Below, in pieces: positions 1-64,000 of a stretch of DNA of 64,000 nucleotides. The stretch is from assembly GCA_015064485.1 (NCBI GenBank), contig SVSD01000007.1, positions 1-64,000 of the forward strand, written 5' to 3'. Every line of letters begins with the position of its first letter. The first letter of the stretch is position 1. The DNA is from Oscillospiraceae bacterium. GTDB taxonomy: Bacteria > Bacillota > Clostridia > Oscillospirales > CAG-382. Below the pieces are notes generated by a model that saw nothing but the letters and a program-made list of their open reading frames with translations, did not search any database and was not told the origin of the DNA. The position numbers and the translations under genes are program-made.

Positions 1-12
1 GATATAAAGAGA

Positions 13-52
13 AAATCCCGTCTGACTTCCTGTTAGAAATCAGACGGGATTT
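13..52. terminator. Intrinsic terminator-like hairpin at window edge
   Basis: A perfect 13-bp stem (13-25 with 40-52, AAATCCCGTCTGA and its complement) closes a 14-nt loop. There is a short T-rich tail on either strand. It probably ends a transcript from outside the window; direction cannot be decided. Confidence 0.6.
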
Positions 53-77
53 GTCCGTATGCACCCCGGAAACCGTC

Positions 78-134
78 AGCTAACAGTTGATAAGTAAATT
101 AGTTCCTTATCACTGTTAAGCCTTTGATTAGCTG
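78..134 (+). terminator. Nested hairpins with U-tract upstream of ftsE
   Basis: CAGCTAA (78-84) pairs with TTAGCTG (128-134), directly followed by TTTTTATTTTT. Inside lies a second hairpin, TAACAG+TGATAAG (81-94) with CTTATCA+CTGTTA (106-118), one bulged T. The two share bases 81-84, so they partly compete. It is either a terminator for an upstream gene or an attenuator in a long ftsE leader; the sequence does not decide. Confidence 0.4.
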
Positions 135-208
135 TTTTTATTTTTGTGTTTTTATTTATCATACTATGGAACAAAATAACAAAAAATACCGTCTATTTAT
201 AATATAGT

Positions 209-224
209 AATTTGTTAACAAATT
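209..224. repeat. 16-bp perfect palindrome upstream of ftsE promoter
   Basis: AATTTGTTAACAAATT is a perfect palindrome about 25 bp upstream of the ftsE extended -10. Placement and symmetry fit a dimeric regulator site. It resembles a compact Rex-type TTGTTAA/TTAACAA site but lacks the usual spacer, so the binding protein is unknown. Confidence 0.4.
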
Positions 225-248
225 GCTCTTTATTTATGCGTGATTTTA

Positions 249-257
249 TGATACAAT
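249..257 (+). promoter_or_regulatory. Extended -10 promoter candidate for ftsE
   Basis: TGATACAAT matches an extended -10 (TGn plus TACAAT). The -35 position, about TTTATT, is weak. It lies about 70 bp before the ftsE start codon. Confidence 0.4.
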
Positions 258-326
258 ATCTATGTATTGATATAACTTGGATATTTATACTTATATATAG
301 ACAAATTGCAAATGGAGGAAGAAAAA

Positions 327-1004
327 TTGATAGAATTTAAAAATGTTTGCAAAACATATAAAAAGAGCAAAAACTATGTTCTTAAAAATCTCAATCTTAC
401 AATTAACGACGGTGATTTTGTTTTTATCGTCGGTCATTCGGGTGCGGGAAAAACTACATTAACTAAACTTTTATTAAGAGAAGAGAAAGTATCATCCGGT
501 ACTTTACATATTGACGAATTTAAGCTTGAAAAACTTAGAAATTTCAGAGTTCCGTATTTCAGACGCAGAATCGGTGTTGTATTTCAGGATTTTAAACTTC
601 TTGACAACAAGACCGTTTTTGAAAATGTCGCTTTTGCACTCCAGATAGTAGGAGCTCCTAAACGAATCATTGAACACAGAGTTATGGAGTTTCTTGCACT
701 TGTTGGTCTTGAAAACAAGAGAGATTCTTTTCCGTCGCAGCTTTCCGGCGGTGAAAAGCAAAGAGTTTGTCTTGCTCGTGCTCTTATAAACAAGCCTCAT
801 ATCATTATAGCTGACGAACCCACAGGTAATCTTGACCCCGAACTCAGCTACGATATTATGAATCTTCTTGTACATATTAACGATGTTACACACAGAACTG
901 TCATTGTTGTAACTCACGAACAACAGCTTGTAGACCATTTTAACAAGCGTGTTGTAAAAATTGAAGACGGTGAAATAGTCAGCGATACTGCGGGAGGACA
1001 ATGA
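327..1004 (+). CDS. ftsE: Cell division ATP-binding protein FtsE
   Basis: ABC ATPase of the FtsEX complex, which couples cytosolic ATP hydrolysis to activation of cell-wall hydrolases outside the membrane. Walker A (GHSGAGKTT), the signature LSGGEKQR and Walker B with IIADEPTG are all present and in order. I place the start at TTG 327, giving the family N-terminus MIEFKNV, because a GGAGG at 314-318 sits 8 nt upstream. An earlier in-frame TTG (306) and ATG (312) have no Shine-Dalgarno and would only add residues encoded by the SD itself. Its stop overlaps the ftsX start. The length of about 225 residues is normal for the family. Confidence 0.95.
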   Translation: MIEFKNVCKTYKKSKNYVLKNLNLTINDGDFVFIVGHSGAGKTTLTKLLLREEKVSSGTLHIDEFKLEKLRNFRVPYFRRRIGVVFQDFKLLDNKTVFENVAFALQIVGAPKRIIEHRVMEFLALVGLENKRDSFPSQLSGGEKQRVCLARALINKPHIIIADEPTGNLDPELSYDIMNLLVHINDVTHRTVIVVTHEQQLVDHFNKRVVKIEDGEIVSDTAGGQ

Positions 1005-1900
1005 TGAACAGATTTACATATTTCTTATCTACAGGCTTTAAAAGCTTTTTCCGTAACGGATTTATGAGCCTTGCCGCAATTGTAATACTTATCTCTGCAA
1101 TGCTTATCTGCGGAAGTTTTATGCTTGTTAATTACAATATCGAGTACAACATTCAGCAGGTAGATGATTTTAATGAAATCGTAGTTTTTGCTGAACTTTC
1201 GACAACCGACGAACAGATCGCGGAAATGGAAGAGAAAATTTTGATGCATGACAATGTTGCATCATGTACGCTTGTAAAAAAAGAAGAATCTATCAAAAAA
1301 GAAAAGGAACGCTACGGCGATGAATACTCCTATCTTTTTGAACGCTATATTAACAACGAATCAGAAAACCCTCTTCCCGATAAATTCCATATTGAATATC
1401 ATGAGGTAAACAAGCTTGATACTCTTGAATCTTATCTTTTAACAGAGGTTGACCATGTTTGGAAGGTGAATGTCAGAAAGGATATTGCCGACAGTATCAA
1501 TCAGATAAAACAGGTTATCAATGTTGTTTGTGTGTTCTTGACAGGCCTTTTGCTTGTTGTGTCTGTCTTTATCATCGGCAATACAATTAAAATCACTTTA
1601 AAATCCCGAGAAAAAGAAATTACTATTATGCGATACATCGGTGCGACAGATGTGTTTATAACACTTCCCTTTATTGTTGAGTCAACGATAGTTGCTTTGA
1701 TTTCAAGTATCACAGCTTCATTTATTCAGCTTTTTGCCTATAAAGTAATAGTCGATCAGGTTGTATCAAAGTTCAATATTGTGTCAACAATTCCTTTTGG
1801 AAATGTATGGTTGCCGATCACTTTGGGCTTTGTCGGAGTATCTTTTGTACTTTGCCTTGTATGCACGATCCTTTCGACAAGAAGCTATATGGATGCTTGA
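1004..1900 (+). CDS. ftsX: Cell division protein FtsX (permease)
   Basis: Membrane partner of FtsE. An N-terminal transmembrane helix (about residues 20-45) is followed by the extracellular FtsX domain that contacts the hydrolase or its adaptor, then three C-terminal helices with the KSREKEI motif before the second of these. ATG codons at 1001 and 1004 are both possible. I prefer 1004, since GGAGG at 993-997 is then 6 nt away and the start overlaps the ftsE stop as TGATG. Translational coupling to ftsE is likely. The length, about 298 residues, is typical. Confidence 0.95.
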   Translation: MNRFTYFLSTGFKSFFRNGFMSLAAIVILISAMLICGSFMLVNYNIEYNIQQVDDFNEIVVFAELSTTDEQIAEMEEKILMHDNVASCTLVKKEESIKKEKERYGDEYSYLFERYINNESENPLPDKFHIEYHEVNKLDTLESYLLTEVDHVWKVNVRKDIADSINQIKQVINVVCVFLTGLLLVVSVFIIGNTIKITLKSREKEITIMRYIGATDVFITLPFIVESTIVALISSITASFIQLFAYKVIVDQVVSKFNIVSTIPFGNVWLPITLGFVGVSFVLCLVCTILSTRSYMDA

Positions 1901-1925
1901 TGATTAAAATTAAGGGGACATATTT

Positions 1926-3110
1926 ATGAAAATAACAGCAAAAATTTTACTTGTAATATTAAGCGTTCTTGCTGTTTTTTCCTGCTTTATGTTTGTAGGT
2001 AAAAAAACAGTTATATATGCGGCAAACGATAATATCGAAACGCAGATACGCTCGCTTGAAAGTAGTCTGTCGAAAATCGAAAAAGAAAGAAGCCAGGCAC
2101 AGAAAGCATTAAATTCAGCAAAAAACAGTAAAAATAATCAGCTTGCTCTAAAGCGCCAATATGATAACGAGATCGTTTCTCTTGAATCTCTTATTCTCAC
2201 TACAGAGGAGCTTATAAAGCAGTATGATTTAAGTATTGAAAAGGCTAATGAAGACATTGCGGTTCTTGAAGGTCAGCTTGAGGAACAGGAACTTGCTTTT
2301 GAAGATATGATCCGTATGTCATTTATGTACGGTAATGATAACTATCTTCAAATGATATTTGATTCGGGAAGTTTTTCCGACCTTCTTTCAAGACTTGATA
2401 TGGTTTCGTATTTGCTTTCATATAATAAAAATGTAATTGACGGTATGATTGAAACTGAGGAACAGCTTAGAATGTCAACTGATAACCTTCAGCTTTCAAA
2501 AGACAATCTTCAAAGCTATATTGAGTCGAAAGAAACCTTGAAAGCAGAACTCGATCAAAAGAGTAATGAAGCACAGCTCCTTATAAATTCTTTGGATAAG
2601 GATGAAAAAGCTGCAGCTCAGGCTCTCAAGGAAATCGAAGCTTCAAAAAAACAGCTTGAAGAAGACATAGCAGAACTTGCAAAGCAATATAATAAAACCG
2701 GCGAAAAGTATTCCGGAGGCATATTTATCTGGCCTGTTGATCAGAAACAGAGTACATCCTCCGGCTGGGAATGGAGAATAAATCCCATCTCAAAGAAGAG
2801 GGAGTTCCATAACGGGCTTGATATTCCCGCACCCAGAGGAACAAAAATTTTCGCAGCTTCAGGCGGAACAGTTGTGAAAGCTGCCTGGTACGGCGGATAT
2901 GGTAATTGTGTTATTATCAATCACGGCGGCGGAGTTATGACACTGTACGGTCATTGCAATAAGCTTAATGTAAAAGAAGGTCAATCTGTAAAGCAAGGCG
3001 ATACGATTGCTTTTGTCGGCAGTACAGGTTATTCTACGGGTAACCATCTGCATTTTACAGTTTATGAAAATGGCAATACTGCCGTTAATCCTTGGAATTA
3101 TTTGAAATAA
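1926..3110 (+). CDS. EnvC-like murein hydrolase, coiled coil plus M23/LytM domain
   Basis: An exported protein with an N-terminal hydrophobic segment (about residues 5-30), a long Lys/Glu-rich coiled coil (about 35-255) and a C-terminal M23 peptidase domain. The zinc-site motifs HNGLDI and HLHF are both present, so the peptidase looks catalytically intact, unlike E. coli EnvC, whose LytM domain is inactive. Directly downstream of ftsEX with a good SD (AAGGGGA), it is the obvious FtsEX-controlled peptidoglycan hydrolase. Function in septal or elongation wall splitting is inferred from family and context. A weak terminator-like hairpin follows. Confidence 0.88.
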   Translation: MKITAKILLVILSVLAVFSCFMFVGKKTVIYAANDNIETQIRSLESSLSKIEKERSQAQKALNSAKNSKNNQLALKRQYDNEIVSLESLILTTEELIKQYDLSIEKANEDIAVLEGQLEEQELAFEDMIRMSFMYGNDNYLQMIFDSGSFSDLLSRLDMVSYLLSYNKNVIDGMIETEEQLRMSTDNLQLSKDNLQSYIESKETLKAELDQKSNEAQLLINSLDKDEKAAAQALKEIEASKKQLEEDIAELAKQYNKTGEKYSGGIFIWPVDQKQSTSSGWEWRINPISKKREFHNGLDIPAPRGTKIFAASGGTVVKAAWYGGYGNCVIINHGGGVMTLYGHCNKLNVKEGQSVKQGDTIAFVGSTGYSTGNHLHFTVYENGNTAVNPWNYLK

Positions 3111-3131
3111 AAGGCTCACATATTGTGCGCT

Positions 3132-3157
3132 CAGAGGACTGCTTAAACGGTCCTCTG
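3132..3157 (+). terminator. Hairpin after the EnvC-like gene
   Basis: CAGAGGAC (3132-3139) pairs with GTCCTCTG (3150-3157), followed by TTTGTGCTTT. The U-tract is weak, so it may allow read-through into the protease gene. Confidence 0.5.
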
Positions 3158-3203
3158 TTTGTGCTTTAAAAATATTGAAATATTAGTTGATCGGAGATAG
3201 GCG

Positions 3204-4475
3204 ATGAAAAGAAAAATTTCTGTCAGTGCATGTATTGTTCTTATGCTGATGGCTTCTTTTGTGTCAATACAGATAACAAGCTCATATATGACAAACAAAT
3301 ACGAAAGCGTGGTATACGGTTACAGCAAGTGGTCTGACATAAATTCCGATTTTGATACAATTGAGAAAGTTGCCGGAAACGATGCCGGAACAAACTGGCA
3401 AAATGTATATTCAGACTTGTCGGAAGTTGATGCTTATGTCCGTACAAACTATATAGGAGATATAGATGACGATAATTTGCGTGATTATGTCATCGCGGGA
3501 TATCTTTACGGTCTTGAGGATAAATATGCCGCATACATTCCCGAAGAGGAATATAAAGCATATACAGAATCCTTTGAAGGGTCGATGGTAGGTGTCGGAA
3601 TCAGAGTCACTGATGACGGTGCTTCGGGCGGTATGTATGTAACATCTGTTGTACCGGAAGGTCCTGCGGAAAAGGCAGGTATCCTGACGGGTGACATTGT
3701 TGTGGCTGTTGACGGAAATAATATTTCCGAATTTGGTTACTACAACGCATATAATTTAATAAAACAAGGCAAAGAAAATGACCCGGTAGTCTTAACGGTT
3801 GCAACGGTCGTATCTAACTATGAGCAGACTAAGGAATATACTCTTGTAAGGACAAAAGTCGATACGGACACTGTTTTAACAAGAATGCTCACTGATGAAA
3901 TTGCGTATGTTAATATTTTAAATTTTGATATGACAACAGGCAAAGAATTCAAAAAAGAAATGGATGATCTCGCAAAAAAAGGCGCCGAAAAATACATCTT
4001 TGATGTAAGAAATAATCCGGGCGGAACAATAGGCGGAGTAAAGGAAGTTCTTGATTATCTTTTGCCGGAAGGACCTATTATCCGTTGCTTTACAAAAGAT
4101 GGAGAACAGAGCGTAGAATATTCCGATGCAAAAGAGCTTGTAGCTCCGATGATCGTACTTGTAAATGAGAATACCGCAAGCGGCGGAGAATTGTTTACTG
4201 CTGCTTTAAGAGATTATGAAAAGGCAACTGTTATCGGTACTAAAACTTACGGCAAGGGAACTGTCCAGACGGTAATCCCGATTTCAAGCGGCGGAGGTAT
4301 AAAGCTTTCTGTGATGATGTATAATCCTCCCAAAAGCGATAATTACGAAGGTGTAGGTATCGAACCTGACAAAACAGTTTATTTGTCTGAAGAGGCTAAA
4401 GCAAAGTTTTACAGACTTAAAGACAGCGAAGACGATCAGCTTCAGGCAGCGCTTGATGATATTTTAAATAAATAA
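3204..4475 (+). CDS. Carboxy-terminal processing protease, S41 family (CtpA-like)
   Basis: A membrane-anchored serine protease with an N-terminal signal anchor (about residues 5-28), a PDZ domain (about 120-210, containing the GVGIRV and GPAEKAG motifs) and the S41 catalytic domain. The catalytic Ser is in NTASGGE and the Lys in YGKGTVQ. The family cleaves exported substrates near their C termini. It commonly follows ftsEX and the M23 gene in Clostridia, as here, suggesting a role in turnover of wall hydrolases (inference). The SD is GGAGATAGGCG. smpB follows after 12 bp, so the two are probably co-transcribed. Confidence 0.92.
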   Translation: MKRKISVSACIVLMLMASFVSIQITSSYMTNKYESVVYGYSKWSDINSDFDTIEKVAGNDAGTNWQNVYSDLSEVDAYVRTNYIGDIDDDNLRDYVIAGYLYGLEDKYAAYIPEEEYKAYTESFEGSMVGVGIRVTDDGASGGMYVTSVVPEGPAEKAGILTGDIVVAVDGNNISEFGYYNAYNLIKQGKENDPVVLTVATVVSNYEQTKEYTLVRTKVDTDTVLTRMLTDEIAYVNILNFDMTTGKEFKKEMDDLAKKGAEKYIFDVRNNPGGTIGGVKEVLDYLLPEGPIIRCFTKDGEQSVEYSDAKELVAPMIVLVNENTASGGELFTAALRDYEKATVIGTKTYGKGTVQTVIPISSGGGIKLSVMMYNPPKSDNYEGVGIEPDKTVYLSEEAKAKFYRLKDSEDDQLQAALDDILNK

Positions 4476-4487
4476 ACGGAGAAAACA

Positions 4488-4955
4488 ATGGCTGAAAAAA
4501 GTAAAGAAAGAATAGCCGCTCAAAACAAAAAAGCTTTTCACGATTATTTTATTGAAGATTCGTATGAGGCAGGAATTGAACTTTCCGGCACAGAAGTTAA
4601 AAGTGTAAGAGCTTGTGCTGTTAATATGAAGGATTCATACTGTTATGTCGAAAAAGGTGAACTTTTTTGTACAGGTATTCATATAAGCGCCTATGAAAAG
4701 GGAAATGTTTTCAATAAAGATCCTTTGAGAGTTCGTAAATTGCTTATGCATAAAAAAGAAATTATGCGGCTTTACGGACTGATTGGGAAAGAAGGTTATA
4801 CATTGGTACCTTTGAAGATGTACTTTAAAGGTCCAAGGGTAAAAGTTCAGGTCGGTCTTTGTAAAGGTAAAAAGAATTACGATAAGCGTGATACCGAAGC
4901 AAAGAAGCAGGCAAACCGTGATATAGAGCGCTACACCAAAGGTATAAACAGATAA
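4488..4955 (+). CDS. smpB: SsrA-binding protein SmpB
   Basis: The trans-translation factor that binds tmRNA and delivers it to stalled ribosomes. The oligonucleotide-binding fold motifs are visible: the N-terminal NKKAFHDYFIEDSYEAGIEL stretch, the GTEVKS turn, and the C-terminal KRDTEAKK tail that enters the mRNA channel. Its 155 residues match the family. The SD is CGGAG. No tmRNA gene (ssrA), which often lies near smpB, was recognised in this window. Confidence 0.97.
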   Translation: MAEKSKERIAAQNKKAFHDYFIEDSYEAGIELSGTEVKSVRACAVNMKDSYCYVEKGELFCTGIHISAYEKGNVFNKDPLRVRKLLMHKKEIMRLYGLIGKEGYTLVPLKMYFKGPRVKVQVGLCKGKKNYDKRDTEAKKQANRDIERYTKGINR

Positions 4956-4965
4956 CGGAGGAATG

Positions 4966-5520
4966 ATGAATAACGGCTCAATAATCCTGCGTTTTACGGA
5001 CGGGATACTTGATCAGGAAAAATATATGTTGCTGAAGAAACTTGCAGCCGCATGTAATTCGGATAATAAGTTTTTTATAGTAACTGTAAGCCCTGATGAT
5101 CTTGATATGCTTCAGGAGATGGTAACTACCGCGGCATTTTTCTTAAATGAAAATGTGATGGATACACTTGTCGATGATGCGGCGACGGTTTTGATGTTAA
5201 AGAAATTGTGCATTGCTTCAAAATATGCACTTTCGGGATTCAAAACTGTTGTAGATTACGGAAATGGCAAAACCGAGCGTGATTGTACTTTAAGTATTAT
5301 AACTCCGGGTGCTCATATACATTTGCCTTCCAATTGTACCGACAAAAAGACGGAAAGATATATAAGCTCGGCTCTATCCGAGGCGCTTTCTCTTTATAAA
5401 GAGGGAAAAGAAGGATATTTGATCTATCAGGATAATAATGAAAAAATGATAGTTGAAACAAAAGATGATTATGTCAAACGGCTGTATTTAAACAGTTCAG
5501 ACGATTCTCAGCATAATTGA
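4966..5520 (+). CDS. Conserved hypothetical protein, unknown function
   Basis: About 184 residues with no signal peptide, no membrane helix and no motif I recognise. The C-terminal half (about 90-165) alternates beta-strand and helix patterns and contains an HIHLPSNC stretch. The N-terminal third reads like an alpha/beta domain. I chose ATG 4966 over 4963 because GGAGG (4957-4961) is too close to the first ATG. It lies 10 bp after smpB and 21 bp before the cysteine synthase, clearly within the same operon. No function is claimed. Confidence 0.75.
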   Translation: MNNGSIILRFTDGILDQEKYMLLKKLAAACNSDNKFFIVTVSPDDLDMLQEMVTTAAFFLNENVMDTLVDDAATVLMLKKLCIASKYALSGFKTVVDYGNGKTERDCTLSIITPGAHIHLPSNCTDKKTERYISSALSEALSLYKEGKEGYLIYQDNNEKMIVETKDDYVKRLYLNSSDDSQHN

Positions 5521-5541
5521 TACATATTTTGAGGTGTAAAA

Positions 5542-6471
5542 GTGGTTTTTGAAAATATACTTGAGGCACTCGGCAATACGCCGATGATAAAGCTTAACCG
5601 CATAAATGACGAAGACAGTGCGGATATTTATGTTAAATTTGAAGGACTTAATGTCGGTGGTTCTATTAAAACGAGAACAGCATACAATATGATCTGCGAA
5701 GCTGAAAAAAAAGGCCTTTTAAATAAAGATACAATAATTGTAGAACCAACAAGCGGCAACCAGGGAATCGGCCTTGCACTTGTCGGTGCGGTCAAAGGCT
5801 ATAAGACTATAATAATTATGCCCGATTCCGTAAGTGAAGAAAGAAGAAAGCTTGTGCGCCACTATGGAGCAGAGGTTATACTTGTTCATGACGCCGGCAA
5901 TATCGGTCTATGTATAGAAGAATGTTTGAATACTGCTCTCAGAATGAAGGCAGAGGACGAAAGAGTATTTGTTCCTCAGCAGTTTGAAAATCCCGCGAAT
6001 ACTGCAGCACAGCGAGAACAGACAGGCCGTGAGATACTTTCGCAGGTTAACGGGCCTATTCACGGTTTTTGTTCGGGCATCGGCACAGGCGGAACAATAA
6101 CAGGGATAGGGGAAACCTTAAAAGAAGCAAACCCCGATATTGAAATCTGGGCTGTTGAACCCGAAAATGCGGCGATACTCTCGGGTGGCTCGATCGGTAC
6201 ACATGTACAGATGGGAATCGGCGACGGTGTTATTCCTGCAATACTAAATTGTGAGATCTATGATGATATATGCATTATTAAAGATGAAGAAGCAATACAG
6301 ACATCAAAAGATCTCGCATCAAAAGAGGGTATTATGTGCGGAATTTCGAGCGGTACGAATGTTGCGGCGGCGATAAAACTTGCAAAGAAGCTCGGCAAAG
6401 GGAAAACCGTTGTTACCGTTCTTCCCGACACTGCCGAAAGGTATTTTTCAACACCTTTGTTTGAGGATTGA
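5542..6471 (+). CDS. PLP-dependent cysteine synthase (CysK/CysM family)
   Basis: A beta-family PLP enzyme expected to make cysteine from O-acetylserine and sulfide. The PLP lysine lies in GGSIKTR, the substrate loop is EPTSGNQG and the phosphate-binding loop is GTGGTITGIG. Two consensus positions differ from textbook CysK: the usual KDR is KTR and the usual SGNTG is SGNQG, so donor specificity may differ. The start is GTG with GAGGTG upstream. A strong bidirectional terminator follows, making this the last gene of the smpB operon. Confidence 0.85.
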   Translation: MVFENILEALGNTPMIKLNRINDEDSADIYVKFEGLNVGGSIKTRTAYNMICEAEKKGLLNKDTIIVEPTSGNQGIGLALVGAVKGYKTIIIMPDSVSEERRKLVRHYGAEVILVHDAGNIGLCIEECLNTALRMKAEDERVFVPQQFENPANTAAQREQTGREILSQVNGPIHGFCSGIGTGGTITGIGETLKEANPDIEIWAVEPENAAILSGGSIGTHVQMGIGDGVIPAILNCEIYDDICIIKDEEAIQTSKDLASKEGIMCGISSGTNVAAAIKLAKKLGKGKTVVTVLPDTAERYFSTPLFED

Positions 6472-6486
6472 ATGGGTAATACATAT

Positions 6487-6521
6487 AAATTCTTCGGGCT
6501 TGCTTTTTGCCCGAAGAATTT
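6487..6521 (+). terminator. Strong terminator after cysteine synthase
   Basis: A 13-bp perfect stem (6487-6499 with 6509-6521, AAATTCTTCGGGC and its complement) encloses a T-rich 9-nt loop. It is A-flanked on both sides and so can act in both directions. Confidence 0.8.
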
Positions 6522-6542
6522 AAAAATATTTGTAAAATACTA

Positions 6543-6571
6543 TTGACAAATGGTATTTGTTGTGGTATTAT
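6543..6571 (+). promoter_or_regulatory. Sigma-A promoter of infC-rpmI-rplT
   Basis: TTGACA at 6543-6548, a 17-bp spacer and TATTAT at 6566-6571, with an upstream TG giving the extended -10 TGGTATTAT. It is one of the best promoters in the window. Confidence 0.85.
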
Positions 6572-6578
6572 ATCAAAG

Positions 6579-6706
6579 GACAATAAAGCAGAACACAGTT
6601 CTCACCCGGCGCTTACGGCGTAAGGTCAATATCTTGAAGCGGTATTTTGTGCTGCTTGTTTGATTGTGTTTTGCGGAGATTATTGTTTCTTCGCATTTTT
6701 TATTTT
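6579..6706 (+). promoter_or_regulatory. infC leader with transcription attenuator (L20-leader type)
   Basis: The leader holds a long-range helix AAGCAG-aa-CACA (6586-6597) with TGTGCTGCTT (6648-6657), then a hairpin TGCGGAGA (6672-6679) with TCTTCGCA (6688-6695) followed at once by TTTTTTATTTT. The second hairpin is a canonical intrinsic terminator lying before the coding region. In Bacillus the same operon is autoregulated by L20 binding its leader and causing premature termination. Position and architecture agree; assignment to that RNA family needs a covariance search. Confidence 0.7.
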
Positions 6707-6723
6707 ACTTGGAGGTGTTTTGC

Positions 6724-7293
6724 ATAGGAACAGCCAAAGAAAAGGAGCTCAGTGTTAACGAAGAAATACGAGCTTCCGAAATAAGAGTAGTTGATGCCGA
6801 TGGTTCTCAGCTCGGTATTATGAAGACACAGGATGCACGCAAGCTTGCTTTTGATAAAGGTCTTGACCTTGTCGAAATTGCACCCGGCGCTGAACCGCCT
6901 GTTTGCCGTATAATGGATTTCGGCAAATACCGTTTCGAAAAGGAAAAGAAAAAGAAAGAAGCTAAAAAGAAACAGCAGAAGATCGATATTAAAGAAATTC
7001 AGCTTTCATGCCGTATCGATACTCATGACTTTGAAACCAAACTTAACCACGCAAGAAAGTTCCTCACAGCAGGTAACAAGGTTAAGGTTTCTGTCCGCTT
7101 TAAAGGCCGTGAAATGAATCATACATCCATTGGTCTTGATATTATCAATAAACTTGGCGAGGCTTGTCTTGATATTGGTGTTATTGAAAAACCAGCAGCA
7201 CTCGACGGCCGTCAAATGTTAATGTTCCTCGCACCTAAAACTGCGTCTGCGACAAAAGTAAAGAAAGAAAAGAACAAGGAAGACGCAGAATAA
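6724..7293 (+). CDS. infC: Translation initiation factor IF-3, apparent ATA start
   Basis: IF-3 binds the 30S subunit, prevents premature 50S joining and proofreads the start codon. The N-terminal domain begins near ELSVNEEIRASEIRVVD, and the core KPPVCRI-type motif (EPPVCRIMDFGKYRFEK) is clear. A perfect GGAGGTG (6711-6717) lies 6 nt before an in-frame ATA at 6724. The only in-frame ATG/GTG/TTG candidates lie on or upstream of this SD, within or before the terminator U-tract. An atypical start is a known hallmark of infC (AUU in E. coli) and allows IF-3 to repress its own translation, so ATA is credible. It is first in the operon with rpmI and rplT. Confidence 0.93.
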   Translation: MGTAKEKELSVNEEIRASEIRVVDADGSQLGIMKTQDARKLAFDKGLDLVEIAPGAEPPVCRIMDFGKYRFEKEKKKKEAKKKQQKIDIKEIQLSCRIDTHDFETKLNHARKFLTAGNKVKVSVRFKGREMNHTSIGLDIINKLGEACLDIGVIEKPAALDGRQMLMFLAPKTASATKVKKEKNKEDAE

Positions 7294-7366
7294 TCTGTTA
7301 CATCCGAAATATTTCGTTTATCGTGTATTTCGTTATGAAAAATATAAATTGAAAGGATGATTCATT

Positions 7367-7564
7367 GTGGCAAAGACTAAGACACATAAGGCTACTGCCA
7401 AGCGTTGCAGCATCACTAAGGGCGGTAAGGTAAAATTCAATCACATCAACAGAAGACACAAGCTCGGAAAGATGACTTCTAAGAGAAAGCGTCAGCTTCG
7501 CGGAGATGCTTACATCAGCGAATCTTTTGCACCCATCGTAAAGAAGCTCATTCCTTACGCATAA
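7367..7564 (+). CDS. rpmI: 50S ribosomal protein L35
   Basis: A small basic protein of 65 residues that starts MAKTKTHKATAKR and has the typical IKRRKLR-like basic core (KMTSKRKRQLR). The start is GTG 7367 with AAAGGATG upstream. It lies between infC and rplT, the universal order for this operon, and shares the infC leader control. Confidence 0.97.
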   Translation: MAKTKTHKATAKRCSITKGGKVKFNHINRRHKLGKMTSKRKRQLRGDAYISESFAPIVKKLIPYA

Positions 7565-7609
7565 GCTTTTTTGAAGTTGAAAATTTGATTTAATTCGGAG
7601 GTATATAAA

Positions 7610-7963
7610 ATGGCAAGAATTAAGGGCGCTCTTATGACAAGAAAGAGACGCAATAAGATGCTCAAGCTCGCAAAAGGCTACTGGGGCGCAAAGAGCAAAC
7701 ATTTTAAGATGGCTAAACAGGCCGTAATGAAGAGTGGTAACTACGCATTCGCAGGCAGAAAGATGAAGAAGAGAGATTTCAGAAAGCTCTGGATCACTCG
7801 TATCTCTGCTCAGTGCAAGGTTAACGATATCAACTATTCAAGATTTATGAACGGTCTTAAGAAGGCCGGCGTAACTCTTAACAGAAAGATGCTTGCAGAA
7901 CTTGCAGTTTCCGATAAGGAAGCATTCGCAAAGCTCGTTGAAACAGCAAAGGCAGCTCTCTAA
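7610..7963 (+). CDS. rplT: 50S ribosomal protein L20
   Basis: L20 is essential for early assembly of the large subunit and, in Firmicutes, is the repressor that binds the infC leader. The sequence begins [18 protein letters not shown], and the RNA-binding N-terminal helix and globular C-terminal domain ([17 protein letters not shown]) are intact. Length 117, normal. The SD GGAGG is optimal. It is the last gene before a strong terminator. Confidence 0.97.
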
Positions 7964-7971
7964 TAAAAATT

Positions 7972-8002
7972 ACCGACTTGATTTTTGTCAAGTCGGTTTT
8001 TT
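7972..8002 (+). terminator. Terminator of infC-rpmI-rplT
   Basis: ACCGACTTGA (7972-7981) pairs with TCAAGTCGGT (7988-7997), then TTTTT. A textbook intrinsic terminator. Confidence 0.9.
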
Positions 8003-8012
8003 ATATTCTGAT

Positions 8013-8046
8013 GAAAAAAATCCCCCGACACATGAGTGTGGGGGAT
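8013..8046 (-). terminator. Terminator of tRNA-Leu
   Basis: On the minus strand ATCCCCC (8040-8046) pairs with GGGGGAT (8020-8026), with an inner ACAC/GTGT extension and a T7 tract at 8013-8019. The 5' arm overlaps the encoded CCA end of the tRNA. Confidence 0.8.
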
Positions 8047-8132
8047 GGTGCCGGAAGCGGGGGTCGAACCCGCACGGTATCGCTACCACCGGATTTTGAG
8101 TCCGGCACGTCTGCCAATTCCATCATTCCGGC
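8046..8132 (-). tRNA. tRNA-Leu (anticodon CAA)
   Basis: On the minus strand the acceptor stem GCCGGAA/TTCCGGC, discriminator A and encoded CCA are all present. The anticodon stem CCGGA/TCCGG holds the loop CTCAAAA, so the anticodon is CAA, reading UUG. A long variable arm (TGGTA/TACCG) identifies a class II tRNA, and the T arm is GCGGG-TTCGACC-CCCGC. Total 87 nt with CCA. Confidence 0.96.
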
Positions 8133-8192
8133 ATAGAATTGCAACAATGAAATTATATCACAAGTATCAGGAAAAAGCAATAGTTTTTTCAA

Positions 8193-8220
8193 AAAAAGTA
8201 GGGATAAAACCCTACTTTTT
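8193..8220 (-). terminator. Terminator of the small membrane exporter gene
   Basis: AAAAAGTAGGG (8193-8203) pairs with CCCTACTTTTT (8210-8220). On the minus strand it follows the stop codon and runs into a T-tract. Confidence 0.75.
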
Positions 8221-8719
8221 ATAATATGTATTCAAATATTTCAACAACGCCGTATGCTCCCAGAGATACAATAATTCCGGCAACTACAACACCCAAAAGA
8301 ATGGACGGCAGTGCGTATTTTAATCTCATATTAAATAAAGAAGCTACCAATGAACCTGTCCAGGCGCCTGTTCCGGGCATAGGTATTGCAACAAAAAGGA
8401 AAAGTCCCAAAGCTGTATTTTTCATTATTTTATCAGCCTTTTTTGAAACTTTAGATTCGATTTTATCGGTGATCTTTGCGAAAAGCTTTCTTTTCTTGAG
8501 CCAGGAAAAAACAGGTCTTGCAAGAAAGATAATAAACGGAACAGGAATAATATTTCCGATTATACAAATTATAAGTGCCTGCCAGAAGCCGACATCAAGT
8601 ATAGGTGCCGCAATAAGTGCACCGCGCAGTTCCACAATAGGCAACATAGATATTATAAACAAAATCAGTTCATGAGGGATATGTACCGTTTCAAGAAGCT
8701 GTATAATATAGTCTGTCAT
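8219..8719 (-). CDS. Putative small multidrug export protein (COG2426 family)
   Basis: About 166 residues with roughly four hydrophobic helices and the family hallmark PIVELRGAL near the N-terminus, plus the GTGAWTGSLVA motif in the third quarter. The family name rests on weak evidence and transport substrates are not known. I start at ATG 8719 because AGGAG lies just upstream; a longer frame to 8776 has no SD. It stands alone between the tRNA and murC. Confidence 0.75.
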   Translation of the reverse strand: MTDYIIQLLETVHIPHELILFIISMLPIVELRGALIAAPILDVGFWQALIICIIGNIIPVPFIIFLARPVFSWLKKRKLFAKITDKIESKVSKKADKIMKNTALGLFLFVAIPMPGTGAWTGSLVASLFNMRLKYALPSILLGVVVAGIIVSLGAYGVVEIFEYIL

Positions 8720-8797
8720 AATACTCCTAAAAATATATTTATTTAATATTATACTATATTTTTTACAATTAGTCAATGATATCTTTTAACAAAACAA

Positions 8798-8820
8798 GAA
8801 CGGAACAATTTGTTCCGTTC
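8798..8820 (-). terminator. Terminator of murC
   Basis: GAACGGAACA (8798-8807) pairs with TGTTCCGTTC (8811-8820) with a 3-nt loop, just past the murC stop, with a T-rich minus-strand tail. Confidence 0.7.
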
Positions 8821-8830
8821 AACATAAATA

Positions 8831-10210
8831 TTACTTGTTGTTCAATAAAATATCAGCAACTTTATAAGCTTCGCCGGCTCCCATCGTAATTACAAGATCG
8901 TTTTCATTGATTTCTTTTTTAAGCATTTCTGCAATTTCATCAAAATCTGCAACTTTGCAGGGCTTTTTCATTATATCAGCAAGGTCATTTGATGATATTC
9001 CGTATATGTTTTCTTCGCGGGCGGGGAAGATCTCCAAAAGATATATTTTATCTGCAATAGATAATGCCTTTGCAAAATCGTGAAGCAAAGATTTTGTTCT
9101 CGAATATGTATGGGGCTGAAAAACGCAGATTATTCGATTTTTATTGAGAGTTTTTGCGGTGTTCAGAGTTACTTCTATTTCATCGGGATGATGAGCATAG
9201 TCATCTATAAGCACAGCACCGTTGTATTCGCCTTTTTTCTCAAATCGTCTTGCAACGCCTGTAAAGCTTTCAAGTCCTTTTTTGACGGCATCTTCTGAAA
9301 CTCCGGTAAGAAGCGAGGAAGCAGCAGCCGCTACTGCGTTTGAAATGTTATGCATACCCGGAACGGAAAGTTTTATGTCTGAAATCACAAGATCATTCTG
9401 TGTGTAAAGGTCAAAAATGCCGCAGCCGTTTATAATACGGATATTTTTTGCATAAAAATCGCATTTTTCATTTGTTGAATAGTAGTAGACTTTTGTTGCT
9501 GATTTTTTTGCTGCCGCCGTAGCATTCTCGCAGTCCAAATTAACCAAAGCCATATTTTCGCCGCATAAGTGGGGGATGTCCATATATTTTGTGAAAGAAT
9601 TTTTTACAGCTTCTATGTCTTTGAAATAATCAACATGGTCGAGTTTGCAGTTGAGTACAAGCTTTAATGAGGGGCACATAGAAAGAAACGAATCCTTGTA
9701 TTCACAAGCTTCAAAAACCATTCTGTCGGAAGTTCCGATCTTATAGGTCGCACCAAGGGAAGGGATCACACATCCCGATAAAACAGAACTTTCCTTGTCA
9801 AATTCCATATAAATTGATGCGATCATTCCAGTTGTGGTTGATTTCCCGTGTGTGCCCGAAACGCCCACAGAGTATTTGTAGGACGCAGTAACAGCACCGA
9901 GAAGTTCAGCGCGGGAAAGTAAAAGCAAATTATTGTCCTGTGCGTATGAAAGCTCGGGTGCTGTTTCTGTAGACACTGCGGCAGTATATATAACTGTATC
10001 GCAACAAGAAAGATTTTCTAAGTTATGTTCATAATCTATTTTTATCCCGAGATCTTCAAGCATACGCGTGGTTTGGGATTGTTTCATATCGTATCCGGCG
10101 ACAGTCACTCCGCGGTTTTTAAGTACTATTGCAAGAGATGACATGCTTACTCCGCCGATACCTACAAAATATGCATTTTTTATATTGTCAAGCAAAAACT
10201 GTTTTGACAT
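8831..10210 (-). CDS. murC: UDP-N-acetylmuramate--L-alanine ligase
   Basis: Adds L-Ala to UDP-MurNAc, the first peptide step of peptidoglycan synthesis, in the cytosol. The N-terminal Rossmann motif GIGGVSMS (about 18-25), the ATP loop GTHGKSTTT (about 120-128), the central ligase domain and a C-terminal domain with DDYAHHPDE (about 335) are all in place. The length of 459 is standard. Start ATG 10210 has GAGGT 6 nt upstream; the longer GTG start overlaps that SD. It is transcribed alone and divergently from spoVG. Confidence 0.96.
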   Translation of the reverse strand: MSKQFLLDNIKNAYFVGIGGVSMSSLAIVLKNRGVTVAGYDMKQSQTTRMLEDLGIKIDYEHNLENLSCCDTVIYTAAVSTETAPELSYAQDNNLLLLSRAELLGAVTASYKYSVGVSGTHGKSTTTGMIASIYMEFDKESSVLSGCVIPSLGATYKIGTSDRMVFEACEYKDSFLSMCPSLKLVLNCKLDHVDYFKDIEAVKNSFTKYMDIPHLCGENMALVNLDCENATAAAKKSATKVYYYSTNEKCDFYAKNIRIINGCGIFDLYTQNDLVISDIKLSVPGMHNISNAVAAAASSLLTGVSEDAVKKGLESFTGVARRFEKKGEYNGAVLIDDYAHHPDEIEVTLNTAKTLNKNRIICVFQPHTYSRTKSLLHDFAKALSIADKIYLLEIFPAREENIYGISSNDLADIMKKPCKVADFDEIAEMLKKEINENDLVITMGAGEAYKVADILLNNK

Positions 10211-10279
10211 ATGATACCTCACATTTGAATAAAAATACTTCTTCCGTGAAAAATATATTGGAAGAAAGGTGGATTATTT

Positions 10280-10564
10280 ATGGAAATCACAGATATTAAA
10301 TTCAGAAAATTTTTTAAGACCGAGCCTTTGAAGGCAATTTGTTCAGTCACCGTAGACGACAGTCTTGCGATACACGATCTAAAGCTTGTCAGAGCATCCG
10401 AAAAGACGATACTTGTAATGCCGTCAAGAAAACGGGCAGACGGAAATTATACAGATATCGTTCATCCGATTAATTCTTCTACAAGAAAGATGTTTGAAAC
10501 ACAGATCATAAATGCTTACGAAGAACAGCTCAAAAATCTTTCTGATGAAGATTTTATAAATTAA
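10280..10564 (+). CDS. spoVG: Septation/sporulation regulator SpoVG
   Basis: A 94-residue nucleic-acid-binding protein of the SpoVG family, which affects septation in sporulating cells and gene expression in many Firmicutes. The family core is obvious: MEITDIKFRKF at the N-terminus, IHDLKLV and the VMPSRKRADG loop. The SD is AAAGGTGG. The short divergent region to murC contains an imperfect hairpin (TTCTTCC/GGAAGAA, 10239-10266) over the 5' leader; no clear sigma-A or sigma-H promoter was identified. Confidence 0.95.
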   Translation: MEITDIKFRKFFKTEPLKAICSVTVDDSLAIHDLKLVRASEKTILVMPSRKRADGNYTDIVHPINSSTRKMFETQIINAYEEQLKNLSDEDFIN

Positions 10565-10601
10565 ATATTTCGTATTGCCACAAGAAACACAAATATGATA
10601 C

Positions 10602-10630
10602 TTGAATTTAATAAGTAAATGTTGTATAAT
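10602..10630 (+). promoter_or_regulatory. Sigma-A promoter of the glycosyltransferase gene
   Basis: TTGAAT (10602-10607), 17-bp spacer, TATAAT (10625-10630). Confidence 0.75.
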
Positions 10631-10635
10631 AAATT

Positions 10636-10660
10636 TAACATATAGTAATATTATATGTTA
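10636..10660 (+). repeat. Inverted repeat at predicted transcription start
   Basis: TAACATATA (10636-10644) and TATATGTTA (10652-10660) form a perfect 9-bp inverted repeat with a 7-bp spacer, starting about at +1 of the preceding promoter. It could be an operator or a 5'-UTR hairpin. Confidence 0.45.
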
Positions 10661-10717
10661 TAATTTTTATCTATTGTTAGTAAAGCATAAACTTATTGTG
10701 AACAAAGAAGGTATACT

Positions 10718-11833
10718 ATGAAAGCACTCATTATTTCGGTTACTTGCGGTCAAGGACATAACAGTACTGCAAGAGCGCTGATGAAAACTCTTTCAGAAAG
10801 AGGCTTTGAATGCGAGTTTTTGGATTGTTTTGAGCATATAAACAGAATTCTTGCAAATATTATTGACGATGGATATCAGCTTTTTACAAAAACTGTTCCG
10901 AAACCCTACGCTGCTTTTTATAAAAGAGCCGAAAAGAGAAAGAAACCTGAGCTTTTCAGCAAAATGAAAGCAACAAATACTATTCTTGCATCAAAACTGA
11001 GAAACTATATTGAAGAATCGAATCCGGATGTTATTATTACTACTCATTGCTTTGCGTCTGCTATGGTGTCGATACTCAAGGAGAATAATGTAATTCATTC
11101 AAAAAACATAGCAATAGTTACCGATTTTACTGTCCATCCTTTTTGGGAGGATTCTGTCAATTTTGATTATATTGTTGTTGCAAACGAGCTTTTAAATAAT
11201 CAGCTTTTGAAAAAAGGCTTTAAAAAAGAACAGATACTGACAACCGGCATTCCGATCGATACAAAATTTTCCGATAATCAACACAATAAAATAAAAGTAA
11301 GAGAGGATCTTGGGCTTGATCCTGATAAACTTACTTTATTACTTATGAGCGGAAGTATGGGATACGGAAATATTAAGAAAACCGTATCAATACTTGATAA
11401 GGTTAATGCAGATTTTCAGACAATAGTTGTCTGCGGTAACAACGAAGAAGCAAAACATAAAGTAGAAAAAATGAGAAAGTCCAAAAAGTTTGTAACATTC
11501 GGATATGTAAATAATGTCGATGAGCTTATGGAGGCATCCGATTGTATTATAACAAAACCCGGCGGACTTACCACATCAGAGGCTCTTGCGATGGATCTTC
11601 CTCTTATAGTTGTAAATCCAATACCCGGCCAAGAAGAGAGAAACCGAGATTTTCTTCTTAACAACGGAGCGGCAGTGTCTGTTGATGAAACCTGTCCGCT
11701 TGATGATGTGTTGTATCAGCTTTTTAAAAATCCCGGTCGAATCGTCAATATGAAGGAATGTATTTCATATATTAAAAAACCGACCTCAACATACGATCTT
11801 GCTGAATTTATATCGAATCTTCAATTTGAATAA
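10718..11833 (+). CDS. MGDG-synthase-like processive glycosyltransferase (GT28)
   Basis: Peripheral membrane glycosyltransferase likely to add sugars to diacylglycerol to make glycolipids, the role of UgtP in Bacillus. The N-terminal acceptor domain carries SVTCGQGHNSTARAL, the family's glycine/histidine loop. The C-terminal donor-binding domain has MSGSMGYGN, KPGGLTTSEALA and the NPIPGQEERN motif. Length 371 is normal. The SD is AAGAAGG. It is monocistronic, between its own promoter and a bidirectional terminator. The exact lipid acceptor and sugar cannot be read from sequence. Confidence 0.88.
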   Translation: MKALIISVTCGQGHNSTARALMKTLSERGFECEFLDCFEHINRILANIIDDGYQLFTKTVPKPYAAFYKRAEKRKKPELFSKMKATNTILASKLRNYIEESNPDVIITTHCFASAMVSILKENNVIHSKNIAIVTDFTVHPFWEDSVNFDYIVVANELLNNQLLKKGFKKEQILTTGIPIDTKFSDNQHNKIKVREDLGLDPDKLTLLLMSGSMGYGNIKKTVSILDKVNADFQTIVVCGNNEEAKHKVEKMRKSKKFVTFGYVNNVDELMEASDCIITKPGGLTTSEALAMDLPLIVVNPIPGQEERNRDFLLNNGAAVSVDETCPLDDVLYQLFKNPGRIVNMKECISYIKKPTSTYDLAEFISNLQFE

Positions 11834-11834
11834 T

Positions 11835-11864
11835 AAAAATATCCACCTGCGGGTGGATATTTTT
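11835..11864. terminator. Bidirectional terminator between convergent genes
   Basis: AAAAATATCCACC (11835-11847) pairs with GGTGGATATTTTT (11852-11864). It ends both the glycosyltransferase gene (+) and mtaB (-). Confidence 0.85.
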
Positions 11865-13194
11865 ATATGAGCTCACAAAGCATATGATCATATGTGGAAG
11901 GATCGTATTTGAGTCTGCATTTTTTGATCTGTGATTCGAGAGGGGAATTTGTTTTGTCAATGAGTTTTGCTTCGATAAAATTTGGAGTATGTCCGATATA
12001 ATATCCGTCGGGCGAAATTTCTTCAAACAAAACTTCCGTTTCAAAACCATCAAAAGACTTTAATACTTTTTTGCGTGTTTCAAGCATTATTTCCTTCAAG
12101 ACCGAAGCACGCTGTTTTTTTATGTTTTCCGGAACTTGATCTTTCATAACTGCGGCATCAGTCCCGGCTCTTTTTGAATACGGGAAAATGTGTACATACA
12201 AAAATCCGCATTTCCGCAGGAAATTACAGGTTTCTTCAAACATTTCGTCGGTTTCTCCCGGAAAACCTACAATAATATCTGTAGTTATACATATATCCGG
12301 AATTGCGGCTTTTAATCTTGTTACCGTATCGAAAAACATTGCAGTATTATATTTACGGCGCATTCTTCGAAGCACTGCATCACTACCGCTTTGCAATGAC
12401 AGATGAAAATGCGGAACGATGTGTTTGCATTTTATAATAGTGTCTACAAATTTTTCTTTGATAACTGTAGGCTCAAGAGAACCTAAACGAATTCTTTCAA
12501 TCCCGTTAATTTTGTCGGCATCAATCAAAAGGTCGGTCAGGTCGCAATTTTCAAGGTCTTTGCCGTAGGCGGCAGTTTCTATGCCTGTGAGCACAATTTC
12601 CTTATATCCGGCGTCTGAGAGCGTCACAAGCTCGTCCAAAATCTTATCTTTGCTCCTTGAACGGATTTTACCTCTTACACTTGGTATTATGCAATATGAA
12701 CACTTATTTTCGCATCCGTCAACGATTTTTACGAAAGCGCGGGTTCTTTCCGAACCTGTAATTTTCATATCTTCGTAGATGACTGTTTTGTCTATATTTT
12801 CAACGAAGTTGGTAAACTCTTTTTTTCTTGACTTAAACAGTTCATTTGCAAATTCTGCGATTTTACCTTTATCGGTGTTTCCGAAGGCGGCATCAAGCTC
12901 CTTTATATCGGAAATCTTGTCCATTTGCGCTTGAGTAAAACAGCCCGCTGCAATAACTATTGCATCTTTTCCGCCGATTTTTCGGGCGCGGCGTATCATC
13001 TGCCGTGATTTTTTGTCGCTTTCGCCTGTTACTGTGCAGGTGTTAATTACATATACATCACAAACGCTTGTAAAGTCGCAAAGCATAAAGCCGAGTCTTT
13101 GAAAATCCTCGGCTATCGCTTGTGATTCATATTGATTCACTTTGCACCCAAGGGTGCAAAGTGAAAATGTAGGAGTATTTGAGTTTATACTCAT
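11863..13194 (-). CDS. mtaB: tRNA t6A37 methylthiotransferase MtaB
   Basis: Radical SAM enzyme that converts t6A37 to ms2t6A37 in ANN-decoding tRNAs. The N-terminal MTTase domain has its three cluster cysteines (CTLGCKVNQYE, CVINTCTV-type YVINTCTVTGESD and AAGCFTQ). The radical SAM motif is CENKCSYC (about 153-160), and a C-terminal TRAM-like domain follows. Length 443 is normal. The start overlaps the gpmI stop by 4 nt (ATGA), so it is translationally coupled. The substrate t6A is made by TsaD, encoded 11 kb away. An unusual perfect hairpin lies in its 5' coding region (13136-13165). Confidence 0.95.
   Translation of the reverse strand: MSINSNTPTFSLCTLGCKVNQYESQAIAEDFQRLGFMLCDFTSVCDVYVINTCTVTGESDKKSRQMIRRARKIGGKDAIVIAAGCFTQAQMDKISDIKELDAAFGNTDKGKIAEFANELFKSRKKEFTNFVENIDKTVIYEDMKITGSERTRAFVKIVDGCENKCSYCIIPSVRGKIRSRSKDKILDELVTLSDAGYKEIVLTGIETAAYGKDLENCDLTDLLIDADKINGIERIRLGSLEPTVIKEKFVDTIIKCKHIVPHFHLSLQSGSDAVLRRMRRKYNTAMFFDTVTRLKAAIPDICITTDIIVGFPGETDEMFEETCNFLRKCGFLYVHIFPYSKRAGTDAAVMKDQVPENIKKQRASVLKEIMLETRKKVLKSFDGFETEVLFEEISPDGYYIGHTPNFIEAKLIDKTNSPLESQIKKCRLKYDPSTYDHMLCELI
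13136..13165 (-). repeat. Perfect 14-bp inverted repeat inside mtaB
   Basis: TTCACTTTGCACCC (13136-13149) and its exact complement (13152-13165) are separated by 2 nt. In the gpmI-mtaB mRNA this forms a very stable hairpin 30-59 nt into mtaB, on codons for the conserved FSLCTLGCKVN motif. Confidence 0.8.
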
Positions 13195-14852
13195 TTTACT
13201 GTAATCATACTTTCATCCCAGATTTCGGGAGCTTCAAAGCCCATAAGGTTTACAAGAGTTGCGGCAACATTTGAAAGTCCGAACTGTCCCTTATCTTCTT
13301 TAACTGTGTAAAGATCTGCAAATTTGTTGTCATAAATGATGCAGGGAACCGGGTTGAGTGTATGGCTTGTTTTGGATTTGAAGGTTCCGTCTTCATTCTG
13401 TGCGGGAGCCTTTGTCTTCTTGTTTATTTCATACATTTCATCTGCGTTACCGTGGTCAGCAGTGATAAGAGCCACACCGCCGAGCTTATCAACGACATCA
13501 AGGATTCTCTTAAGGCAAAGGTCGAGAGCTTCAACAGAGCAGATAGTAGCAAGGTAGTTTCCTGTGTGTCCCACCATATCGCCGTTGGGGAAGTTAACAC
13601 GCATAAAACGGTATTCGCCGCTGTTTGCAGTTTCAATAAGTCTGTCTGTTATTTCTGCACACTTCATCCAGGGTCTCTGTTCGAAAGGAACTACATCAGA
13701 AAGGATCTCTTCGTACTTTTCTGTTTTTTCGTCGAACTTTCCGCTCTTGTTGCCGTTCCAGAAATATGTTACATGACCATACTTCTGAGTTTCGGAAAGA
13801 GCATACTGGGTAACTCCGGTGTTTGCAAGGAATTCGCCGAGTGTTCCTGTGATTTCGGGGGGAGATACGAGATATCTTGAGGGGATATGAAGGTCGCCGT
13901 CGTATTCAAGCATACCTGCGTATGTCACATTAGGAAGGTATCCTCTATCAAACTTATCAAAATCTTTGTCGTCAAAAGCCTTTGAAATTTCGATAGAACG
14001 GTCGCCTCTGAAGTTGAAAAATACTACGCTGTCGCCGTCTGTTATCTTGCCGACGGGTTCGCCGTTTTCAGCAATAACAAAAGCGGGAAGATCCTGGTCG
14101 ATACAGCCGAGCTCATTGCGGTATGCTGTAACTGCTTCTTCAGCGTTTGCAAACTGTCTGCCTTCGCCGAGGACATGAGTTTTCCAGCCTCTTTCAACCA
14201 TAGACCAGTTTGCTTCATATCTGTCCATTGTGATATTCATTCTTCCTCCGCCGGATGCGATCTTAGCATCGAAAGAAGCGTCATTTATTGAGGAAAGGAA
14301 CTCTTCAAAGGGACGAATATATTCAAGCGCAGATGTTTCGCCGACATCGCGGCCGTCAAGAAGGATATGGATTCTAACAGTCTTTACGCCTTCATTTTTA
14401 GCCTGCTCGATCATTGCTTTGAGGTGATCTATATGGGAATGAACATTACCGTCAGAGAAAAGACCGAGGAAGTGAAGCGTTTTGCCTGTATTTGCAACAT
14501 TTACGATTTCTTTCCAGGAATCGGATGCGAACATAGCGCCTGTTTCGATAGATTTTGTAACAAGCTTTGCACCCTGTGCGAATACCTGACCTGCGCCGAG
14601 AGCATTATGTCCTACTTCCGAGTTACCCATATCGTCATCCGAAGGAAGACCTACAGCGACGCCGTGTGCCTTAAGCTTGAGCATAGGGTACTGTGTCATA
14701 AGTTTATCAAGTGTGGGTGTAACTGCGTTTTTAACAGCGTTTCCGTCGGAATCCGCTGCAAGACCGATACCGTCCATTACGATACAGAAAACGGGGCGAT
14801 TTGATGCACAATCACATTCTGTTTTAAAATTGAGCTTTTTAAGTGTGTTCAT
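13191..14852 (-). CDS. gpmI: 2,3-bisphosphoglycerate-independent phosphoglycerate mutase
   Basis: Glycolytic enzyme interconverting 3- and 2-phosphoglycerate with two Mn ions. The metal-binding Asp is in VMDGIG (about residue 27), and the phosphorylated Ser is in DDMGNSEVGHN (about residue 78). The phosphotransferase lobe with DGRDV and the metallophosphatase lobe with TADHGNADEM are clear. Length 553 is some 40 residues above the common 510, mostly from an N-terminal extension and small loops. The SD is AAAGGA. It is followed by the overlapping mtaB. Confidence 0.95.
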   Translation of the reverse strand: MNTLKKLNFKTECDCASNRPVFCIVMDGIGLAADSDGNAVKNAVTPTLDKLMTQYPMLKLKAHGVAVGLPSDDDMGNSEVGHNALGAGQVFAQGAKLVTKSIETGAMFASDSWKEIVNVANTGKTLHFLGLFSDGNVHSHIDHLKAMIEQAKNEGVKTVRIHILLDGRDVGETSALEYIRPFEEFLSSINDASFDAKIASGGGRMNITMDRYEANWSMVERGWKTHVLGEGRQFANAEEAVTAYRNELGCIDQDLPAFVIAENGEPVGKITDGDSVVFFNFRGDRSIEISKAFDDKDFDKFDRGYLPNVTYAGMLEYDGDLHIPSRYLVSPPEITGTLGEFLANTGVTQYALSETQKYGHVTYFWNGNKSGKFDEKTEKYEEILSDVVPFEQRPWMKCAEITDRLIETANSGEYRFMRVNFPNGDMVGHTGNYLATICSVEALDLCLKRILDVVDKLGGVALITADHGNADEMYEINKKTKAPAQNEDGTFKSKTSHTLNPVPCIIYDNKFADLYTVKEDKGQFGLSNVAATLVNLMGFEAPEIWDESMITVK

Positions 14853-14874
14853 AATGATAGTCCTTTCTTATATG

Positions 14875-15354
14875 TCATTTATTAATTATTTCTTTTACTG
14901 TTTCAAGAGCCTTTGCGGAATCTTCACAAATAACAAGACATAAGAGATTTCTGTCTGCAAAAACAGAAGCATCCTCAGCTTTTGCGAATTCAACAGGATC
15001 GTAGTTTTCGCTTTGATTCTTTATAAGCTGGAAGTAATTTTCAATTTGTGCTTTTGCTGTATTTATATCTGCACCATCCTTGACGATGCCGAAAAATACT
15101 CTTTCAATTCCGTAAGGTTCTTCGGTTGTATATGCTGATACTTCAGAAAAGTTTTCCTCTGAAACTGCAAATTCAGCAAAAAGTTCTTCAGAGGGAACAT
15201 TATACATTGCAGGGAACTCGAAGTTTTCAAAAATTGTATCAGAAAGTTCCTTTGCTGAAACATCAATTTGCTGATTTTCAGCAGAACAAGATGTAAATAT
15301 GAGTGCACAAACTAATAAAAGAGTGCATATTGAAATCTTAAATAATTTCTTCAT
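14875..15354 (-). CDS. DUF4358-type lipoprotein
   Basis: A 159-residue exported protein with a lipobox (LIFTSCS, Cys at about 23), so probably anchored to the outer face of the membrane. The rest resembles the DUF4358 family of Clostridia: an acidic alpha/beta domain containing the GIERVFFGIVKD stretch. Function unknown. Its start lies inside the end of the upstream SGNH hydrolase gene (17-nt overlap in another frame) with an ideal GGAGGT, so the two are coupled and probably act together on cell-surface material (inference). Confidence 0.7.
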   Translation of the reverse strand: MKKLFKISICTLLLVCALIFTSCSAENQQIDVSAKELSDTIFENFEFPAMYNVPSEELFAEFAVSEENFSEVSAYTTEEPYGIERVFFGIVKDGADINTAKAQIENYFQLIKNQSENYDPVEFAKAEDASVFADRNLLCLVICEDSAKALETVKEIINK

Positions 15355-16408
15355 AGATTACCTCCGTTACAGGTTCGGTATTTTGATTATCAACCTGTGT
15401 TGTATCGGTATTAATATCTTCGGTTTGAGTCTCTACTTCGTTTATCGCATCAGTGCTTTCGGATATGTTTTCCGTATTTTCAATAAGTTCTTCAACCTGT
15501 ACCGGCGGAAGTCCTGTTTCTATAAGGGAAAGCACATATTCGTCTATAATTTTAGTCCAGATCTCATAGGCTGTATTTGTAAGATGTACATATTTGTCGC
15601 TTGTGTATTTGTCGTCCAAAAAGCCCTTGTCACTTAAAAGGGGAGTTATAACATCAATATAATATGCATCTGTCGAAAGCGAGTATTCATAAAGCTTTTC
15701 GTTGAGATCCTTTAGCTGATCTCTGTATGATGCGGATGTCTGAGTATCCATACTGTGCGGTGATTCGATCGGATATGTTGTGCTTATAATGAATATATTA
15801 ATGTCCGGACTTTTTTCTTTAATGCGGTCTATAAATTTTACATAGTTTTCGAAGTATTCTTTAGGTGTAACTCTTACATCATTAAGACCCAAAAACAAGA
15901 ATACATTATTTGCTCCGTCAAGCACAAGTGCATCTTCGACCTTCATTTTCTCACCGTTGTATGTTGGATGGTATGAACCTTCCCATACATCCGAAAGCGC
16001 GTGTCTTGCTGCAAAACTGGCAAGCGTTAAAAAGGTTGCATTTGATTCTGCAGTCTTCTTTCTTCTTGAATAGATTTCAAGCCCGAACATAACCGAGTCG
16101 CCTACAAAAGCAGAATTCTCATAAAACTGTTCGATAGTTTGACCCGCATAGGGATTTACTATTTCCGGCTCTGTTATTTCTTCTTGTTCCGGTTCGTGAT
16201 CTTTTTCTGTTGCTTCGCTGTTTGTTTCGGGAAAAATTTCGCTGACCTTTGAATCTTCGGTTGTCGCAACATCATTTTCTGTTATAATTTCATTTTGTAT
16301 ACTGTCTGTATCGTCTGCTTTGTTATTTTCCTGTTTTTTACACGAGGCTGTTGGCAGCAAAATCAATACTGCAGACAAAAGTAAAACAGCAAATCGTTTT
16401 ATATTCAA
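15338..16408 (-). CDS. SGNH/GDSL-type hydrolase lipoprotein
   Basis: A secreted lipoprotein (lipobox PTASCKK) with a low-complexity acidic Glu/Thr linker (about 30-95), an SGNH hydrolase domain (about 100-300) and a second acidic tail. The nucleophile Ser sits in VGDSVMFGL (block I), the block III Asn in LGLNDVR, and the C-terminal D-x-x-H pair is plausibly in DKYVHLTN. The family removes acyl or acetyl groups, for example from surface polysaccharides. The start is TTG 16408, giving MNIKRFAVLL, because GGAGGT is 6 nt upstream; the longer frame from 16465 has no SD. Confidence 0.8.
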   Translation of the reverse strand: MNIKRFAVLLLSAVLILLPTASCKKQENNKADDTDSIQNEIITENDVATTEDSKVSEIFPETNSEATEKDHEPEQEEITEPEIVNPYAGQTIEQFYENSAFVGDSVMFGLEIYSRRKKTAESNATFLTLASFAARHALSDVWEGSYHPTYNGEKMKVEDALVLDGANNVFLFLGLNDVRVTPKEYFENYVKFIDRIKEKSPDINIFIISTTYPIESPHSMDTQTSASYRDQLKDLNEKLYEYSLSTDAYYIDVITPLLSDKGFLDDKYTSDKYVHLTNTAYEIWTKIIDEYVLSLIETGLPPVQVEELIENTENISESTDAINEVETQTEDINTDTTQVDNQNTEPVTEVIYEEII

Positions 16409-16455
16409 AATTATACCTCCAACGGTATGATTAACATTTTTTATATATCTTATTA

Positions 16456-16484
16456 AGTATACCATTATTTGTAGATTTTTTCAA
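16456..16484 (-). promoter_or_regulatory. Promoter of SGNH hydrolase-DUF4358 operon
   Basis: On the minus strand TTGAAA (16479-16484), 17-bp spacer, TATACT (16456-16461), with an extended -10 (TGG TATACT). Confidence 0.75.
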
Positions 16485-16513
16485 TATAATATTTAAATTT
16501 TTCGACAAAATAA

Positions 16514-16544
16514 ATCAAAAAGGGTGCATAGCACCCTTTTTGAT
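16514..16544 (-). terminator. Terminator of the DUF3048-argS-yebC-DUF4430 operon
   Basis: ATCAAAAAGGGTGC (16514-16527) pairs with GCACCCTTTTTGAT (16531-16544) with a 3-nt loop, at the end of the DUF4430 gene. Confidence 0.85.
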
Positions 16545-16993
16545 TACATATTGTAAAGTTCAACCCAATTTAAATACTTAAGCTCAATAATATCGCCTGC
16601 CTGAGGGATATAATCTGCGACACCAACATCAGAGATTTCGCCGTTTATATAAAACATCCAAGCATAGTCGCCGTCGTTTTTGATCGAATTAACAGAAGTT
16701 ATAAAACCCTCGTCAACACCCTTTATAATCACATCATTTCTGTTACAAAGCTGTCTGAAATATTCTCCTGCATCAGCCTTCACAGGCAGAATATAGTATG
16801 AAGAAATTTCAAATTCTTCTCCCGAGGTTATCGAAACAAGTACAGCTAATGAATTATCTGCGTATGCGGAATGTATATCCTCTTTGGTTTCAATTTCTCC
16901 CAAAGGTTTTACAACAACGAGTGAACATGAGGTTAAAATGCTGAAAACCAGACAGCATACAAGAATAAAGCTGATTTTTCTAATATTTTTCAT
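16544..16993 (-). CDS. DUF4430-like lipoprotein
   Basis: A 149-residue lipoprotein (lipobox ILTSCS) with a single small C-terminal domain of the DUF4430 type, related to the C-terminal domain of cobalamin-binding transcobalamin. The DYAWMFYINGE stretch is the hallmark. Ligand unknown. The start is ATG 16993 with AGAGGA upstream; it is 1 nt after the yebC stop, so it is the last gene of the argS operon. Other members of this family sit next to transport or surface-binding genes, which is not the case here. Confidence 0.7.
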   Translation of the reverse strand: MKNIRKISFILVCCLVFSILTSCSLVVVKPLGEIETKEDIHSAYADNSLAVLVSITSGEEFEISSYYILPVKADAGEYFRQLCNRNDVIIKGVDEGFITSVNSIKNDGDYAWMFYINGEISDVGVADYIPQAGDIIELKYLNWVELYNM

Positions 16994-16994
16994 C

Positions 16995-17726
16995 TTATTC
17001 CTCTTCGTTTTCCCAGTTATGCCAAACATTCATTACATCGTCGTTATCTTCAAGCATTTCAAGGAGTCTGTTCATTTTTGTGATGTCATCTTCGGATGTA
17101 AGTGTTACATAATTCGAAGGAATCTTTGTCTGTTCGGCTGATGCAAATTTGTAACCGGCCTTTTCAAGATATTCACAAACTGCAGAAAAGTCCTCGGGGG
17201 ATGTATATATTTCAAAAGCTCCTTCTTCGGAAAGAATATCGTCGGCACCTGCGGTAAGAGCATCATCCATAAGTTTTTCTTCATCAACGCCGTCAGCTTC
17301 GATTACAATAAGTCCTTTTGCCGAGAAAAGATAGGACACACATCCTGTCTGACCGAGATTTCCGCCGAATTTGTCGAAATAATGACGCATATCCGCACCG
17401 GTTCTGTTGCGGTTATCTGTTGTAGCTTCAACAATTACGGCAACTCCGCAAGGACCGTAGCCTTCGTAATTGATGGATTCGTAGTTTGCACCATCGTTTT
17501 CACCTGCTGCTTTTTTAATGATGCGTTCGATATTATCGTTTGGAACATTATTGCTCTTTGCTTTTTGGATAAGATCCTTAAGCTTTGAATTTGAAACGGG
17601 ATCGGGGCCGCCTTCGCGGACAGCAATAGACATTTCCTTGCCGATTTTTGTAAATATTTTTGCTCTTTGAAGGTCAGTTTTTTCCTTCTTGTGCATTATG
17701 TTTTTCCATTTAGAATGACCTGACAT
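16995..17726 (-). CDS. YebC/PmpR family protein (translation/transcription regulator)
   Basis: A 243-residue member of the YebC family, recognised by MSGHSKWKNIMHKKEKTD at the N-terminus, the GGPDPVSNSKL loop and the YEGYGPCGVAV motif. Recent work links YebC-family proteins to relief of ribosome stalling at proline-rich stretches, while older annotation calls them DNA-binding regulators; I do not choose between these. The SD is AAAGGAG. It lies in an operon with argS upstream and a lipoprotein downstream. Confidence 0.92.
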   Translation of the reverse strand: MSGHSKWKNIMHKKEKTDLQRAKIFTKIGKEMSIAVREGGPDPVSNSKLKDLIQKAKSNNVPNDNIERIIKKAAGENDGANYESINYEGYGPCGVAVIVEATTDNRNRTGADMRHYFDKFGGNLGQTGCVSYLFSAKGLIVIEADGVDEEKLMDDALTAGADDILSEEGAFEIYTSPEDFSAVCEYLEKAGYKFASAEQTKIPSNYVTLTSEDDITKMNRLLEMLEDNDDVMNVWHNWENEEE

Positions 17727-17743
17727 ACTAAGACTCCTTTAAA

Positions 17744-19450
17744 TTATATATTTTTAGGTGTTTTAAGACAAATGAGAGAAAGACCGTTTTTAAGAACAGA
17801 TGCAGTTGCGGCAACAAGAGCGATTCTTGTGTTTTTAACTGTTTCATCTTCTGCTTTTAAAACGGGGCAGTCGTGGTAAAATCTGTTGAACGACTGGCAA
17901 ACATCAAGAAGATATCTTGAAATGACAGAAGGCTCAAGATCATCGCGAGCCTGAACTACTTTCGCGGGGAATTCGTGAAGAGTTCTTATAAGATCACATT
18001 CAAATTCATTTGTAAGTTTAAGGTTGTTAATATCAACCGTGTGGTTTGCTTTATCAGTGATACCTGCACATCTTGCATATGTATACTGAACATAAGGACC
18101 TGTGTTTCCTTCAAAGTTCAGAACCTCATCCCAAATGAAATTAACATCTTTAATTCGGTTATTGGAAAGGTCGTGGAAGATTACAGCACCAACTCCGACT
18201 GCCTTTGCAACATCTTCCTTGTTTTCAAGATTGGGGTTCTTTTCATCTATTATTTCAAGAGTTTTTGTTATCGCTTCGTTAAAAATGTCTTCGAGAAGAA
18301 CAATATTGCCTTCGCGGGTTGAAAGCTTTGCACCTGCGATACTTACTGTGCCGAAGGGAACATGAACAAGTTCCTTTGCCCAATCGTATCCCATAAGTTC
18401 TATAACTTTAAAGAACTGAGCAAAATGAAGGCTCTGACCTGCAGAGGTTACATATATGCACTTTTCAAAATCGTAAGTGTTTTTTCTGTAGATAGCAGCG
18501 GCAATGTCACGGGTGGCGTAGATCGTTGAGCCGTCAGACTTGAGGATAAGACAAGGGTTCATTCCGTAGTCGTCAAGCTTTACAATGTGTGCGCCCTCGT
18601 CAAGAGTGAGAAGGTTTTTATCGCGTAAAGTTGAAACCACGCTGTCAGTTTTATCAAAATAGAAGCTTTCTCCGAGCCATGATTCAAACTGAGCACCGAT
18701 AAGGTCGTAAGTCTTTTTGAATTCTGCTATGCTGATTTCTATAAACCATTTCCAAAGGGCATAATACTCTTCGTCGTGCTGTTCGAGCTTTGAAAAAGCT
18801 GCTCTTGCTTCGTCTTCAAGTTCAGGACAAGCTTCAGCTTCTTTATGGAATCTTACATATATATCTGTAAGTGCTTTTATACCTCTTTCTTCAACCTCCT
18901 GCTTGGAGCTCCATTTTTTGTAAGCGACAATAAGCTTTCCGAACTGAGTGCCCCAGTCGCCCAAATGGTTTACGCCTACACATTCATATCCGCTGAATTT
19001 ATGAAGGTTTTTTATGGACTGACCGATAACGGTAGAGCGGAGATGACCGATATGAAAAGGTTTTGCAATATTGGGAGAGGAGTAATCGATAACAATATTT
19101 TTTCCTTTTCCGTCTGTGTTTGAGCCGTATGTTTCGGGAGAAGATACGATATCTTTGAGAGTTTCGCAATATGTTTTTTCGTCAACAAAGAAATTAAGAT
19201 ATCCGGAAACACTTTCTATATTCTTAAAAACATCAGAAAATCCCTCTTCGTTGTCAAGAAATGCTTTGAGCTCATCCGCAATCATCGGAGGCGCTTTTTT
19301 CATAATTCTTGAAAGCTTGAAGCAGGGAAGTGCAAGATCTCCCATTTTTTTATCGGGCGGAAATTCAAGCATTTCTGAAAGTTCATTTGCCGGTACAGCA
19401 TCAATTTTTTTTGCAAGATATTCTGCGGCGATTAATTTATAATTGTACAT
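17744..19450 (-). CDS. argS: Arginine--tRNA ligase
   Basis: Class I synthetase charging tRNA-Arg. The HIGH motif lies in AKPFHIGHLRST (about 135), the degenerate KMSK counterpart is KLSTREGN (about 375), and a C-terminal DALR anticodon-binding domain ends the protein. The N-terminal additional domain is present. Length 568 is typical. The SD is AAAGGA. No T-box leader is visible: only 18 bp separate it from the DUF3048 gene, whose promoter drives the operon. Confidence 0.95.
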   Translation of the reverse strand: MYNYKLIAAEYLAKKIDAVPANELSEMLEFPPDKKMGDLALPCFKLSRIMKKAPPMIADELKAFLDNEEGFSDVFKNIESVSGYLNFFVDEKTYCETLKDIVSSPETYGSNTDGKGKNIVIDYSSPNIAKPFHIGHLRSTVIGQSIKNLHKFSGYECVGVNHLGDWGTQFGKLIVAYKKWSSKQEVEERGIKALTDIYVRFHKEAEACPELEDEARAAFSKLEQHDEEYYALWKWFIEISIAEFKKTYDLIGAQFESWLGESFYFDKTDSVVSTLRDKNLLTLDEGAHIVKLDDYGMNPCLILKSDGSTIYATRDIAAAIYRKNTYDFEKCIYVTSAGQSLHFAQFFKVIELMGYDWAKELVHVPFGTVSIAGAKLSTREGNIVLLEDIFNEAITKTLEIIDEKNPNLENKEDVAKAVGVGAVIFHDLSNNRIKDVNFIWDEVLNFEGNTGPYVQYTYARCAGITDKANHTVDINNLKLTNEFECDLIRTLHEFPAKVVQARDDLEPSVISRYLLDVCQSFNRFYHDCPVLKAEDETVKNTRIALVAATASVLKNGLSLICLKTPKNI

Positions 19451-19468
19451 TTAGAAAATCCTTTCGTT

Positions 19469-20626
19469 TTAGTCTAAATCAAAGTCATCCGTATCGGAAA
19501 TGTAAACGGTAGAAAGACCGTTTGCAAAACCGATATAAGAATTACCGGGGTTGAGAAGAAGAGGAGTTTCGCCGTCTGCTTCGAAAAGTTTATAGGGTGT
19601 TTGTCTGTCTTTTTTTGACCATACTATCTCTTTTGCTTTTCCGTTTGAAATATAATAGCCCTTGCCGGTTCCTTCAAAATTCATAACAAGGTGATGGTAT
19701 TCATCATTCGTATCTCTATAGGTAACGCCGAGAATTAAAATGTTTTTAAAAGTAAGTGTTTCGTCTGTTATAGCATCTATATGAGCCTTATCGTACTGAC
19801 CTTTTTTATAGAGCATTGTGTTTTCATCATAAGAGAAAAACGATTTCGAATATTTTCCGGAGAAGGATATGGATACAGAATTAGCAATATCGCCTGTAAA
19901 ATCAATTTCAGAATCTGCAAAGTTTAGGGGATGAGCAAAATCTTCCTTGATTTCGGTTCTGAATTTCATATTTGAAATCGCTTCTGACAACTTTTCGCCG
20001 TTTGTCATTGAAGCGTGTTCATAGCCCATGTTTCTTACTCTGTCCTGGTCTTTCCAATATGCGGCGGCTTCTGAGGATGAACCCCTTACGCCGTCGATGT
20101 TGTCTATCTTTCTGTTTGCTATAACAGAATAAGCTTCTTCGCTTCCGCCGCAATGGGCATAGATCGCATCGTGAGCCTGTGCAAGATCGATATAGTAATC
20201 GCGGGATGAGCGGACTGAACCTGTTGTCGGGAGATTTTTGTATTCGGAAAATATAGCCATAAGTCTTGTTATTCCGCCCTCAACAATACATTCGTATATA
20301 ATGTCAGCGTTGGAGATACCCAGCTGAGGAATTGCCTGTTTTAAGTTGTTTATCATCATAGCAACAGGCCTTTTTGTTTCAATCGTTTTCTCGCAGGCAA
20401 GACCTGTGAGAGGATTGAAAAACTCGGGCTCAGGTATAGGTTCGGGTTCCGGTTCGGGGATGACTTCAGGATCATTTTCTTCCGTTTCGTTTCCTGAAAT
20501 TATTTCTTCGTTTTCTATTACTCCGGTTTTTATATCTTCCTCAGGTTCTTTTTCGCAGCTGCTTAAAATACATCCTGAAAGAAGACTGACGGCAAGGGTA
20601 AAAGTTATAATCTTTTTTATACTCAT
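19469..20626 (-). CDS. DUF3048 lipoprotein (YerB-like)
   Basis: A 385-residue lipoprotein (lipobox LSGCILS-type near residue 19) with an acidic Pro/Glu-rich linker (about 45-70) and the two-part DUF3048 domain. Family signatures include MINNLKQAIPQLGIS, YECIVEGGITRL and GSVRSSRDYYIDLA. YerB of Bacillus is a surface protein of unclear role. First gene of the operon with argS and yebC; the combination of a lipoprotein with a synthetase has no obvious functional logic. An extended -10 promoter lies just upstream. Confidence 0.85.
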   Translation of the reverse strand: MSIKKIITFTLAVSLLSGCILSSCEKEPEEDIKTGVIENEEIISGNETEENDPEVIPEPEPEPIPEPEFFNPLTGLACEKTIETKRPVAMMINNLKQAIPQLGISNADIIYECIVEGGITRLMAIFSEYKNLPTTGSVRSSRDYYIDLAQAHDAIYAHCGGSEEAYSVIANRKIDNIDGVRGSSSEAAAYWKDQDRVRNMGYEHASMTNGEKLSEAISNMKFRTEIKEDFAHPLNFADSEIDFTGDIANSVSISFSGKYSKSFFSYDENTMLYKKGQYDKAHIDAITDETLTFKNILILGVTYRDTNDEYHHLVMNFEGTGKGYYISNGKAKEIVWSKKDRQTPYKLFEADGETPLLLNPGNSYIGFANGLSTVYISDTDDFDLD

Positions 20627-20670
20627 ATTATCATTCCATTCCTATTTTTAGTCATTATTAAACAAATTAT

Positions 20671-20699
20671 ATTATATCAAATATATTGAACAATTTCAA
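20671..20699 (-). promoter_or_regulatory. Promoter of DUF3048-argS-yebC operon
   Basis: On the minus strand TTGAAA (20694-20699), 17-bp spacer, TATAAT (20671-20676), extended -10 TGATATAAT. Confidence 0.8.
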
Positions 20700-20726
20700 G
20701 AGTAAATGCATATTTTTTAACGAAAA

Positions 20727-20750
20727 CAAAGCCCACTTTCGTGGACTTTG
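20727..20750 (-). terminator. Terminator of the 30-residue peptide gene
   Basis: On the minus strand CAAAGTCCAC and GTGGGCTTTG pair (one G-U) around a GAAA tetraloop, then TTTTCGTT. Confidence 0.8.
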
Positions 20751-20773
20751 TTTTCTATGTGATTGACTTATAA

Positions 20774-20866
20774 TCAACCGCCGCAGAGGCAGCAGAGAAT
20801 AATCACAGCGATAAGGATAATGATCCAGATGTTGTCATCCGAAAAAGCATTTCCGAAGCAGCTCAT
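20774..20866 (-). CDS. 30-residue membrane micropeptide with CCLCGG tail
   Basis: A short reading frame with a very strong SD (GGGAGGAGG, 6 nt from ATG) and its own GNRA-loop terminator, both of which argue that it is real. The product starts MSCFGNAFSDDN, has one hydrophobic helix (about residues 13-25, WIIILIAVIIL) and ends CCLCGG. Small single-helix proteins with Cys/Gly-rich ends, such as the YjcZ-like group, occur in sporulating Firmicutes, so a membrane or spore-envelope role is possible, but this is inference. An alternative ATG at 20872 is too close to the SD. Confidence 0.75.
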   Translation of the reverse strand: MSCFGNAFSDDNIWIIILIAVIILCCLCGG

Positions 20867-20930
20867 TTCCATCCTCCTCCCAAACTGTCTTTGTTATCAT
20901 ACTATGAGGGAGGTTTCGTATGTGCTACTG

Positions 20931-21563
20931 CTATTTTTCAAGTACAAGCTTTTTAATCGCGGTGGCTTTTTCGATATCGGACTTTTCGCTCGCAAAAAGT
21001 GTGGCTTTACAGGAACAGTCCTTGCAGGAAATGTGTACTTTATCATAATCTACAACGATTGCAAGATTTGGTTCGCCGCAATCGCATCTTATGCGGTTGG
21101 TAATTGCAAGTTCTTCAACAGAATACATAACTTCCTGCATAACTTCGGAATCGAGAAAGTTTTTAGATTCCTCTTCGTTTTTTTGTTCATCAAAAAGCTC
21201 TTTTAGTTGTTTTGCGCTGAGTCTTAAAGCTTCATCAACCTTCTCTTCGGTTCCGATAAAGCATATGTCAAGCCCCGAATACGAGCATTGTAAAAGGAAA
21301 AGCTCTCTTGTGAAAAATGCAGTTGTTCCAAGCGTATACGGATGCGGATGGGGACATACAAGACAAGGTACGGATAGTCTTATTTTTTCATCTGCGCTCA
21401 TAGAAATAGACAAAGTGCTTTTTCCGCATATTTTGCATTTGATATTATGCTGGCCGCCTGCAAGGTTGAAAATATTTACCCGGTCTGCTATAATTGCTCC
21501 GCATTCGGGGCAGCGCGATGCGACAACGCATGTCTTTTCAGAAACAGTATTAAGATTTGACAT
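20931..21563 (-). CDS. Cys-rich conserved hypothetical protein (zinc-ribbon-like)
   Basis: About 210 residues with at least three cysteine clusters: CPEC...CKIC near the N-terminus, CLVCPHPH in the middle and CDCGEP...CKDCSC near the C-terminus, suggesting two or more zinc sites. The middle contains a Lys/Glu-rich helix (about 115-145). No catalytic motif is seen. The SD AAGGAG favours the second ATG (21563). It follows the DNA glycosylase gene by 10 bp, so the two are co-transcribed. I do not recognise a named family. Confidence 0.7.
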   Translation of the reverse strand: MSNLNTVSEKTCVVASRCPECGAIIADRVNIFNLAGGQHNIKCKICGKSTLSISMSADEKIRLSVPCLVCPHPHPYTLGTTAFFTRELFLLQCSYSGLDICFIGTEEKVDEALRLSAKQLKELFDEQKNEEESKNFLDSEVMQEVMYSVEELAITNRIRCDCGEPNLAIVVDYDKVHISCKDCSCKATLFASEKSDIEKATAIKKLVLEK

Positions 21564-21573
21564 CATTTACTCC

Positions 21574-22440
21574 TTATTTTAAATAGATGCCGTTTTGGCA
21601 CCGTTCGTAATAAAACAAATATTGCTGAGCTATTCCCGCATATTTTCCGAAGTATTCTTTGCTTTTAAAGTCGGGATAATATTTCTCAAGGATTTTCTTT
21701 ACCCAAACATCGATCGGAAAACAATCGTATTTTCTGAAAGAAAACAATAGAACACATGAGGCAACTTTCGGACCGACGCCGCAGATCTTGCAAAGCATTT
21801 TCATCGCTTCGTCAGTTGAAGCAGTTTCAATTTCTTCAAAAGAAACCTCTCCTTCGGCAACTTTTTTTGCTGCATCGATTATGTATTTTGCTCGAAAACC
21901 GGTCTTCAAATTGAAAATGTTTTTTTCGCCTGCTTCAAGTATTCTTTCCGGAGAGGGAAAGGAATAGTATTTTTTTTCGTTTTCATCTGTAAATATAACA
22001 TCTCCGTAGGTTGAACATAAAGCTTCTATTATCTTTTTTATTCTCGGAATATTGTTGTTTTGTGAAATAATAAAAGAACAAAGGGTTTCCCAATGCTCCT
22101 GATGAAGGATTCTTATTCCGTTTGCAAAACTTGCGGCAGTATTTAAAACATTGTCGGAGGGAAATTGCTTTATGCAATCCGTGTAATCGAATTCAAGATC
22201 AAAAAAGTCCTTCCAAATACTTTTGAATTCATTAAGGCTTGAATTTTTTATAATAATTTCATTTTGGTCTTGAAATATTTCTATGTATTTGCCGTGTGCC
22301 ACACCGTAATACGAGCCGTCTTCTCTTTTGTTGAAACGAAAACATTGACCACAATCAAATATATCTTTCAGAACAAAGTTTTTGGCGTTTTTTATTACCA
22401 CAAGGTTGTCTTTGTTTTCGACTGTATATTTATTATTCAT
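21574..22440 (-). CDS. OGG-type 8-oxoguanine DNA glycosylase/lyase
   Basis: Bifunctional base-excision repair enzyme of the HhH-GPD superfamily. The N-terminal OGG domain has FDCGQCFRFNK. The helix-hairpin-helix reads ICGVGPKVASC, with catalytic Lys at about 225 (equivalent of hOGG1 K249). The activating Asp is in FPIDVWVKK (about 244), and SFIISQNNNI marks the DNA-binding helix. All key residues are present. Length 288. The SD is CGGAG. Transcribed divergently from the DUF6062-like gene. Confidence 0.9.
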   Translation of the reverse strand: MNNKYTVENKDNLVVIKNAKNFVLKDIFDCGQCFRFNKREDGSYYGVAHGKYIEIFQDQNEIIIKNSSLNEFKSIWKDFFDLEFDYTDCIKQFPSDNVLNTAASFANGIRILHQEHWETLCSFIISQNNNIPRIKKIIEALCSTYGDVIFTDENEKKYYSFPSPERILEAGEKNIFNLKTGFRAKYIIDAAKKVAEGEVSFEEIETASTDEAMKMLCKICGVGPKVASCVLLFSFRKYDCFPIDVWVKKILEKYYPDFKSKEYFGKYAGIAQQYLFYYERCQNGIYLK

Positions 22441-22460
22441 AACATAACTCCGTGATACAC

Positions 22461-22489
22461 TTGATTATTATAGTAAATTCTGATATAAT
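22461..22489 (+). promoter_or_regulatory. Promoter of the DUF6062-like gene
   Basis: TTGATT (22461-22466), 17-bp spacer, TATAAT (22484-22489) with extended -10 TGATATAAT. Confidence 0.8.
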
Positions 22490-22517
22490 ATAAAAAAACA
22501 TAAAAGGAATGTAACAT

Positions 22518-23207
22518 ATGGAAGAAAGAATATATACGATTCCCGTAAATGAAGCTTTTGAATCGGATGACGGATGTCCTTTTTGCAGATTACATAAAAA
22601 GCTTGAGGACGACGAGCTTGATTTAATACTCGGTGCATCTATGATGGAGCCGGATATAAGAATTCAGACAAACAAGCTCGGCTTTTGCGGCAAACACAGC
22701 AATAAGATGTTCAATATGAAAAACAGGCTTGGTATGGCGCTTATGATCGAAAGCCATCTTGCGACAATAAGAAAGAATGTCGAAACAAAACCTTCGATTT
22801 TTGTAAAAGACGCCGGTGTTTCAACTTCAAAGTCTCTTGATGAGCTGTCCTGCAGCTGTTATGTTTGCGAAAGGGTAGACGGAAAGATAATTAAGATGGT
22901 AGAAACCGCTGTCCTTCTTTGGGAAAAAGATAAGAGTTTCAGAGAAAAGACGGAAAATCAGAAATATTTTTGTTTACCGCACTATTCGATGTTTTTGAAG
23001 ACAGCATCAAATAAAATGTCTAAAAAAATCTATCCGGAATTTTTGAAGGCCGTAAATGAAATCGAAATGACATATTTTGACAAGCTTTCAGCAGATGTTT
23101 CTTGGTTCTGCAAAAAGTTCGATTACCGATACGACAGCGAACCTTGGGGAGACTCAAAAGATGCTGTGGAACGCACACTGTTATTTTTAAACGGATATGA
23201 TAAATAA
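22518..23207 (+). CDS. DUF6062-family Cys/His protein
   Basis: A 229-residue cytosolic protein with four spaced Cys/His pairs: CPFC (about 21-24), FCGKH (about 58), CSCYVC (about 112-117) and CLPH (about 154). The pattern suggests two metal or redox sites built from CxxC plus CxxH halves. The opening IYTIPVNEAFE and the MEPDIRIQTNKLGFC stretch match what I recall of DUF6062 from Clostridia. Function unknown. It is monocistronic with its own extended -10 promoter and a strong terminator, and faces rex. Confidence 0.72.
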   Translation: MEERIYTIPVNEAFESDDGCPFCRLHKKLEDDELDLILGASMMEPDIRIQTNKLGFCGKHSNKMFNMKNRLGMALMIESHLATIRKNVETKPSIFVKDAGVSTSKSLDELSCSCYVCERVDGKIIKMVETAVLLWEKDKSFREKTENQKYFCLPHYSMFLKTASNKMSKKIYPEFLKAVNEIEMTYFDKLSADVSWFCKKFDYRYDSEPWGDSKDAVERTLLFLNGYDK

Positions 23208-23212
23208 GCAAG

Positions 23213-23234
23213 CGGGGCATTATGCCCCGTTTTT
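23213..23234. terminator. Terminator between DUF6062-like gene and rex
   Basis: CGGGGCA (23213-23219) pairs with TGCCCCG (23223-23229), followed by TTTTTATTTTT on the plus strand. Confidence 0.85.
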
Positions 23235-23898
23235 ATTTTTGAGCTTCGTTTTCTTCATCAAGCTTTGAAATTTCGTAACAAAGCGTCATCAAAGTATCGC
23301 CGAGATGGATATTTTCGATTTTTACATTATACTCATCAAGCGACAGCTCCATATTTGAAAAGTTCCAAAATCCTCGTATACCGCATTGTGCGAGTTTTTC
23401 AGCAACTTCTTTGCCCTTGTTCTTTGGCACGGTAAGAACTGCTATATCGGCTTTGTTTTCCGAGAGAAATTTTTCAATTTCGGAATAATCAAGCACCTTA
23501 AGTCCTGCGACATCATTTCCGATTACTTCGGGGCTTGTATCAAAAAGCCCGATAATCTTTACACCTCTTTTTTCAAAAAGAGGGTTGTTTGCAAGAGCCT
23601 TGCCGAGATTACCGATACCGACAATCACCGCAGAATAACCTTTGTCTGTTCCGAGAATTGTTGAAATTTTCCCGTAAAGATTAGTTACATTATAACCGTA
23701 TCCCTGCTGTCCGAATCCTCCGAAACAGTTAAGATCCTGTCTGATCTGGGAGGCTGTAACATTCATCTTTTCGGAAAGTTCTTTTGATGAAATTCTTGTA
23801 ATATCGTTTCTTATAAGTTCTCTCAAATATCGGAAATAGCGGGGAAGGCGTCTTATAACCGCATTTGAGATTGTTTTTGAATTTGTATCCTGATTCAT
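23233..23898 (-). CDS. rex: Redox-sensing transcriptional repressor Rex
   Basis: Dimeric repressor that senses the NADH/NAD ratio and controls fermentation genes. The N-terminal winged helix (about 15-80) contains SSKELSEKMNVTASQIRQDL. The Rossmann domain has GIGNLGKAL, and a domain-swapped C-terminal helix follows. Length 221 is near the family norm. It is the last gene of a unit with tsaD, 24 bp apart, so it probably lacks its own promoter. No full Rex operator (TTGTGAA-n6-TTCACAA type) was found upstream of any gene here; a compact look-alike precedes ftsE. Confidence 0.95.
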   Translation of the reverse strand: MNQDTNSKTISNAVIRRLPRYFRYLRELIRNDITRISSKELSEKMNVTASQIRQDLNCFGGFGQQGYGYNVTNLYGKISTILGTDKGYSAVIVGIGNLGKALANNPLFEKRGVKIIGLFDTSPEVIGNDVAGLKVLDYSEIEKFLSENKADIAVLTVPKNKGKEVAEKLAQCGIRGFWNFSNMELSLDEYNVKIENIHLGDTLMTLCYEISKLDEENEAQK

Positions 23899-23922
23899 TG
23901 TTATATTCCTGTCTTAAAATAA

Positions 23923-24957
23923 TTAAAATTCACTGCTTGCATAAGCATTAAGAGAAAGATTGAAAAAATCTTTATCTTTTAATGAAATATATTCGTAATA
24001 TCCCTGACAACCAATCATCACAGCGTTATCCCCGCAAAGGTTAAGCGGAGGGCAGTAAAACTTTGCACCGTGTTTTTTGCAAGTATCTTCAAGAGCATTT
24101 CTCAGATGGCTGTTTGCGGCAACCCCGCCGGCAAGCACGAGCTTTGTGCAGGCAAGATCCTCATTTTTGAAAAGAAGCTCTATTCTTGAAATAATTGCAT
24201 TAACAACAGCTGCAGTGAAAGAAGCCGACATATCGTTTACATCAACCGGCTCTCCTTTTTGAGCGGCATTGTGAATGATATTGACAGCCGAAGTTTTAAG
24301 CCCGGAAAAAGAAAAATCATATGGGCAGTTTTTTACCTTTGTATCGGGAAAGGCAAAGGCTTTCGGATTTCCTGCTTTTGCTGCAGCATCCATTTTTGCA
24401 CCGCCGGGATAGGGAAGACCTATCATTCTTGCGACTTTGTCAAAGCTCTCGCCTGCCGCATCATCTCTTGTTGATCCTATAACTTCAAAATCAGTATATG
24501 AATTGACCTTGACAAGTGAAGTATGACCGCCCGACACCACGAGAGAAATAAAAGGAGGTTCCAAAAGCTCGTTTCCGTCTTTGCCGTTGAAATGAGCATA
24601 GTTTGCGGCAATATGTCCTTTGATGTGATGAACGGGGATAAGCGGCTTTTTGCATCCATACGCAAGCGTTTTGGCAAAATTTACGCCAACAAGCAAAGCT
24701 CCGATAAGTCCGGGCTCGTTTGTAACAGCAATAGCATCAATGTCTGAAAGTGTGCAGTTTGCTTCAAAAAGCGCTTTTTCGGTAACCCATGAGATTGCCT
24801 CGGAATGTGCTCTTGATGCAATTTCGGGTACAACTCCACCGTAAAGAGCGTGAGTTTCTATTTGTGATGCGACGATGTTTGATAAAATGCGGCGACCGTC
24901 TTCAACAACGGCGGCACAGGTTTCGTCACACGAAGATTCAATAGCAAGTATTTTCAT
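23923..24957 (-). CDS. tsaD: tRNA N6-adenosine threonylcarbamoyltransferase TsaD
   Basis: Catalytic subunit of the complex making t6A37 in tRNAs. The nucleotide-binding ASKHA fold is present with MKILAIESSCDET at the start, the metal-binding HHIKGH motif (about 112-117), SGGHTSLV and GGVAANSHLR. Start ATG 24957 lies 1 nt after the rimI stop; an 8-residue longer frame overlaps rimI and lacks an SD. The usual partners tsaB and tsaE are not in the window. Product t6A is the substrate of MtaB, encoded at 11.9-13.2 kb. Confidence 0.96.
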   Translation of the reverse strand: MKILAIESSCDETCAAVVEDGRRILSNIVASQIETHALYGGVVPEIASRAHSEAISWVTEKALFEANCTLSDIDAIAVTNEPGLIGALLVGVNFAKTLAYGCKKPLIPVHHIKGHIAANYAHFNGKDGNELLEPPFISLVVSGGHTSLVKVNSYTDFEVIGSTRDDAAGESFDKVARMIGLPYPGGAKMDAAAKAGNPKAFAFPDTKVKNCPYDFSFSGLKTSAVNIIHNAAQKGEPVDVNDMSASFTAAVVNAIISRIELLFKNEDLACTKLVLAGGVAANSHLRNALEDTCKKHGAKFYCPPLNLCGDNAVMIGCQGYYEYISLKDKDFFNLSLNAYASSEF

Positions 24958-24958
24958 T

Positions 24959-25420
24959 TTACAGATCCGTAGCGGTATCAATATTTAAATCCATAAGTAC
25001 CGCGTTTTCCTTTGGGTGTGAATAATAGTTTTTGCGGATTCCGACTTCATAAAATCCGAATTTTTTGTATAGCGATATTGCAACTATGTTTGATTGTCTT
25101 ACTTCAAGCCTTAGTATAGAAATTCCGGTTTTTTTTGATAATTCTATAAGCTCAGATATAAGCTTTTTTGCAATACCCATGTTTCGGTAGTTATTCATTA
25201 CCGCAACATTTGTAATATCTCCTTCTCCGAAGGAATAATACATTCCGATATATCCGACCGTTTTATCATCAACCGAAGCTGTCAAAACATGCGATGAATC
25301 GCAATTTATAAACTCTTTCAGACTCTTTTCCGACCAAGGGGTAGAAAAGCATTGAGTTTCGATCAGTGATAAATCATAAGCATCATCCGGAGCAGCTTTC
25401 TTTATTACTAAATTTTCCAT
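24959..25420 (-). CDS. rimI: Ribosomal protein S18-alanine N-acetyltransferase RimI
   Basis: GNAT acetyltransferase of about 153 residues. The acetyl-CoA loop region NYRNMGIAKKL (Q/RxxGxA type) and the LEVRQSN and LYKKFGF motifs are typical of RimI. Next to tsaD, the usual position. The start lies 1-2 nt from the end of the phosphatase gene, with overlapping translation likely. Target assignment to S18 rests on family and context. Confidence 0.88.
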   Translation of the reverse strand: MENLVIKKAAPDDAYDLSLIETQCFSTPWSEKSLKEFINCDSSHVLTASVDDKTVGYIGMYYSFGEGDITNVAVMNNYRNMGIAKKLISELIELSKKTGISILRLEVRQSNIVAISLYKKFGFYEVGIRKNYYSHPKENAVLMDLNIDTATDL

Positions 25421-25421
25421 T

Positions 25422-25832
25422 TTAAAGATTTGAAATAATTTCTTTTATGCCTTCGTATATTGTGTTTCTGCATTTTCTGTATGCATCAAGATTCTGACCG
25501 TAAGGATCTCCGACATTGCAAGGGAATGAAAAAATTTTATCCTTGTATTCAGGAAATGACAGAATCAGCGCCCGAGCGTGATTTTCTGTAATTCCGATTA
25601 TTATGTCGTATTCTTCGAGCAATTTTGAATTTACCATAACAGAAGTGTGGTTTGTTTGAATGCCGATTTCGGAAAGTGCAAGTTTGGAGTTTTCTGAAAC
25701 ATTTTTTCCGTCTGTGCAAGAAAGACCCGCAGAATATGAAGTATATCCCGAAGGCGAAAAATCGTTAAATATCGCTTCTGCCATAGGACTTCTGCAAGTG
25801 TTGCCTGTACATACAAATAATACTTTTTTCAT
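25422..25832 (-). CDS. Low-molecular-weight phosphatase, protein-arginine type (YwlE-like)
   Basis: An LMW-PTP-fold phosphatase of about 136 residues. The P-loop is VCTGNTCRS, with nucleophile Cys 8 and Arg 14, and the general acid Asp is in VGDPYGQ. The Thr in GNTC (position 12) is the residue that in YwlE selects phospho-arginine over phospho-tyrosine. No McsB kinase or CtsR is in this window, so the substrate is inferred. Start ATG 25832 is 1 nt past the dCMP deaminase stop. It sits in the same gene order as in many Clostridia, before rimI-tsaD. Confidence 0.85.
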   Translation of the reverse strand: MKKVLFVCTGNTCRSPMAEAIFNDFSPSGYTSYSAGLSCTDGKNVSENSKLALSEIGIQTNHTSVMVNSKLLEEYDIIIGITENHARALILSFPEYKDKIFSFPCNVGDPYGQNLDAYRKCRNTIYEGIKEIISNL

Positions 25833-25833
25833 T

Positions 25834-26322
25834 TTAATAACCGAACTGTCCCGAAAGGCTGTCGTCGTTATCGATCCAGGATGATACCTCAATCACTCTG
25901 TAATCTGTGGCATTGTCACGAATAATTACTTTTTCAATACCTGCGTTGATGACCATTCTTTTACACATCATACAACTGCAAGTGTTAGGTACTACCTGTT
26001 GGGTCTGAGGATCAACACAAACCATATATAAAACAGATCCTATCATTTGTTCCCTTGATGCTGAAATGATTGCGTTTGCTTCAGAATGAACCGAGCGGCA
26101 CATTTCATATCTTTCGCCTCTGGGAATATTTAGCTTGTCCCTCATACAGGAGCAAAGATCTGAGCAGTTTTTTCTTCCTCTTGGAGCGCCGTTATAGCCT
26201 GTTGAGATTATAACATCATTTTTAACGATAACAGCCCCGTATTTTTTTCTAAGACATGTGGCGCGGGATGCGACGGTTTGAGCGATATCAAGATAATAGT
26301 TTTCTTTGCTTATTCTGTCCAT
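25834..26322 (-). CDS. dCMP deaminase (ComEB family)
   Basis: Zinc-dependent deoxycytidylate deaminase converting dCMP to dUMP for dTTP synthesis. The zinc motif HSEANAI supplies His and the catalytic Glu, and NTCSCMMCKRM supplies the two Cys ligands. A family-typical insertion with extra Cys/His (CSDLCSCMR) is present. Length 162. The SD is GGAGGA. Second gene of the operon, following the propeller protein and preceding the phosphatase. Confidence 0.92.
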   Translation of the reverse strand: MDRISKENYYLDIAQTVASRATCLRKKYGAVIVKNDVIISTGYNGAPRGRKNCSDLCSCMRDKLNIPRGERYEMCRSVHSEANAIISASREQMIGSVLYMVCVDPQTQQVVPNTCSCMMCKRMVINAGIEKVIIRDNATDYRVIEVSSWIDNDDSLSGQFGY

Positions 26323-26358
26323 TTAAAGAAATCCTCCGAATTGATATTGGGTTATTTA

Positions 26359-28200
26359 TCAGTTTGCTGAAGGTAAAGAAGGCTTTATGTATGTCGAAAA
26401 GGGTTCGCCCGTATATGACATCATAAAGTAAGGTACGGAATATATTCCGACAACATTATATCCAATTACAGAAGTTTTTGAGCCGTTGAAGGAATAAAGT
26501 GTATAAGTATTGTGAATATTGCTTGTGTCGGAAACGGCAAGATAATATGCATACGAGGCATCATTCATTATATAGCATTTCGAAGAGTGTACCATATCAC
26601 CGATTTTTGACGGTTTTCCGTTTTTAATGCTGTGAAGTGAACCTTCGGAAAAGTATATTGCATCGCTTCCGTCTGAAGATGCTATAAACGGTTCCGGGTC
26701 TACCGCAAGTTTTGTCCAGTCAGCTCCGTTATATTTAAAAGGAATTCTGTAATAATTTCCATCTGTATCGCTGTAAAAAATATACTTACCGTTTTCAGAA
26801 ATTGCTTTTAATGTATATCCTTCAAAATTTTCAGAAACAAGCTGAGATTGACCTGTTGATATTTTGGTTGTATAAAGCGAATTCTCGTATATGTAGGCGG
26901 CAAGAGTACCGTTTGTGCAGTAATTTGCAAATCTTCCGGAAACCAGATCTTCCTTCACGCCGTCCTTGCGGCAAACCATAAACATACTTGATCCGTCGAT
27001 GTCTTCCGATACATAATAGTAGGGAAGAAGGTTAGTGTTTTCGCAGTAGCTTACTGTATGAACCGAGGATAAGATCAGATCTGTGGTATCGTGAGTTGTC
27101 GATTGTTCGATTATAGAAATGCCAAGACCGCTTCCTGTTTTTGCGGCAATAACACAAGGCTCAGCACCTACTTCTTTGACAAAAGTAATATTTCCGGTTT
27201 CGATTATAAAGCTTCTTGAATCTTTTGAAACGATAATTCGGTCGGCACAAAGTTTGTCGAGCGTTACTTTCTCTCTGTCGTTAACAGAAGATTCTACATA
27301 AAATTCCGATTTGTCGTTTGCGCTTGTTTTGATATATGAATAGTATTTGCCTTTATTATCAATTGAAACAGGTTCTGCATTTTTAACGCCAAGCAGTTCC
27401 GAAACGCTTTCTTTAACCGAATATCTTAAAAGTTTTGTATTCTGTCCGTCTTCGGATTTGTATATCATATATCTGCCGTTGGGGGAAACACGGAAATTAT
27501 CGTAATAACCTGTGTTTTTATACTCTGTTATTCGAATGGACTTTTTTGTTTGTGAATTGTATAAGTACAAACGGGATGAGTTCTGATAACTGCCGAGGTT
27601 TTCGCTTACAAGATAATAAATATACTTGCAGTTACCGCCCTGTTTAAAGATGATATCCGAGCCATATTGTGCCTCGACGACAGTTTCGATCTTTTTGCCG
27701 TTTGAGCTGATCTTCAAAAGCGAAGTTGATTCCGCAATAGACTCCGTATTGCGCCTTCCTTTAAATACCGCATATGCTGTATTTTCGTTTTTCGAATATG
27801 CAAAATCAGTTATTTGACCGGTGCCGATAAGAGCGGATGAGCGGCCGCTGCGGTAATAAGCACTTCCGTCGGAAGTTGTGTAAAATATAGGAGCGCTTGA
27901 TATCTTTTCAAAATCAAAAATAAGAGATTCGTTGTTTTTGATTATGTTTGATATAAGGGAAACTGCCGAAATAATAAGTATGAGAACGAGTGCTGCTGCA
28001 ATACTTAAGCGTGTAAGTGCAGTTTTGATCTGTTTATTTCTGACTTGTTGGCGTCTTTGCCTTTGAATTTCTCTTTCAACGAGATGAGGGTTGCGGCTCT
28101 GGCAGTAAGGACAGACGCCGTCTGTGGAAAGTGGTGCAAAAGCTGTATGACAAACGCCGCATGAATACAGATAAGGTTTTTTCTCTTGTAACATACGCAC
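26359..28200 (-). CDS. Zinc-ribbon, transmembrane, beta-propeller-like surface protein
   Basis: A 613-residue protein with an unusual layout: a cytosolic N-terminal zinc ribbon (CGVCHTAF...CPYC, about 14-35), a basic linker, one transmembrane helix (about 65-90), then a large extracytoplasmic region (about 95-600) made of repeated blades such as VSPNGRYMIYKS and AISENGKYIFYSD, resembling TolB or DPP-IV propellers. No catalytic Ser/Asp/His triad is evident, so it is probably a binding or scaffold protein. Start GTG 28200 or ATG 28194; AGGAG is close to the former. It is first in the unit ending with tsaD and rex. Function unknown. Confidence 0.75.
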   Translation of the reverse strand: MRMLQEKKPYLYSCGVCHTAFAPLSTDGVCPYCQSRNPHLVEREIQRQRRQQVRNKQIKTALTRLSIAAALVLILIISAVSLISNIIKNNESLIFDFEKISSAPIFYTTSDGSAYYRSGRSSALIGTGQITDFAYSKNENTAYAVFKGRRNTESIAESTSLLKISSNGKKIETVVEAQYGSDIIFKQGGNCKYIYYLVSENLGSYQNSSRLYLYNSQTKKSIRITEYKNTGYYDNFRVSPNGRYMIYKSEDGQNTKLLRYSVKESVSELLGVKNAEPVSIDNKGKYYSYIKTSANDKSEFYVESSVNDREKVTLDKLCADRIIVSKDSRSFIIETGNITFVKEVGAEPCVIAAKTGSGLGISIIEQSTTHDTTDLILSSVHTVSYCENTNLLPYYYVSEDIDGSSMFMVCRKDGVKEDLVSGRFANYCTNGTLAAYIYENSLYTTKISTGQSQLVSENFEGYTLKAISENGKYIFYSDTDGNYYRIPFKYNGADWTKLAVDPEPFIASSDGSDAIYFSEGSLHSIKNGKPSKIGDMVHSSKCYIMNDASYAYYLAVSDTSNIHNTYTLYSFNGSKTSVIGYNVVGIYSVPYFMMSYTGEPFSTYIKPSLPSAN

Positions 28201-28231
28201 AATACTCCTATGATAAATATATATTCAATAT

Positions 28232-28260
28232 ATTGTATCTCATTTTACTTGCTTTGTCAA
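28232..28260 (-). promoter_or_regulatory. Promoter of propeller-comEB-phosphatase-rimI-tsaD-rex unit
   Basis: On the minus strand TTGACA (28255-28260), 17-bp spacer, TACAAT (28232-28237): a near-consensus sigma-A promoter. No other good promoter was seen before rex. Confidence 0.8.
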
Positions 28261-28283
28261 TATTCGACGACAAATATAATAAT

Positions 28284-28312
28284 AAAGCGCCATCTTTTAA
28301 AGAAGGCGCTTT
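28284..28312 (-). terminator. Terminator of the oxaloacetate decarboxylase operon
   Basis: AAAGCGCC (28284-28291) and GGCGCTTT (28305-28312) pair, with an inner TCTTT/AAAGA stem. It lies just past the oadA stop. Confidence 0.8.
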
Positions 28313-28317
28313 TAAAA

Positions 28318-29757
28318 TTATTTCATAAGATCTTCAACATAAATAACTTTAGGTCCGTTATCTTCTGTCTTTGAGGGAGTTGCAGGAGCAGTTTCCTTTA
28401 CAGGAGCTGTTCTGCCGTCGCGAACATCAAAGAATTTGGATGCTACCTGAGGGAAGAGAGCGTAGCTGAGTACATCTTCTTCAGACTTTGCGATATCCTT
28501 TGTCTCTTCACGATATTTTTCAAGTTCGGGAGCGATGTTGTCAGCAGGACGGCAAGTGATTACTTCATCATCGCCGATAGCTTTCTTTCTTACTTCTTCA
28601 TTAACAGGAGCGGGAAGCTGACCGTATTCGCCTCTCAAAAGACCTTTTGATTCTTTTGTTACCATCTTGTATCTTTCACCGGAAAGCACATTCAAAACAG
28701 CCTGTGTTCCGACGATCTGGCTTGTGGGAGTAACAAGGGGCGGGAAGCCGAAATCTTCTCTGACGCGGGGGATTTCAGCAAGTACATCATAGTACTTATC
28801 TTCGGCATTTGCCTGCTTGAGCTGAGAAATGAGGTTAGAAAGCATTCCGCCGGGAACCTGGTAAAGAAGTGTGTTTGTATCAACATTCAAAACCTTGGGG
28901 TCAAGAGAACCCTGTTCCTTGAGCTTGTTTGCTACTGTACGGAAATGAGAAGCAGCCTCGGAAAGCTTTGTAAGGTCAAGACCTGTATCTCTGTCTGTAC
29001 CTTTAAGTGTTGCAACAAGAGCTTCTGTTGCGGGCTGCGCAGTACCGTTTGCAAGAGGGGAAAGTGCGCAGTCAACAATGTCAACACCTGCCTGTGCCGC
29101 CATAAGGTTTACCATATCGCCGGTACCGGTTGTGTTGTGAGTATGGAGATGAATCGGAACCTTAACATTTTCCTTGAGCTTCTTAACGAGAGAATATGCA
29201 TCATAAGGAAGAAGAAGATTTGCCATATCCTTGATACAGATAACATCCGCGCCCATTTCTTCGAGCTGTTTGGAAAGTTTAACGAAATATTCTTCGTTGT
29301 GAACGGGGGATACTGTGTAGCTTATTGCAGCTTCGCAGATACCGTCGAACTTTTTACAGCTTTCCATAGCCATACGCATATTTCTTGTATCGTTGAGAGC
29401 ATCAAATATTCTGATAACTTCGATACCGTTGCCGATAGATTTTTCAACAAATTTTTCAACAACATCATCTGAATAGTGCTTGTAACCGAGAATGTTCTGA
29501 CCGCGCAAAAGCATCTGAAGCTTTGTTTTAGGCATAGCTTTCTTAAGCTTGCGGAGTCTTTCCCAAGGATCTTCGTCAAGAAAACGCATACAAGAGTCGA
29601 ATGTAGCGCCGCCCCAACATTCCAAAGACCAGTAACCCATGTTGTCAAGAAGTTCACAGGCGGGAAGCATATCCTCGACACGCATTCTTGTAGCCGCCTG
29701 AGACTGATGAGCGTCACGAAGAATCGTATCTGTAATTTTAAGTGGATTCTTAGCCAT
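28318..29757 (-). CDS. oadA: Oxaloacetate decarboxylase alpha subunit (carboxyltransferase)
   Basis: Transfers CO2 from oxaloacetate to biotin, releasing pyruvate; the beta subunit then decarboxylates carboxybiotin and pumps Na+ outward. The HMGL-like TIM barrel opens with ITDTILRDAHQS, where the Asp binds metal. HLHTHNTTG gives the metal His pair, and the conserved carboxyltransferase domain occupies about 270-440. The usual C-terminal biotin domain is missing and is encoded separately at 31564-31911. The SD is weak (only AAAGAG near). The 87-bp gap to oadB holds a strong hairpin. Confidence 0.92.
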   Translation of the reverse strand: MAKNPLKITDTILRDAHQSQAATRMRVEDMLPACELLDNMGYWSLECWGGATFDSCMRFLDEDPWERLRKLKKAMPKTKLQMLLRGQNILGYKHYSDDVVEKFVEKSIGNGIEVIRIFDALNDTRNMRMAMESCKKFDGICEAAISYTVSPVHNEEYFVKLSKQLEEMGADVICIKDMANLLLPYDAYSLVKKLKENVKVPIHLHTHNTTGTGDMVNLMAAQAGVDIVDCALSPLANGTAQPATEALVATLKGTDRDTGLDLTKLSEAASHFRTVANKLKEQGSLDPKVLNVDTNTLLYQVPGGMLSNLISQLKQANAEDKYYDVLAEIPRVREDFGFPPLVTPTSQIVGTQAVLNVLSGERYKMVTKESKGLLRGEYGQLPAPVNEEVRKKAIGDDEVITCRPADNIAPELEKYREETKDIAKSEEDVLSYALFPQVASKFFDVRDGRTAPVKETAPATPSKTEDNGPKVIYVEDLMK

Positions 29758-29776
29758 AGTATTTTAACTCTTTCTC

Positions 29777-29822
29777 CGGCAAAATTCGGTTTCGCAAAGG
29801 CGTTTGCCGGAAACGCCTTTGC
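29777..29822 (-). promoter_or_regulatory. Competing hairpins in the oadB-oadA spacer
   Basis: GCAAAGGCGTTT (29794-29805) pairs perfectly with AAACGCCTTTGC (29811-29822). Alternatively CCGGCAAA (29777-29784) pairs with TTTGCCGG (29803-29810). The two helices exclude each other. No U-tract follows, so RNA processing, stability or translational control is more likely than termination. Confidence 0.6.
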
Positions 29823-29844
29823 TGTCCGTAATTATAATGTTTTA

Positions 29845-31530
29845 TTAACCAAAGAACGACATAAGAACGCCTGCGGCAATCGCAGAACCGATAACGCCTG
29901 CAACATTCGGGCCCATAGCGTGCATAAGAAGGAAGTTCTTCGGGTTTTCTTTCTGTCCGACCATCTGGGACACACGGGAAGCCATAGGTACGGCAGAAAC
30001 TCCTGCAGAACCGATGAGAGGATTGATCTTGTTCTTGAGGAACAAGTTCATAAACTTGGCAAGAAGTACACCGCCTGCAGTACCAAGACCAAAAGCGACA
30101 ATACCCATTCCGATAATGAGGAGAGTTTCGACTTTGAGGAATGTTTCTGCAGTAGCAGTAGCGCCGACTGTTATACCAAGGAAGATTGTAACGATATTGA
30201 TAAGTTCGTTCTGAACAGTCTTTGAAAGTCTTTCTGTAACACCTGATTCTCTGAAGAGGTTACCGAGCATAAGAGAGCCTACAAGAGGACCTGCAGAAGG
30301 AACAAGGAGAGAAACGAAAACTGTTACAACGATCGGGAAAATGATTTTTTCCTTCTTGGAAACAGGTCTTAATGCCTTCATTTCGATCATTCTTTCCTTC
30401 TTTGTTGTAAGAAGTTTCATAATCGGAGGCTGGATAACGGGAACGAGCGCCATATAAGAATATGCCGCAACCGCGATCGGACCGAGAAGGTGAGGGGCAA
30501 GACGAGTTGTAACATAAATTGCTGTAGGACCGTCAGCACCGCCGATAATACCGATAGAACCTGCTTCTGCGGGTGTAAATCCGAGAGAGGTAGCTGCAAT
30601 ATATGTTGCAAAAATGCCAAACTGTGCCGCAGCGCCGAGAAGGAGGCTCTTGGGGTTTGCGATAAGGGGACCGAAGTCTGTCATCGCACCGACTCCGAAG
30701 AATATAAGACAAGGATAAATACCAAGCTTAACGCCGAGATAGAGATAGTCGAGAAGGCCGGGTGTTACGCCTTCTGTAGAACCGAAAAGATTCCAGTGTA
30801 CATGTCCGCCTGCAAAAAGCTCTTCGTGGAACATTTCTGCTCCGGGAAGATTGGTAAGAAGCATACCGAAAGCGATCGGAAGAAGAAGAAGGGGTTCGTA
30901 GCCTCTGCCGATGGCAAGGTAAAGAAGAACACATGCTATGAGGATCATAACAAGCTTCAGGGGATTTTCAACAAAGCCGTTCTTGCAGAAAAGAGCAGTT
31001 TGATTTATAAGGTTTGAGAACGCATCTTTTGCACCAGTTTCAACAGGAGCGAGTATGTCTTCAAAAACTGTGATTTCGGGAGTTATTGTGAGATTTTCGC
31101 TTATGATTGCATCATTAGAGTTGTATGCGAAATATTGTATTTCAACATTAACTTTCGGAGCTTTGTCTGTGAGAACGGAGCTCTGATCAAGCAAAAATTC
31201 ACATCCGTACTTCTGTCCGGCTTCCAAAGATCTTGCATAGAAATTCTGTGAAAGTGCAGAAAGTGTTTCGTGGCTGAGTGCCATATTTTCCGATTCATCA
31301 ATTATTATGTTCGGATAAACAATGTAAGTTTCGTTTGTTGTGTTAGCAAACGACATAGTAATCTTGTTTGTTTTTGGGTCGTAATTTGCTTCTTTTACGA
31401 CAATGGGTGTTTCTTTTACGATAGTTTCTGTGGTTTCGGGAACTGCTGTTTCATCTGCGAAGCAGTTTATACCGATCGCTGCAATGAAAAGAACAACTAT
31501 CGCAAAGAGGCAAAAAATTCTCTTTTTCAT
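29845..31530 (-). CDS. oadB: Oxaloacetate decarboxylase beta subunit with extra exported N-terminal domain
   Basis: The membrane Na+ pump of the complex. The core (about 190-561) has many transmembrane helices and the family motif [14 protein letters not shown], with the conserved Asp, plus the C-terminal [18 protein letters not shown]. Unusually, the protein is 561 residues rather than about 370-430. It begins with a signal peptide (about 1-26) followed by a polar domain of mostly beta character (about 45-155) before the first membrane helix of the core. The fusion is in one uninterrupted frame with a good SD (AAAGGA) at its start, so it is not an annotation artefact. Confidence 0.92.
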
Positions 31531-31563
31531 ATGAATAATTCCTTTCCTTCAGGGAATAAAATA

Positions 31564-31911
31564 TTAGCCGATGGAGAAAAGGAAAGCACCGGATTCAACG
31601 GTTGCGCCCTGGTTAACTGCAACTGCTGTAACTGTACCGTCGCAGGGTACCATAATTTCGTTTTCCATCTTCATCGCTTCGAGGATAAGAGCTACCTGAC
31701 CAGCCTTGACAACATCGCCCACTTTGATGTTTACAGAAAGGATGTTTCCGGGCATGGGAGCGTTAACCTTTTCGCCGCCTGCGGGAGCTGTAACTGTCTT
31801 TTCTTCTGCCGCGGGTGCAGCAGGTGCGGATGCCTTGATTTCGGAAGCGTCTACTTCTTCGATGGATACTTCGTAAAATGTTCCGTTAACATTGATTTTG
31901 TACTGTTTCAT
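31564..31911 (-). CDS. Biotin carboxyl carrier protein of oxaloacetate decarboxylase
   Basis: A 115-residue mobile carrier. An N-terminal beta region is followed by an Ala/Pro-rich flexible linker (about 28-48) and the biotinyl domain with EAMKMENEI, where the Lys is biotinylated. It carries CO2 between OadA and OadB. The start is ATG 31911, since the longer GTG start overlaps the SD AAAGGTG. It lies between oadG-like and oadB genes, the split arrangement common in Clostridia. Confidence 0.92.
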   Translation of the reverse strand: MKQYKINVNGTFYEVSIEEVDASEIKASAPAAPAAEEKTVTAPAGGEKVNAPMPGNILSVNIKVGDVVKAGQVALILEAMKMENEIMVPCDGTVTAVAVNQGATVESGAFLFSIG

Positions 31912-31935
31912 TTTGTTCACCTTTCCTTTGATAAA

Positions 31936-32217
31936 TTAAAGTTTCTTTATAGAGTGGATGCGGATACCGGAAATATCTTTACCGGTATATTCTGCGATTG
32001 CGGCAGCGATTGCGGCTACAAGCTCAGGTCTTGAGGGAATCGCTTCTGTTTTTGTACTGTTTTGCTTGGGAATCTGAGATTCCGGTATTTTGGCGCTTGC
32101 GGGAGCTTTTTCAATTTTGCTGACTACAAAGCTCATACATTTGCAAACAAAAATTATACAAATAAGGCCAAAGAATACTACGCCGAGACCCATCAGAACA
32201 ACTAATCCTGAATTCAT
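31936..32217 (-). CDS. Oxaloacetate decarboxylase gamma-type subunit (OadG family)
   Basis: A 93-residue protein with one N-terminal transmembrane helix (about 3-28, SGLVVLMGLGVVFFGL), a Pro/Ser linker and a C-terminal segment PELVAAIAAAIAEYTG resembling OadG and related small subunits that hold the soluble carboxyltransferase at the membrane. The start is ATG 32217 with a perfect GGAGGT; the longer frame lacks an SD. First gene of the operon. Confidence 0.82.
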   Translation of the reverse strand: MNSGLVVLMGLGVVFFGLICIIFVCKCMSFVVSKIEKAPASAKIPESQIPKQNSTKTEAIPSRPELVAAIAAAIAEYTGKDISGIRIHSIKKL

Positions 32218-32320
32218 TATTTTACCTCCGTTAAAATAATATACTATATCTTGAACCGGATGACATACTGCTTGTCCAAAGGGTAAGTGTATCATCAAAT
32301 CCAAATTTCAGACATTTTAC

Positions 32321-32349
32321 ATTATATACCAAAAAGCGCAAAAAGGCAA
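32321..32349 (-). promoter_or_regulatory. Promoter of the oxaloacetate decarboxylase operon
   Basis: On the minus strand TTGCCT (32344-32349), 17-bp spacer, TATAAT (32321-32326), giving a leader of about 95 nt. Confidence 0.7.
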
Positions 32350-32477
32350 TAGAATTTTCGATAATTGTCAAAAATTTCTCAAATTCGTATATTTTTATAA
32401 AATACTGGCTTGTTAAGGTTTGTTTTTTTGCATAAATGCTGAATTTATATCTTAAAGATGTTTAGTGTTTTGTTCGA

Positions 32478-32506
32478 TTGACAAGCAAATTTTTTACTTG
32501 TATAAT
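32478..32506 (+). promoter_or_regulatory. Perfect-consensus sigma-A promoter
   Basis: TTGACA (32478-32483), exactly 17 bp, TATAAT (32501-32506): twelve of twelve consensus bases. It drives the UPF0316 gene 48 bp downstream. Confidence 0.9.
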
Positions 32507-32553
32507 TAATATATACTTTTTATGATTTATAATAAAATTTTTATGAGGTTACT

Positions 32554-33096
32554 ATGTCTGAATTTTTATCTTCAATTCACCCGGTTGCAGTATGTTTTAT
32601 AGTTTGTTTTGCTAAGATCATCGAGATTTCAATACAATCTTTGAAAACTTGTATGATGGTCAAAGGGCAAAGACTTAACGCCGCTATTTTAGGATTTATC
32701 GAATGTATGATATGGGGACTTGCAATATCTACGATAATCGGAACTTTGGGCGATAATATGTTTTTGCTGTTATTCTATTGTGTCGGATATGCCACAGGTC
32801 TTTTTCTTGGTTCTACTATCGAAGGAAAACTTGCTCTGGGTACATCAAACCTGCAGTTGATCGCAAATGATGAAAACACAAAAATCATAACCGAATACCT
32901 TAAATCAAACGGGAAGGGATATACAGTGTTTGAAGGGCACGGATCCATTGATAAAATGAATATGATATTTATCGTTCTCGCAAGAAAAGAATTATCGGTA
33001 CATCTCAAAAACATCAGAAAGCTTTCCGGAAACAAGGTTTTTGTTGTGGCTTCGGATGTAAGCAAATATGCAGGCGGTTACGGAATGCTGAAATAA
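32554..33096 (+). CDS. UPF0316 membrane protein (DUF5698/DUF2179)
   Basis: 180 residues: an N-terminal membrane domain with about three helices (5-90) and a C-terminal soluble DUF2179 domain (about 110-175) of ferredoxin-like fold. The GYATGLFLGSTIEGKLALG turn between the parts is typical. Family function is unestablished. The SD is GAGG. It is the only gene in its unit, with a perfect-consensus promoter and a strong terminator, so high expression is predicted. Confidence 0.85.
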   Translation: MSEFLSSIHPVAVCFIVCFAKIIEISIQSLKTCMMVKGQRLNAAILGFIECMIWGLAISTIIGTLGDNMFLLLFYCVGYATGLFLGSTIEGKLALGTSNLQLIANDENTKIITEYLKSNGKGYTVFEGHGSIDKMNMIFIVLARKELSVHLKNIRKLSGNKVFVVASDVSKYAGGYGMLK

Positions 33097-33114
33097 TACA
33101 ATTTTTAGTTTTGC

Positions 33115-33143
33115 AAAAAATACAGGTTTTTCCTGTATTTTTT
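33115..33143 (+). terminator. Terminator of UPF0316 gene
   Basis: AAAAAATACAGG (33115-33126) pairs with CCTGTATTTTTT (33132-33143), followed by further T. Confidence 0.85.
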
Positions 33144-33185
33144 TGCTTTTATGCATTATTTTATGCATAAAAATCAGAAAAACAC

Positions 33186-33214
33186 TTGTAAAATCAGAAT
33201 AGAAATGGTAAAAT
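33186..33214 (+). promoter_or_regulatory. Promoter of nadK-argR-recN
   Basis: TTGTAA (33186-33191), 17-bp spacer, TAAAAT (33209-33214). Confidence 0.6.
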
Positions 33215-33247
33215 ATTTATATATTGATCGGTGTTGTAAGGTGGATT

Positions 33248-34147
33248 ATGAATTTTTTTCTCTACATAAATAATAGGAAAGATAAAAACTTTTCCGTTGC
33301 GGAAAAAGCTGCTGAATTTCTGATTAATAAAGGCGCGGATTTTTATATTGAAAGCGGTATGAAAGATGCTGTTTCCGATACAAAAATTTTATCCCAGGCA
33401 CATTTCTTGAGCTTGAATGAATGTGTTAAATCATCGGATGCCGCAATTGTCATCGGCGGTGACGGAACTATACTGAAAGCATCAAAAATTTTATACGGAA
33501 CCGGGATTCCTATTGTCGGTATAAATCTTGGAAAGGTTGGATATATGTCCGAACTTGAAAAGGATGAAATATCTCATCTGGAAGCTTTGTTTGAATCAAA
33601 TGAAAAAAATATATGCATAGACGAGAGAATGATGCTTTCTTGTAAAGTTATACGAGGCGACAGGGAAGCATATAAAAATGTATGTCTTAATGAAGCTGTT
33701 ATCGGCAAGGGCGATATAGCAAGAATGGTAGACATTGAGCTATCTCTTGACGGCGAATTTATCGCAAAGTATCAATGTGACGGCATAATTACATCTACTC
33801 CGACAGGCTCAACAGCATATTCAATGTCCGCGGGCGGTGCTATTATTGACCCGAAGATAGAATGCATAAGCGTAGTTCCGCTATGTCCTTACCTTTGCAT
33901 AAATTCAAGCCCGATAGTTTTTTCAAAAGAATCTGTTATTGAAATAAGATATAAAGAACAAAGAGGAAACACAGCCTACATAAGTGTAGACGGCGAAGAA
34001 GGGTTCAGACTTGCGGATGGAGACACTATTGTGATCTCAAAAGCCGAGCATAACACAAAACTTTTACGATTTAAAAAGACCGGTTTTTATAAACTTTTAA
34101 ATACAAAGCTTACAAACAGAATTTCCGAACTTGCTGATAAAAACTAA
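33248..34147 (+). CDS. nadK: NAD kinase
   Basis: Phosphorylates NAD to NADP. The catalytic GGDGTILKA motif (about 72-80), the NEAVIG motif and the STPTGSTAYSMSAGG loop are present. Length about 299. The start is ATG 33248 with AAGGTGG upstream; the frame extended to 33224 has no SD. It is the first gene of nadK-argR-recN, a conserved Firmicutes cluster. Confidence 0.95.
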   Translation: MNFFLYINNRKDKNFSVAEKAAEFLINKGADFYIESGMKDAVSDTKILSQAHFLSLNECVKSSDAAIVIGGDGTILKASKILYGTGIPIVGINLGKVGYMSELEKDEISHLEALFESNEKNICIDERMMLSCKVIRGDREAYKNVCLNEAVIGKGDIARMVDIELSLDGEFIAKYQCDGIITSTPTGSTAYSMSAGGAIIDPKIECISVVPLCPYLCINSSPIVFSKESVIEIRYKEQRGNTAYISVDGEEGFRLADGDTIVISKAEHNTKLLRFKKTGFYKLLNTKLTNRISELADKN

Positions 34148-34166
34148 AACGGAGGATAATAACAGT

Positions 34167-34643
34167 ATGCCTAAATCTGAAAGACATAATAAAATTATCG
34201 AGCTTATAAACAGTTATTCCATTGAAACGCAGGAAGATCTTACAGAGCATCTTAAAAAAAGCGGATTCGAAGTGACTCAGGCAACTGTATCAAGAGATAT
34301 CAAGGCACTAAAACTTGTTAAAGTAGCATCTGCTGATGAATCGGGAACAAGAATCGGGTATAAGTATGCCCAAAACAGCAGAAATGATGCGGGAGCACCT
34401 TTGAATGAAAAATTTGCAAATCTTTTAAAGGATGTTATCGTAAGCTCGGATCATGCGGGCAACCTTGCTGTTTTCAAAACATACTCAGGTATGGCAAATG
34501 CGGCGGCAGCAGCGATTGATGCTATGCATAATTCGAGTATAGTAGGATCGGTTGCCGGTGATGATACTGTTCTTTGCGTCCTTCGTACAGAAGAAAAAGC
34601 GGCAGAGTTTTCCGAGCTTATCGGCAAAACCATTTCTGAATGA
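34167..34643 (+). CDS. argR: Arginine repressor ArgR/AhrC
   Basis: Hexameric arginine-responsive regulator. The N-terminal winged-helix domain contains TQATVSRDIKALKLVK (the SRD recognition helix), and the C-terminal domain has the GTIAGDDT-type arginine site (GSVAGDDTVLCVLR). Length 158. Start ATG 34167 with GGAGGA 10 nt upstream; a longer frame overlaps nadK. I did not identify an ARG box in the window, and no arginine biosynthesis genes are present apart from argS. Confidence 0.94.
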   Translation: MPKSERHNKIIELINSYSIETQEDLTEHLKKSGFEVTQATVSRDIKALKLVKVASADESGTRIGYKYAQNSRNDAGAPLNEKFANLLKDVIVSSDHAGNLAVFKTYSGMANAAAAAIDAMHNSSIVGSVAGDDTVLCVLRTEEKAAEFSELIGKTISE

Positions 34644-34661
34644 CAGCGGAGGGAAAAGCTG

Positions 34662-36335
34662 ATGCTTTCATCTGTACATATAGAAAATATCGCATTAATA
34701 AAATCGCTTGATATAAATTTTGCCGGCGGATTTACAGCATTTACCGGAGAAACGGGTGCCGGCAAAAGTATTGTTATAGATTCGATAGGAATGGCAGTCG
34801 GCGCAAAGGTCTCAAAAGATATAATAAGAGCAGGCGAATCCGAGGCAAGAGTTGAAGCACTTTTTTCGGATGTGACATCAAGTGTACTTGATAAATGTAA
34901 AAATCTCGGCATTTTTGCCGACGAAGACGGGTGTTTTTTTGTAACCCGAACATTAAATCTCGAAGGCAAAAGTGTTATAACAGTAAACGGTAAAAGAATT
35001 CCTCTGTCTTTGTTAAGAGAATTTGCACCGCTTTTAATAAATATACACGGTCAGCACGACAATGCAGATCTTATACGCCCCGAAAAGCATCTTGAAATTC
35101 TTGACGCTTTCGCTGACAATAAAACCGAAAGAAACAATTATTCAAATAAATATTTACAGTACTGCGATATTAAAAGCCGAATATCTGCACTTACCGTCGG
35201 GGAAATGGAGAAAAAACGCCAGATCGATATCTTAAAATTTCAGATCGACGAAATCAAAAGTGCTAAATTAAAGGACGGGGAAGAGGAAACTCTCAAAGCT
35301 GAAAAAAACAAATTGCGATACGGCGAAAAAATCAATAAACACGCAATGACTTGTTATACCAGCCTTTATGATAGTGAGAACTCAAGAACTGCGGTTGAGT
35401 GTGTTGAAAAAGCAATATCTTCGATGAATTCTCTTGAGGGAATTATCGAAGGGGCAGATAATCTTTCGCAAAGACTTGAAAATATAAAATACGAACTTAT
35501 TGATATTGCACAGACAGCAATTGAGTTTTGTGATGAATCGGCACAAGATCCGACAGAAGCACTCGACAGAGTTGAGTCAAGGCTTGATAAGATCAAAAAG
35601 CTTTGTTCAAGATACGGTGCAGATATTAAAACAGTACTTGAATATTGTCAAGATTGTGAAAATAAACTTTCGGATATAGAATCTTCCGAAGAAAAAATCA
35701 AGGAACTTGAAAAAGAAAAAACAAAAATAGAAAATGAACTTCAAACGCTTTCGGATGCACTGACGAATACGAGAAAAAATGCAGCGGCAAAGCTTTCTGA
35801 TAATATCGAAGAAATACTTTTCTATCTTGATATGAAAGCGGCAAAATTCAAAACAGAGTTTTTCGCTTCTGATGACTTTACTCCTTCGGGTAAAGAAAAA
35901 ACTGAGTTTTTCATTAAGACAAATAACGGCGAAGGCTTTCATCCTCTTGCAAAGACCGCTTCGGGCGGAGAAATTTCAAGAGTTATGCTTGCGATAAAGA
36001 GCGCGCTTGCTGAAAAGGACGGTGCTGATACATTGATCTTTGATGAAATAGATACGGGAATTTCCGGAAGTACATCAAGAAAGATCGGAGTAAAGCTTAA
36101 GGAACTGGCAACTAAAAAGCAAGTTCTTTGCGTTACTCATTCAGCACAGGTTTCATCGCTTTCAGATACTCATTGCAAAATATCAAAATCTGTTCGGGAC
36201 GAAAGAACTGAAACTGATGTTAATATTTTGAATTATGATGAAAGAGTAAAAGAAATTGCCCGCATTATATCGGGTATGGACATTTCCGAAGCTTCTATTA
36301 TTTCTGCAAAAGAACTTATAGACGGCGACGACTGA
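34662..36335 (+). CDS. recN: DNA repair protein RecN
   Basis: SMC-like ATPase of double-strand-break repair. The Walker A is GETGAGKSIV (about 28-36), a long coiled coil runs from about 150 to 390, and the signature and Walker B region reads TASGGEISRVMLA then TLIFDEIDTGISG. Length 557, normal. 18 bp after argR with GGAGGG as SD; conserved neighbourhood. Confidence 0.96.
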   Translation: MLSSVHIENIALIKSLDINFAGGFTAFTGETGAGKSIVIDSIGMAVGAKVSKDIIRAGESEARVEALFSDVTSSVLDKCKNLGIFADEDGCFFVTRTLNLEGKSVITVNGKRIPLSLLREFAPLLINIHGQHDNADLIRPEKHLEILDAFADNKTERNNYSNKYLQYCDIKSRISALTVGEMEKKRQIDILKFQIDEIKSAKLKDGEEETLKAEKNKLRYGEKINKHAMTCYTSLYDSENSRTAVECVEKAISSMNSLEGIIEGADNLSQRLENIKYELIDIAQTAIEFCDESAQDPTEALDRVESRLDKIKKLCSRYGADIKTVLEYCQDCENKLSDIESSEEKIKELEKEKTKIENELQTLSDALTNTRKNAAAKLSDNIEEILFYLDMKAAKFKTEFFASDDFTPSGKEKTEFFIKTNNGEGFHPLAKTASGGEISRVMLAIKSALAEKDGADTLIFDEIDTGISGSTSRKIGVKLKELATKKQVLCVTHSAQVSSLSDTHCKISKSVRDERTETDVNILNYDERVKEIARIISGMDISEASIISAKELIDGDD

Positions 36336-36362
36336 TTATTTCATATGCAAGAAAGGGATATT

Positions 36363-37154
36363 ATGGATCCGATCAAATCACTTTCAAAAAATGTTGATGA
36401 TATCGAACTGTATATAGAAATATTTGCGTCTGATGAATTGAAGGCCTCTTTCATTGAAGATTTTGAAGACGGGGCTTTCAAAAGACCTGTAAATAATGTT
36501 TTTGTTATGCTTCACGGAAACGGGGAAGACGGACGGATTTTTTCAGAGAACATAAAGCCGTTTTGCAACGGCCATTATGTCATAACAGTTGACAGCCGGG
36601 GTCACGGAAAGTCCACCCGCGGCGAACAAAAACTCACGATTGACCTTATGGCTGAGGATCTTTCAAAGCTTTGTGACGAACTTAATATCGGCAAATTTAA
36701 GCTGCTCGGCTTTTCCGACGGGGGAAATATTGCTCTTACATATGCGGTAAGACATCCTGAAAGATTATCTGCTCTTGTTGTTGCAGGAGCTAATATCAAT
36801 CCAAAAGGTGTAAAAGGTTTTTGCAGATCAGCTATGCTAATAAAATATGCTTTTGCAAAGATTTTCTATAAGAACAATCCTGACAAAAGATTTAAATTTG
36901 AGCTTCTTGATCTTATGGTCAATTATCCTCATATTGCGCCGAGACTTTTGAAGAACATAATATGTCCTGTGCTTGTTCTTGACGCACAGCACGATGTGAT
37001 AAGACCTCTGCATACAAATCTTATTGCAAAAACAATACCTAACAGCAAACAGGTAAGGGTAAAAAAAGCTCACCATAACATTTTTGCCGATCAGACAGAA
37101 TATGTAAATGAACTGATATATGATTTTATAACTAAAGGAGATACAAATGGTTGA
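36363..37154 (+). CDS. Alpha/beta hydrolase
   Basis: 263 residues with the alpha/beta hydrolase fold. The nucleophile elbow is GFSDGG (Ser at about 116), the oxyanion region HGNGEDGR, the acid Asp probably in LDAQHDVIRP and the His in KAHHN. Substrate unknown; a general esterase-like role is likely. The start is ATG 36363 (GGGA upstream). Its 3' end overlaps the next gene by 8 nt. It follows recN and may be read from the nadK promoter. Confidence 0.82.
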   Translation: MDPIKSLSKNVDDIELYIEIFASDELKASFIEDFEDGAFKRPVNNVFVMLHGNGEDGRIFSENIKPFCNGHYVITVDSRGHGKSTRGEQKLTIDLMAEDLSKLCDELNIGKFKLLGFSDGGNIALTYAVRHPERLSALVVAGANINPKGVKGFCRSAMLIKYAFAKIFYKNNPDKRFKFELLDLMVNYPHIAPRLLKNIICPVLVLDAQHDVIRPLHTNLIAKTIPNSKQVRVKKAHHNIFADQTEYVNELIYDFITKGDTNG

Positions 37155-37698
37155 AATCAAAAGCAAGCTGCAAACAGCATTAGATAATTTTTTTGAAGCA
37201 GCAAAACTTGAAAAAGGTGACATCCTTGTCGTGGGATGCTCAACAAGCGAGGTGTTAGGCGAAAAAATTGGTTCAAGCGGAAGCCTTGAGTGTGCAAAAG
37301 TGATTTTCGATTGCTTGCAGGCAAAATGCAGTCAATCCGGAGTTTTTCTTGCCGCTCAGTGCTGTGAGCATTTAAACAGAGCGATAGTTATAGAAAAAGA
37401 AGCGTATTTATATCACAGACTTGATTCAAGAGTAAATGCTGTTCCTCAGATACACGCAGGCGGATCTTTTGCAACAACCGTTTATCAGGGTTTTAAAAAT
37501 CCTGTGGTTGTGGAGCACATAAAAGCCGATGCCGGTATAGATATCGGCGACACTTTTATCGGAATGCATTTAAAGGAAGTTGCAGTGCCGGTACGGGTAG
37601 GAGTTACGACTGTAGGTGAAGCACATCTTACTTGTGCAAGAACAAGATATAAATATATCGGCGGCGAAAGAGCTGTTTACGACGCAAAATTAAACTGA
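37147..37698 (+). CDS. UPF0340/TIGR01440 family protein (YwlG-like)
   Basis: 183 residues with a compact alpha/beta fold, no membrane segments. Family signatures are visible: VVGCSTSEVLGEKIGS near the N-terminus, AAQCCEHLNRA in the middle and HIKADAGIDIGDTFIGMHL. Function unknown. The start overlaps the hydrolase gene, with AAAGGAG upstream, implying translational coupling. The family is widespread in Firmicutes. Confidence 0.88.
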   Translation: MVEIKSKLQTALDNFFEAAKLEKGDILVVGCSTSEVLGEKIGSSGSLECAKVIFDCLQAKCSQSGVFLAAQCCEHLNRAIVIEKEAYLYHRLDSRVNAVPQIHAGGSFATTVYQGFKNPVVVEHIKADAGIDIGDTFIGMHLKEVAVPVRVGVTTVGEAHLTCARTRYKYIGGERAVYDAKLN

Positions 37699-37712
37699 AA
37701 AGAGGTATAATA

Positions 37713-39905
37713 ATGCAGATAACTTATAACGAAAACCGAAAAACCTTTAAGATTGATACTGAAAACTCATCCTATGTTATGATAGTAAGAAAAGGCGGCC
37801 ATCTGCAGCATATGTATTATGGCGCATATGTCGGTGATGACGACCTTGAATATATGTTTTCCGATGTTATAAACGAATCCTTTACTCCCTGGCCGCCATG
37901 TGCCGAAGACTCACACTTTGCTCTCGACACTCAGCCCCAGGAATATCCTTGCAACGGTACGGGTGATTACAGAATTTCTGCCTTTTCTCTTGAAATGCCC
38001 TGCGGCAATTCTGCAACTTCATTGAAATATGTTTCTCATGAGATTTTTTCAGGAAAGAAGAAGCTTTCCGGTCTTCCCGCAACATATGTCGAAGACGAGG
38101 CGGATGCTGTAACTCTTGAAATTAAAATGAGGGATGAACTTGCTTGTGCTGATGTCATACTTTCATATTCGGTAATTAAAGGTTATGATGCAATTATGCG
38201 CCATACCCGTGTTTTGAATTCGGGAAAGGCTCCTTTCTTTATTGAAAAGGCATACAGTTGCTGTGTTGACTTTAACGAAAAGGATTATGATATTATTCAT
38301 TTCTACGGCACATGGGCTGCAGAAAGACAGATGGAAAGAAAACCGGTAATTCAGGGTATAAGTGAAATTGCAAGCAAAAGAGGTTCGTCAAGCCATAATC
38401 ACAATCCCTTTATTGTTCTTTGCGATCATATGGCAACTGAAGATTTCGGTTCTGTGTACGGGTTTGCTCTTTGCTACAGCGGTAATTTTTCAGCAAAAGT
38501 TGAAGTTGATACTTTTGACCAGACAAGAGTCATTATGGGTATAAACCCCGAAGACTTCAAATGGAAGCTTTCCCCCGGAGAAGAATTTACTTCTCCTGAG
38601 GCTATTATGGTATATTCTTCGAACGGTATCGGCGGTATGTCAAGACAGTACCATAAAATTATCCGTAAACACATTTGCAGAGGTAAATACCGCGATATCA
38701 GAAGGCCTATCCTTATAAACAATTGGGAAGCTACATATTTTGAGTTCACAACAGAAAAGCTTTATGCTATTGCAGATGCAGCAGCTCCCTTGGGAATTGA
38801 AATGCTGGTTCTTGACGACGGTTGGTTTGCCACAAGAAATGATGACAAAACTTCCATCGGCGACTGGATCGTTAATGAAAATAAGCTTCAGGGCGGTTTA
38901 AAAGCATTATCCGATAAGCTTACATCTTTAAATATGAAACTGGGTTTGTGGTTTGAGCCTGAGATTGTATCGTTTGACAGCGATCTTTACAGAGCACATC
39001 CGGATTGGGTTCTCCATGTTGAGGGCAGAGACAGATCCATCGGACGATATACAGCCGTACTTGATTTATCAAGAAAAGAAGTAGAGGATTATGTATTTGA
39101 AGCAGTTTCCAAGATCCTCCGCTCAGCCGATATTTCTTATGTAAAATGGGATTTCAACAGAAATCTTACAGAAGTTGGTTCAAAAGCTTTGCCTTGTGAT
39201 CAGCAAAAAGAAGTATTTCACCGCTATGTCCTCGGTGTTTACAGCCTCGCAGAAAGACTTACAAGCACATTCCCCGATATCCTTTTCGAAGGATGTTCCG
39301 GCGGCGGCGGACGCTTTGACTGCGGAATGTTCTACTATTTTCCGCAGATATGGACAAGTGATGATACAGATGCGTTTGAACGCTGTAAGATTCAGTACGG
39401 ATCGTCTGTAGGTTATCCTGCAAGCGTAATGTCGGCACATGTTTCTGCATCTCCTAACCATCAAACCTTCAGAGAAATGCCTTTTAAAACAAGAGGAGAT
39501 GTGGCAACCTCGGGTGCCTTCGGATATGAGCTTGATTTGAGCATCATTTCAGAAGAAGAAAAGGAAATGGTAAAAGCCCAGGTTGAAAGATATAAGGAGC
39601 TTTACGATACAATTGTAAATGGTGATAATTACAGACTTATTGATCCTTTTACAAATAACCGTTGGTGCGCTTGGGAATATGTTTCCGAAGATAAATCTCA
39701 AGCTGTTTTAACTTATGTTGTTACAAGATTTAAAGTTAAAGGCAGATATCATATTAAACTTAAAGGTCTTGACCCTGATGCGACATACCGTGAAAAAGTA
39801 AGCGGAAGATGCTATAAAGGCAATACTCTTATGAATGTAGGTATTAACCTTGGAAACGACCTCCACGAGGCACATTCTGATATTGTTGTTTTCGATAAAG
39901 TATAA
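37713..39905 (+). CDS. Alpha-galactosidase, GH36 family
   Basis: Hydrolyses terminal alpha-galactosides such as melibiose or raffinose. The 730-residue length and three-part layout (N-terminal beta-sandwich, TIM barrel from about 325, C-terminal beta domain) match GH36. The nucleophile Asp is in YVKWDFNRN (about 475), and the acid/base is in WTSDDTDAFER (about 545). GCSGGGGRFD is the substrate-binding loop. No signal peptide, so it acts in the cytosol on imported oligosaccharides. No transporter or LacI/AraC regulator is adjacent, which is unusual for such a gene. Confidence 0.93.
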   Translation: MQITYNENRKTFKIDTENSSYVMIVRKGGHLQHMYYGAYVGDDDLEYMFSDVINESFTPWPPCAEDSHFALDTQPQEYPCNGTGDYRISAFSLEMPCGNSATSLKYVSHEIFSGKKKLSGLPATYVEDEADAVTLEIKMRDELACADVILSYSVIKGYDAIMRHTRVLNSGKAPFFIEKAYSCCVDFNEKDYDIIHFYGTWAAERQMERKPVIQGISEIASKRGSSSHNHNPFIVLCDHMATEDFGSVYGFALCYSGNFSAKVEVDTFDQTRVIMGINPEDFKWKLSPGEEFTSPEAIMVYSSNGIGGMSRQYHKIIRKHICRGKYRDIRRPILINNWEATYFEFTTEKLYAIADAAAPLGIEMLVLDDGWFATRNDDKTSIGDWIVNENKLQGGLKALSDKLTSLNMKLGLWFEPEIVSFDSDLYRAHPDWVLHVEGRDRSIGRYTAVLDLSRKEVEDYVFEAVSKILRSADISYVKWDFNRNLTEVGSKALPCDQQKEVFHRYVLGVYSLAERLTSTFPDILFEGCSGGGGRFDCGMFYYFPQIWTSDDTDAFERCKIQYGSSVGYPASVMSAHVSASPNHQTFREMPFKTRGDVATSGAFGYELDLSIISEEEKEMVKAQVERYKELYDTIVNGDNYRLIDPFTNNRWCAWEYVSEDKSQAVLTYVVTRFKVKGRYHIKLKGLDPDATYREKVSGRCYKGNTLMNVGINLGNDLHEAHSDIVVFDKV

Positions 39906-39929
39906 CGATATCCGATAGTAAAAAAGTAT

Positions 39930-39971
39930 GGGCAATAACAAAGATAGTGTTTCTTTGTTATTGCCCTTTTT
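39930..39971 (+). terminator. Terminator of the alpha-galactosidase gene
   Basis: GGGCAATAACAAAGA (39930-39944) pairs over 15 bp with 39952-39966, then TTTTT. Confidence 0.92.
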
Positions 39972-40006
39972 AGTGTATAAAACAGGGGTAAATTTGTATA
40001 ATAATC

Positions 40007-40035
40007 TTGAATTTTTTATACTGTTGTGATATAAT
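40007..40035 (+). promoter_or_regulatory. Promoter of the cytidylate kinase-like gene
   Basis: TTGAAT (40007-40012), 17-bp spacer, TATAAT (40030-40035), extended -10 TGATATAAT. Confidence 0.8.
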
Positions 40036-40097
40036 ATTTTTATAAAGCATTATGCTGTTTTGATGCATAATATATGCAATTTAGAGGAGGAATATAT

Positions 40098-40718
40098 ATG
40101 ACAGGTCCTGTTATTACTATAAGCCGACAGTATGGAAGCGGCGGCCGTTTTATCGGAAGAAAACTTGCTGAAAAATTGGGAATACCTTTTTACGACAACG
40201 AACTTATATCTTTGGCTGCCAAAGAAAGTGGTTTTGCAGAAAGTCTTTTCGAAAACGCAGAAAAGAACACCACATATAGCCTTCTTTATTCATTATCGAT
40301 GTTCGGAACAAGCACAGGCGGAATGTACGGTCTTTCTTTGAGCGATAAGGTTTTTTTGATACAGTCCGATATTATTAAAAGCGTTGCGGAAAAAGGACCG
40401 TGTGTAATTGTCGGAAGATGTGCCGACTATGTTTTAAGAGAGAACGATAATGTGTTGCATTTCTTTATGTATTCAGATATTGAAAACAGAATAAACCGTG
40501 CCATAAAATATTACGGTCTTGATGAAAAGAAAGCTAAAGAAGCTATCGAAAAGACCGATAAAAAGAGAGCTGCTTACTATAATTATTACACCGGTGAGCG
40601 CTGGGGAGAAATCAGAAACTATCATATGTCCCTGAACACAGATTCTATCGGAGTTGATAACTGTGTTGAAGTTCTCGCAAAATATGTTGATGCGTTTAAG
40701 TCATCTGATAAGCAGTAA
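40098..40718 (+). CDS. Cytidylate kinase-like protein
   Basis: 206 residues of the cytidylate-kinase-2-like P-loop family. The nucleotide loop is SRQYGSGGRFIGRKLAEKLG (about 8-27), and VGRCADYVLR lies further on. These proteins are widespread in gut Clostridia and are distinct from the essential Cmk. The actual phosphate acceptor is unproven. The start is ATG 40098 with a perfect GAGGAGG; a longer frame has none. Monocistronic, own promoter. Confidence 0.85.
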   Translation: MTGPVITISRQYGSGGRFIGRKLAEKLGIPFYDNELISLAAKESGFAESLFENAEKNTTYSLLYSLSMFGTSTGGMYGLSLSDKVFLIQSDIIKSVAEKGPCVIVGRCADYVLRENDNVLHFFMYSDIENRINRAIKYYGLDEKKAKEAIEKTDKKRAAYYNYYTGERWGEIRNYHMSLNTDSIGVDNCVEVLAKYVDAFKSSDKQ

Positions 40719-40728
40719 ATAAAATTTT

Positions 40729-40753
40729 GGCGGATACTTTGAAAGTATCCGCC
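40729..40753. terminator. Terminator between convergent genes
   Basis: GGCGGATACTT (40729-40739) pairs with AAGTATCCGCC (40743-40753). It lies between the kinase-like gene (+) and the LOG-family gene (-); AAAATTTT on the minus-strand side gives a weak tail. Confidence 0.7.
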
Positions 40754-40760
40754 GTAAGCA

Positions 40761-41303
40761 TTAGTATTTAAAATTATCGATCATTTCAAAAATTTCATCG
40801 ATATCGTCTGTTATAAGAAGTCTGTTCATAGCAGCTTCGCTGATAAACCCGGCTTTTACAGCAGACGAAAGGTTTTCGAGCATACAGTCGTAATAACCGT
40901 TTACATTAAATATTACGATCGGCTTTTTGTGACGCTCAAGGCTTTGCAAAGTGAATATTTCGAAGAATTCATCAAATGTACCTATCCCGCCGGGAGCAAC
41001 GATAAATGCGTCTGACTTATCTTCCATAGTTTGCTTTCTTTCACGCATATCCTTTGTGAAAATAGTTTCTGTGCATTTGTCAAAACGCACACCGTCAACA
41101 TCAAAGAAGCGGGGGACAACTCCGATAATTGTACCGTTTTCGGAAAAAGCTCCTCGTGCGCAAGCGCCCATTACGCCGCCGGCGCCTGAACCGAAGACGA
41201 GAGTAATGTTTCTCTTTGCAAGTTCAGCTCCGAGTAAATAGCATTTGTCAATATATATATGATCGATTTTATTGCTTGCTGCTCCGTATACACATATATT
41301 CAT
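40761..41303 (-). CDS. LOG family protein (TIGR00730, nucleoside-5'-monophosphate phosphoribohydrolase type)
   Basis: 180 residues with a Rossmann-like fold and the LOG signatures GSGAGGVMGACA and PGGIGTFDEFFE. Family members cleave cytokinin-type or purine nucleoside monophosphates to the base and ribose 5-phosphate. The SD is GGAGGT. Terminated towards the kinase-like gene; it may be preceded by the zinc-ribbon gene's terminator, so it is probably monocistronic. Confidence 0.9.
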   Translation of the reverse strand: MNICVYGAASNKIDHIYIDKCYLLGAELAKRNITLVFGSGAGGVMGACARGAFSENGTIIGVVPRFFDVDGVRFDKCTETIFTKDMRERKQTMEDKSDAFIVAPGGIGTFDEFFEIFTLQSLERHKKPIVIFNVNGYYDCMLENLSSAVKAGFISEAAMNRLLITDDIDEIFEMIDNFKY

Positions 41304-41360
41304 ACCATACCTCCGTTAAAATTGTTTAATAATATTATATACAAATCGAATAAAAATTGC

Positions 41361-41376
41361 GTTAAAAATTTTTAAC
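41361..41376. repeat. Perfect 16-bp A/T-rich palindrome
   Basis: GTTAAAAATTTTTAAC lies 58-73 bp upstream of the LOG gene start and next to the terminator of the zinc-ribbon gene. It could be an operator or part of the U-tract of that terminator. Confidence 0.4.
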
Positions 41377-41380
41377 GAAA

Positions 41381-41403
41381 AACTCCCCTAAAAAAGGGGA
41401 GTT
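41381..41403 (-). terminator. Terminator of the sigma factor/zinc-ribbon unit
   Basis: AACTCCCCT (41381-41389) pairs with AGGGGAGTT (41395-41403); on the minus strand it ends in TTTTTCG. About 150 bp of non-coding sequence separate it from the zinc-ribbon stop; that stretch holds a weak two-part hairpin (41511-41545) and nothing else I recognise. Confidence 0.75.
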
Positions 41404-41551
41404 CAACAGCTTCATATCATTAGATATCAGAACATACTCTAAAAGCAGATATACTGCCCGAAAAACTGCGGCAATCGCCGAAAATCTATCGGTGGAAATT
41501 TGTCGAAAACAACTCCCTGTCAGTGTATGCAAACACCCAAGAGTTATGATT

Positions 41552-41833
41552 TTACTGCTGTTCAGCCTTCATAGCTGCGAAGCATTCGCTGCAGTATACA
41601 GGTCTGTCGTTGCTGGGTTCGAAAGGAACCTTAGCTTCGTTTCCGCAGTTTGCGCAAGTTGTGGTGAAGAGTTCTCTGGGAGCTCTGCCGGCATTCTTCT
41701 TAGCAAGACGGCAAGGCTTACACTTCTTGGGTTCATTCTGGAAACCCTGCTGTTCGTAAAATTCCTGCTCGCCTGCAGTAAAGATAAATTCCTGACCGCA
41801 TTCCTTGCAAACTAATGTCTTGTTCTCGTACAT
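41552..41833 (-). CDS. Zinc-ribbon protein with CxxC-x17-CxxC domain
   Basis: 93 residues with two zinc sites. The first reads CKEC...CKPC (about 10-43) and the second CANC-x17-CSEC (about 59-83), exactly the spacing that names the CxxC-x17-CxxC family. Small, basic, no membrane segment; probably binds nucleic acid or a ribosomal partner, but this is unproven. Start ATG 41833 with AGGG upstream; a longer frame runs through the inverted-repeat element and lacks an SD. It follows a sigma factor gene. Confidence 0.82.
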   Translation of the reverse strand: MYENKTLVCKECGQEFIFTAGEQEFYEQQGFQNEPKKCKPCRLAKKNAGRAPRELFTTTCANCGNEAKVPFEPSNDRPVYCSECFAAMKAEQQ

Positions 41834-41864
41834 GATTTTCCCTCGCTTTGGAATAAATATTATT

Positions 41865-41914
41865 TGTCCCGGGCGGAATCGCACCGCCGCTTGCGCCACA
41901 CTAAGTGCAAGACA
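41865..41914 (-). ncRNA. tRNA-like or three-way-junction element in leader
   Basis: On the minus strand TGTC+TTGC (41914-41907) faces GCAA (41894-41891) and GACA (41868-41865), and a third stem GGCGG/CCGCC (41888-41884 with 41876-41872) closes the 7-nt loop TGCGATT. GC content is far above the flanks. The last part looks like a tRNA T-arm, but the rest does not fold into a tRNA. It lies between the sigma factor stop and the zinc-ribbon start. Confidence 0.4.
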
Positions 41915-41929
41915 TAGTGAAGATCAGCT

Positions 41930-42511
41930 TTATTTTGCCGATCTTAATTTAGTTCTGATTCTGAAAAGTGCATTATCGTATGACTTTTTGGAAATCTCAA
42001 GCATATCACAAATTTCGTTTGGTGTATATCCTTTAATATATAAATCAAAAATTCTTTTTTCAGATGATGAAAGAATTTTATCGGCAAGTGATATCAATTC
42101 ATAAACTTGAGTTTTAAGAATTATATCATCCTCAACGCACTCGGTTGAAACCGCAATTTTTTCAAGCTCGGTATCGTTGAAAGCGGAAAGGGGAAGGGAA
42201 GAAATCCCGGATTTGATATTTTTTTCAACCCAGTTTATCATTCTGCGTTTGGCGCAAACGGTAAAATATGTTGAAAAAGATGCACCTTTCACTTCATCAT
42301 AAGTAAGAGCCGCTTTATATAAAGCGATATATCCTTCCTGAATCAAATCTTCTCTTTCTGAATCCGAAAGACCGAAAGAGTATGCAATAGAAATTAATTT
42401 ATCTCTGAAAAGATTTGCAAGAATGAGAAAATTATCGGTTTTGCCGTGTTTTATGCCGGAAACAAGTTCGGCTGGATTTTCATTTGAATTTGTGTTTTCA
42501 AAAGGTGTCAT
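41930..42511 (-). CDS. Sigma-70 family RNA polymerase sigma factor
   Basis: 193 residues with region 2 (SEREDLIQEGYIALYKAALTYD, then FSTYFTVCAKRRM) and region 4 helix-turn-helix (TPNEICDMLEISKKSYDNAL). No region 1 and no obvious anti-sigma gene nearby. It is closest to the SigH/SigI-like alternative factors, but I cannot name it. The SD is CGGAG. Together with the downstream zinc-ribbon gene it may form a small regulatory unit. Confidence 0.82.
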   Translation of the reverse strand: MTPFENTNSNENPAELVSGIKHGKTDNFLILANLFRDKLISIAYSFGLSDSEREDLIQEGYIALYKAALTYDEVKGASFSTYFTVCAKRRMINWVEKNIKSGISSLPLSAFNDTELEKIAVSTECVEDDIILKTQVYELISLADKILSSSEKRIFDLYIKGYTPNEICDMLEISKKSYDNALFRIRTKLRSAK

Positions 42512-42630
42512 AGAGCTCCGATAATTTCAAAAATAAATAGTGATATAAGATTATTATAACATTTAAAATTAACTTGTCAAGTTATTTTTAATAAAAAATT
42601 AATAAAATAGTGCAATTTTTTCTTCGAAAC

Positions 42631-42667
42631 GCACAATTTATATTTGAAACTTATCGTTAAATTGTGC
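42631..42667. repeat. 10-bp inverted repeat upstream of mgtE
   Basis: GCACAATTTA (42631-42640) and TAAATTGTGC (42658-42667) with a 17-bp spacer, 45 bp before the mgtE start. Possible operator or 5'-UTR hairpin; the rest of the 42512-42711 gap is very A/T-rich and shows no clear promoter or M-box core. Confidence 0.45.
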
Positions 42668-42711
42668 ATTTTGTCGATAATTCACATAAAAATGAGCAAA
42701 GGAGAAATGCA

Positions 42712-44079
42712 ATGATAAACATTGAAAAAGTCTTGGATTTGTTGGAAAAAAACAACTATTATGCAGTAAAATTGTTTGTCAACGAGATGTATCCTGCGGA
42801 TATTGCGCTTCTTATTGATGAACTTGATACAAAAAATTCTGTTGTTGTTTTCCGGCTTTTACAAAAAGATCTTGCTGCAGATGCATTTGCCTATTTTGAT
42901 AATGATAAACAGATTGCTTTGATCGAAGCTATCAATGACTCTGAACTTTATGATGTGTTTTCACATATGTTTCTTGATGATACGGTTGACATCATCGAAG
43001 AAATGCCTGCAAGTGTTGTAAGAAGAATTCTTAATAACACAAGTCCCGATAAGAGAAAAAAGATTAACGAAATCCTTCGTTATCCCGAATCGAGCGTCGG
43101 CAGTATTATGACTGTCGAATATGTAAGCTTTAAAAAGGATATAACGGTTGCAGAAGCTATTGCAAAGTTGAGAAAAGAGGGCACATCTAAAGAAACTCTT
43201 TACACTTGTTATGTTACTGAAAACAGAAAACTTCTCGGTTATATTGATGTAAATGTATTGCTTACATCTGCCGACGATACAAAAATCGAAGATATTATGG
43301 AAACAAATGTGGTTTCCATACCTACGACCGAAGATAAAGAAGAAGCAACAAGACAGATCAACAAATATGACCTTATTGCTCTTCCGGTTGTTGACCACGA
43401 AGACAGACTTGTCGGTATTGTAACCGTTGACGACGCTATTGATGTCCTTCAAAGCGAGGTTACTGAGGACATTTCCCGTATGGCGGCGATGGAACCTATT
43501 GAGGATTCTTATTTTAAAACTCCCGTTTTTGTACATGCAAAAAAGAGAATTTTATGGCTGATATTCCTTATGTTTTCGGCAACTGTAACAGGTGTAATTC
43601 TTCAGCATTTTGAAGACGCGATCAGTGTTTTGCCTGTTCTTGTCGGTTCTATTCCGATGCTTATGGGAACGGGTGGAAACAGCGGTTCTCAGTCTGCAAC
43701 GATCATTACCCGAGGTATTGCGCTCGGTGAGGTTTCGTTTAAAGATATATTTAAAGTTATCTTTAAAGAATTCAGAGTTTCGATTATTGTAAGCTTTGCA
43801 CTTTCTTTGATTAATATTATAAGAATTCTTGCGATGTATAAGATAGGTATACTTGGAGATATCGGCGGTCACAGCGTATTTATCATTGCGGCTGTAATTT
43901 CACTTGCTCTTTTACTCGTTATCATTATTGCAAAATTTATCGGATGTACTTTGCCGCTTCTTGCAGACAAGGTGGGGCTTGATCCCGCACTTATGGCATC
44001 TCCCATTATTTCAACGATCGTTGATGCGTGTGCGGTTGTAATATACTTTAATATTGCAACGGCTTGGCTTGGAATTTAA
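42712..44079 (+). CDS. mgtE: Magnesium transporter MgtE
   Basis: Homodimeric Mg2+ channel with self-gating. An N-terminal superhelical domain (1-130) is followed by two CBS domains (about 135-260) that sense Mg2+, and a five-helix membrane domain (about 280-455) containing GTGGNSGSQSATIITRG, the family hallmark. Length 456. The start is ATG 42712 with GGAG upstream; the longer frame starts inside the inverted repeat. Conserved acidic residues in the CBS linker region are present. Confidence 0.94.
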   Translation: MINIEKVLDLLEKNNYYAVKLFVNEMYPADIALLIDELDTKNSVVVFRLLQKDLAADAFAYFDNDKQIALIEAINDSELYDVFSHMFLDDTVDIIEEMPASVVRRILNNTSPDKRKKINEILRYPESSVGSIMTVEYVSFKKDITVAEAIAKLRKEGTSKETLYTCYVTENRKLLGYIDVNVLLTSADDTKIEDIMETNVVSIPTTEDKEEATRQINKYDLIALPVVDHEDRLVGIVTVDDAIDVLQSEVTEDISRMAAMEPIEDSYFKTPVFVHAKKRILWLIFLMFSATVTGVILQHFEDAISVLPVLVGSIPMLMGTGGNSGSQSATIITRGIALGEVSFKDIFKVIFKEFRVSIIVSFALSLINIIRILAMYKIGILGDIGGHSVFIIAAVISLALLLVIIIAKFIGCTLPLLADKVGLDPALMASPIISTIVDACAVVIYFNIATAWLGI

Positions 44080-44163
44080 CATTTTTACGCAAATAAAGCA
44101 TAAAATAATAATGGTGATGCTTTTTGTACTTTTAAAAATATATTAAAACGAATAATATTACTT

Positions 44164-44844
44164 TTGATTTTAATACTGATATTTTCAATTGGACTTTTTG
44201 CTGTACTTGATCATCTTGTAACGCCGATGATAAGAACAGCGTCAGTAAAGCGTGCAAGATCTGTTGCAACATATGTGATAAGTGAAACAGTTCTTGATGT
44301 TCTTGAAGATAATGAGGTAGGTTACGACAGTATCATTTCTTTTGAAAAGGACAATTCAGGTAAAATAGTTGCTGTAAAAACGAATTCTGTACTCATTAAT
44401 AAACTGAAAGCGGAGCTTTCGTCTGAAATTTACAATAGAATAAAAAGTATAAACCCGGAAGTTTTGACACTCCATCTCGGTTCGGTTCTCAACAGCGGAC
44501 TGCTTATGGGAAAAGGACCTGCGGTAAAAGTAAATATCACTCCTGTCGGAGCTGTAACTTCCGATTTCATAAACGAATTCAAAGCAGCGGGTATCAACCA
44601 GACAAATCACCGCATTATGATAAAGATAAATATTGCTTTTTCTGTACTTATGCCGTTTAACAGTGTTAATCAAACTGTTGAAACGACAGTATGCGCTGCT
44701 GAAACTGTTCTTGTTGGTGAAATTCCGAGTGCATATACTAATGTTCAGAATATCGGAGATTTTGACGGACTTGATCTTACCGGCGATATCGTTGATTTCG
44801 GCGCACATGATATAAATGAAAATGAATATGAAAAAAACGGCTGA
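44164..44844 (+). CDS. yunB: Sporulation protein YunB, 5' end uncertain
   Basis: Matches YunB of endospore formers: an N-terminal hydrophobic helix followed by a long alpha/beta region with HLGSVLNSGLLMGKGPAVKV and a C-terminal PSAYTNVQ motif. No ATG, GTG or TTG with an SD exists in frame. TTG 44164 cuts into the membrane helix, while the frame stays open to 44104. ATG 44117, just upstream, is in another frame and would join if a run of five T (44121-44125) had six. So the gene is frameshifted, mis-sequenced, or uses an unusual start. It is important for spore formation in Bacillus. Confidence 0.8.
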   Translation: MILILIFSIGLFAVLDHLVTPMIRTASVKRARSVATYVISETVLDVLEDNEVGYDSIISFEKDNSGKIVAVKTNSVLINKLKAELSSEIYNRIKSINPEVLTLHLGSVLNSGLLMGKGPAVKVNITPVGAVTSDFINEFKAAGINQTNHRIMIKINIAFSVLMPFNSVNQTVETTVCAAETVLVGEIPSAYTNVQNIGDFDGLDLTGDIVDFGAHDINENEYEKNG

Positions 44845-44861
44845 TGCAATCGGCCGTTTTT
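44833..44861 (+). terminator. Terminator of yunB
   Basis: AAAAACGGCTGA (44833-44844) pairs with TCGGCCGTTTTT (44850-44861), one G-U. Confidence 0.85.
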
Positions 44862-44876
44862 TATATAGTTGAATCA

Positions 44877-44904
44877 AAAAAGCGACGAAAAATCGTCGCT
44901 TTTT
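44877..44904 (-). terminator. Terminator of glnS
   Basis: AAAAAGCGACGA (44877-44888) pairs with TCGTCGCTTTTT (44893-44904) around an AAAA loop. Confidence 0.88.
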
Positions 44905-44906
44905 AA

Positions 44907-46568
44907 TTAGTTAGGTTTGTAGCTTCCCTTAAGAGTTACAATTCTGTTGTATGTGCCGGGATTCTTTGTATCTGCACAGAAGTAACCGCTTCTTACAAAC
45001 TGAAATTTTGAGCCTGCTTCAACATCCGTCATACAAGCTTCAAGTTTGGCATTTTCCATAACTGTAAGAGAGTTTGGATTGAGATAATCGCGGAATGTTT
45101 TATCTTCCTCCATATCACCGGGATCTTCAATTGTGAAAAGGTGATCGTAGAGATTAACTTTCGCATCAACAGCATTTTCCTTACTTACCCAATGGATAGT
45201 ACCCTTGACTTTTCTGCCGTCGGTAGGCATACCGTTTCCTGTTTCAAGATCAGCGGTACATAAAAGCTTTGCAACTTTACCGTCATCGCCGTAGATAACC
45301 TCATTGCATTTGATGATATATGCACCCATAAGGCGCACTTCGCAATCCGGCTTTAAACGCTGATACTTGGGAGGCGGATTGTCAGAAAAGTCTTCTCTTT
45401 CGATATAAAGATTTCTTGTAAATGCAACTTTTCTTACGCCGTCATCGGGATTTTCGGGATTATTTGAAACTTGGAAATATTCTGTTTTTCCTTCTTCAAA
45501 GTTTGTGATTTCAACTTCGATCGGATCAAGAACAGCCATTCTTCGGGGAACGATGTGCCCGAGTTCTTCTCTTATGCAGTATTCTAAAAGTCCGATATCG
45601 CAAAGTGAAAGGGAAGTGGAAACACCCGATCTCTTTACAAACTCAAATATTGATTCGGGAGTGTAACCCCTTCTTCTCAAACCGCATAATGTGGGCATTC
45701 TGGGGTCATCCCATCCGTCAACAAGCTTTTCTTCAACAAGCGCTCTCAAATAACGCTTACTCATAACAGTATGAGTAACATTCATTCGTGCAAACTCTCT
45801 CTGCTTAGGCTTGGGATCAAAGCCGATGTTTTCTATAACCCAGTCGTAAAGAGGGCGGTGGTTCTTGAATTCTATTGAGCAAAGCGAATATGTGATGCCT
45901 TCTGTTGCATCCTGAATGGGATGTGCAAAGTCATAAAGGGGGTAGATACACCATTTATCGCCCTGACGGTGATGGCTTGTATGAATAATACGGTAGATGG
46001 CCGGATCTCTCATATTCATATTCGGAGATGCCATATCGATTTTTGCTCTTAGTGTTCGGGTTCCGTCTTCGAATTCGCCGTTTTTCATACGCTCGAACAA
46101 ATCGAGATTTTCTTCGACGGTTCTATCTCTGTAAGGGCTGTTTTTGCCCGGCTGTGTGAGTGTGCCCCTGTATTCTCTCATTTCATCCGCAGAAAGATCG
46201 CAAACATAAGCTTTTCCGTCTTTAATAAGTTTTACCGCATATTCATAGCACTTATCAAAATAATCTGAACCGTAGAAAATGCCGCCTGTAGGTTCTGCGC
46301 CGAGCCAACGGAGGTCTTCTTCGATTGACTGAACATATTCGTCGTCTTCTTTTACAGGGTTTGTGTCATCATAACGGAGGTTAAAAAGTCCGCCGTATTT
46401 TTTTGCTGTCATAACATTGATCCATATTGCCTTTGCGCTTCCGATATGAAGATATCCGTTGGGCTCGGGAGGAAAGCGGGTATGGACGGTTTCGACATTG
46501 CCTTCGCGAATGTCTTCATCAATTTCGTCGTGTATAAAATTAGAATTTGTCAATTCTTCAAAAGCCAT
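44907..46568 (-). CDS. glnS: Glutamine--tRNA ligase
   Basis: Class I synthetase that charges tRNA-Gln directly. The HIGH-like motif is PNGYLHIGSAKAIW (about 33-46), the KMSKS-like one is VMSKRYL (about 265), and the C-terminal anticodon-binding beta barrels are present. Length 553. The SD is AAGGAG. Most Clostridia make Gln-tRNA through GatCAB, so a GlnRS suggests acquisition by horizontal transfer in an ancestor (inference). It lies next to gltX. Confidence 0.95.
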   Translation of the reverse strand: MAFEELTNSNFIHDEIDEDIREGNVETVHTRFPPEPNGYLHIGSAKAIWINVMTAKKYGGLFNLRYDDTNPVKEDDEYVQSIEEDLRWLGAEPTGGIFYGSDYFDKCYEYAVKLIKDGKAYVCDLSADEMREYRGTLTQPGKNSPYRDRTVEENLDLFERMKNGEFEDGTRTLRAKIDMASPNMNMRDPAIYRIIHTSHHRQGDKWCIYPLYDFAHPIQDATEGITYSLCSIEFKNHRPLYDWVIENIGFDPKPKQREFARMNVTHTVMSKRYLRALVEEKLVDGWDDPRMPTLCGLRRRGYTPESIFEFVKRSGVSTSLSLCDIGLLEYCIREELGHIVPRRMAVLDPIEVEITNFEEGKTEYFQVSNNPENPDDGVRKVAFTRNLYIEREDFSDNPPPKYQRLKPDCEVRLMGAYIIKCNEVIYGDDGKVAKLLCTADLETGNGMPTDGRKVKGTIHWVSKENAVDAKVNLYDHLFTIEDPGDMEEDKTFRDYLNPNSLTVMENAKLEACMTDVEAGSKFQFVRSGYFCADTKNPGTYNRIVTLKGSYKPN

Positions 46569-46610
46569 AATAAAGCTCCTTGTGAAATATAAAATATACT
46601 TATCTTTGAT

Positions 46611-48275
46611 TTATGCCTGAGCGCTTACTCGAGCTTTAACACATTCTTCTCCGAGAAGGTTGCATATTGCAAAAAGATCCGGTGAATTCTGTCTTCCTGT
46701 AATTGCTACTCTGATAACCGTTGAAACATCGGCAACAGATCCTTTGAAAGCTGTAGGATCGGCTTTGTAAGCCTTCATATCGGATGTGAAACCGTGCTTT
46801 TCGGAAAGAATTTTTACAGTTTCGAACCAACCGTTGTTGTCAGCCTCGGTTTTATAAACCTGAGCATATTCGGAAAGAATCGCCTTTCTGTCGGCAACTG
46901 TGATATTTTCGGGATATTCGTTTTCGTTTACTTTGAATGTTTCATCAAAGAAGTAGGAAATGAAATCGCGAACTTCAGACCAGCAGGAAAAATCTTTTCT
47001 CGGTTTCTTTCCGCCGCGGCCTATGGCAAAGATATTTGTTGTGTACTCGGGATCTCTGGAAATAAGCGAATAAAATTCTTCATCGTATTCTTTTGCCCAA
47101 TCCGAAACGCCTTCATAAACCTCTTCAGCCGTCATTCTTGCGATAACATTTTTAGAAATATCATTAAGTTTTGCAATATCAAATAAAGCGCCTGATGCAC
47201 TCATTTTGTTAGTTGAAAAGGGAAATTCTCTATAGTTTTTATCGGGATTTGCACTTCTCCACTGTTCGTAATTGGAGTTCAAAAGTGTCATAAGATATTC
47301 TATAACAGATGTGCGCGGGTAGCCTGTTGTATAATAGAATTCAAGAGTACATTCGGGGTCCTTGCGTTTTGACATCTTGCGCTTCGAGCCGATTTCCTCG
47401 TCGAATTTAAGCACCTGAGAAGTATGTGAAAATCTCGGTCTTCTGAATCCGCAGGCAGCCCAAAGTTCAATATGCCAGGGAAGGGTAGAAAGCCATTCTT
47501 CGCCTCTGATAACATCTGTTGTTCTCATAAAATGGTCATCAACAACATGTGCAAGGTGATATGTCGGAATTCCGTCAGATTTAAGCAAAACGAAATCCTG
47601 ATCATTTTCGGGTATTTCAAGATTGCCCTTTATAGAATCTTTAAAAGGTGTTTTCTTGGAAGGATCACCCATTGACTTAAATCTTAAAACAAACTTTTCT
47701 CCGTTTTTGATTTTTTCTATTGCTTCATCAATCGGCATATTGCGGTGAATTGCGTATTTTCCGTAATAACCGAAATTGTCCTTTGCAGCTTCCTGAGCTT
47801 TATGAGCCGCTTCAAGCTGTTCTTCTGTGCAGAAGCAAGGATAAGCTCTGCCTTCAAGTAACAGTTTGCGGGCAACTATATGATAGAATTTTGCACGCTG
47901 ACGCTGTCTGTAAGGGCCGTAGTTTCCGAAATCGCCTTGTGCTGTTGCACCTTCGTCGAAATTAAGGCCAAAGCCTCCGAGATACTTGATTATTTTTTCA
48001 ACAGCGCCGGGAACTTCTCTTTTGTCGTCTGTATCTTCAATTCTCAACATAAATACGCCGCCTCCGGTTGCATGCGCAACACGCTCGTCGGCAAGAGCAC
48101 CGTAAAGATTACCTAAATGCATAGATCCAGTAGGGCTCGGGGCGATTCTTGTAACTTTGGTTCCTTCGGGCAGATTTCTTTCAGGAAATTTTTCCTCAAG
48201 CGATTCTATTGTGTCGCAATCGTCAAGATCGGGGAAAATGAGAGCGGATAATTCCAAAAGTTTTGTGTTTTCCAT
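46611..48275 (-). CDS. gltX: Glutamate--tRNA ligase
   Basis: Class I synthetase with PSPTGSMHLGNLYGAL (HIGH region, about 47-62) and KRKMSKRKDP (KMSKS region, about 305). A C-terminal helical anticodon-binding domain completes about 554 residues. Two ATGs, 48275 and 48287, are both possible; I chose 48275 since GGAA is then about 7 nt upstream. The catalytic domain looks intact. Probably co-transcribed with glnS and the upstream acetyltransferase. Confidence 0.93.
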   Translation of the reverse strand: MENTKLLELSALIFPDLDDCDTIESLEEKFPERNLPEGTKVTRIAPSPTGSMHLGNLYGALADERVAHATGGGVFMLRIEDTDDKREVPGAVEKIIKYLGGFGLNFDEGATAQGDFGNYGPYRQRQRAKFYHIVARKLLLEGRAYPCFCTEEQLEAAHKAQEAAKDNFGYYGKYAIHRNMPIDEAIEKIKNGEKFVLRFKSMGDPSKKTPFKDSIKGNLEIPENDQDFVLLKSDGIPTYHLAHVVDDHFMRTTDVIRGEEWLSTLPWHIELWAACGFRRPRFSHTSQVLKFDEEIGSKRKMSKRKDPECTLEFYYTTGYPRTSVIEYLMTLLNSNYEQWRSANPDKNYREFPFSTNKMSASGALFDIAKLNDISKNVIARMTAEEVYEGVSDWAKEYDEEFYSLISRDPEYTTNIFAIGRGGKKPRKDFSCWSEVRDFISYFFDETFKVNENEYPENITVADRKAILSEYAQVYKTEADNNGWFETVKILSEKHGFTSDMKAYKADPTAFKGSVADVSTVIRVAITGRQNSPDLFAICNLLGEECVKARVSAQA

Positions 48276-48301
48276 TTTTATTTCCATTCCTTTTAAAAGA
48301 T

Positions 48302-48844
48302 TCAATATAAATAAACCATTTCAATCATAACTTCGTCTTCTTCAATATCTATATTTGAGTAAAAATACAGATTTGTTCCTGCAAAAACAAAGCCATGTTT
48401 TTTGTAAAAGCTGATTGCCGGTATATTGCAGGATTGGGTTTCAAGAATAATGATGCGCCGGTCTTCAATTTTTGCAATTTCTTTTGCTTTATTAACAAGT
48501 AAGGACCCGAACCCAAGACCTCTGTAGTTTTCTTTAACAAGCAGGTTGGTAATTCTAAGTCTGTCATTCCATTCTTCTCGTGAAATTTCAAGATATGCAA
48601 TGATTTCGCCGGTATCGTTTCTTTTGATACCGAACGCCGTAATATCATCCCAAGACTGACTGAAAAGGATGTCATACGAATCGTGATGATAGGGCTTTTC
48701 AAGCTTTTCACGGATGAAATTAAACGAAAATGATTCTTCATCTTGTTTCATTTCGACTCTGTAATGTTCGGAAGAGTCGTAGACATAATGCAATTCATGG
48801 TAATCATAGTTTTCTTTATCAAGTTCGATTACAGTATATTCCAC
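48302..48844 (-). CDS. GNAT family acetyltransferase
   Basis: 180 residues. The acetyl-CoA-binding RGLGFGSLLVNKA motif and the IILETQSCNIPAISFYKKHGF segment mark a GNAT fold in the C-terminal half. The N-terminal 70 residues are acidic and do not match a specific subfamily. Start GTG 48844, with GGGAG 7 nt upstream. Substrate unknown. It precedes gltX by 26 bp. Confidence 0.85.
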   Translation of the reverse strand: MEYTVIELDKENYDYHELHYVYDSSEHYRVEMKQDEESFSFNFIREKLEKPYHHDSYDILFSQSWDDITAFGIKRNDTGEIIAYLEISREEWNDRLRITNLLVKENYRGLGFGSLLVNKAKEIAKIEDRRIIILETQSCNIPAISFYKKHGFVFAGTNLYFYSNIDIEEDEVMIEMVYLY

Positions 48845-49020
48845 AAAATATCTCCCAACACACCATATTTCATATTAGTATAACATATTTCATCTTCATT
48901 TGCAATATTTTCTATAAAAATATCTGCTATCACTTTATATTTTTCTTCACATATAATATATCAGGAAGTAAATAACAAATGATTTTAAATATTGCGATCA
49001 AACCCGAAAGGACCATTCAT

Positions 49021-49242
49021 ATGAGATATAAAATTATTGTCCTGAGCTCGGTTACCTATGCGTTAAAAGCGCAGGGAATGCTCGCTCGTGAGGGTGTAGA
49101 CACACGCCTCGAAAAATTAAGCAGAACAAGGACACTTAAAGGATGCGGATACGGTCTGCGTGTATCATCATCAAATCTTGATAAAGCTGTAAAATTGCTG
49201 AATCTTGAAAGGATCAGGATAGTTGAAATAATTGACTACTGA
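49021..49242 (+). CDS. DUF3343 protein (putative Se/S carrier)
   Basis: 73 residues of the DUF3343 family, which has been proposed as a selenium or sulfur carrier. The conserved Cys is in LKGCGYGLRV (about 43-52), the likely carrier residue. Start ATG 49021 with AGGA upstream. The last codons overlap the start region of the following cysteine desulfurase gene, so the two are translationally coupled. This pairing supports a sulfur/selenium transfer role, although the substrate is unproven. Confidence 0.82.
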   Translation: MRYKIIVLSSVTYALKAQGMLAREGVDTRLEKLSRTRTLKGCGYGLRVSSSNLDKAVKLLNLERIRIVEIIDY

Positions 49243-49255
49243 GTTCGGTGAGCAA

Positions 49256-50392
49256 ATGGAAAAAACTATTTATTTTGACCACGCCGCTACCAGTTGGCCG
49301 AAACCATCTTCTGTTTCTATGACAATGAAAAAAGCTATGTATGAAAACGGAGGCAACCCTGGAAGAAGCGGCCATATTTTGTCGGTAAAGGCATCAAAGG
49401 CGATATATAAATGCAGAGAAGCGGTTTCAGACTTGTTTTCTTTTGACGATCCTGAAAGAGTTATTTTTACTCAAAATACAACCTATGCTTTAAATACGGC
49501 AATCAAGGGAATCGTAAAACAAGGAGACCATGTAGTTATATCAAATCTTGAGCACAATTCGGTGTTGAGACCGATTGAAAGATTATCGCAGGAAAAGGGT
49601 ATAACATACGGTACATTTGATGCAACAGATGACAGCGACGAAGATGTTATTTATTGTTTGAAAAGAGCAATAAGGCAAAACACAAAAACCGTAGTTGTAA
49701 CTGCAGCATCAAATGTCTGCGGAAAGATTTTACCGATATCCAGGATATCTTCGGAATGTCATAGGCGGGGGATAACGCTTATTGTAGACGGTGCACAAGC
49801 CGGAGGAGTATTTCCGATAGATTTTAAAACAATGGGGGCAGATATTCTTTGCCTTGCAGGTCATAAAGGTTTATACGGACCTCAGGGAACGGGGATTATG
49901 CTGTGCTGTAAGAGTATTACTCCGGAAAGTCTTGCAGAAGGCGGAAACGGAATAAATTCACAAGACAAAACGATGGGAGATATACTGCCTGAAAAACTTG
50001 AAGCAGGAACACCCAACACCCCCGGAATATGCGGACTGTACGAAGGCGTAAAATATGTTTCCGCTGAAACGGTAGAGGAGATATTCGGAAAAACTCTTCT
50101 GCTTACAAGATTTGCCACAGAAGCGCTTTTAGAAAATAAGAATATAACTGTTTACGGAGATTACGGTGTAAAGGCGCCTGTAATTTCTTTTAATATAAAC
50201 AGTTTTGATCCATCGTATGTTTCGTCGGTGCTTTCTGATAATGGAATTTGCACAAGAAGCGGACTTCATTGTGCACCTCTTGCACATATGGCTCTTGGCA
50301 CAAACGGCGGAACTGTAAGAGTTTCATTTGGTCATAAAAACACAAAAAACGAAATCGAAAAATTTTTGAAAGTTGTAAATAAGATAAGATAG
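49256..50392 (+). CDS. Cysteine desulfurase family protein (class V aminotransferase)
   Basis: PLP enzyme mobilising sulfur from cysteine (or selenium from selenocysteine). The PLP Lys is in GHKGLYGPQG, the His in DGAQAGG-type VDGAQAGG stretch, and the active-site Cys in TRSGLHCAP near the C-terminus. The 378-residue length fits the SufS-like subset related to EF2568. Start ATG 49256 with GGTGAG upstream. It follows a DUF3343 carrier gene. No iron-sulfur assembly genes or selD are seen nearby. Confidence 0.87.
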   Translation: MEKTIYFDHAATSWPKPSSVSMTMKKAMYENGGNPGRSGHILSVKASKAIYKCREAVSDLFSFDDPERVIFTQNTTYALNTAIKGIVKQGDHVVISNLEHNSVLRPIERLSQEKGITYGTFDATDDSDEDVIYCLKRAIRQNTKTVVVTAASNVCGKILPISRISSECHRRGITLIVDGAQAGGVFPIDFKTMGADILCLAGHKGLYGPQGTGIMLCCKSITPESLAEGGNGINSQDKTMGDILPEKLEAGTPNTPGICGLYEGVKYVSAETVEEIFGKTLLLTRFATEALLENKNITVYGDYGVKAPVISFNINSFDPSYVSSVLSDNGICTRSGLHCAPLAHMALGTNGGTVRVSFGHKNTKNEIEKFLKVVNKIR

Positions 50393-50394
50393 AA

Positions 50395-50427
50395 AAAAGA
50401 GAATCAACAAAATGTTGATTCTCTTTT
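50395..50427. terminator. Bidirectional terminator between desulfurase and dapF
   Basis: AAAAGAGAATCAACA (50395-50409) pairs over 15 bp with 50413-50427, AAA loop. Confidence 0.9.
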
Positions 50428-50433
50428 GTATTG

Positions 50434-51297
50434 TTATTTCAAAAGGTAGTCGGGTAAATAAAGTGTACCGTCAAAAACAATATTTGAAGGAGCTGTAATG
50501 TAAATACAGTTGTCGGTTTCATTCCATTCAACTTCTGTAATTCCGCCCAGCTGTTCGACGCTTACTTTTCTGTCGCATCTGCCTGTAAGAACCCCGCCGA
50601 CAGTACAAGTAGAGCATCCGGTAGCACAAGCAAGAGTCTCTCCTGTACCTCTTTCCCAAGTACGAAGCTTTAAGTGGGATCTGTTTACTACCTGACAAAA
50701 TTCCGCATTTATGCGATGAGGGAAAAGCTCGTTATTTTCCATCAGTGGTCCGTATTTTTCAAGATCAAGAAAATCAAGATCATCAACAAAGCTCACGCAA
50801 TGGGGATTTCCAAGCGATATTGCGGTTGTGCTGAACTTTCTGCCGTCAAGTATCACAGTCTTGTCAACAAAACGCTCAGAACCCGTTACCGCAGGCACTT
50901 TTGAAGCTTCAAGCACCGGCTCGCCGATGTTTGCGGTAATGTTATAAACATGGCCATCTTTTATTGTCAGGTATATTTTTTTAATACCGCCGAGAGTTTC
51001 TACTGTTATCTCGGTTTTGTTAGTAAAGCCTTTCTCGTATACAAGCATACCGACACTGCGGACTGCGTTTCCGCACATTTCAGCTTCTGTTCCGTCGGGA
51101 TTAAAAACTCTCATTCTGAAATCGGCAACATCTGAAGGACAAACAAGGATCATGCCGTCTGAGCAAATTCCGAAATGTCTTTTTGAAACAAATTCAGAAA
51201 GCTTGTTAAGGTTTGAAAGCTCTTGCGTCAGAGTATCAATATACACATAATCGTTGCCGTACGCCTGCATTTTTGTAAATCGGATCTCTTTATTCAT
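50434..51297 (-). CDS. dapF: Diaminopimelate epimerase
   Basis: PLP-independent racemase-type enzyme converting LL- to meso-diaminopimelate for lysine and peptidoglycan. The first catalytic Cys lies in EMCGNAVRS (about 75), the second in CATGCSTC (about 225). Both halves of the pseudo-symmetric fold are present. Start ATG 51297 overlaps the upstream stop as TGATG, with GGAGGA upstream. It is coupled to the transsulfuration enzyme gene. Confidence 0.95.
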   Translation of the reverse strand: MNKEIRFTKMQAYGNDYVYIDTLTQELSNLNKLSEFVSKRHFGICSDGMILVCPSDVADFRMRVFNPDGTEAEMCGNAVRSVGMLVYEKGFTNKTEITVETLGGIKKIYLTIKDGHVYNITANIGEPVLEASKVPAVTGSERFVDKTVILDGRKFSTTAISLGNPHCVSFVDDLDFLDLEKYGPLMENNELFPHRINAEFCQVVNRSHLKLRTWERGTGETLACATGCSTCTVGGVLTGRCDRKVSVEQLGGITEVEWNETDNCIYITAPSNIVFDGTLYLPDYLLK

Positions 51298-52463
51298 CAG
51301 CAATCCTCCAAAACAGAAGCAAGATCTGCGATGATATCTTCAGCATCCTCAATTCCGACAGAAAGTCTTAAGAGGTTTTCTGTGATGCCGATACTGTCTC
51401 TTACTTCTTTCGGAATAGATGCGTGTGTCTGAGTAAGGGGGTATGTGATAAGAGTCTGTACGCCGCCGAGGCTTTCTGCGAACATTATCATTTTGTAATC
51501 GCAAAGTGCGTGGCGGACTTTCGATGTGTCCTTGAGAGTAAAGGAAAGCATACCGCCGTAGCCTGTGCACTGTTTATCTATAATCGCTTTGGAGGGGTGT
51601 GAATCAAGACCGATAAAGAATACTTTGTCAACTGCCTTGCAATTTGTAAGCCACTGAGCAACCTTAACCGCGTTTTCGTGGTGCTTTCTCATACGAAGTG
51701 TAAGTGTTTTGATACCTCTTAAAACAAGCCATGAATCAAAGGGAGCAAGTGCTGCACCTTCTGTATTGCGGTTAAATGCAACTGCTGTGCGTATATCTTC
51801 GTCGGAGGTAAGAAGAAAACCTGCCATAGTGTCGTTATGACCTGCGAGGTATTTTGTGCCGCTGTGAATTACGACATCAGCGCCGAGAGAAAGCGGCTTC
51901 TGGAAAACAGGAGTCATAAAAGTATTGTCAACTACAAGCTTAACACTGTGTTTCTTTGCAATTTCAGCAATAGCTGCAATATCGCAAACCTTCATCATAG
52001 GGTTTGTAGGAGTTTCAACATAAAGGTATTTTGTAGCAGGTGTAATTGCAGCTTCAACTTTTTCGGGATAAGAAAAGTCAACAACTGTAAATTCTACTCC
52101 GTAACGGGGGAAAGTATCTCTTGAAAGACGGTATGTACCTCCGTATACATCATCGCCTATAACCACATGATCGCCCTTTGAAAGGGTAGAGAAGAGGGCA
52201 GTTTCTGCAGCGAGTCCGCTTGAAAATGCAAAACCGTATTTTGCGCCTTCAAGAAGAGCAACGGTTTTTTCAAGCTCGTCTCTTGTAGGATTCGCACAAC
52301 GGGAGTAGGAAAAATCAATATCGTGACCGAAATTTGTATTTATATATGTAGCGGTCTGATATATAGGAAAGCTTACCGCGTGTGCGTGACCGTCGTGTCC
52401 CATATTGCCGTGTACTGCAAGTGAATCAAGTTTAAGTTCTGCGGGGTTGAGTTTCTTTTCCAT
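51297..52463 (-). CDS. Transsulfuration PLP enzyme (cystathionine gamma-synthase/lyase family)
   Basis: Fold-type I PLP enzyme of the Cys/Met metabolism family, 388 residues. The PLP Lys is in SGTKYLAGHND (about 203), SYSRCANPTR binds the phosphate, and VETPTNPMMKVCD is typical. Sequence alone does not separate cystathionine gamma-synthase from gamma-lyase or O-acetylhomoserine sulfhydrylase. The SD is GGAGGT. It heads an operon with dapF. A promoter overlapped by an operator-like palindrome lies upstream, suggesting sulfur-responsive control (inference). Confidence 0.88.
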   Translation of the reverse strand: MEKKLNPAELKLDSLAVHGNMGHDGHAHAVSFPIYQTATYINTNFGHDIDFSYSRCANPTRDELEKTVALLEGAKYGFAFSSGLAAETALFSTLSKGDHVVIGDDVYGGTYRLSRDTFPRYGVEFTVVDFSYPEKVEAAITPATKYLYVETPTNPMMKVCDIAAIAEIAKKHSVKLVVDNTFMTPVFQKPLSLGADVVIHSGTKYLAGHNDTMAGFLLTSDEDIRTAVAFNRNTEGAALAPFDSWLVLRGIKTLTLRMRKHHENAVKVAQWLTNCKAVDKVFFIGLDSHPSKAIIDKQCTGYGGMLSFTLKDTSKVRHALCDYKMIMFAESLGGVQTLITYPLTQTHASIPKEVRDSIGITENLLRLSVGIEDAEDIIADLASVLEDC

Positions 52464-52504
52464 TAATACTACCTCCGTTTATATGTTAGACTTTTTATAC
52501 TCTA

Positions 52505-52532
52505 ATTATATTCTATACAATTTGTTTTGCAA
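52505..52532 (-). promoter_or_regulatory. Promoter of transsulfuration gene-dapF operon
   Basis: On the minus strand TTGCAA (52527-52532), 16-bp spacer, TATAAT (52505-52510). Confidence 0.7.
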
Positions 52533-52546
52533 TGTACAGTGCAAAA
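52525..52546. promoter_or_regulatory. 22-bp operator-like palindrome on the -35 region
   Basis: TTTTGCA (52525-52531) and TGCAAAA (52540-52546) flank TGTACA, itself a palindrome, giving a 22-bp dyad with a single A/G mismatch. It covers the -35 of the transsulfuration gene promoter, an ideal place for a repressor. Confidence 0.6.
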
Positions 52547-52587
52547 TATACTGATTTTATTGCAAATAATGCTTCCAACTCGTTGAG

Positions 52588-55008
52588 TTATTCTCGTGAA
52601 AGTTTAGCATATGTGCCCATAAGTTTCTTTGTTCCGAATTCATCAAATACTATTTCATACATAATATCGGCACCCATCGGCTTTGCTGAGAGGACTGTTC
52701 CGCTGCCGAACTTTCCGTGTTTTACACGGTCGCCTGTATTAAAGCTTTCGATCGGTTTTGTATCTTTCGGTTTCGGGATAACAGTACGGGGCTGTCCGGG
52801 TTTGTTATATGATGAATAGTTTAAGCTGTTTTCCTGTTGTTTATATCCGTATGAAAATCCTTTTCCGGCAAATGAATACGAACCTATAGGAGTTGCTTCA
52901 TAAAAACTCTGTACATCGCAAAGATCGTTTGGAATTTCATCAATGAATCTTGAACGGGGATTGATGACAGTTCTTCCGAAATAGAGTCTGCTTTTACAGT
53001 ATGTAATAAGAAGCTCTTTTTTTGCCCTTGTAACTGCAACATATGCAAGTCTTCTTTCTTCTTCAAGCTCTGCCTGCTCAAAGGAAGACTGTGCTGACGG
53101 GAAAATGGTTTCTTCGAATCCGGGGAGAAAAACAACAGGGAATTCAAGACCTTTAGCACTGTGTATTGTCATAAGAACGACAGCGGGGGAGTTCGGATCG
53201 TAGTTGTCTATATCGGAAATCAAAGCTACTTCTTCAAGAAATCCGGACAAAAGCGCTTCTTCATTTGATGCTTCGTACTGAACTGCGTTTGATACAAGTT
53301 CCTTTAAGTTGTCGATTCTGTCAGCTTCTTCGGTACCGCCGTCTATAAGCATCTGCATATATCCGCTTTTCTCGATAACTTTTTCAAAAAGAACGGGAAG
53401 AGTTTCGTTATCTACGGTTTTTCTGAAATCCTTTATCATATCAACAAAAGACACAAGCTTAACTGCACTTCTTGAAAGGCTTGGAAAATTTGCGGCGTAT
53501 GTCATAATTTCAAGCATACTTTTGCCATTTTCTATTGAGAGTCTTTCGATCTCATCAACTGTGGTTTCTCCGATCCCTCTTTTGGGAACATTTATTATTC
53601 TTTTAAGTCTCAAATTGTCATTCGGGTTATTTATGACACAAAGATAAGACATAATATCTTTAATTTCCTTTCTGTCATAGAACCTTGTACCGCCGAGAAT
53701 ACGGTAGGGAAGACCGCTTTTTGCAAAAGCCTTTTCGAGGTTGTTTGAAAGTGCGTTTACTCTGTAAAGAACGGCAAAATCGGAATATTGATAACCTTTT
53801 GTTTTTACAAGCTCTGCAATTTTTTCGGTAATATAATCGCCTTCGGAAAGGTTGTCACCACATTCCTTCAAAACTATTTTATCGCCGTCAGCATTGCCGG
53901 TCCAGAGTTCTTTTCCTTTTCTGCCTTCGTTATTTTTTATAATTGCGTTTGCGGCGGCAATTATATTTGATGTAGATCTGTAGTTTTGTTCAAGCTTTAT
54001 TACCTTTGCGTCATCAAAGCTTTTATCAAAATTCAGAATGTTTTCAATTGTAGCGCCTCTGAATTTATAAATACTCTGATCGTCGTCGCCGACCACCATA
54101 ATATTATGATGATCTCCGCAAAGAAGCTTTACAAGATTAAACTGTGAAATATTTGTGTCCTGATATTCATCTACAAGTATATATCTGAATCTTCTTTGAT
54201 ATTCGTTTCTTATATCTTCGTTTTCGGACAAAAGTTTAACTGTGAAGAAAATAATATCGTCAAAATCAAGAGCGTTCGCGGCGGCTTTTCTGCGTTCATA
54301 CATTTCAAAAAGCTGCGCAATAATTCCTTTTCTGAAATCGGCACCTGCGTTTGTTGCGTATGCTGAATATCCCTCAAGTCTGTCTTTGGAACGGCTGATT
54401 TCGCCGAGAATATTTCTTGGCTGAAATGTTTTTTCGTCAAGATTTTTTTCTTTGATGCAAGCTGTTATCAGACGCTTTTGATCGTCTGTATCATAAATTG
54501 TAAAGCTTTTATCATATCCGAGACGGTCAATGTATTTTCTTAGAATTCTGACACAAATTGAATGAAATGTACCTGCCCAGATGTCTTTCGCATCATCTCC
54601 GAGGATTTTTTCAAGCCTTTCTTTCATTTCATTTGCGGCTTTGTTTGTAAATGTGATAGAAAGAATCTGCCAAGGTGTTGCCGGATTTTGCGCAAAGCAG
54701 CTCATAGCCTCATTTATGTCTTCTTTTGTGGCGAGAGGGCTTTCAGCAATATATTCAAGAGCTGCAAGGTTTTCGTCTGTCAAAACTTCGTCGGGAATAT
54801 TTTCAGAATAAAATGCGTTTCCGTATCTTACGATAAAAGCGATTCTTTGTACAAGAACGGTGGTTTTACCGCTTCCTGCACCCGCAAGTATCAACAGAGG
54901 TTTTTCGGTAGTAAAAACTGCTTCCTTTTGTTTGTCATTAAGAAAAGAATATGCTTTTTCAAATATTTCTTTTCTGTATTTTTTATATCTTTGTATTCTG
55001 TCGGTCAT
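52588..55008 (-). CDS. pcrA: ATP-dependent DNA helicase PcrA/UvrD
   Basis: SF1A helicase acting in repair and recombination. Walker A is LAGAGSGKTT (about 41-50), and SITFTNKAANEM follows as motif Ia. VDEYQDTN is the Walker B region, QNYRST motif IV, and the C-terminal PcrA domain ends with VFDEFGTKKLMGTYAKL. Between Walker A and Ia there is an acidic insertion of about 48 residues (63-110) absent from the textbook proteins. Start ATG 55008 has GGAG upstream; the longer TTG start overlaps this SD. Length 806. Confidence 0.93.
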   Translation of the reverse strand: MTDRIQRYKKYRKEIFEKAYSFLNDKQKEAVFTTEKPLLILAGAGSGKTTVLVQRIAFIVRYGNAFYSENIPDEVLTDENLAALEYIAESPLATKEDINEAMSCFAQNPATPWQILSITFTNKAANEMKERLEKILGDDAKDIWAGTFHSICVRILRKYIDRLGYDKSFTIYDTDDQKRLITACIKEKNLDEKTFQPRNILGEISRSKDRLEGYSAYATNAGADFRKGIIAQLFEMYERRKAAANALDFDDIIFFTVKLLSENEDIRNEYQRRFRYILVDEYQDTNISQFNLVKLLCGDHHNIMVVGDDDQSIYKFRGATIENILNFDKSFDDAKVIKLEQNYRSTSNIIAAANAIIKNNEGRKGKELWTGNADGDKIVLKECGDNLSEGDYITEKIAELVKTKGYQYSDFAVLYRVNALSNNLEKAFAKSGLPYRILGGTRFYDRKEIKDIMSYLCVINNPNDNLRLKRIINVPKRGIGETTVDEIERLSIENGKSMLEIMTYAANFPSLSRSAVKLVSFVDMIKDFRKTVDNETLPVLFEKVIEKSGYMQMLIDGGTEEADRIDNLKELVSNAVQYEASNEEALLSGFLEEVALISDIDNYDPNSPAVVLMTIHSAKGLEFPVVFLPGFEETIFPSAQSSFEQAELEEERRLAYVAVTRAKKELLITYCKSRLYFGRTVINPRSRFIDEIPNDLCDVQSFYEATPIGSYSFAGKGFSYGYKQQENSLNYSSYNKPGQPRTVIPKPKDTKPIESFNTGDRVKHGKFGSGTVLSAKPMGADIMYEIVFDEFGTKKLMGTYAKLSRE

Positions 55009-55040
55009 ACTGTTCTCCAAATTAATGATAGGGAAGTAGG

Positions 55041-55772
55041 TTAGAATTTAACATCTGCCGTAAAGCAAGTAGTGTTATCTGTTAAATTTTTACAAACGGC
55101 AATAATTGATTCGGATCTTTCAAAATGTACAGAAAGCTCGGATAATACCTTTGCTTCGTGGTCAAAGCTCATCTCGATTTCATAAGAAGAGGAAAGTTCA
55201 ATGTTGTTTTCAAAAAGACCGTCAATAAGTATATCTGCATAATTGCAGTTATTAAGGTGATTGTTTTGATCAAGTAATGTGTACGAAACTTTTGTCTGAT
55301 AGTTTTCCATTGTATTTTCGGAAGAATCCCCCGCAAGAACATTTGTGCGAATTCGTTCCGGAATAAAATCTACAAGTCTGTCGCAAACGGGGAGTTCTTT
55401 CGGAAGCTTATTGGGGCGTAAAATCGTTCGTCTAATAAAATCTATAATTATCCATGTTGACGATGCTTCAGCAACAATTTTGCCGTTTTTGTCTTCAATA
55501 AGAAAATCTCTTATAAACGAAATGCCGTGGATTGCACAAGGTGCGGTTTTAAATAAGTATTCATTATCAGATAAAATATTGTTATGGATTTTTATTTTAT
55601 ATTTAGTAAGAACAAAAACAATATTGTTTTGTCTTAAGAAATCATAAGTCATGCCAAACTGATCAATATTTTCTCGTGCGATCTGCTGGAAATATCTCAT
55701 AAGCGAAGAAAGCTTCGCATTACCGTTTCTGTCTACATCAAAACTTGCAATTTTTATAGGCTTTACATACAT
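55041..55772 (-). CDS. Acyl-ACP thioesterase
   Basis: 243 residues with two hotdog-fold halves, as in the FatA/FatB-like bacterial thioesterases that release fatty acids from ACP. The N-terminal half has SLMRYFQQIARE, and the second half begins near VSYTLLDQNNHLNNCNYAD, where Asn and His of the catalytic set are visible. Start ATG 55772 with AGGAG upstream. It lies 32 bp before pcrA and could share a transcript. Chain-length specificity cannot be read from sequence. Confidence 0.87.
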   Translation of the reverse strand: MYVKPIKIASFDVDRNGNAKLSSLMRYFQQIARENIDQFGMTYDFLRQNNIVFVLTKYKIKIHNNILSDNEYLFKTAPCAIHGISFIRDFLIEDKNGKIVAEASSTWIIIDFIRRTILRPNKLPKELPVCDRLVDFIPERIRTNVLAGDSSENTMENYQTKVSYTLLDQNNHLNNCNYADILIDGLFENNIELSSSYEIEMSFDHEAKVLSELSVHFERSESIIAVCKNLTDNTTCFTADVKF

Positions 55773-55849
55773 TTTAAAAACTCCTGTATTTAAATTAAAT
55801 AACATTATAAAAGTATTATTTTGTTAAAAAATGCTTTTCAGCTACCCTC

Positions 55850-55879
55850 AATTATACAAAATTCTGATTTTGTATAATT
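55850..55879. repeat. 13-bp perfect inverted repeat between genes
   Basis: AATTATACAAAAT (55850-55862) pairs with 55867-55879 around TCTG. A second, short GC hairpin (CCCC/GGGG) lies at about 55887-55900. On the minus strand both follow the DUF6873-like gene, so they may terminate it, although no U-tract is present. Confidence 0.5.
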
Positions 55880-55905
55880 ACCCGTATCCCCGAACAGGGG
55901 CTTCT

Positions 55906-56592
55906 CTACCATAGGTTTAATAACAAAACACTTCCGTAATCGTACAATTCATCTTCTGACAGCGATACACATTCCGTTTTGTGCTTGTGACAAAAATCAA
56001 AAATGCGTTTGTGCTCGGGATGCTTTAATAGATTTCCTGTGAAAACAAGTTTCCCGCCGATATTGCCGGTAGCACCGCCGATAAATCCGTATTTATAAGG
56101 ATCAAGCCTTACAGAGTTGGTTTCTAGCAGCAAAACATCATATCCGTGATCTTTCAAAGTTTTGTATATTCCGCAATCCTCAGTAATTACTGCCTTTTCC
56201 GATTCGTTTGCAACCGCGAGATTGCATTTAACATAGCCTTGATTTACACCGACTATATTCATTCCGATGTTTTTTGCATAATCTAACGCTTTAATATAAA
56301 CAGAATCGGTTTTACAGATAAAATCCTCCCCTATGCAAAATGCATTGAGTAAAACATCTTTCGGGTATTTGAGTTTTTCCGATTTCAAGTTATTTTTTAT
56401 GTCTAAATCAAAAATATCGTAAATTGTGAACAAATTGTTTTTGACTTGCAGATAATTCATATCCGGATGTGCCGCAACCGCGTTTTCAAATTTATTGAAC
56501 TTTTTGCACTTAAAAATTTCATAACCGAACAACGATTTTAATTTGTCTGTCATAAATTGCGGCATTTCTTCGTTTACTACAATTCTTTTCAT
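55906..56592 (-). CDS. DUF6873-like GME-fold protein
   Basis: 228 residues, soluble. The start MKRIVVNEEMPQFM, the HPDMNYLQVKNN stretch and the C-terminal GFIGGATGNIGGKLVFTG followed by HPEHKRIFDFC match what I recall of DUF6873, proposed to share the pentein/guanidino-modifying enzyme fold. In that fold Asp, His and Cys do chemistry on guanidines; a Cys in ECVSLSE near the C-terminus is a candidate, but no activity is known. It overlaps radA by 4 nt. Confidence 0.65.
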   Translation of the reverse strand: MKRIVVNEEMPQFMTDKLKSLFGYEIFKCKKFNKFENAVAAHPDMNYLQVKNNLFTIYDIFDLDIKNNLKSEKLKYPKDVLLNAFCIGEDFICKTDSVYIKALDYAKNIGMNIVGVNQGYVKCNLAVANESEKAVITEDCGIYKTLKDHGYDVLLLETNSVRLDPYKYGFIGGATGNIGGKLVFTGNLLKHPEHKRIFDFCHKHKTECVSLSEDELYDYGSVLLLNLW

Positions 56593-57965
56593 ACAAACAG
56601 TTTCAGAACATCAAAAAGACTCTTTACGGGAATAATTTCCGCACCGAACTTTTTGTTTTTAGCCAGTTTCAGATAATTTTTGTGCGGAATCAGTATTCTT
56701 GAAAAGCCAAGCCTTACAGCTTCATTGATTCGGTTTTCAATAAAGCCCACTCCCCTGCATTCTCCCGACAATCCTATTTCGCCGATAGCAACAATATCGT
56801 CAGGTACGGGGATATCCTTAATACCTGATATAAGTGCAATACATGCGGCAAGATCGCTTGACGGTTCATCGATTCTAAGGCCGCCTGCGACATTGATATA
56901 CACATCCTGCGACGAAAATCTAAGCCCCAAGCGCTTTTCAAGAACTGCGGTTATAAGAGATACTCTGTTATGGTCAAGTCCCGATGCCATTCTTCTTGGC
57001 GCGGGATAGGCTGTTGTGGAAACAAGCGCCTGTATTTCCGCAAGAATCGGCCGGCTTCCTTCCATAACGCAAAGGGTGCAGCTTCCCGAAACTTGATTGG
57101 ACCTTTCAGACAGTAACATTTCCGAGGGGTTTTCTACTTCGCAAAGGCCCATTTCCTGCATTTCAAAAACTCCTATTTCATTAGTTGAACCGAATCTGTT
57201 TTTGACAGCACGGAGAATTCTGTAGCAGTGTTGCTTTTCTCCTTCAAAATATAAAACGGTATCAACCATATGCTCAAGTATTTTAGGACCTGCTATGGCA
57301 CCGTCTTTATTGACATGTCCTACTATCATAACCGCACAATTATTCGTTTTTGCCTGTTTTATAAGCTGCTGTGTACAGTTTCTTATTTGAGAAACCGTTC
57401 CGGGGGCGGATGAAGATGAATCATCATACATTGTCTGTATCGAATCTATTATCACAACATCGGGCGATAATAATTCTATCTCGTCGCATATATCGTTGAT
57501 TTCGGTTTCTGTAAGAATATAAAGCTTGTCAGAGTCGATCTCAAGGCGTTTTGCGCGAAGTTTTATTTGTCCCTGCGATTCTTCGCCCGATACATATAAA
57601 AGCTTCTGAGCGTGTCCCAGACTTGCACACACCTGTAAAAGCATAGTTGATTTCCCGATACCCGGTTCTCCTGAAAGCAAAACAACAGAACCCTGTACGA
57701 TGCCGCCGCCCAGGACTCTGTCGAATTCATTTATTTTTGTTAAAATGCGGATGTTGTCCGGAACATTTATATCAGAAAGCTTGGATGACGATATACTGTC
57801 TTTTGTCAGTCGCAAAGGCTTGGTTTTGCGGCTTGCAGTTGTTTGCTCTTCTTCAAAATTGTTTTCTTCCAAAGTGTTCCAACTGTCACATCCGGGACAT
57901 TTGCCGTACCATTTTGTAGACCTGTATCCGCATTCTGTGCAGATAAATAAAGATTTGCTTTTCAA
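56589..57965 (-). CDS. radA: DNA repair protein RadA (Sms)
   Basis: Recombination ATPase/branch-migration helicase. An N-terminal C4 zinc finger (CTEC...CPGC, about 9-28), Walker A GEPGIGKST (about 95-103), the RadA signature KNRFGST (about 253) and a C-terminal Lon-like domain (GGLRIDEPSSDLA) are in order. I start at TTG 57965, 9 nt after AAGGATGG and 2 nt past the amidase stop, because it gives the standard MKSKSLFICTECG N-terminus and a length of 458. Upstream in-frame codons lie within the amidase gene. Confidence 0.95.
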   Translation of the reverse strand: MKSKSLFICTECGYRSTKWYGKCPGCDSWNTLEENNFEEEQTTASRKTKPLRLTKDSISSSKLSDINVPDNIRILTKINEFDRVLGGGIVQGSVVLLSGEPGIGKSTMLLQVCASLGHAQKLLYVSGEESQGQIKLRAKRLEIDSDKLYILTETEINDICDEIELLSPDVVIIDSIQTMYDDSSSSAPGTVSQIRNCTQQLIKQAKTNNCAVMIVGHVNKDGAIAGPKILEHMVDTVLYFEGEKQHCYRILRAVKNRFGSTNEIGVFEMQEMGLCEVENPSEMLLSERSNQVSGSCTLCVMEGSRPILAEIQALVSTTAYPAPRRMASGLDHNRVSLITAVLEKRLGLRFSSQDVYINVAGGLRIDEPSSDLAACIALISGIKDIPVPDDIVAIGEIGLSGECRGVGFIENRINEAVRLGFSRILIPHKNYLKLAKNKKFGAEIIPVKSLFDVLKLFV

Positions 57966-57967
57966 TT

Positions 57968-58711
57968 CTATTTTCCATCCTTGTTTTTGTCTAAGTATTG
58001 TATGATCGAGCAATAAATGAGATATGCTATCTTATTTCTGTATTCTTCTGAATTTAAAAGCTCCGCTTCCCTATCGTTTGAAAGAAATCCACATTCGACA
58101 AGAACAGCAGGAGAATTAATGCTGTCAAGAATGCGTATGTTTTTGTCAGCTTTTTTAACTTGCCTGTTGTTTTCATTTTGCAACAGGTTTTTAACATTTG
58201 ACTGAATGGTTTTACCCAAAGCTTCGCTTTCATTGTTGTTTTTTGAATAATAAACCTGAAGACCGCTGTATTTCTTTATTGGAAATTTGTTTTGGTGTAT
58301 GCTTACGAAAATACTGTTTTCAAAGCTTTTTGCGGTCTTGATGCGGTTTGAGATATCGCTGGTTTTTTTGTGATTTTCCTGTCCGGATTCGTACATAAGT
58401 CTGTCGCTGTCCCTTATAAGAACACTGTTGAAATCGGAAAGCTTAATAAGATTGTGAAGCTTTAGTGCTATATCAAGATTTATATCTTTTTCGACTATTC
58501 CGCTGTCGCTTACAGCTCCCCCGTCTTCCCCGCCGTGTCCTGCATCTATTACAATAACAAAATCTTCTGCAATTTCGTTTGACGCTTTTTGCGTTTCTTT
58601 TTTTATGCCCGGCGAAAAGAACATAATGCATACAGATATCAGTACAAACAGGATAGAAAAGAGAAGAAATTTAAAAAAATGTAAACCCTCTTTTAATCTT
58701 ATGGTATTCAA
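57968..58711 (-). CDS. N-acetylmuramoyl-L-alanine amidase, CwlD type
   Basis: Zinc amidase (Amidase_3) with an N-terminal membrane anchor (about 10-35). The motifs are VIDAGHGGEDGGAV (first His), EKDINLDIA (Glu), SIHQNKFP (second His) and VECGFLSN (catalytic Glu). The close match to CwlD suggests a role in making muramic-delta-lactam in spore cortex. Start TTG 58711 with GAGGTG upstream. It is coupled to radA. Confidence 0.85.
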   Translation of the reverse strand: MNTIRLKEGLHFFKFLLFSILFVLISVCIMFFSPGIKKETQKASNEIAEDFVIVIDAGHGGEDGGAVSDSGIVEKDINLDIALKLHNLIKLSDFNSVLIRDSDRLMYESGQENHKKTSDISNRIKTAKSFENSIFVSIHQNKFPIKKYSGLQVYYSKNNNESEALGKTIQSNVKNLLQNENNRQVKKADKNIRILDSINSPAVLVECGFLSNDREAELLNSEEYRNKIAYLIYCSIIQYLDKNKDGK

Positions 58712-58755
58712 TGTATCACCTCGATAAATTATATCAAGGCAGAAAGATTTATATG

Positions 58756-59334
58756 TTATTTTTTATCTTTTTTGATAAACATTCCGTAAAGTCCGGAGTT
58801 GTATGCGAGTGAGCACACAACAAGTGTAAGAATCGTGTAAACTAAGCAGATTATACTGTAATCGGAAAGAAATCTTCCTGATGAAAAAATTGCATTTTCT
58901 CCCGCAAACAAGTAGCTGTCAAGAGGCATAAATGCACCGTATACAAAAAATTTTGTGACGAATGAGCAGATATTAACAGTACCTTGTGCAATTGCAGAAT
59001 CTGTTCCGATAAATCTGATTATCATATTAACAAGAGGAAAAACAAGTCCCGGTACAGCAGCAATACTGCAGTATTTTAAAGGCAAAAGAGTATCTTTCTT
59101 AATTCTTCCGCCCTTTAGCTTTATTGCATCCTTAAGACCGTCCTCTCTCATAAAACTTATGAGAATTGACCAGTAAAATAAAAGCGAAAAAATACCAAAC
59201 GGCAAAAGCCAGCTTCCGTCGTCGTTTACGGTTGCTGCGGTAAAAGCCATCATCACACCAAAAAACGACATTGCAATCTGGTTGATGATATACTTAAGCA
59301 TAAGATGACCTTTTTCGATAAAGAGAGTTTTCAT
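58756..59334 (-). CDS. Conserved hypothetical membrane protein
   Basis: 192 residues with about five hydrophobic helices (roughly 13-35, 42-62, 86-110, 120-145 and 158-180) and a Lys-rich C-terminus (FIKKDKK). No transporter motif is recognised. The SD is AAGGT. It lies between the XerC-like gene, transcribed divergently, and the amidase. Function unknown. Confidence 0.7.
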   Translation of the reverse strand: MKTLFIEKGHLMLKYIINQIAMSFFGVMMAFTAATVNDDGSWLLPFGIFSLLFYWSILISFMREDGLKDAIKLKGGRIKKDTLLPLKYCSIAAVPGLVFPLVNMIIRFIGTDSAIAQGTVNICSFVTKFFVYGAFMPLDSYLFAGENAIFSSGRFLSDYSIICLVYTILTLVVCSLAYNSGLYGMFIKKDKK

Positions 59335-59371
59335 AACAATTACCTTTCAAATATATATTTGTTAAAAACTA

Positions 59372-59400
59372 TTGTTGAAATAAAAAAAATGTGCTATAAT
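59372..59400 (+). promoter_or_regulatory. Promoter of the XerC-like gene
   Basis: TTGTTG (59372-59377), 17-bp spacer, TATAAT (59395-59400). Confidence 0.7.
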
Positions 59401-59426
59401 TTAAGAAAAAACGACAAGGTGAAAAT

Positions 59427-60431
59427 ATGATTTATTCGGATGCGCCGCAAAGCGTTTTAAATTTTTTATCATATAAAGGAACAATACAAGGACGGTCTGT
59501 AAAAACCGTTTCGGAGTATTACCTTGACCTTAGGTATTTCTTCCGTTTTGTTCTGAAATCAAAATATCAGGATAAATATGAAAAAATATCGGTTGAGGAT
59601 ATTGACTTTTCTGATTGTACAGATGAAGATGTAACAGAAGTTACATATAAGGATATCTACAACTTTCTTTTTTATCTGCAGCAGGAAAAAGGAAACGGTG
59701 AGTCCGCAAGGGCAAGAAAGCTTTGTGCTATTAAGAATCTTTATAAATTTCTAAAAAACACATATGAAATATCAGAAAACCCCGCAGACAAGCTTGAAGC
59801 ACCGAGAAAGAAGAAAAAACTTCCTAAATATCTGACGCTCGAAGAAGCACAAACACTCCTTGCAAGCATTACTCCCCCGAATTACGAAAGGGATTATGCG
59901 ATAATCACGCTGTTTCTTAATTGCGGTCTTAGAGTTTCCGAAATGGCGGGAATATCACTGAAGGATATAGACCCGGATATGACAAAGCTTAAGGTTACCG
60001 GTAAAGGAAGTAAAGAGCGAATAATATACTTAAATGATGCTTGCAGAATTGCATTAAAAGCATACCTTGGGATAAGACCCAACGATATCAAAAGTAAGGA
60101 TTCGGGAGCACTTTTTATATCAAGAAACAGAAATCGCCTGAGCGTTAAGACGATACAGTGGCTTGTTTATAAACGGCTTAAAGAAGCGGGCCTTGAAGGG
60201 CGAGAAATGTCGGTTCACAAGCTTCGCCATACAGCCGCAACGCTTATGTACCAACACGGTCACACGGATGTGAGAGTGCTTAAGGACATCTTAGGGCATG
60301 AGGATCTTTCAACTACTCAGATATACACACATTTGAGCGATGCTCAGATGCAAAAAGCGGCCGATAACAATCCTCTGTCCGGTTTAAAGCCTCAAAAACC
60401 TGTCAAAAAAATTGATACAGACGAAGCGTAG
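59427..60431 (+). CDS. Tyrosine recombinase, XerC/XerD family, intact
   Basis: 334 residues with an N-terminal SAM-like core-binding domain (about 5-115) and a C-terminal catalytic domain. All six catalytic positions are canonical: Arg169 in CGLRVSE, Lys193 in TGKGSKER, His264 and Arg267 in VHKLRH, His291 in LGHEDLST and the nucleophile Tyr300 in TTQIYTH. Probably acts in chromosome dimer resolution at dif. Slightly longer than usual, with a C-terminal Lys/Pro-rich tail. Start ATG with AAGGTG upstream. Its partner in cis may be the degenerate XerD-like protein 1.1 kb away. Confidence 0.9.
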   Translation: MIYSDAPQSVLNFLSYKGTIQGRSVKTVSEYYLDLRYFFRFVLKSKYQDKYEKISVEDIDFSDCTDEDVTEVTYKDIYNFLFYLQQEKGNGESARARKLCAIKNLYKFLKNTYEISENPADKLEAPRKKKKLPKYLTLEEAQTLLASITPPNYERDYAIITLFLNCGLRVSEMAGISLKDIDPDMTKLKVTGKGSKERIIYLNDACRIALKAYLGIRPNDIKSKDSGALFISRNRNRLSVKTIQWLVYKRLKEAGLEGREMSVHKLRHTAATLMYQHGHTDVRVLKDILGHEDLSTTQIYTHLSDAQMQKAADNNPLSGLKPQKPVKKIDTDEA

Positions 60432-60449
60432 GAATTTCCTGCGCTTTTA
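60425..60449 (+). terminator. Terminator of the XerC-like gene
   Basis: AGCGTAGGA (60425-60433) pairs with TCCTGCGCT (60437-60445), one G-U, then TTTTATTT. The stem includes the stop codon. Confidence 0.75.
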
Positions 60450-60450
60450 T

Positions 60451-61440
60451 TTATCCCCTATCCTCGAATATCGGTTCATCGTCGTCGCTTGAAAGGTGAT
60501 TATCCGACACAGCTTCTGCATAATAAGGATCTATCATAACTTTTTTTATGACGGGATATGTGCAATAAACTGCAATAAAAGAACAGAGCGATATTGTAAT
60601 AACGAAAGGCAGAATGATTCCGAGAGGCATAAACATAATAAATATGCAGAAATTGATAAGCAACACAAGTGCAATGCCGATAAGAGCTACAAAGTTTCTC
60701 TTTATGCCAAGGAGAGCGAAAATAAACGAGTTTTTGAGTATCTTAAATATTGACAAATCAAAAGTTATAAGAAGTGTATACATATAAAAACGCATAAAAA
60801 AGTATACAACCAGCACAAAAAAGCTTAAATAAAATGCGATGTCGTAAAAAATACCCTGAATAGGATATGATCTCCAGAAATTAAAGACAAAAATGCTGAC
60901 AGCAGCAATTAAAATATCGACAATTCCCATCGGAATTGCTTGTTTCCAATTTGATTTTATGCAGTCAAAAAAGTCTGACCAGAGAAATACAGGGTCTTTT
61001 CTTGTATAGCTTCTCAAAATGTGTGCCATACCGCAGTTTGATATACCAAATGTGAAAATTGAAAGCAATGTTATGGCAAAAAACACATAAGTTACGGTTG
61101 TGAAAACAGAAATTTCTGCCTGTTGGCCTATTCTTGAAAAATGGAGCTGCAAAATCGGGTTTTCGTTTATGTTCATCATTCCGAAAAGTTGAGGAAAATA
61201 CTGATTTGACGGAATGGGAGAATCAAAGTTCAAATTCCCCGACAAAGCATATAAGCCGAAAAAAACAGGAATGTTTATCAAAAGATAAAGAATATTAAGG
61301 CTTGAAAAGTTCCAAAAATTTCTGCCGAATGTTTTAAAAAAAGTAATAAATGTAAAAGGCTTGTCTTCAACATAGTCTTCTTTTTTTATGCCTTTGCCTT
61401 CTTTTGTGAAATCAAAGAAACCAAATTTCTTTCCTGACAT
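60451..61440 (-). CDS. DUF624-like membrane protein (YesL-related)
   Basis: 329 residues with about six membrane helices and an acidic C-terminal tail (SSDDDEPIFEDRG). The N-terminal part (FFKTFGRNFWNFSSLNILYLL) and the RSYTRKDPVFLWSDFF loop match the DUF624/YesL type, whose members are often found near sugar uptake genes. None is found here. Start ATG 61440 with GGAG upstream. Function unknown. Confidence 0.7.
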   Translation of the reverse strand: MSGKKFGFFDFTKEGKGIKKEDYVEDKPFTFITFFKTFGRNFWNFSSLNILYLLINIPVFFGLYALSGNLNFDSPIPSNQYFPQLFGMMNINENPILQLHFSRIGQQAEISVFTTVTYVFFAITLLSIFTFGISNCGMAHILRSYTRKDPVFLWSDFFDCIKSNWKQAIPMGIVDILIAAVSIFVFNFWRSYPIQGIFYDIAFYLSFFVLVVYFFMRFYMYTLLITFDLSIFKILKNSFIFALLGIKRNFVALIGIALVLLINFCIFIMFMPLGIILPFVITISLCSFIAVYCTYPVIKKVMIDPYYAEAVSDNHLSSDDDEPIFEDRG

Positions 61441-61463
61441 TATAATCTCCAAAATAAAAAATA

Positions 61464-61484
61464 TGCGGCTGAAATACAGCCACA
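61464..61484 (-). terminator. Terminator of the SpoIIM-like/XerD-like operon
   Basis: On the minus strand TGTGGCTG pairs with CAGCCGCA (one G-U) and is followed by TATTTTTTATTTT. Confidence 0.75.
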
Positions 61485-61546
61485 TATATTTTACTATTCA
61501 TATGTTAATATGGTATGAACATCATCATATATTATGTAAAAAAGTA

Positions 61547-62428
61547 TCAGGCACGGGGGTGAAAACTTATAAGTGCATCAGACATTTTTTGTTTAACAAA
61601 ATTAACATAAGCATTAGTTGTTGAGATATCGGAATGTCCTAAAATTTCTTTGAGCTGAAGGACATCGGCACCGTTTTCAAGAAGGTGCGTTGCAAAAGAG
61701 TGTCTCAACATTCTGGGTGAAATATCTTTTTTTATTCCTGCCTCTGTTGCGTAATGCTTTATAATTTTCCATAACCCCTGTCTTGTCATTCTTTCGCCGT
61801 TGATATTGACAAATAAAGCGGTTTCTTCAGGGTCATTTACAAGAAAGCGTCGGGAATTCAGAAGATATGAAGAAAGAAGCTTTTTAGCCTTGGGATACAA
61901 AGGTATGAAGCGTTCTTTGTTAGCGCATTTTATAAAAGACAATCGCTCGTTGAAATCTTTCAAATTAAGTTCAATAAGTTCGGTAACATTAAGTCCTGTG
62001 GCGTATAAAAGCTCAAGAATTGCTCTGTCGCGCACGGATTTTTCATCATTTCCCGAAGGCTGTCTTATAAGAAGATCAATTTCTTCTGCGGTTAAAACAT
62101 CTATTTGCTTTGCCCCTGATTTATCATTTTTAACAACTTTTGCAGGATTTGAGGTAACGAACCCTTCTCTCAACAAGTAGTTATAAAAGCTTCTGACGGA
62201 GGACAACGCTCTTGAAACACTCGAAACAGCTCGTCCGTCATCTTTGAGATAGTTTTTAAAAGACTCGATGTTTTTTGCATCAGCTTTTAAAATATCAATT
62301 CCCGCCTGTAAAATATAAAGTTCAAAACAGGAAATGTCATTGCTGTAAGCATTCAGAGTGTTTTTGGAAACACCCTTCTCGGACACAAGAAAGGATAAAA
62401 ATTCATCTTTATAATCAACGCTTACCAT
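61547..62428 (-). CDS. XerD-like tyrosine recombinase lacking three catalytic residues
   Basis: 293 residues that align end to end with XerD, including LRHSFATHLLENGAD and the C-terminal HPRA. Three of six catalytic positions are changed: Asn147 in ATGLNVTE replaces Arg, Cys168 in IKCANKER replaces Lys (Lys167 is one place away), and Arg239 in SPRMLRH replaces His. Arg242, His265 and the nucleophile Tyr274 remain. I read all three changes from the DNA. Start ATG 62428 with a perfect AGGAGG. It follows a SpoIIM-like gene, the usual context of xerD. Probably catalytically impaired, perhaps a structural partner. Confidence 0.9.
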   Translation of the reverse strand: MVSVDYKDEFLSFLVSEKGVSKNTLNAYSNDISCFELYILQAGIDILKADAKNIESFKNYLKDDGRAVSSVSRALSSVRSFYNYLLREGFVTSNPAKVVKNDKSGAKQIDVLTAEEIDLLIRQPSGNDEKSVRDRAILELLYATGLNVTELIELNLKDFNERLSFIKCANKERFIPLYPKAKKLLSSYLLNSRRFLVNDPEETALFVNINGERMTRQGLWKIIKHYATEAGIKKDISPRMLRHSFATHLLENGADVLQLKEILGHSDISTTNAYVNFVKQKMSDALISFHPRA

Positions 62429-62446
62429 AATAACACCTCCTAAACT

Positions 62447-62959
62447 TTATAAAATAATCAAGCATGCAACGCATGCAATAAAAAGTATAACTGCAAATGA
62501 AAAAATCGGAACAGTAAATCTTTTATGTTTAATAAAATACTTTGCCGAATGATGTATATGACGCAAAGAAAACAAAAAGCAAGATGCGGACATAAAGCTT
62601 AAAAATATTGAAAGAAATAAAACTAAAAATAAATATACAGAACTTGAAGTATCTGCGTCGTATACATTAAAACTGTAATTGCATAAAAGGAATGAATTCA
62701 TAAAACCGAAAATGAAAACTGCTAAAAAATCAAAAGCAGAAAACAAGCCGGAAAATGAAGACATGGCAACAAAAAGAAAAATTGCAATATCCGCTGTTAC
62801 GACTTTTGTAAAACTGATGCTGTCCGAAACGCCTTTTATAAAATAACTGTACCCGAGGCATATACCGGCAACAGTACAAAATATGAATATTCCAAACGCG
62901 ACAAAAAGAAGCTTTAATAGTCTTTTTCTGCTTGAAAAAACGCTTGTCCCAATAGTCAT
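62447..62959 (-). CDS. SpoIIM-like multi-pass membrane protein
   Basis: 170 residues with about five hydrophobic helices. The C-terminal segment FSLRHIHHSAKYFIKHKRFT followed by a last helix resembles SpoIIM, as does a GFMNSF turn in the middle. In Firmicutes spoIIM lies next to xerD, as here. SpoIIM belongs to the engulfment machinery with SpoIID and SpoIIP. The match is by pattern and context only. Start ATG 62959 with GGAGGG upstream, 18 bp before the XerD-like gene. Confidence 0.6.
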   Translation of the reverse strand: MTIGTSVFSSRKRLLKLLFVAFGIFIFCTVAGICLGYSYFIKGVSDSISFTKVVTADIAIFLFVAMSSFSGLFSAFDFLAVFIFGFMNSFLLCNYSFNVYDADTSSSVYLFLVLFLSIFLSFMSASCFLFSLRHIHHSAKYFIKHKRFTVPIFSFAVILFIACVACLIIL

Positions 62960-63090
62960 AAAATCCCTCCGATACATTAATATGCACAGAGGAATTTAAT
63001 AATTCGAACCTATGAATATGATAACTTATTTTCTTTTTGTTTTCAAGGCAAAAATGGAAAATCGAAAAAGTTTGTTAATTATGACAACTG

Positions 63091-63115
63091 ATTATGTAAA
63101 CGACATTATGTAAAC
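63091..63115. repeat. Direct repeat of ATTATGTAAAC (dif-arm-like)
   Basis: ATTATGTAAAC occurs at 63091-63101 and 63105-63115, a 14-bp period. It matches the right (XerD) arm of the Bacillus dif site as I recall it (TTATGTAAACT). No matching left arm was found. It is in a 365-bp non-coding gap upstream of the SpoIIM-like/XerD-like operon. Confidence 0.45.
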
Positions 63116-63133
63116 CGGCGCAACTCCCCCGCC

Positions 63134-63159
63134 CTATACCACATACAGTATTGGTATAG
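63134..63159. repeat. 8-bp inverted repeat CTATACCA/TGGTATAG
   Basis: CTATACCA (63134-63141) and TGGTATAG (63152-63159) with an inner ATAC/GTAT. A possible hairpin or operator in the gap between the SpoIIM-like and HD genes. Confidence 0.4.
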
Positions 63160-63269
63160 CGCTTATGAATCAATATGCAGTCTTAAAAAAGATTGATGAA
63201 TTTTGCCGTTTTGAGAGCTTGGTAAATTTGCACAAACACAAAAATTAACATAAAAAATCCGGAAGGTTA

Positions 63270-63298
63270 TTTACTTATATGATTTTATGTGATAAAAT
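63270..63298 (+). promoter_or_regulatory. Promoter of the HD-domain gene
   Basis: TTTACT (63270-63275), 17-bp spacer, TAAAAT (63293-63298). Confidence 0.55.
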
Positions 63299-63324
63299 AA
63301 AATAAATAAGATTTCGGAGGTAAA

Positions 63325-63891
63325 ATGATGAGCAGTATGCAAGAATATATAAATGAGTTTAAAAAAGCTATCACAAGACAAGGTTCAGCAGAGCTTCTTG
63401 AATGGATGAAAACGACTGACTTTTTTACCGCACCTGCAAGTTCAAAATTTCACAGTGCATACGAAGGCGGATTATGTGAGCACAGCCTTAATGTTTACAA
63501 GGTTATGATAAACCGTTATAACAACGGTCAACCTGATGAATCGATGGCTATCTGTGCCCTGCTCCACGATCTTTGCAAAGCGGAATTTTATAAAATTAAT
63601 TACCGCAATGTTAAAAATGAAGAAACAGGAAAATGGGAAAAAGTCCCCTACTATATGATCGAAGATAAATATCCCTTTGGTCACGGAGAAAAATCTGTAT
63701 TTCTTATTGAGCGTTTTATGAAACTCAAAATCGACGAAGCAATTTCTATCCGTTGGCATATGGGCGGTTTTGATGATGCGGTCAGAGGCGGAAGTTTTTG
63801 TGCCGGAAACACTTTTGAAAGATATCCTCTTGCTGTTATGTTACATATCGCAGATATTGAAGCCACATATCTTGTCGAAGGAAATAAATAG
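63325..63891 (+). CDS. HD-domain phosphohydrolase-like protein
   Basis: 188 residues. The HD signature is present as CEHSLNVYK, then LLHDLCKAEF, with further His in YPFGHGEKS and RWHMGG. Such proteins hydrolyse nucleotides or phosphodiesters with metal ions. Substrate unknown; some relatives act on RNA or dNTPs. The tandem ATG at 63325/63328 follows GGAGG. Own promoter and a strong terminator. Confidence 0.8.
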   Translation: MMSSMQEYINEFKKAITRQGSAELLEWMKTTDFFTAPASSKFHSAYEGGLCEHSLNVYKVMINRYNNGQPDESMAICALLHDLCKAEFYKINYRNVKNEETGKWEKVPYYMIEDKYPFGHGEKSVFLIERFMKLKIDEAISIRWHMGGFDDAVRGGSFCAGNTFERYPLAVMLHIADIEATYLVEGNK

Positions 63892-63899
63892 TAAAAGAA

Positions 63900-63929
63900 A
63901 AAGGTCCATCGGTTTTCCGATGGACCTTT
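63900..63929. terminator. Bidirectional terminator between HD gene and tpiA
   Basis: AAAGGTCCATCGG (63900-63912) pairs with CCGATGGACCTTT (63917-63929), TTTT loop. Confidence 0.9.
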
Positions 63930-63948
63930 AATATTTCAGTATATAAAA

Positions 63949-64000
63949 TTACTGAGCAGCGTCGATTATTACCCCAAAATCAGCGGCTTTAAGAGAAGCT
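63949..64000 (-). CDS. tpiA: Triosephosphate isomerase, C-terminal fragment
   Basis: The last 16 codons of a gene that runs off the window. They encode ASLKAADFGVIIDAAQ, which fits the C-terminus of triosephosphate isomerase (GASLK plus a hydrophobic helix). With gpmI this is the second glycolytic gene here. The identification rests on a short stretch. Confidence 0.65.
   Translation of the reverse strand, partial: ASLKAADFGVIIDAAQ

Follow-up and report, generated by a model that had tools for sequence, protein, structure and literature searches.

The window analysed here is a 64,000-nucleotide stretch of DNA from an Oscillospiraceae bacterium (order Oscillospirales), in which a minus-strand operon carrying an xerD-like gene converges on the gene for a second, XerC-like tyrosine recombinase (Table 1). 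The xerD-like reading frame is free of interruptions over its 293 residues and, as had been proposed from the sequence of the window, is followed by a terminator-like hairpin of its own. The operon opens with the gene for a small membrane protein, with an ATG at 62959 preceded by GGAGGG (the longest reading frame starts at 62977). The original prediction called this gene SpoIIM-like, which holds for its position, that of a true SpoIIM in relatives, and for its membrane character, but not at the level of protein family, as the product had no Pfam match even at E<=0.1.

Table 1. Features of the xerD operon and of the facing recombinase gene (positions in the window)
Feature	Position	Strand	Remark
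XerC-like tyrosine recombinase, 334 aa	59427..60431	+	intact R-K-H-R-H-Y; convergent to xerD
Terminator-like hairpin after xerD	61461..61487	-	from sequence
xerD-like gene	61547..62428	-	293 aa; N147 C168 R239 R242 H265 Y274
Small membrane protein gene, spoIIM position, first in operon	62447..62959	-	position is that of spoIIM in relatives
Operon promoter TTGAAA-N17-TATCAT	63018..63046	-	same position relative to half-sites in relatives
Third half-site, degenerate (GTTGTCATAA; period of about 13)	63079..63088	-	similar weak element in relatives
XerD-type half-site GTTTACATAA, proximal copy (operon strand)	63092..63101	-	identical to XerD arm of B. subtilis dif
XerD-type half-site, distal copy	63106..63115	-	direct repeat GTTTACATAA-N4-GTTTACATAA on operon strand, 63115 to 63092; period 14

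The xerD-like product resembled XerD over its full length, with XerD as its best family, and lies in the spoIIM-xerD gene context. E. coli XerD (1a0p), its best PDB match, aligned to residues 8-282 (E=4.6e-51), and the top NCBIfam model was recomb_XerD (TIGR02225; 302.5 bits, below the cut-off of 329.6; residues 8-293). The active site, in contrast to the R-K-H-R-H-Y of active enzymes, reads N-C-R-R-H-Y, and alignment confirmed that Asn147, Cys168 and Arg239 are changed while Arg242, His265 and Tyr274 are kept. In addition, the beta2-beta3 hairpin, which carries the catalytic Lys, is shortened to KCANKER, as compared with KCNKGNKER in intact clostridial relatives and CIGKGNKER in Bacillus. An AlphaFold model (mean pLDDT 88.6) retained the fold, with short strands at 165-168 and 173-176 and a tight turn between them. 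Lys167, which had been put forward as a stand-in for the missing Lys, lies within strand 165-168 of the model and not at the catalytic position.

Orthologues from related genomes showed that the changes at positions 147, 168 and 239 are shared and not unique to the strain. They are nested, as evidenced by: 1) the catalytic Lys, scored as the residue five positions before the hairpin Arg, is missing order-wide, with Lys at this position in 3/30 XerDs of the family, 1/51 of the rest of the order and 19/69 of the rest of the class; 2) Arg-I is lost family-wide, being non-Arg in all 30 XerDs of the family (Lys in 29, Asn in the window), and is mostly retained across the rest of the order; 3) the loss of His-II is confined to the window genus, where Arg, Lys or Cys replaces it. 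Asp or Glu at the catalytic-Lys position is typical of the named Lachnospiraceae XerDs, and RKHRHY is found in the XerDs of Bacilli (with one Paenibacillus exception) and of several other Clostridia. Outside the Clostridia, we also noticed the hairpin CVGSGAKER in XerD of Paenibacillus sp. HGH0039 (L289), with Ser for the catalytic Lys. On a tree of 170 sequences built without the catalytic columns, at least 15 changes were needed at the Lys position, 13 at Arg-I and 14 at His-II, indicating that residue change was repeated, although these counts depend on the alignment of a variable hairpin and cannot by themselves separate loss from gain.

Purifying selection on the gene was strong: the five close pairs of family members that could be used gave XerD dN/dS values of 0.03-0.05, from which it follows that xerD is not decaying, as originally held; decay specific to this strain was ruled out by the shared substitutions together with this ratio. 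Tyr274, Arg242 and His265 are retained nearly everywhere, A2 shows no variation at R216, Q217, R242, H265, Y274 or H290-P291, and the C-terminal HPRA as well as the catalytic-domain contacts of XerD are conserved. One may ask whether XerD still cuts DNA by way of substitute residues, such as Lys171 in the short hairpin or another Arg, given that Tyr, Arg-II and His-III remain and that the CTnDOT integrase, having moved its Arg-I, uses an alternative Arg (PMC8138268). We consider this very improbable, with three of the six residues lost and the hairpin partly gone, with no Lys or Arg near the hairpin position conserved in the order, and with an Arg-I to Lys change in the family that resembles the R225K of the Tn1549 integrase crystal construct, as named in the title of 6en2. 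The residue pattern rather suggests that XerD has lost cleavage, at least in the family of the window; nevertheless, as Tyr274, Arg242 and His265 would not obviously be needed by a non-catalytic protein, some weak residual chemistry may persist. On these grounds, the window protein is probably, if by no means certainly, a true XerD orthologue turned into a pseudo-recombinase that is kept for DNA binding, and it is misleading to annotate these degenerate genes as "site-specific tyrosine recombinase XerD".

The XerC-like protein retains all six catalytic residues, as was first noted (R169, K193, H264, R267, H291 and Y300). Its best NCBIfam family is XerC, at a score below the cut-off, and its orthology with canonical XerC is provisional. 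In the window genome (1.60 Mb in 28 contigs, 94% complete), a search with the Phage_integrase profile returned the XerD-like and XerC-like proteins only, with neither a third tyrosine recombinase nor a second intact XerD at this level of completeness. Together with the nested substitutions and the low dN/dS, this supports the original view of one intact Xer beside one pseudo-recombinase under selection. Among 297 genomes of the order, 271 have the XerC-like protein, whose active site was intact in 28/28 examined, XerD-less genomes included; XerD is present in 116 and was not found in 181. Exactly one tyrosine recombinase, the XerC-like, was found in 7 of the 22 XerD-less genomes examined, so that these relatives have a single intact Xer, whereas the window genome has a second, degenerate one. 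Where XerD is missing, spoIIM may directly face the xerC-like gene, convergent and adjacent to it (G226, G271, G311, G173, G241, G211 and G292), as exemplified by G226, with spoIIM at C2:240930-241442 facing the xerC-like gene at 241485-242441, an arrangement consistent with clean deletion of xerD. Although the absence of XerD from metagenome-assembled genomes is in part due to incompleteness, 61% absence for XerD vs. 9% for the XerC-like protein is not explained by it. In this order, xerD is dispensable and the XerC-like gene near-universal; this, and a loss of Lys that extends across the order and is also common in the rest of the class, exceed what had been predicted.

The XerD scores were bimodal, every one at E<=1e-62 but one (G316:C1:420838-421686, family f21), whose four internal stops mark it as what appears to be a recent pseudogene. 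This copy and the 181 genomes without XerD could be taken to mean that selection on xerD is relaxed and that the gene is being lost. We disfavor such a reading and give it only a very slight chance, in view of the dN/dS values, the full length of the gene and the conservation of its promoter architecture.

At the head of the operon, each copy of GTTTACATAA agrees at 10/10 positions with the XerD arm in dif of B. subtilis (ACTTCCTAGAATATATATTATGTAAACT; PMC3025954). The corresponding pattern TTWACATAA-N5-TTWACATAA occurred 50 times in the 297 genomes, as compared with 0 for the reversed control, and 45 of the 50 tandem sites sit 0.13-1.84 kb upstream of xerD on the same strand, usually as one pair per genome. 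Tandem sites were found in 47/116 XerD+ vs. 2/181 XerD- genomes (Fisher p=3.5e-20); the exact period-14 motif is thus present in 41% of XerD+ genomes, the others having different spacings or a single half-site. The half-sites keep their place at the operon head, be it proC-spoIIM-xerD (proC named by eye from sequence), spoIIM-xerD or xerD alone. Over 62 loci the geometry is fixed, with half-sites at -14 and 0, the -35 element at +50-59 and the -10 element at +70-79, and an inverted half-site peaks at +90-99 (14 matches vs. about 1 per bin); the window promoter has no inverted half-site near its expected start. An Rfam search of the promoter region returned nothing. Among the named genomes, the tandem was seen in Oscillibacter and Flavonifractor and a wider-spaced pair in Anaeromassilibacillus, with none in Bacilli.

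Several observations touch on these sites. In the window, a divergent gene (63325-63891) with a weak, below-cut-off HD-domain match shares the intergenic region of the half-sites. Genome G221 has two extra tandem pairs away from xerD (C11:399278-399300 and 406846-406868; L232, L233), and a DnaE-like gene of 1195 aa, which may be another target, begins about 25 bp downstream of the second pair. In Lachnospiraceae (L281, L307, L310 and L317), single half-sites in other orientations lie 37-234 bp upstream of xerD, and on this basis autoregulation may extend beyond Oscillospirales.

The half-sites might belong to spoIIM itself, a possibility ruled out by the comparison of xerD deletions and by operons without spoIIM. 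Upstream of spoIIM, we counted 42 half-sites in 27.5 kb with xerD vs. 2 in 29 kb without it (shuffles, about 1.2-1.4). The same data bear on the notion that GTTTACATAA, as a conserved promoter element of one operon, is bound by another transcription factor controlling that operon and matches the dif arm by coincidence. This we find clearly unlikely, as the identity to the arm is complete, the motif is gone upstream of spoIIM where only xerD is lost, and it adjoins xerD where spoIIM is absent. Alternatively, the tandem half-sites could be an SMC-unloading site that lies near xerD by chance and is no operator, since XerD of B. subtilis unloads SMC at specific sites (Karaboja 2021, cited in PMC12322038, PMC13342612 and PMC8242196). 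We regard this as unlikely: the spacing to the -35 and -10 elements is fixed and the inverted half-site falls near the expected start, the pair is usually the only one in its genome and sits at the head of the xerD operon in 45 of 50 cases, and the full arm AGTTWACATAA showed no general pattern of clustering around the terminus in 12 complete genomes. A possible cluster was seen in G229 (C1:567876-650761; L222-L226), a complete genome of 2.19 Mb whose AGTTWACATAA sites, five in total, fell within 83 kb, with three of the five within 3.7 kb, each just beside a hairpin-like repeat; GC skew at the G229 and G221 clusters was uninformative. We return to XerD as the protein that would bind the half-sites of its own promoter. 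As judged from the DNA, these cognate-type sites in a fixed geometry have the character expected of an autoregulated DNA-binding protein, and the geometry suggests autoregulation by occlusion or bridging, making control of the xerD operon by XerD probable.

The original prediction also offered dif, FtsK or a part in sporulation as possible roles for the pseudo-recombinase. Binding of dif found no support, as the canonical pattern CTANAAN6TTATGTNAA, searched as a single pattern, was present in 3/35 genomes of the order and absent from the window genome, so that no dif was assigned, and the clearest XerD-type sites are those at its own promoter. A related proposal is that the dead XerD is an obligatory partner of the XerC-like protein at a dif-type site, where it would hold its arm and shape the synapse while cutting falls to the XerC-like protein alone and some other route completes the Holliday junction. 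This is quite conceivable, though we hold it tentatively. In its favor are the conserved HPRA C-terminus and catalytic-domain contacts of XerD as well as the adjacency of xerD and the xerC-like gene in the window genus and several families, and it has a precedent in V. cholerae XerC, which integrates CTXphi with XerD not cutting (PMC5357621). Against it are the scarcity of the canonical dif pattern and the presence of the XerC-like protein without XerD in most genomes of the order.

At its widest, our reading is that in Oscillospirales, and probably in further Clostridia, XerD has become a regulator and chromosome organiser that autoregulates by bridging half-sites it leaves uncut, and that a single-recombinase system of the XerC-like protein permits the loss of xerD; we give this reading a probability of about 0.4. 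In the narrower account, which we hold to be more likely than not, the active site of XerD has eroded stepwise, with Lys lost in the order, Arg-I changed to Lys in the family, His-II lost in the genus and Asn acquired at Arg-I in the species. DNA cutting would thereby be left to the XerC-like recombinase, present without XerD in many relatives, and XerD would be retained for functions of its DNA-binding fold. Most likely it binds the tandem half-sites, which precede the predicted start of operon transcription by about 90 bp, and, in some of the relatives, also the inverted half-site near that start. It would presumably control its own synthesis in this way, by occlusion or by forming a short loop that amounts to a synapse in which nothing is cleaved. 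The main job of XerD is probably non-catalytic as well, and we surmise that it consists of SMC unloading near the terminus or of holding the partner arm beside the XerC-like protein, with dimer resolution resting on the latter, alone in many species.

Chromosome dimer resolution is taught as the work of two active recombinases, or of one of the XerS, XerH or XerA type. Instead, an intact XerC-like protein appears to serve a large group of gut Clostridia that are common, with XerD repeatedly losing its chemistry and then disappearing. If XerD is strongly selected and acts on its own promoter, these bacteria offer a natural separation of cutting from SMC unloading and regulation, and, if true, the scheme outlines how systems with two recombinases could evolve into systems with one, a route that is directly testable. 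In the open-access literature, where silence is weak evidence of absence, we found no paper on XerD sites at the promoter of XerD itself nor on loss of active-site residues of XerD in Clostridia.

Compared with known systems, the locus shares with XerCD/dif (E. coli XerCD, B. subtilis CodV/RipX) an orthologous XerD fold, the spoIIM-xerD context and a dif-arm half-site, but the window XerD is without Arg-I, Lys and His-II, the canonical dif pattern turned up in few members of the order (3 of the 35 genomes searched), and the XerC-like protein is often alone. With the SMC unloader of B. subtilis, which reportedly acts independently of its catalytic residue, it has in common a proposed XerD role without cleavage; there, however, an intact enzyme goes with sites at the terminus, whereas here a degenerate one goes with sites in its own promoter. 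As with XerS/difSL, XerH/difH and XerA, some genomes have one intact Xer as their sole tyrosine recombinase, but here this single protein is XerC-like and arises where xerD is lost or inactive. The scheme finally recalls CTXphi integration, in its half-of-the-sites chemistry with XerD as scaffold, the difference being that V. cholerae XerD is competent but blocked by its substrate, whereas in the window XerD itself has lost the residues.
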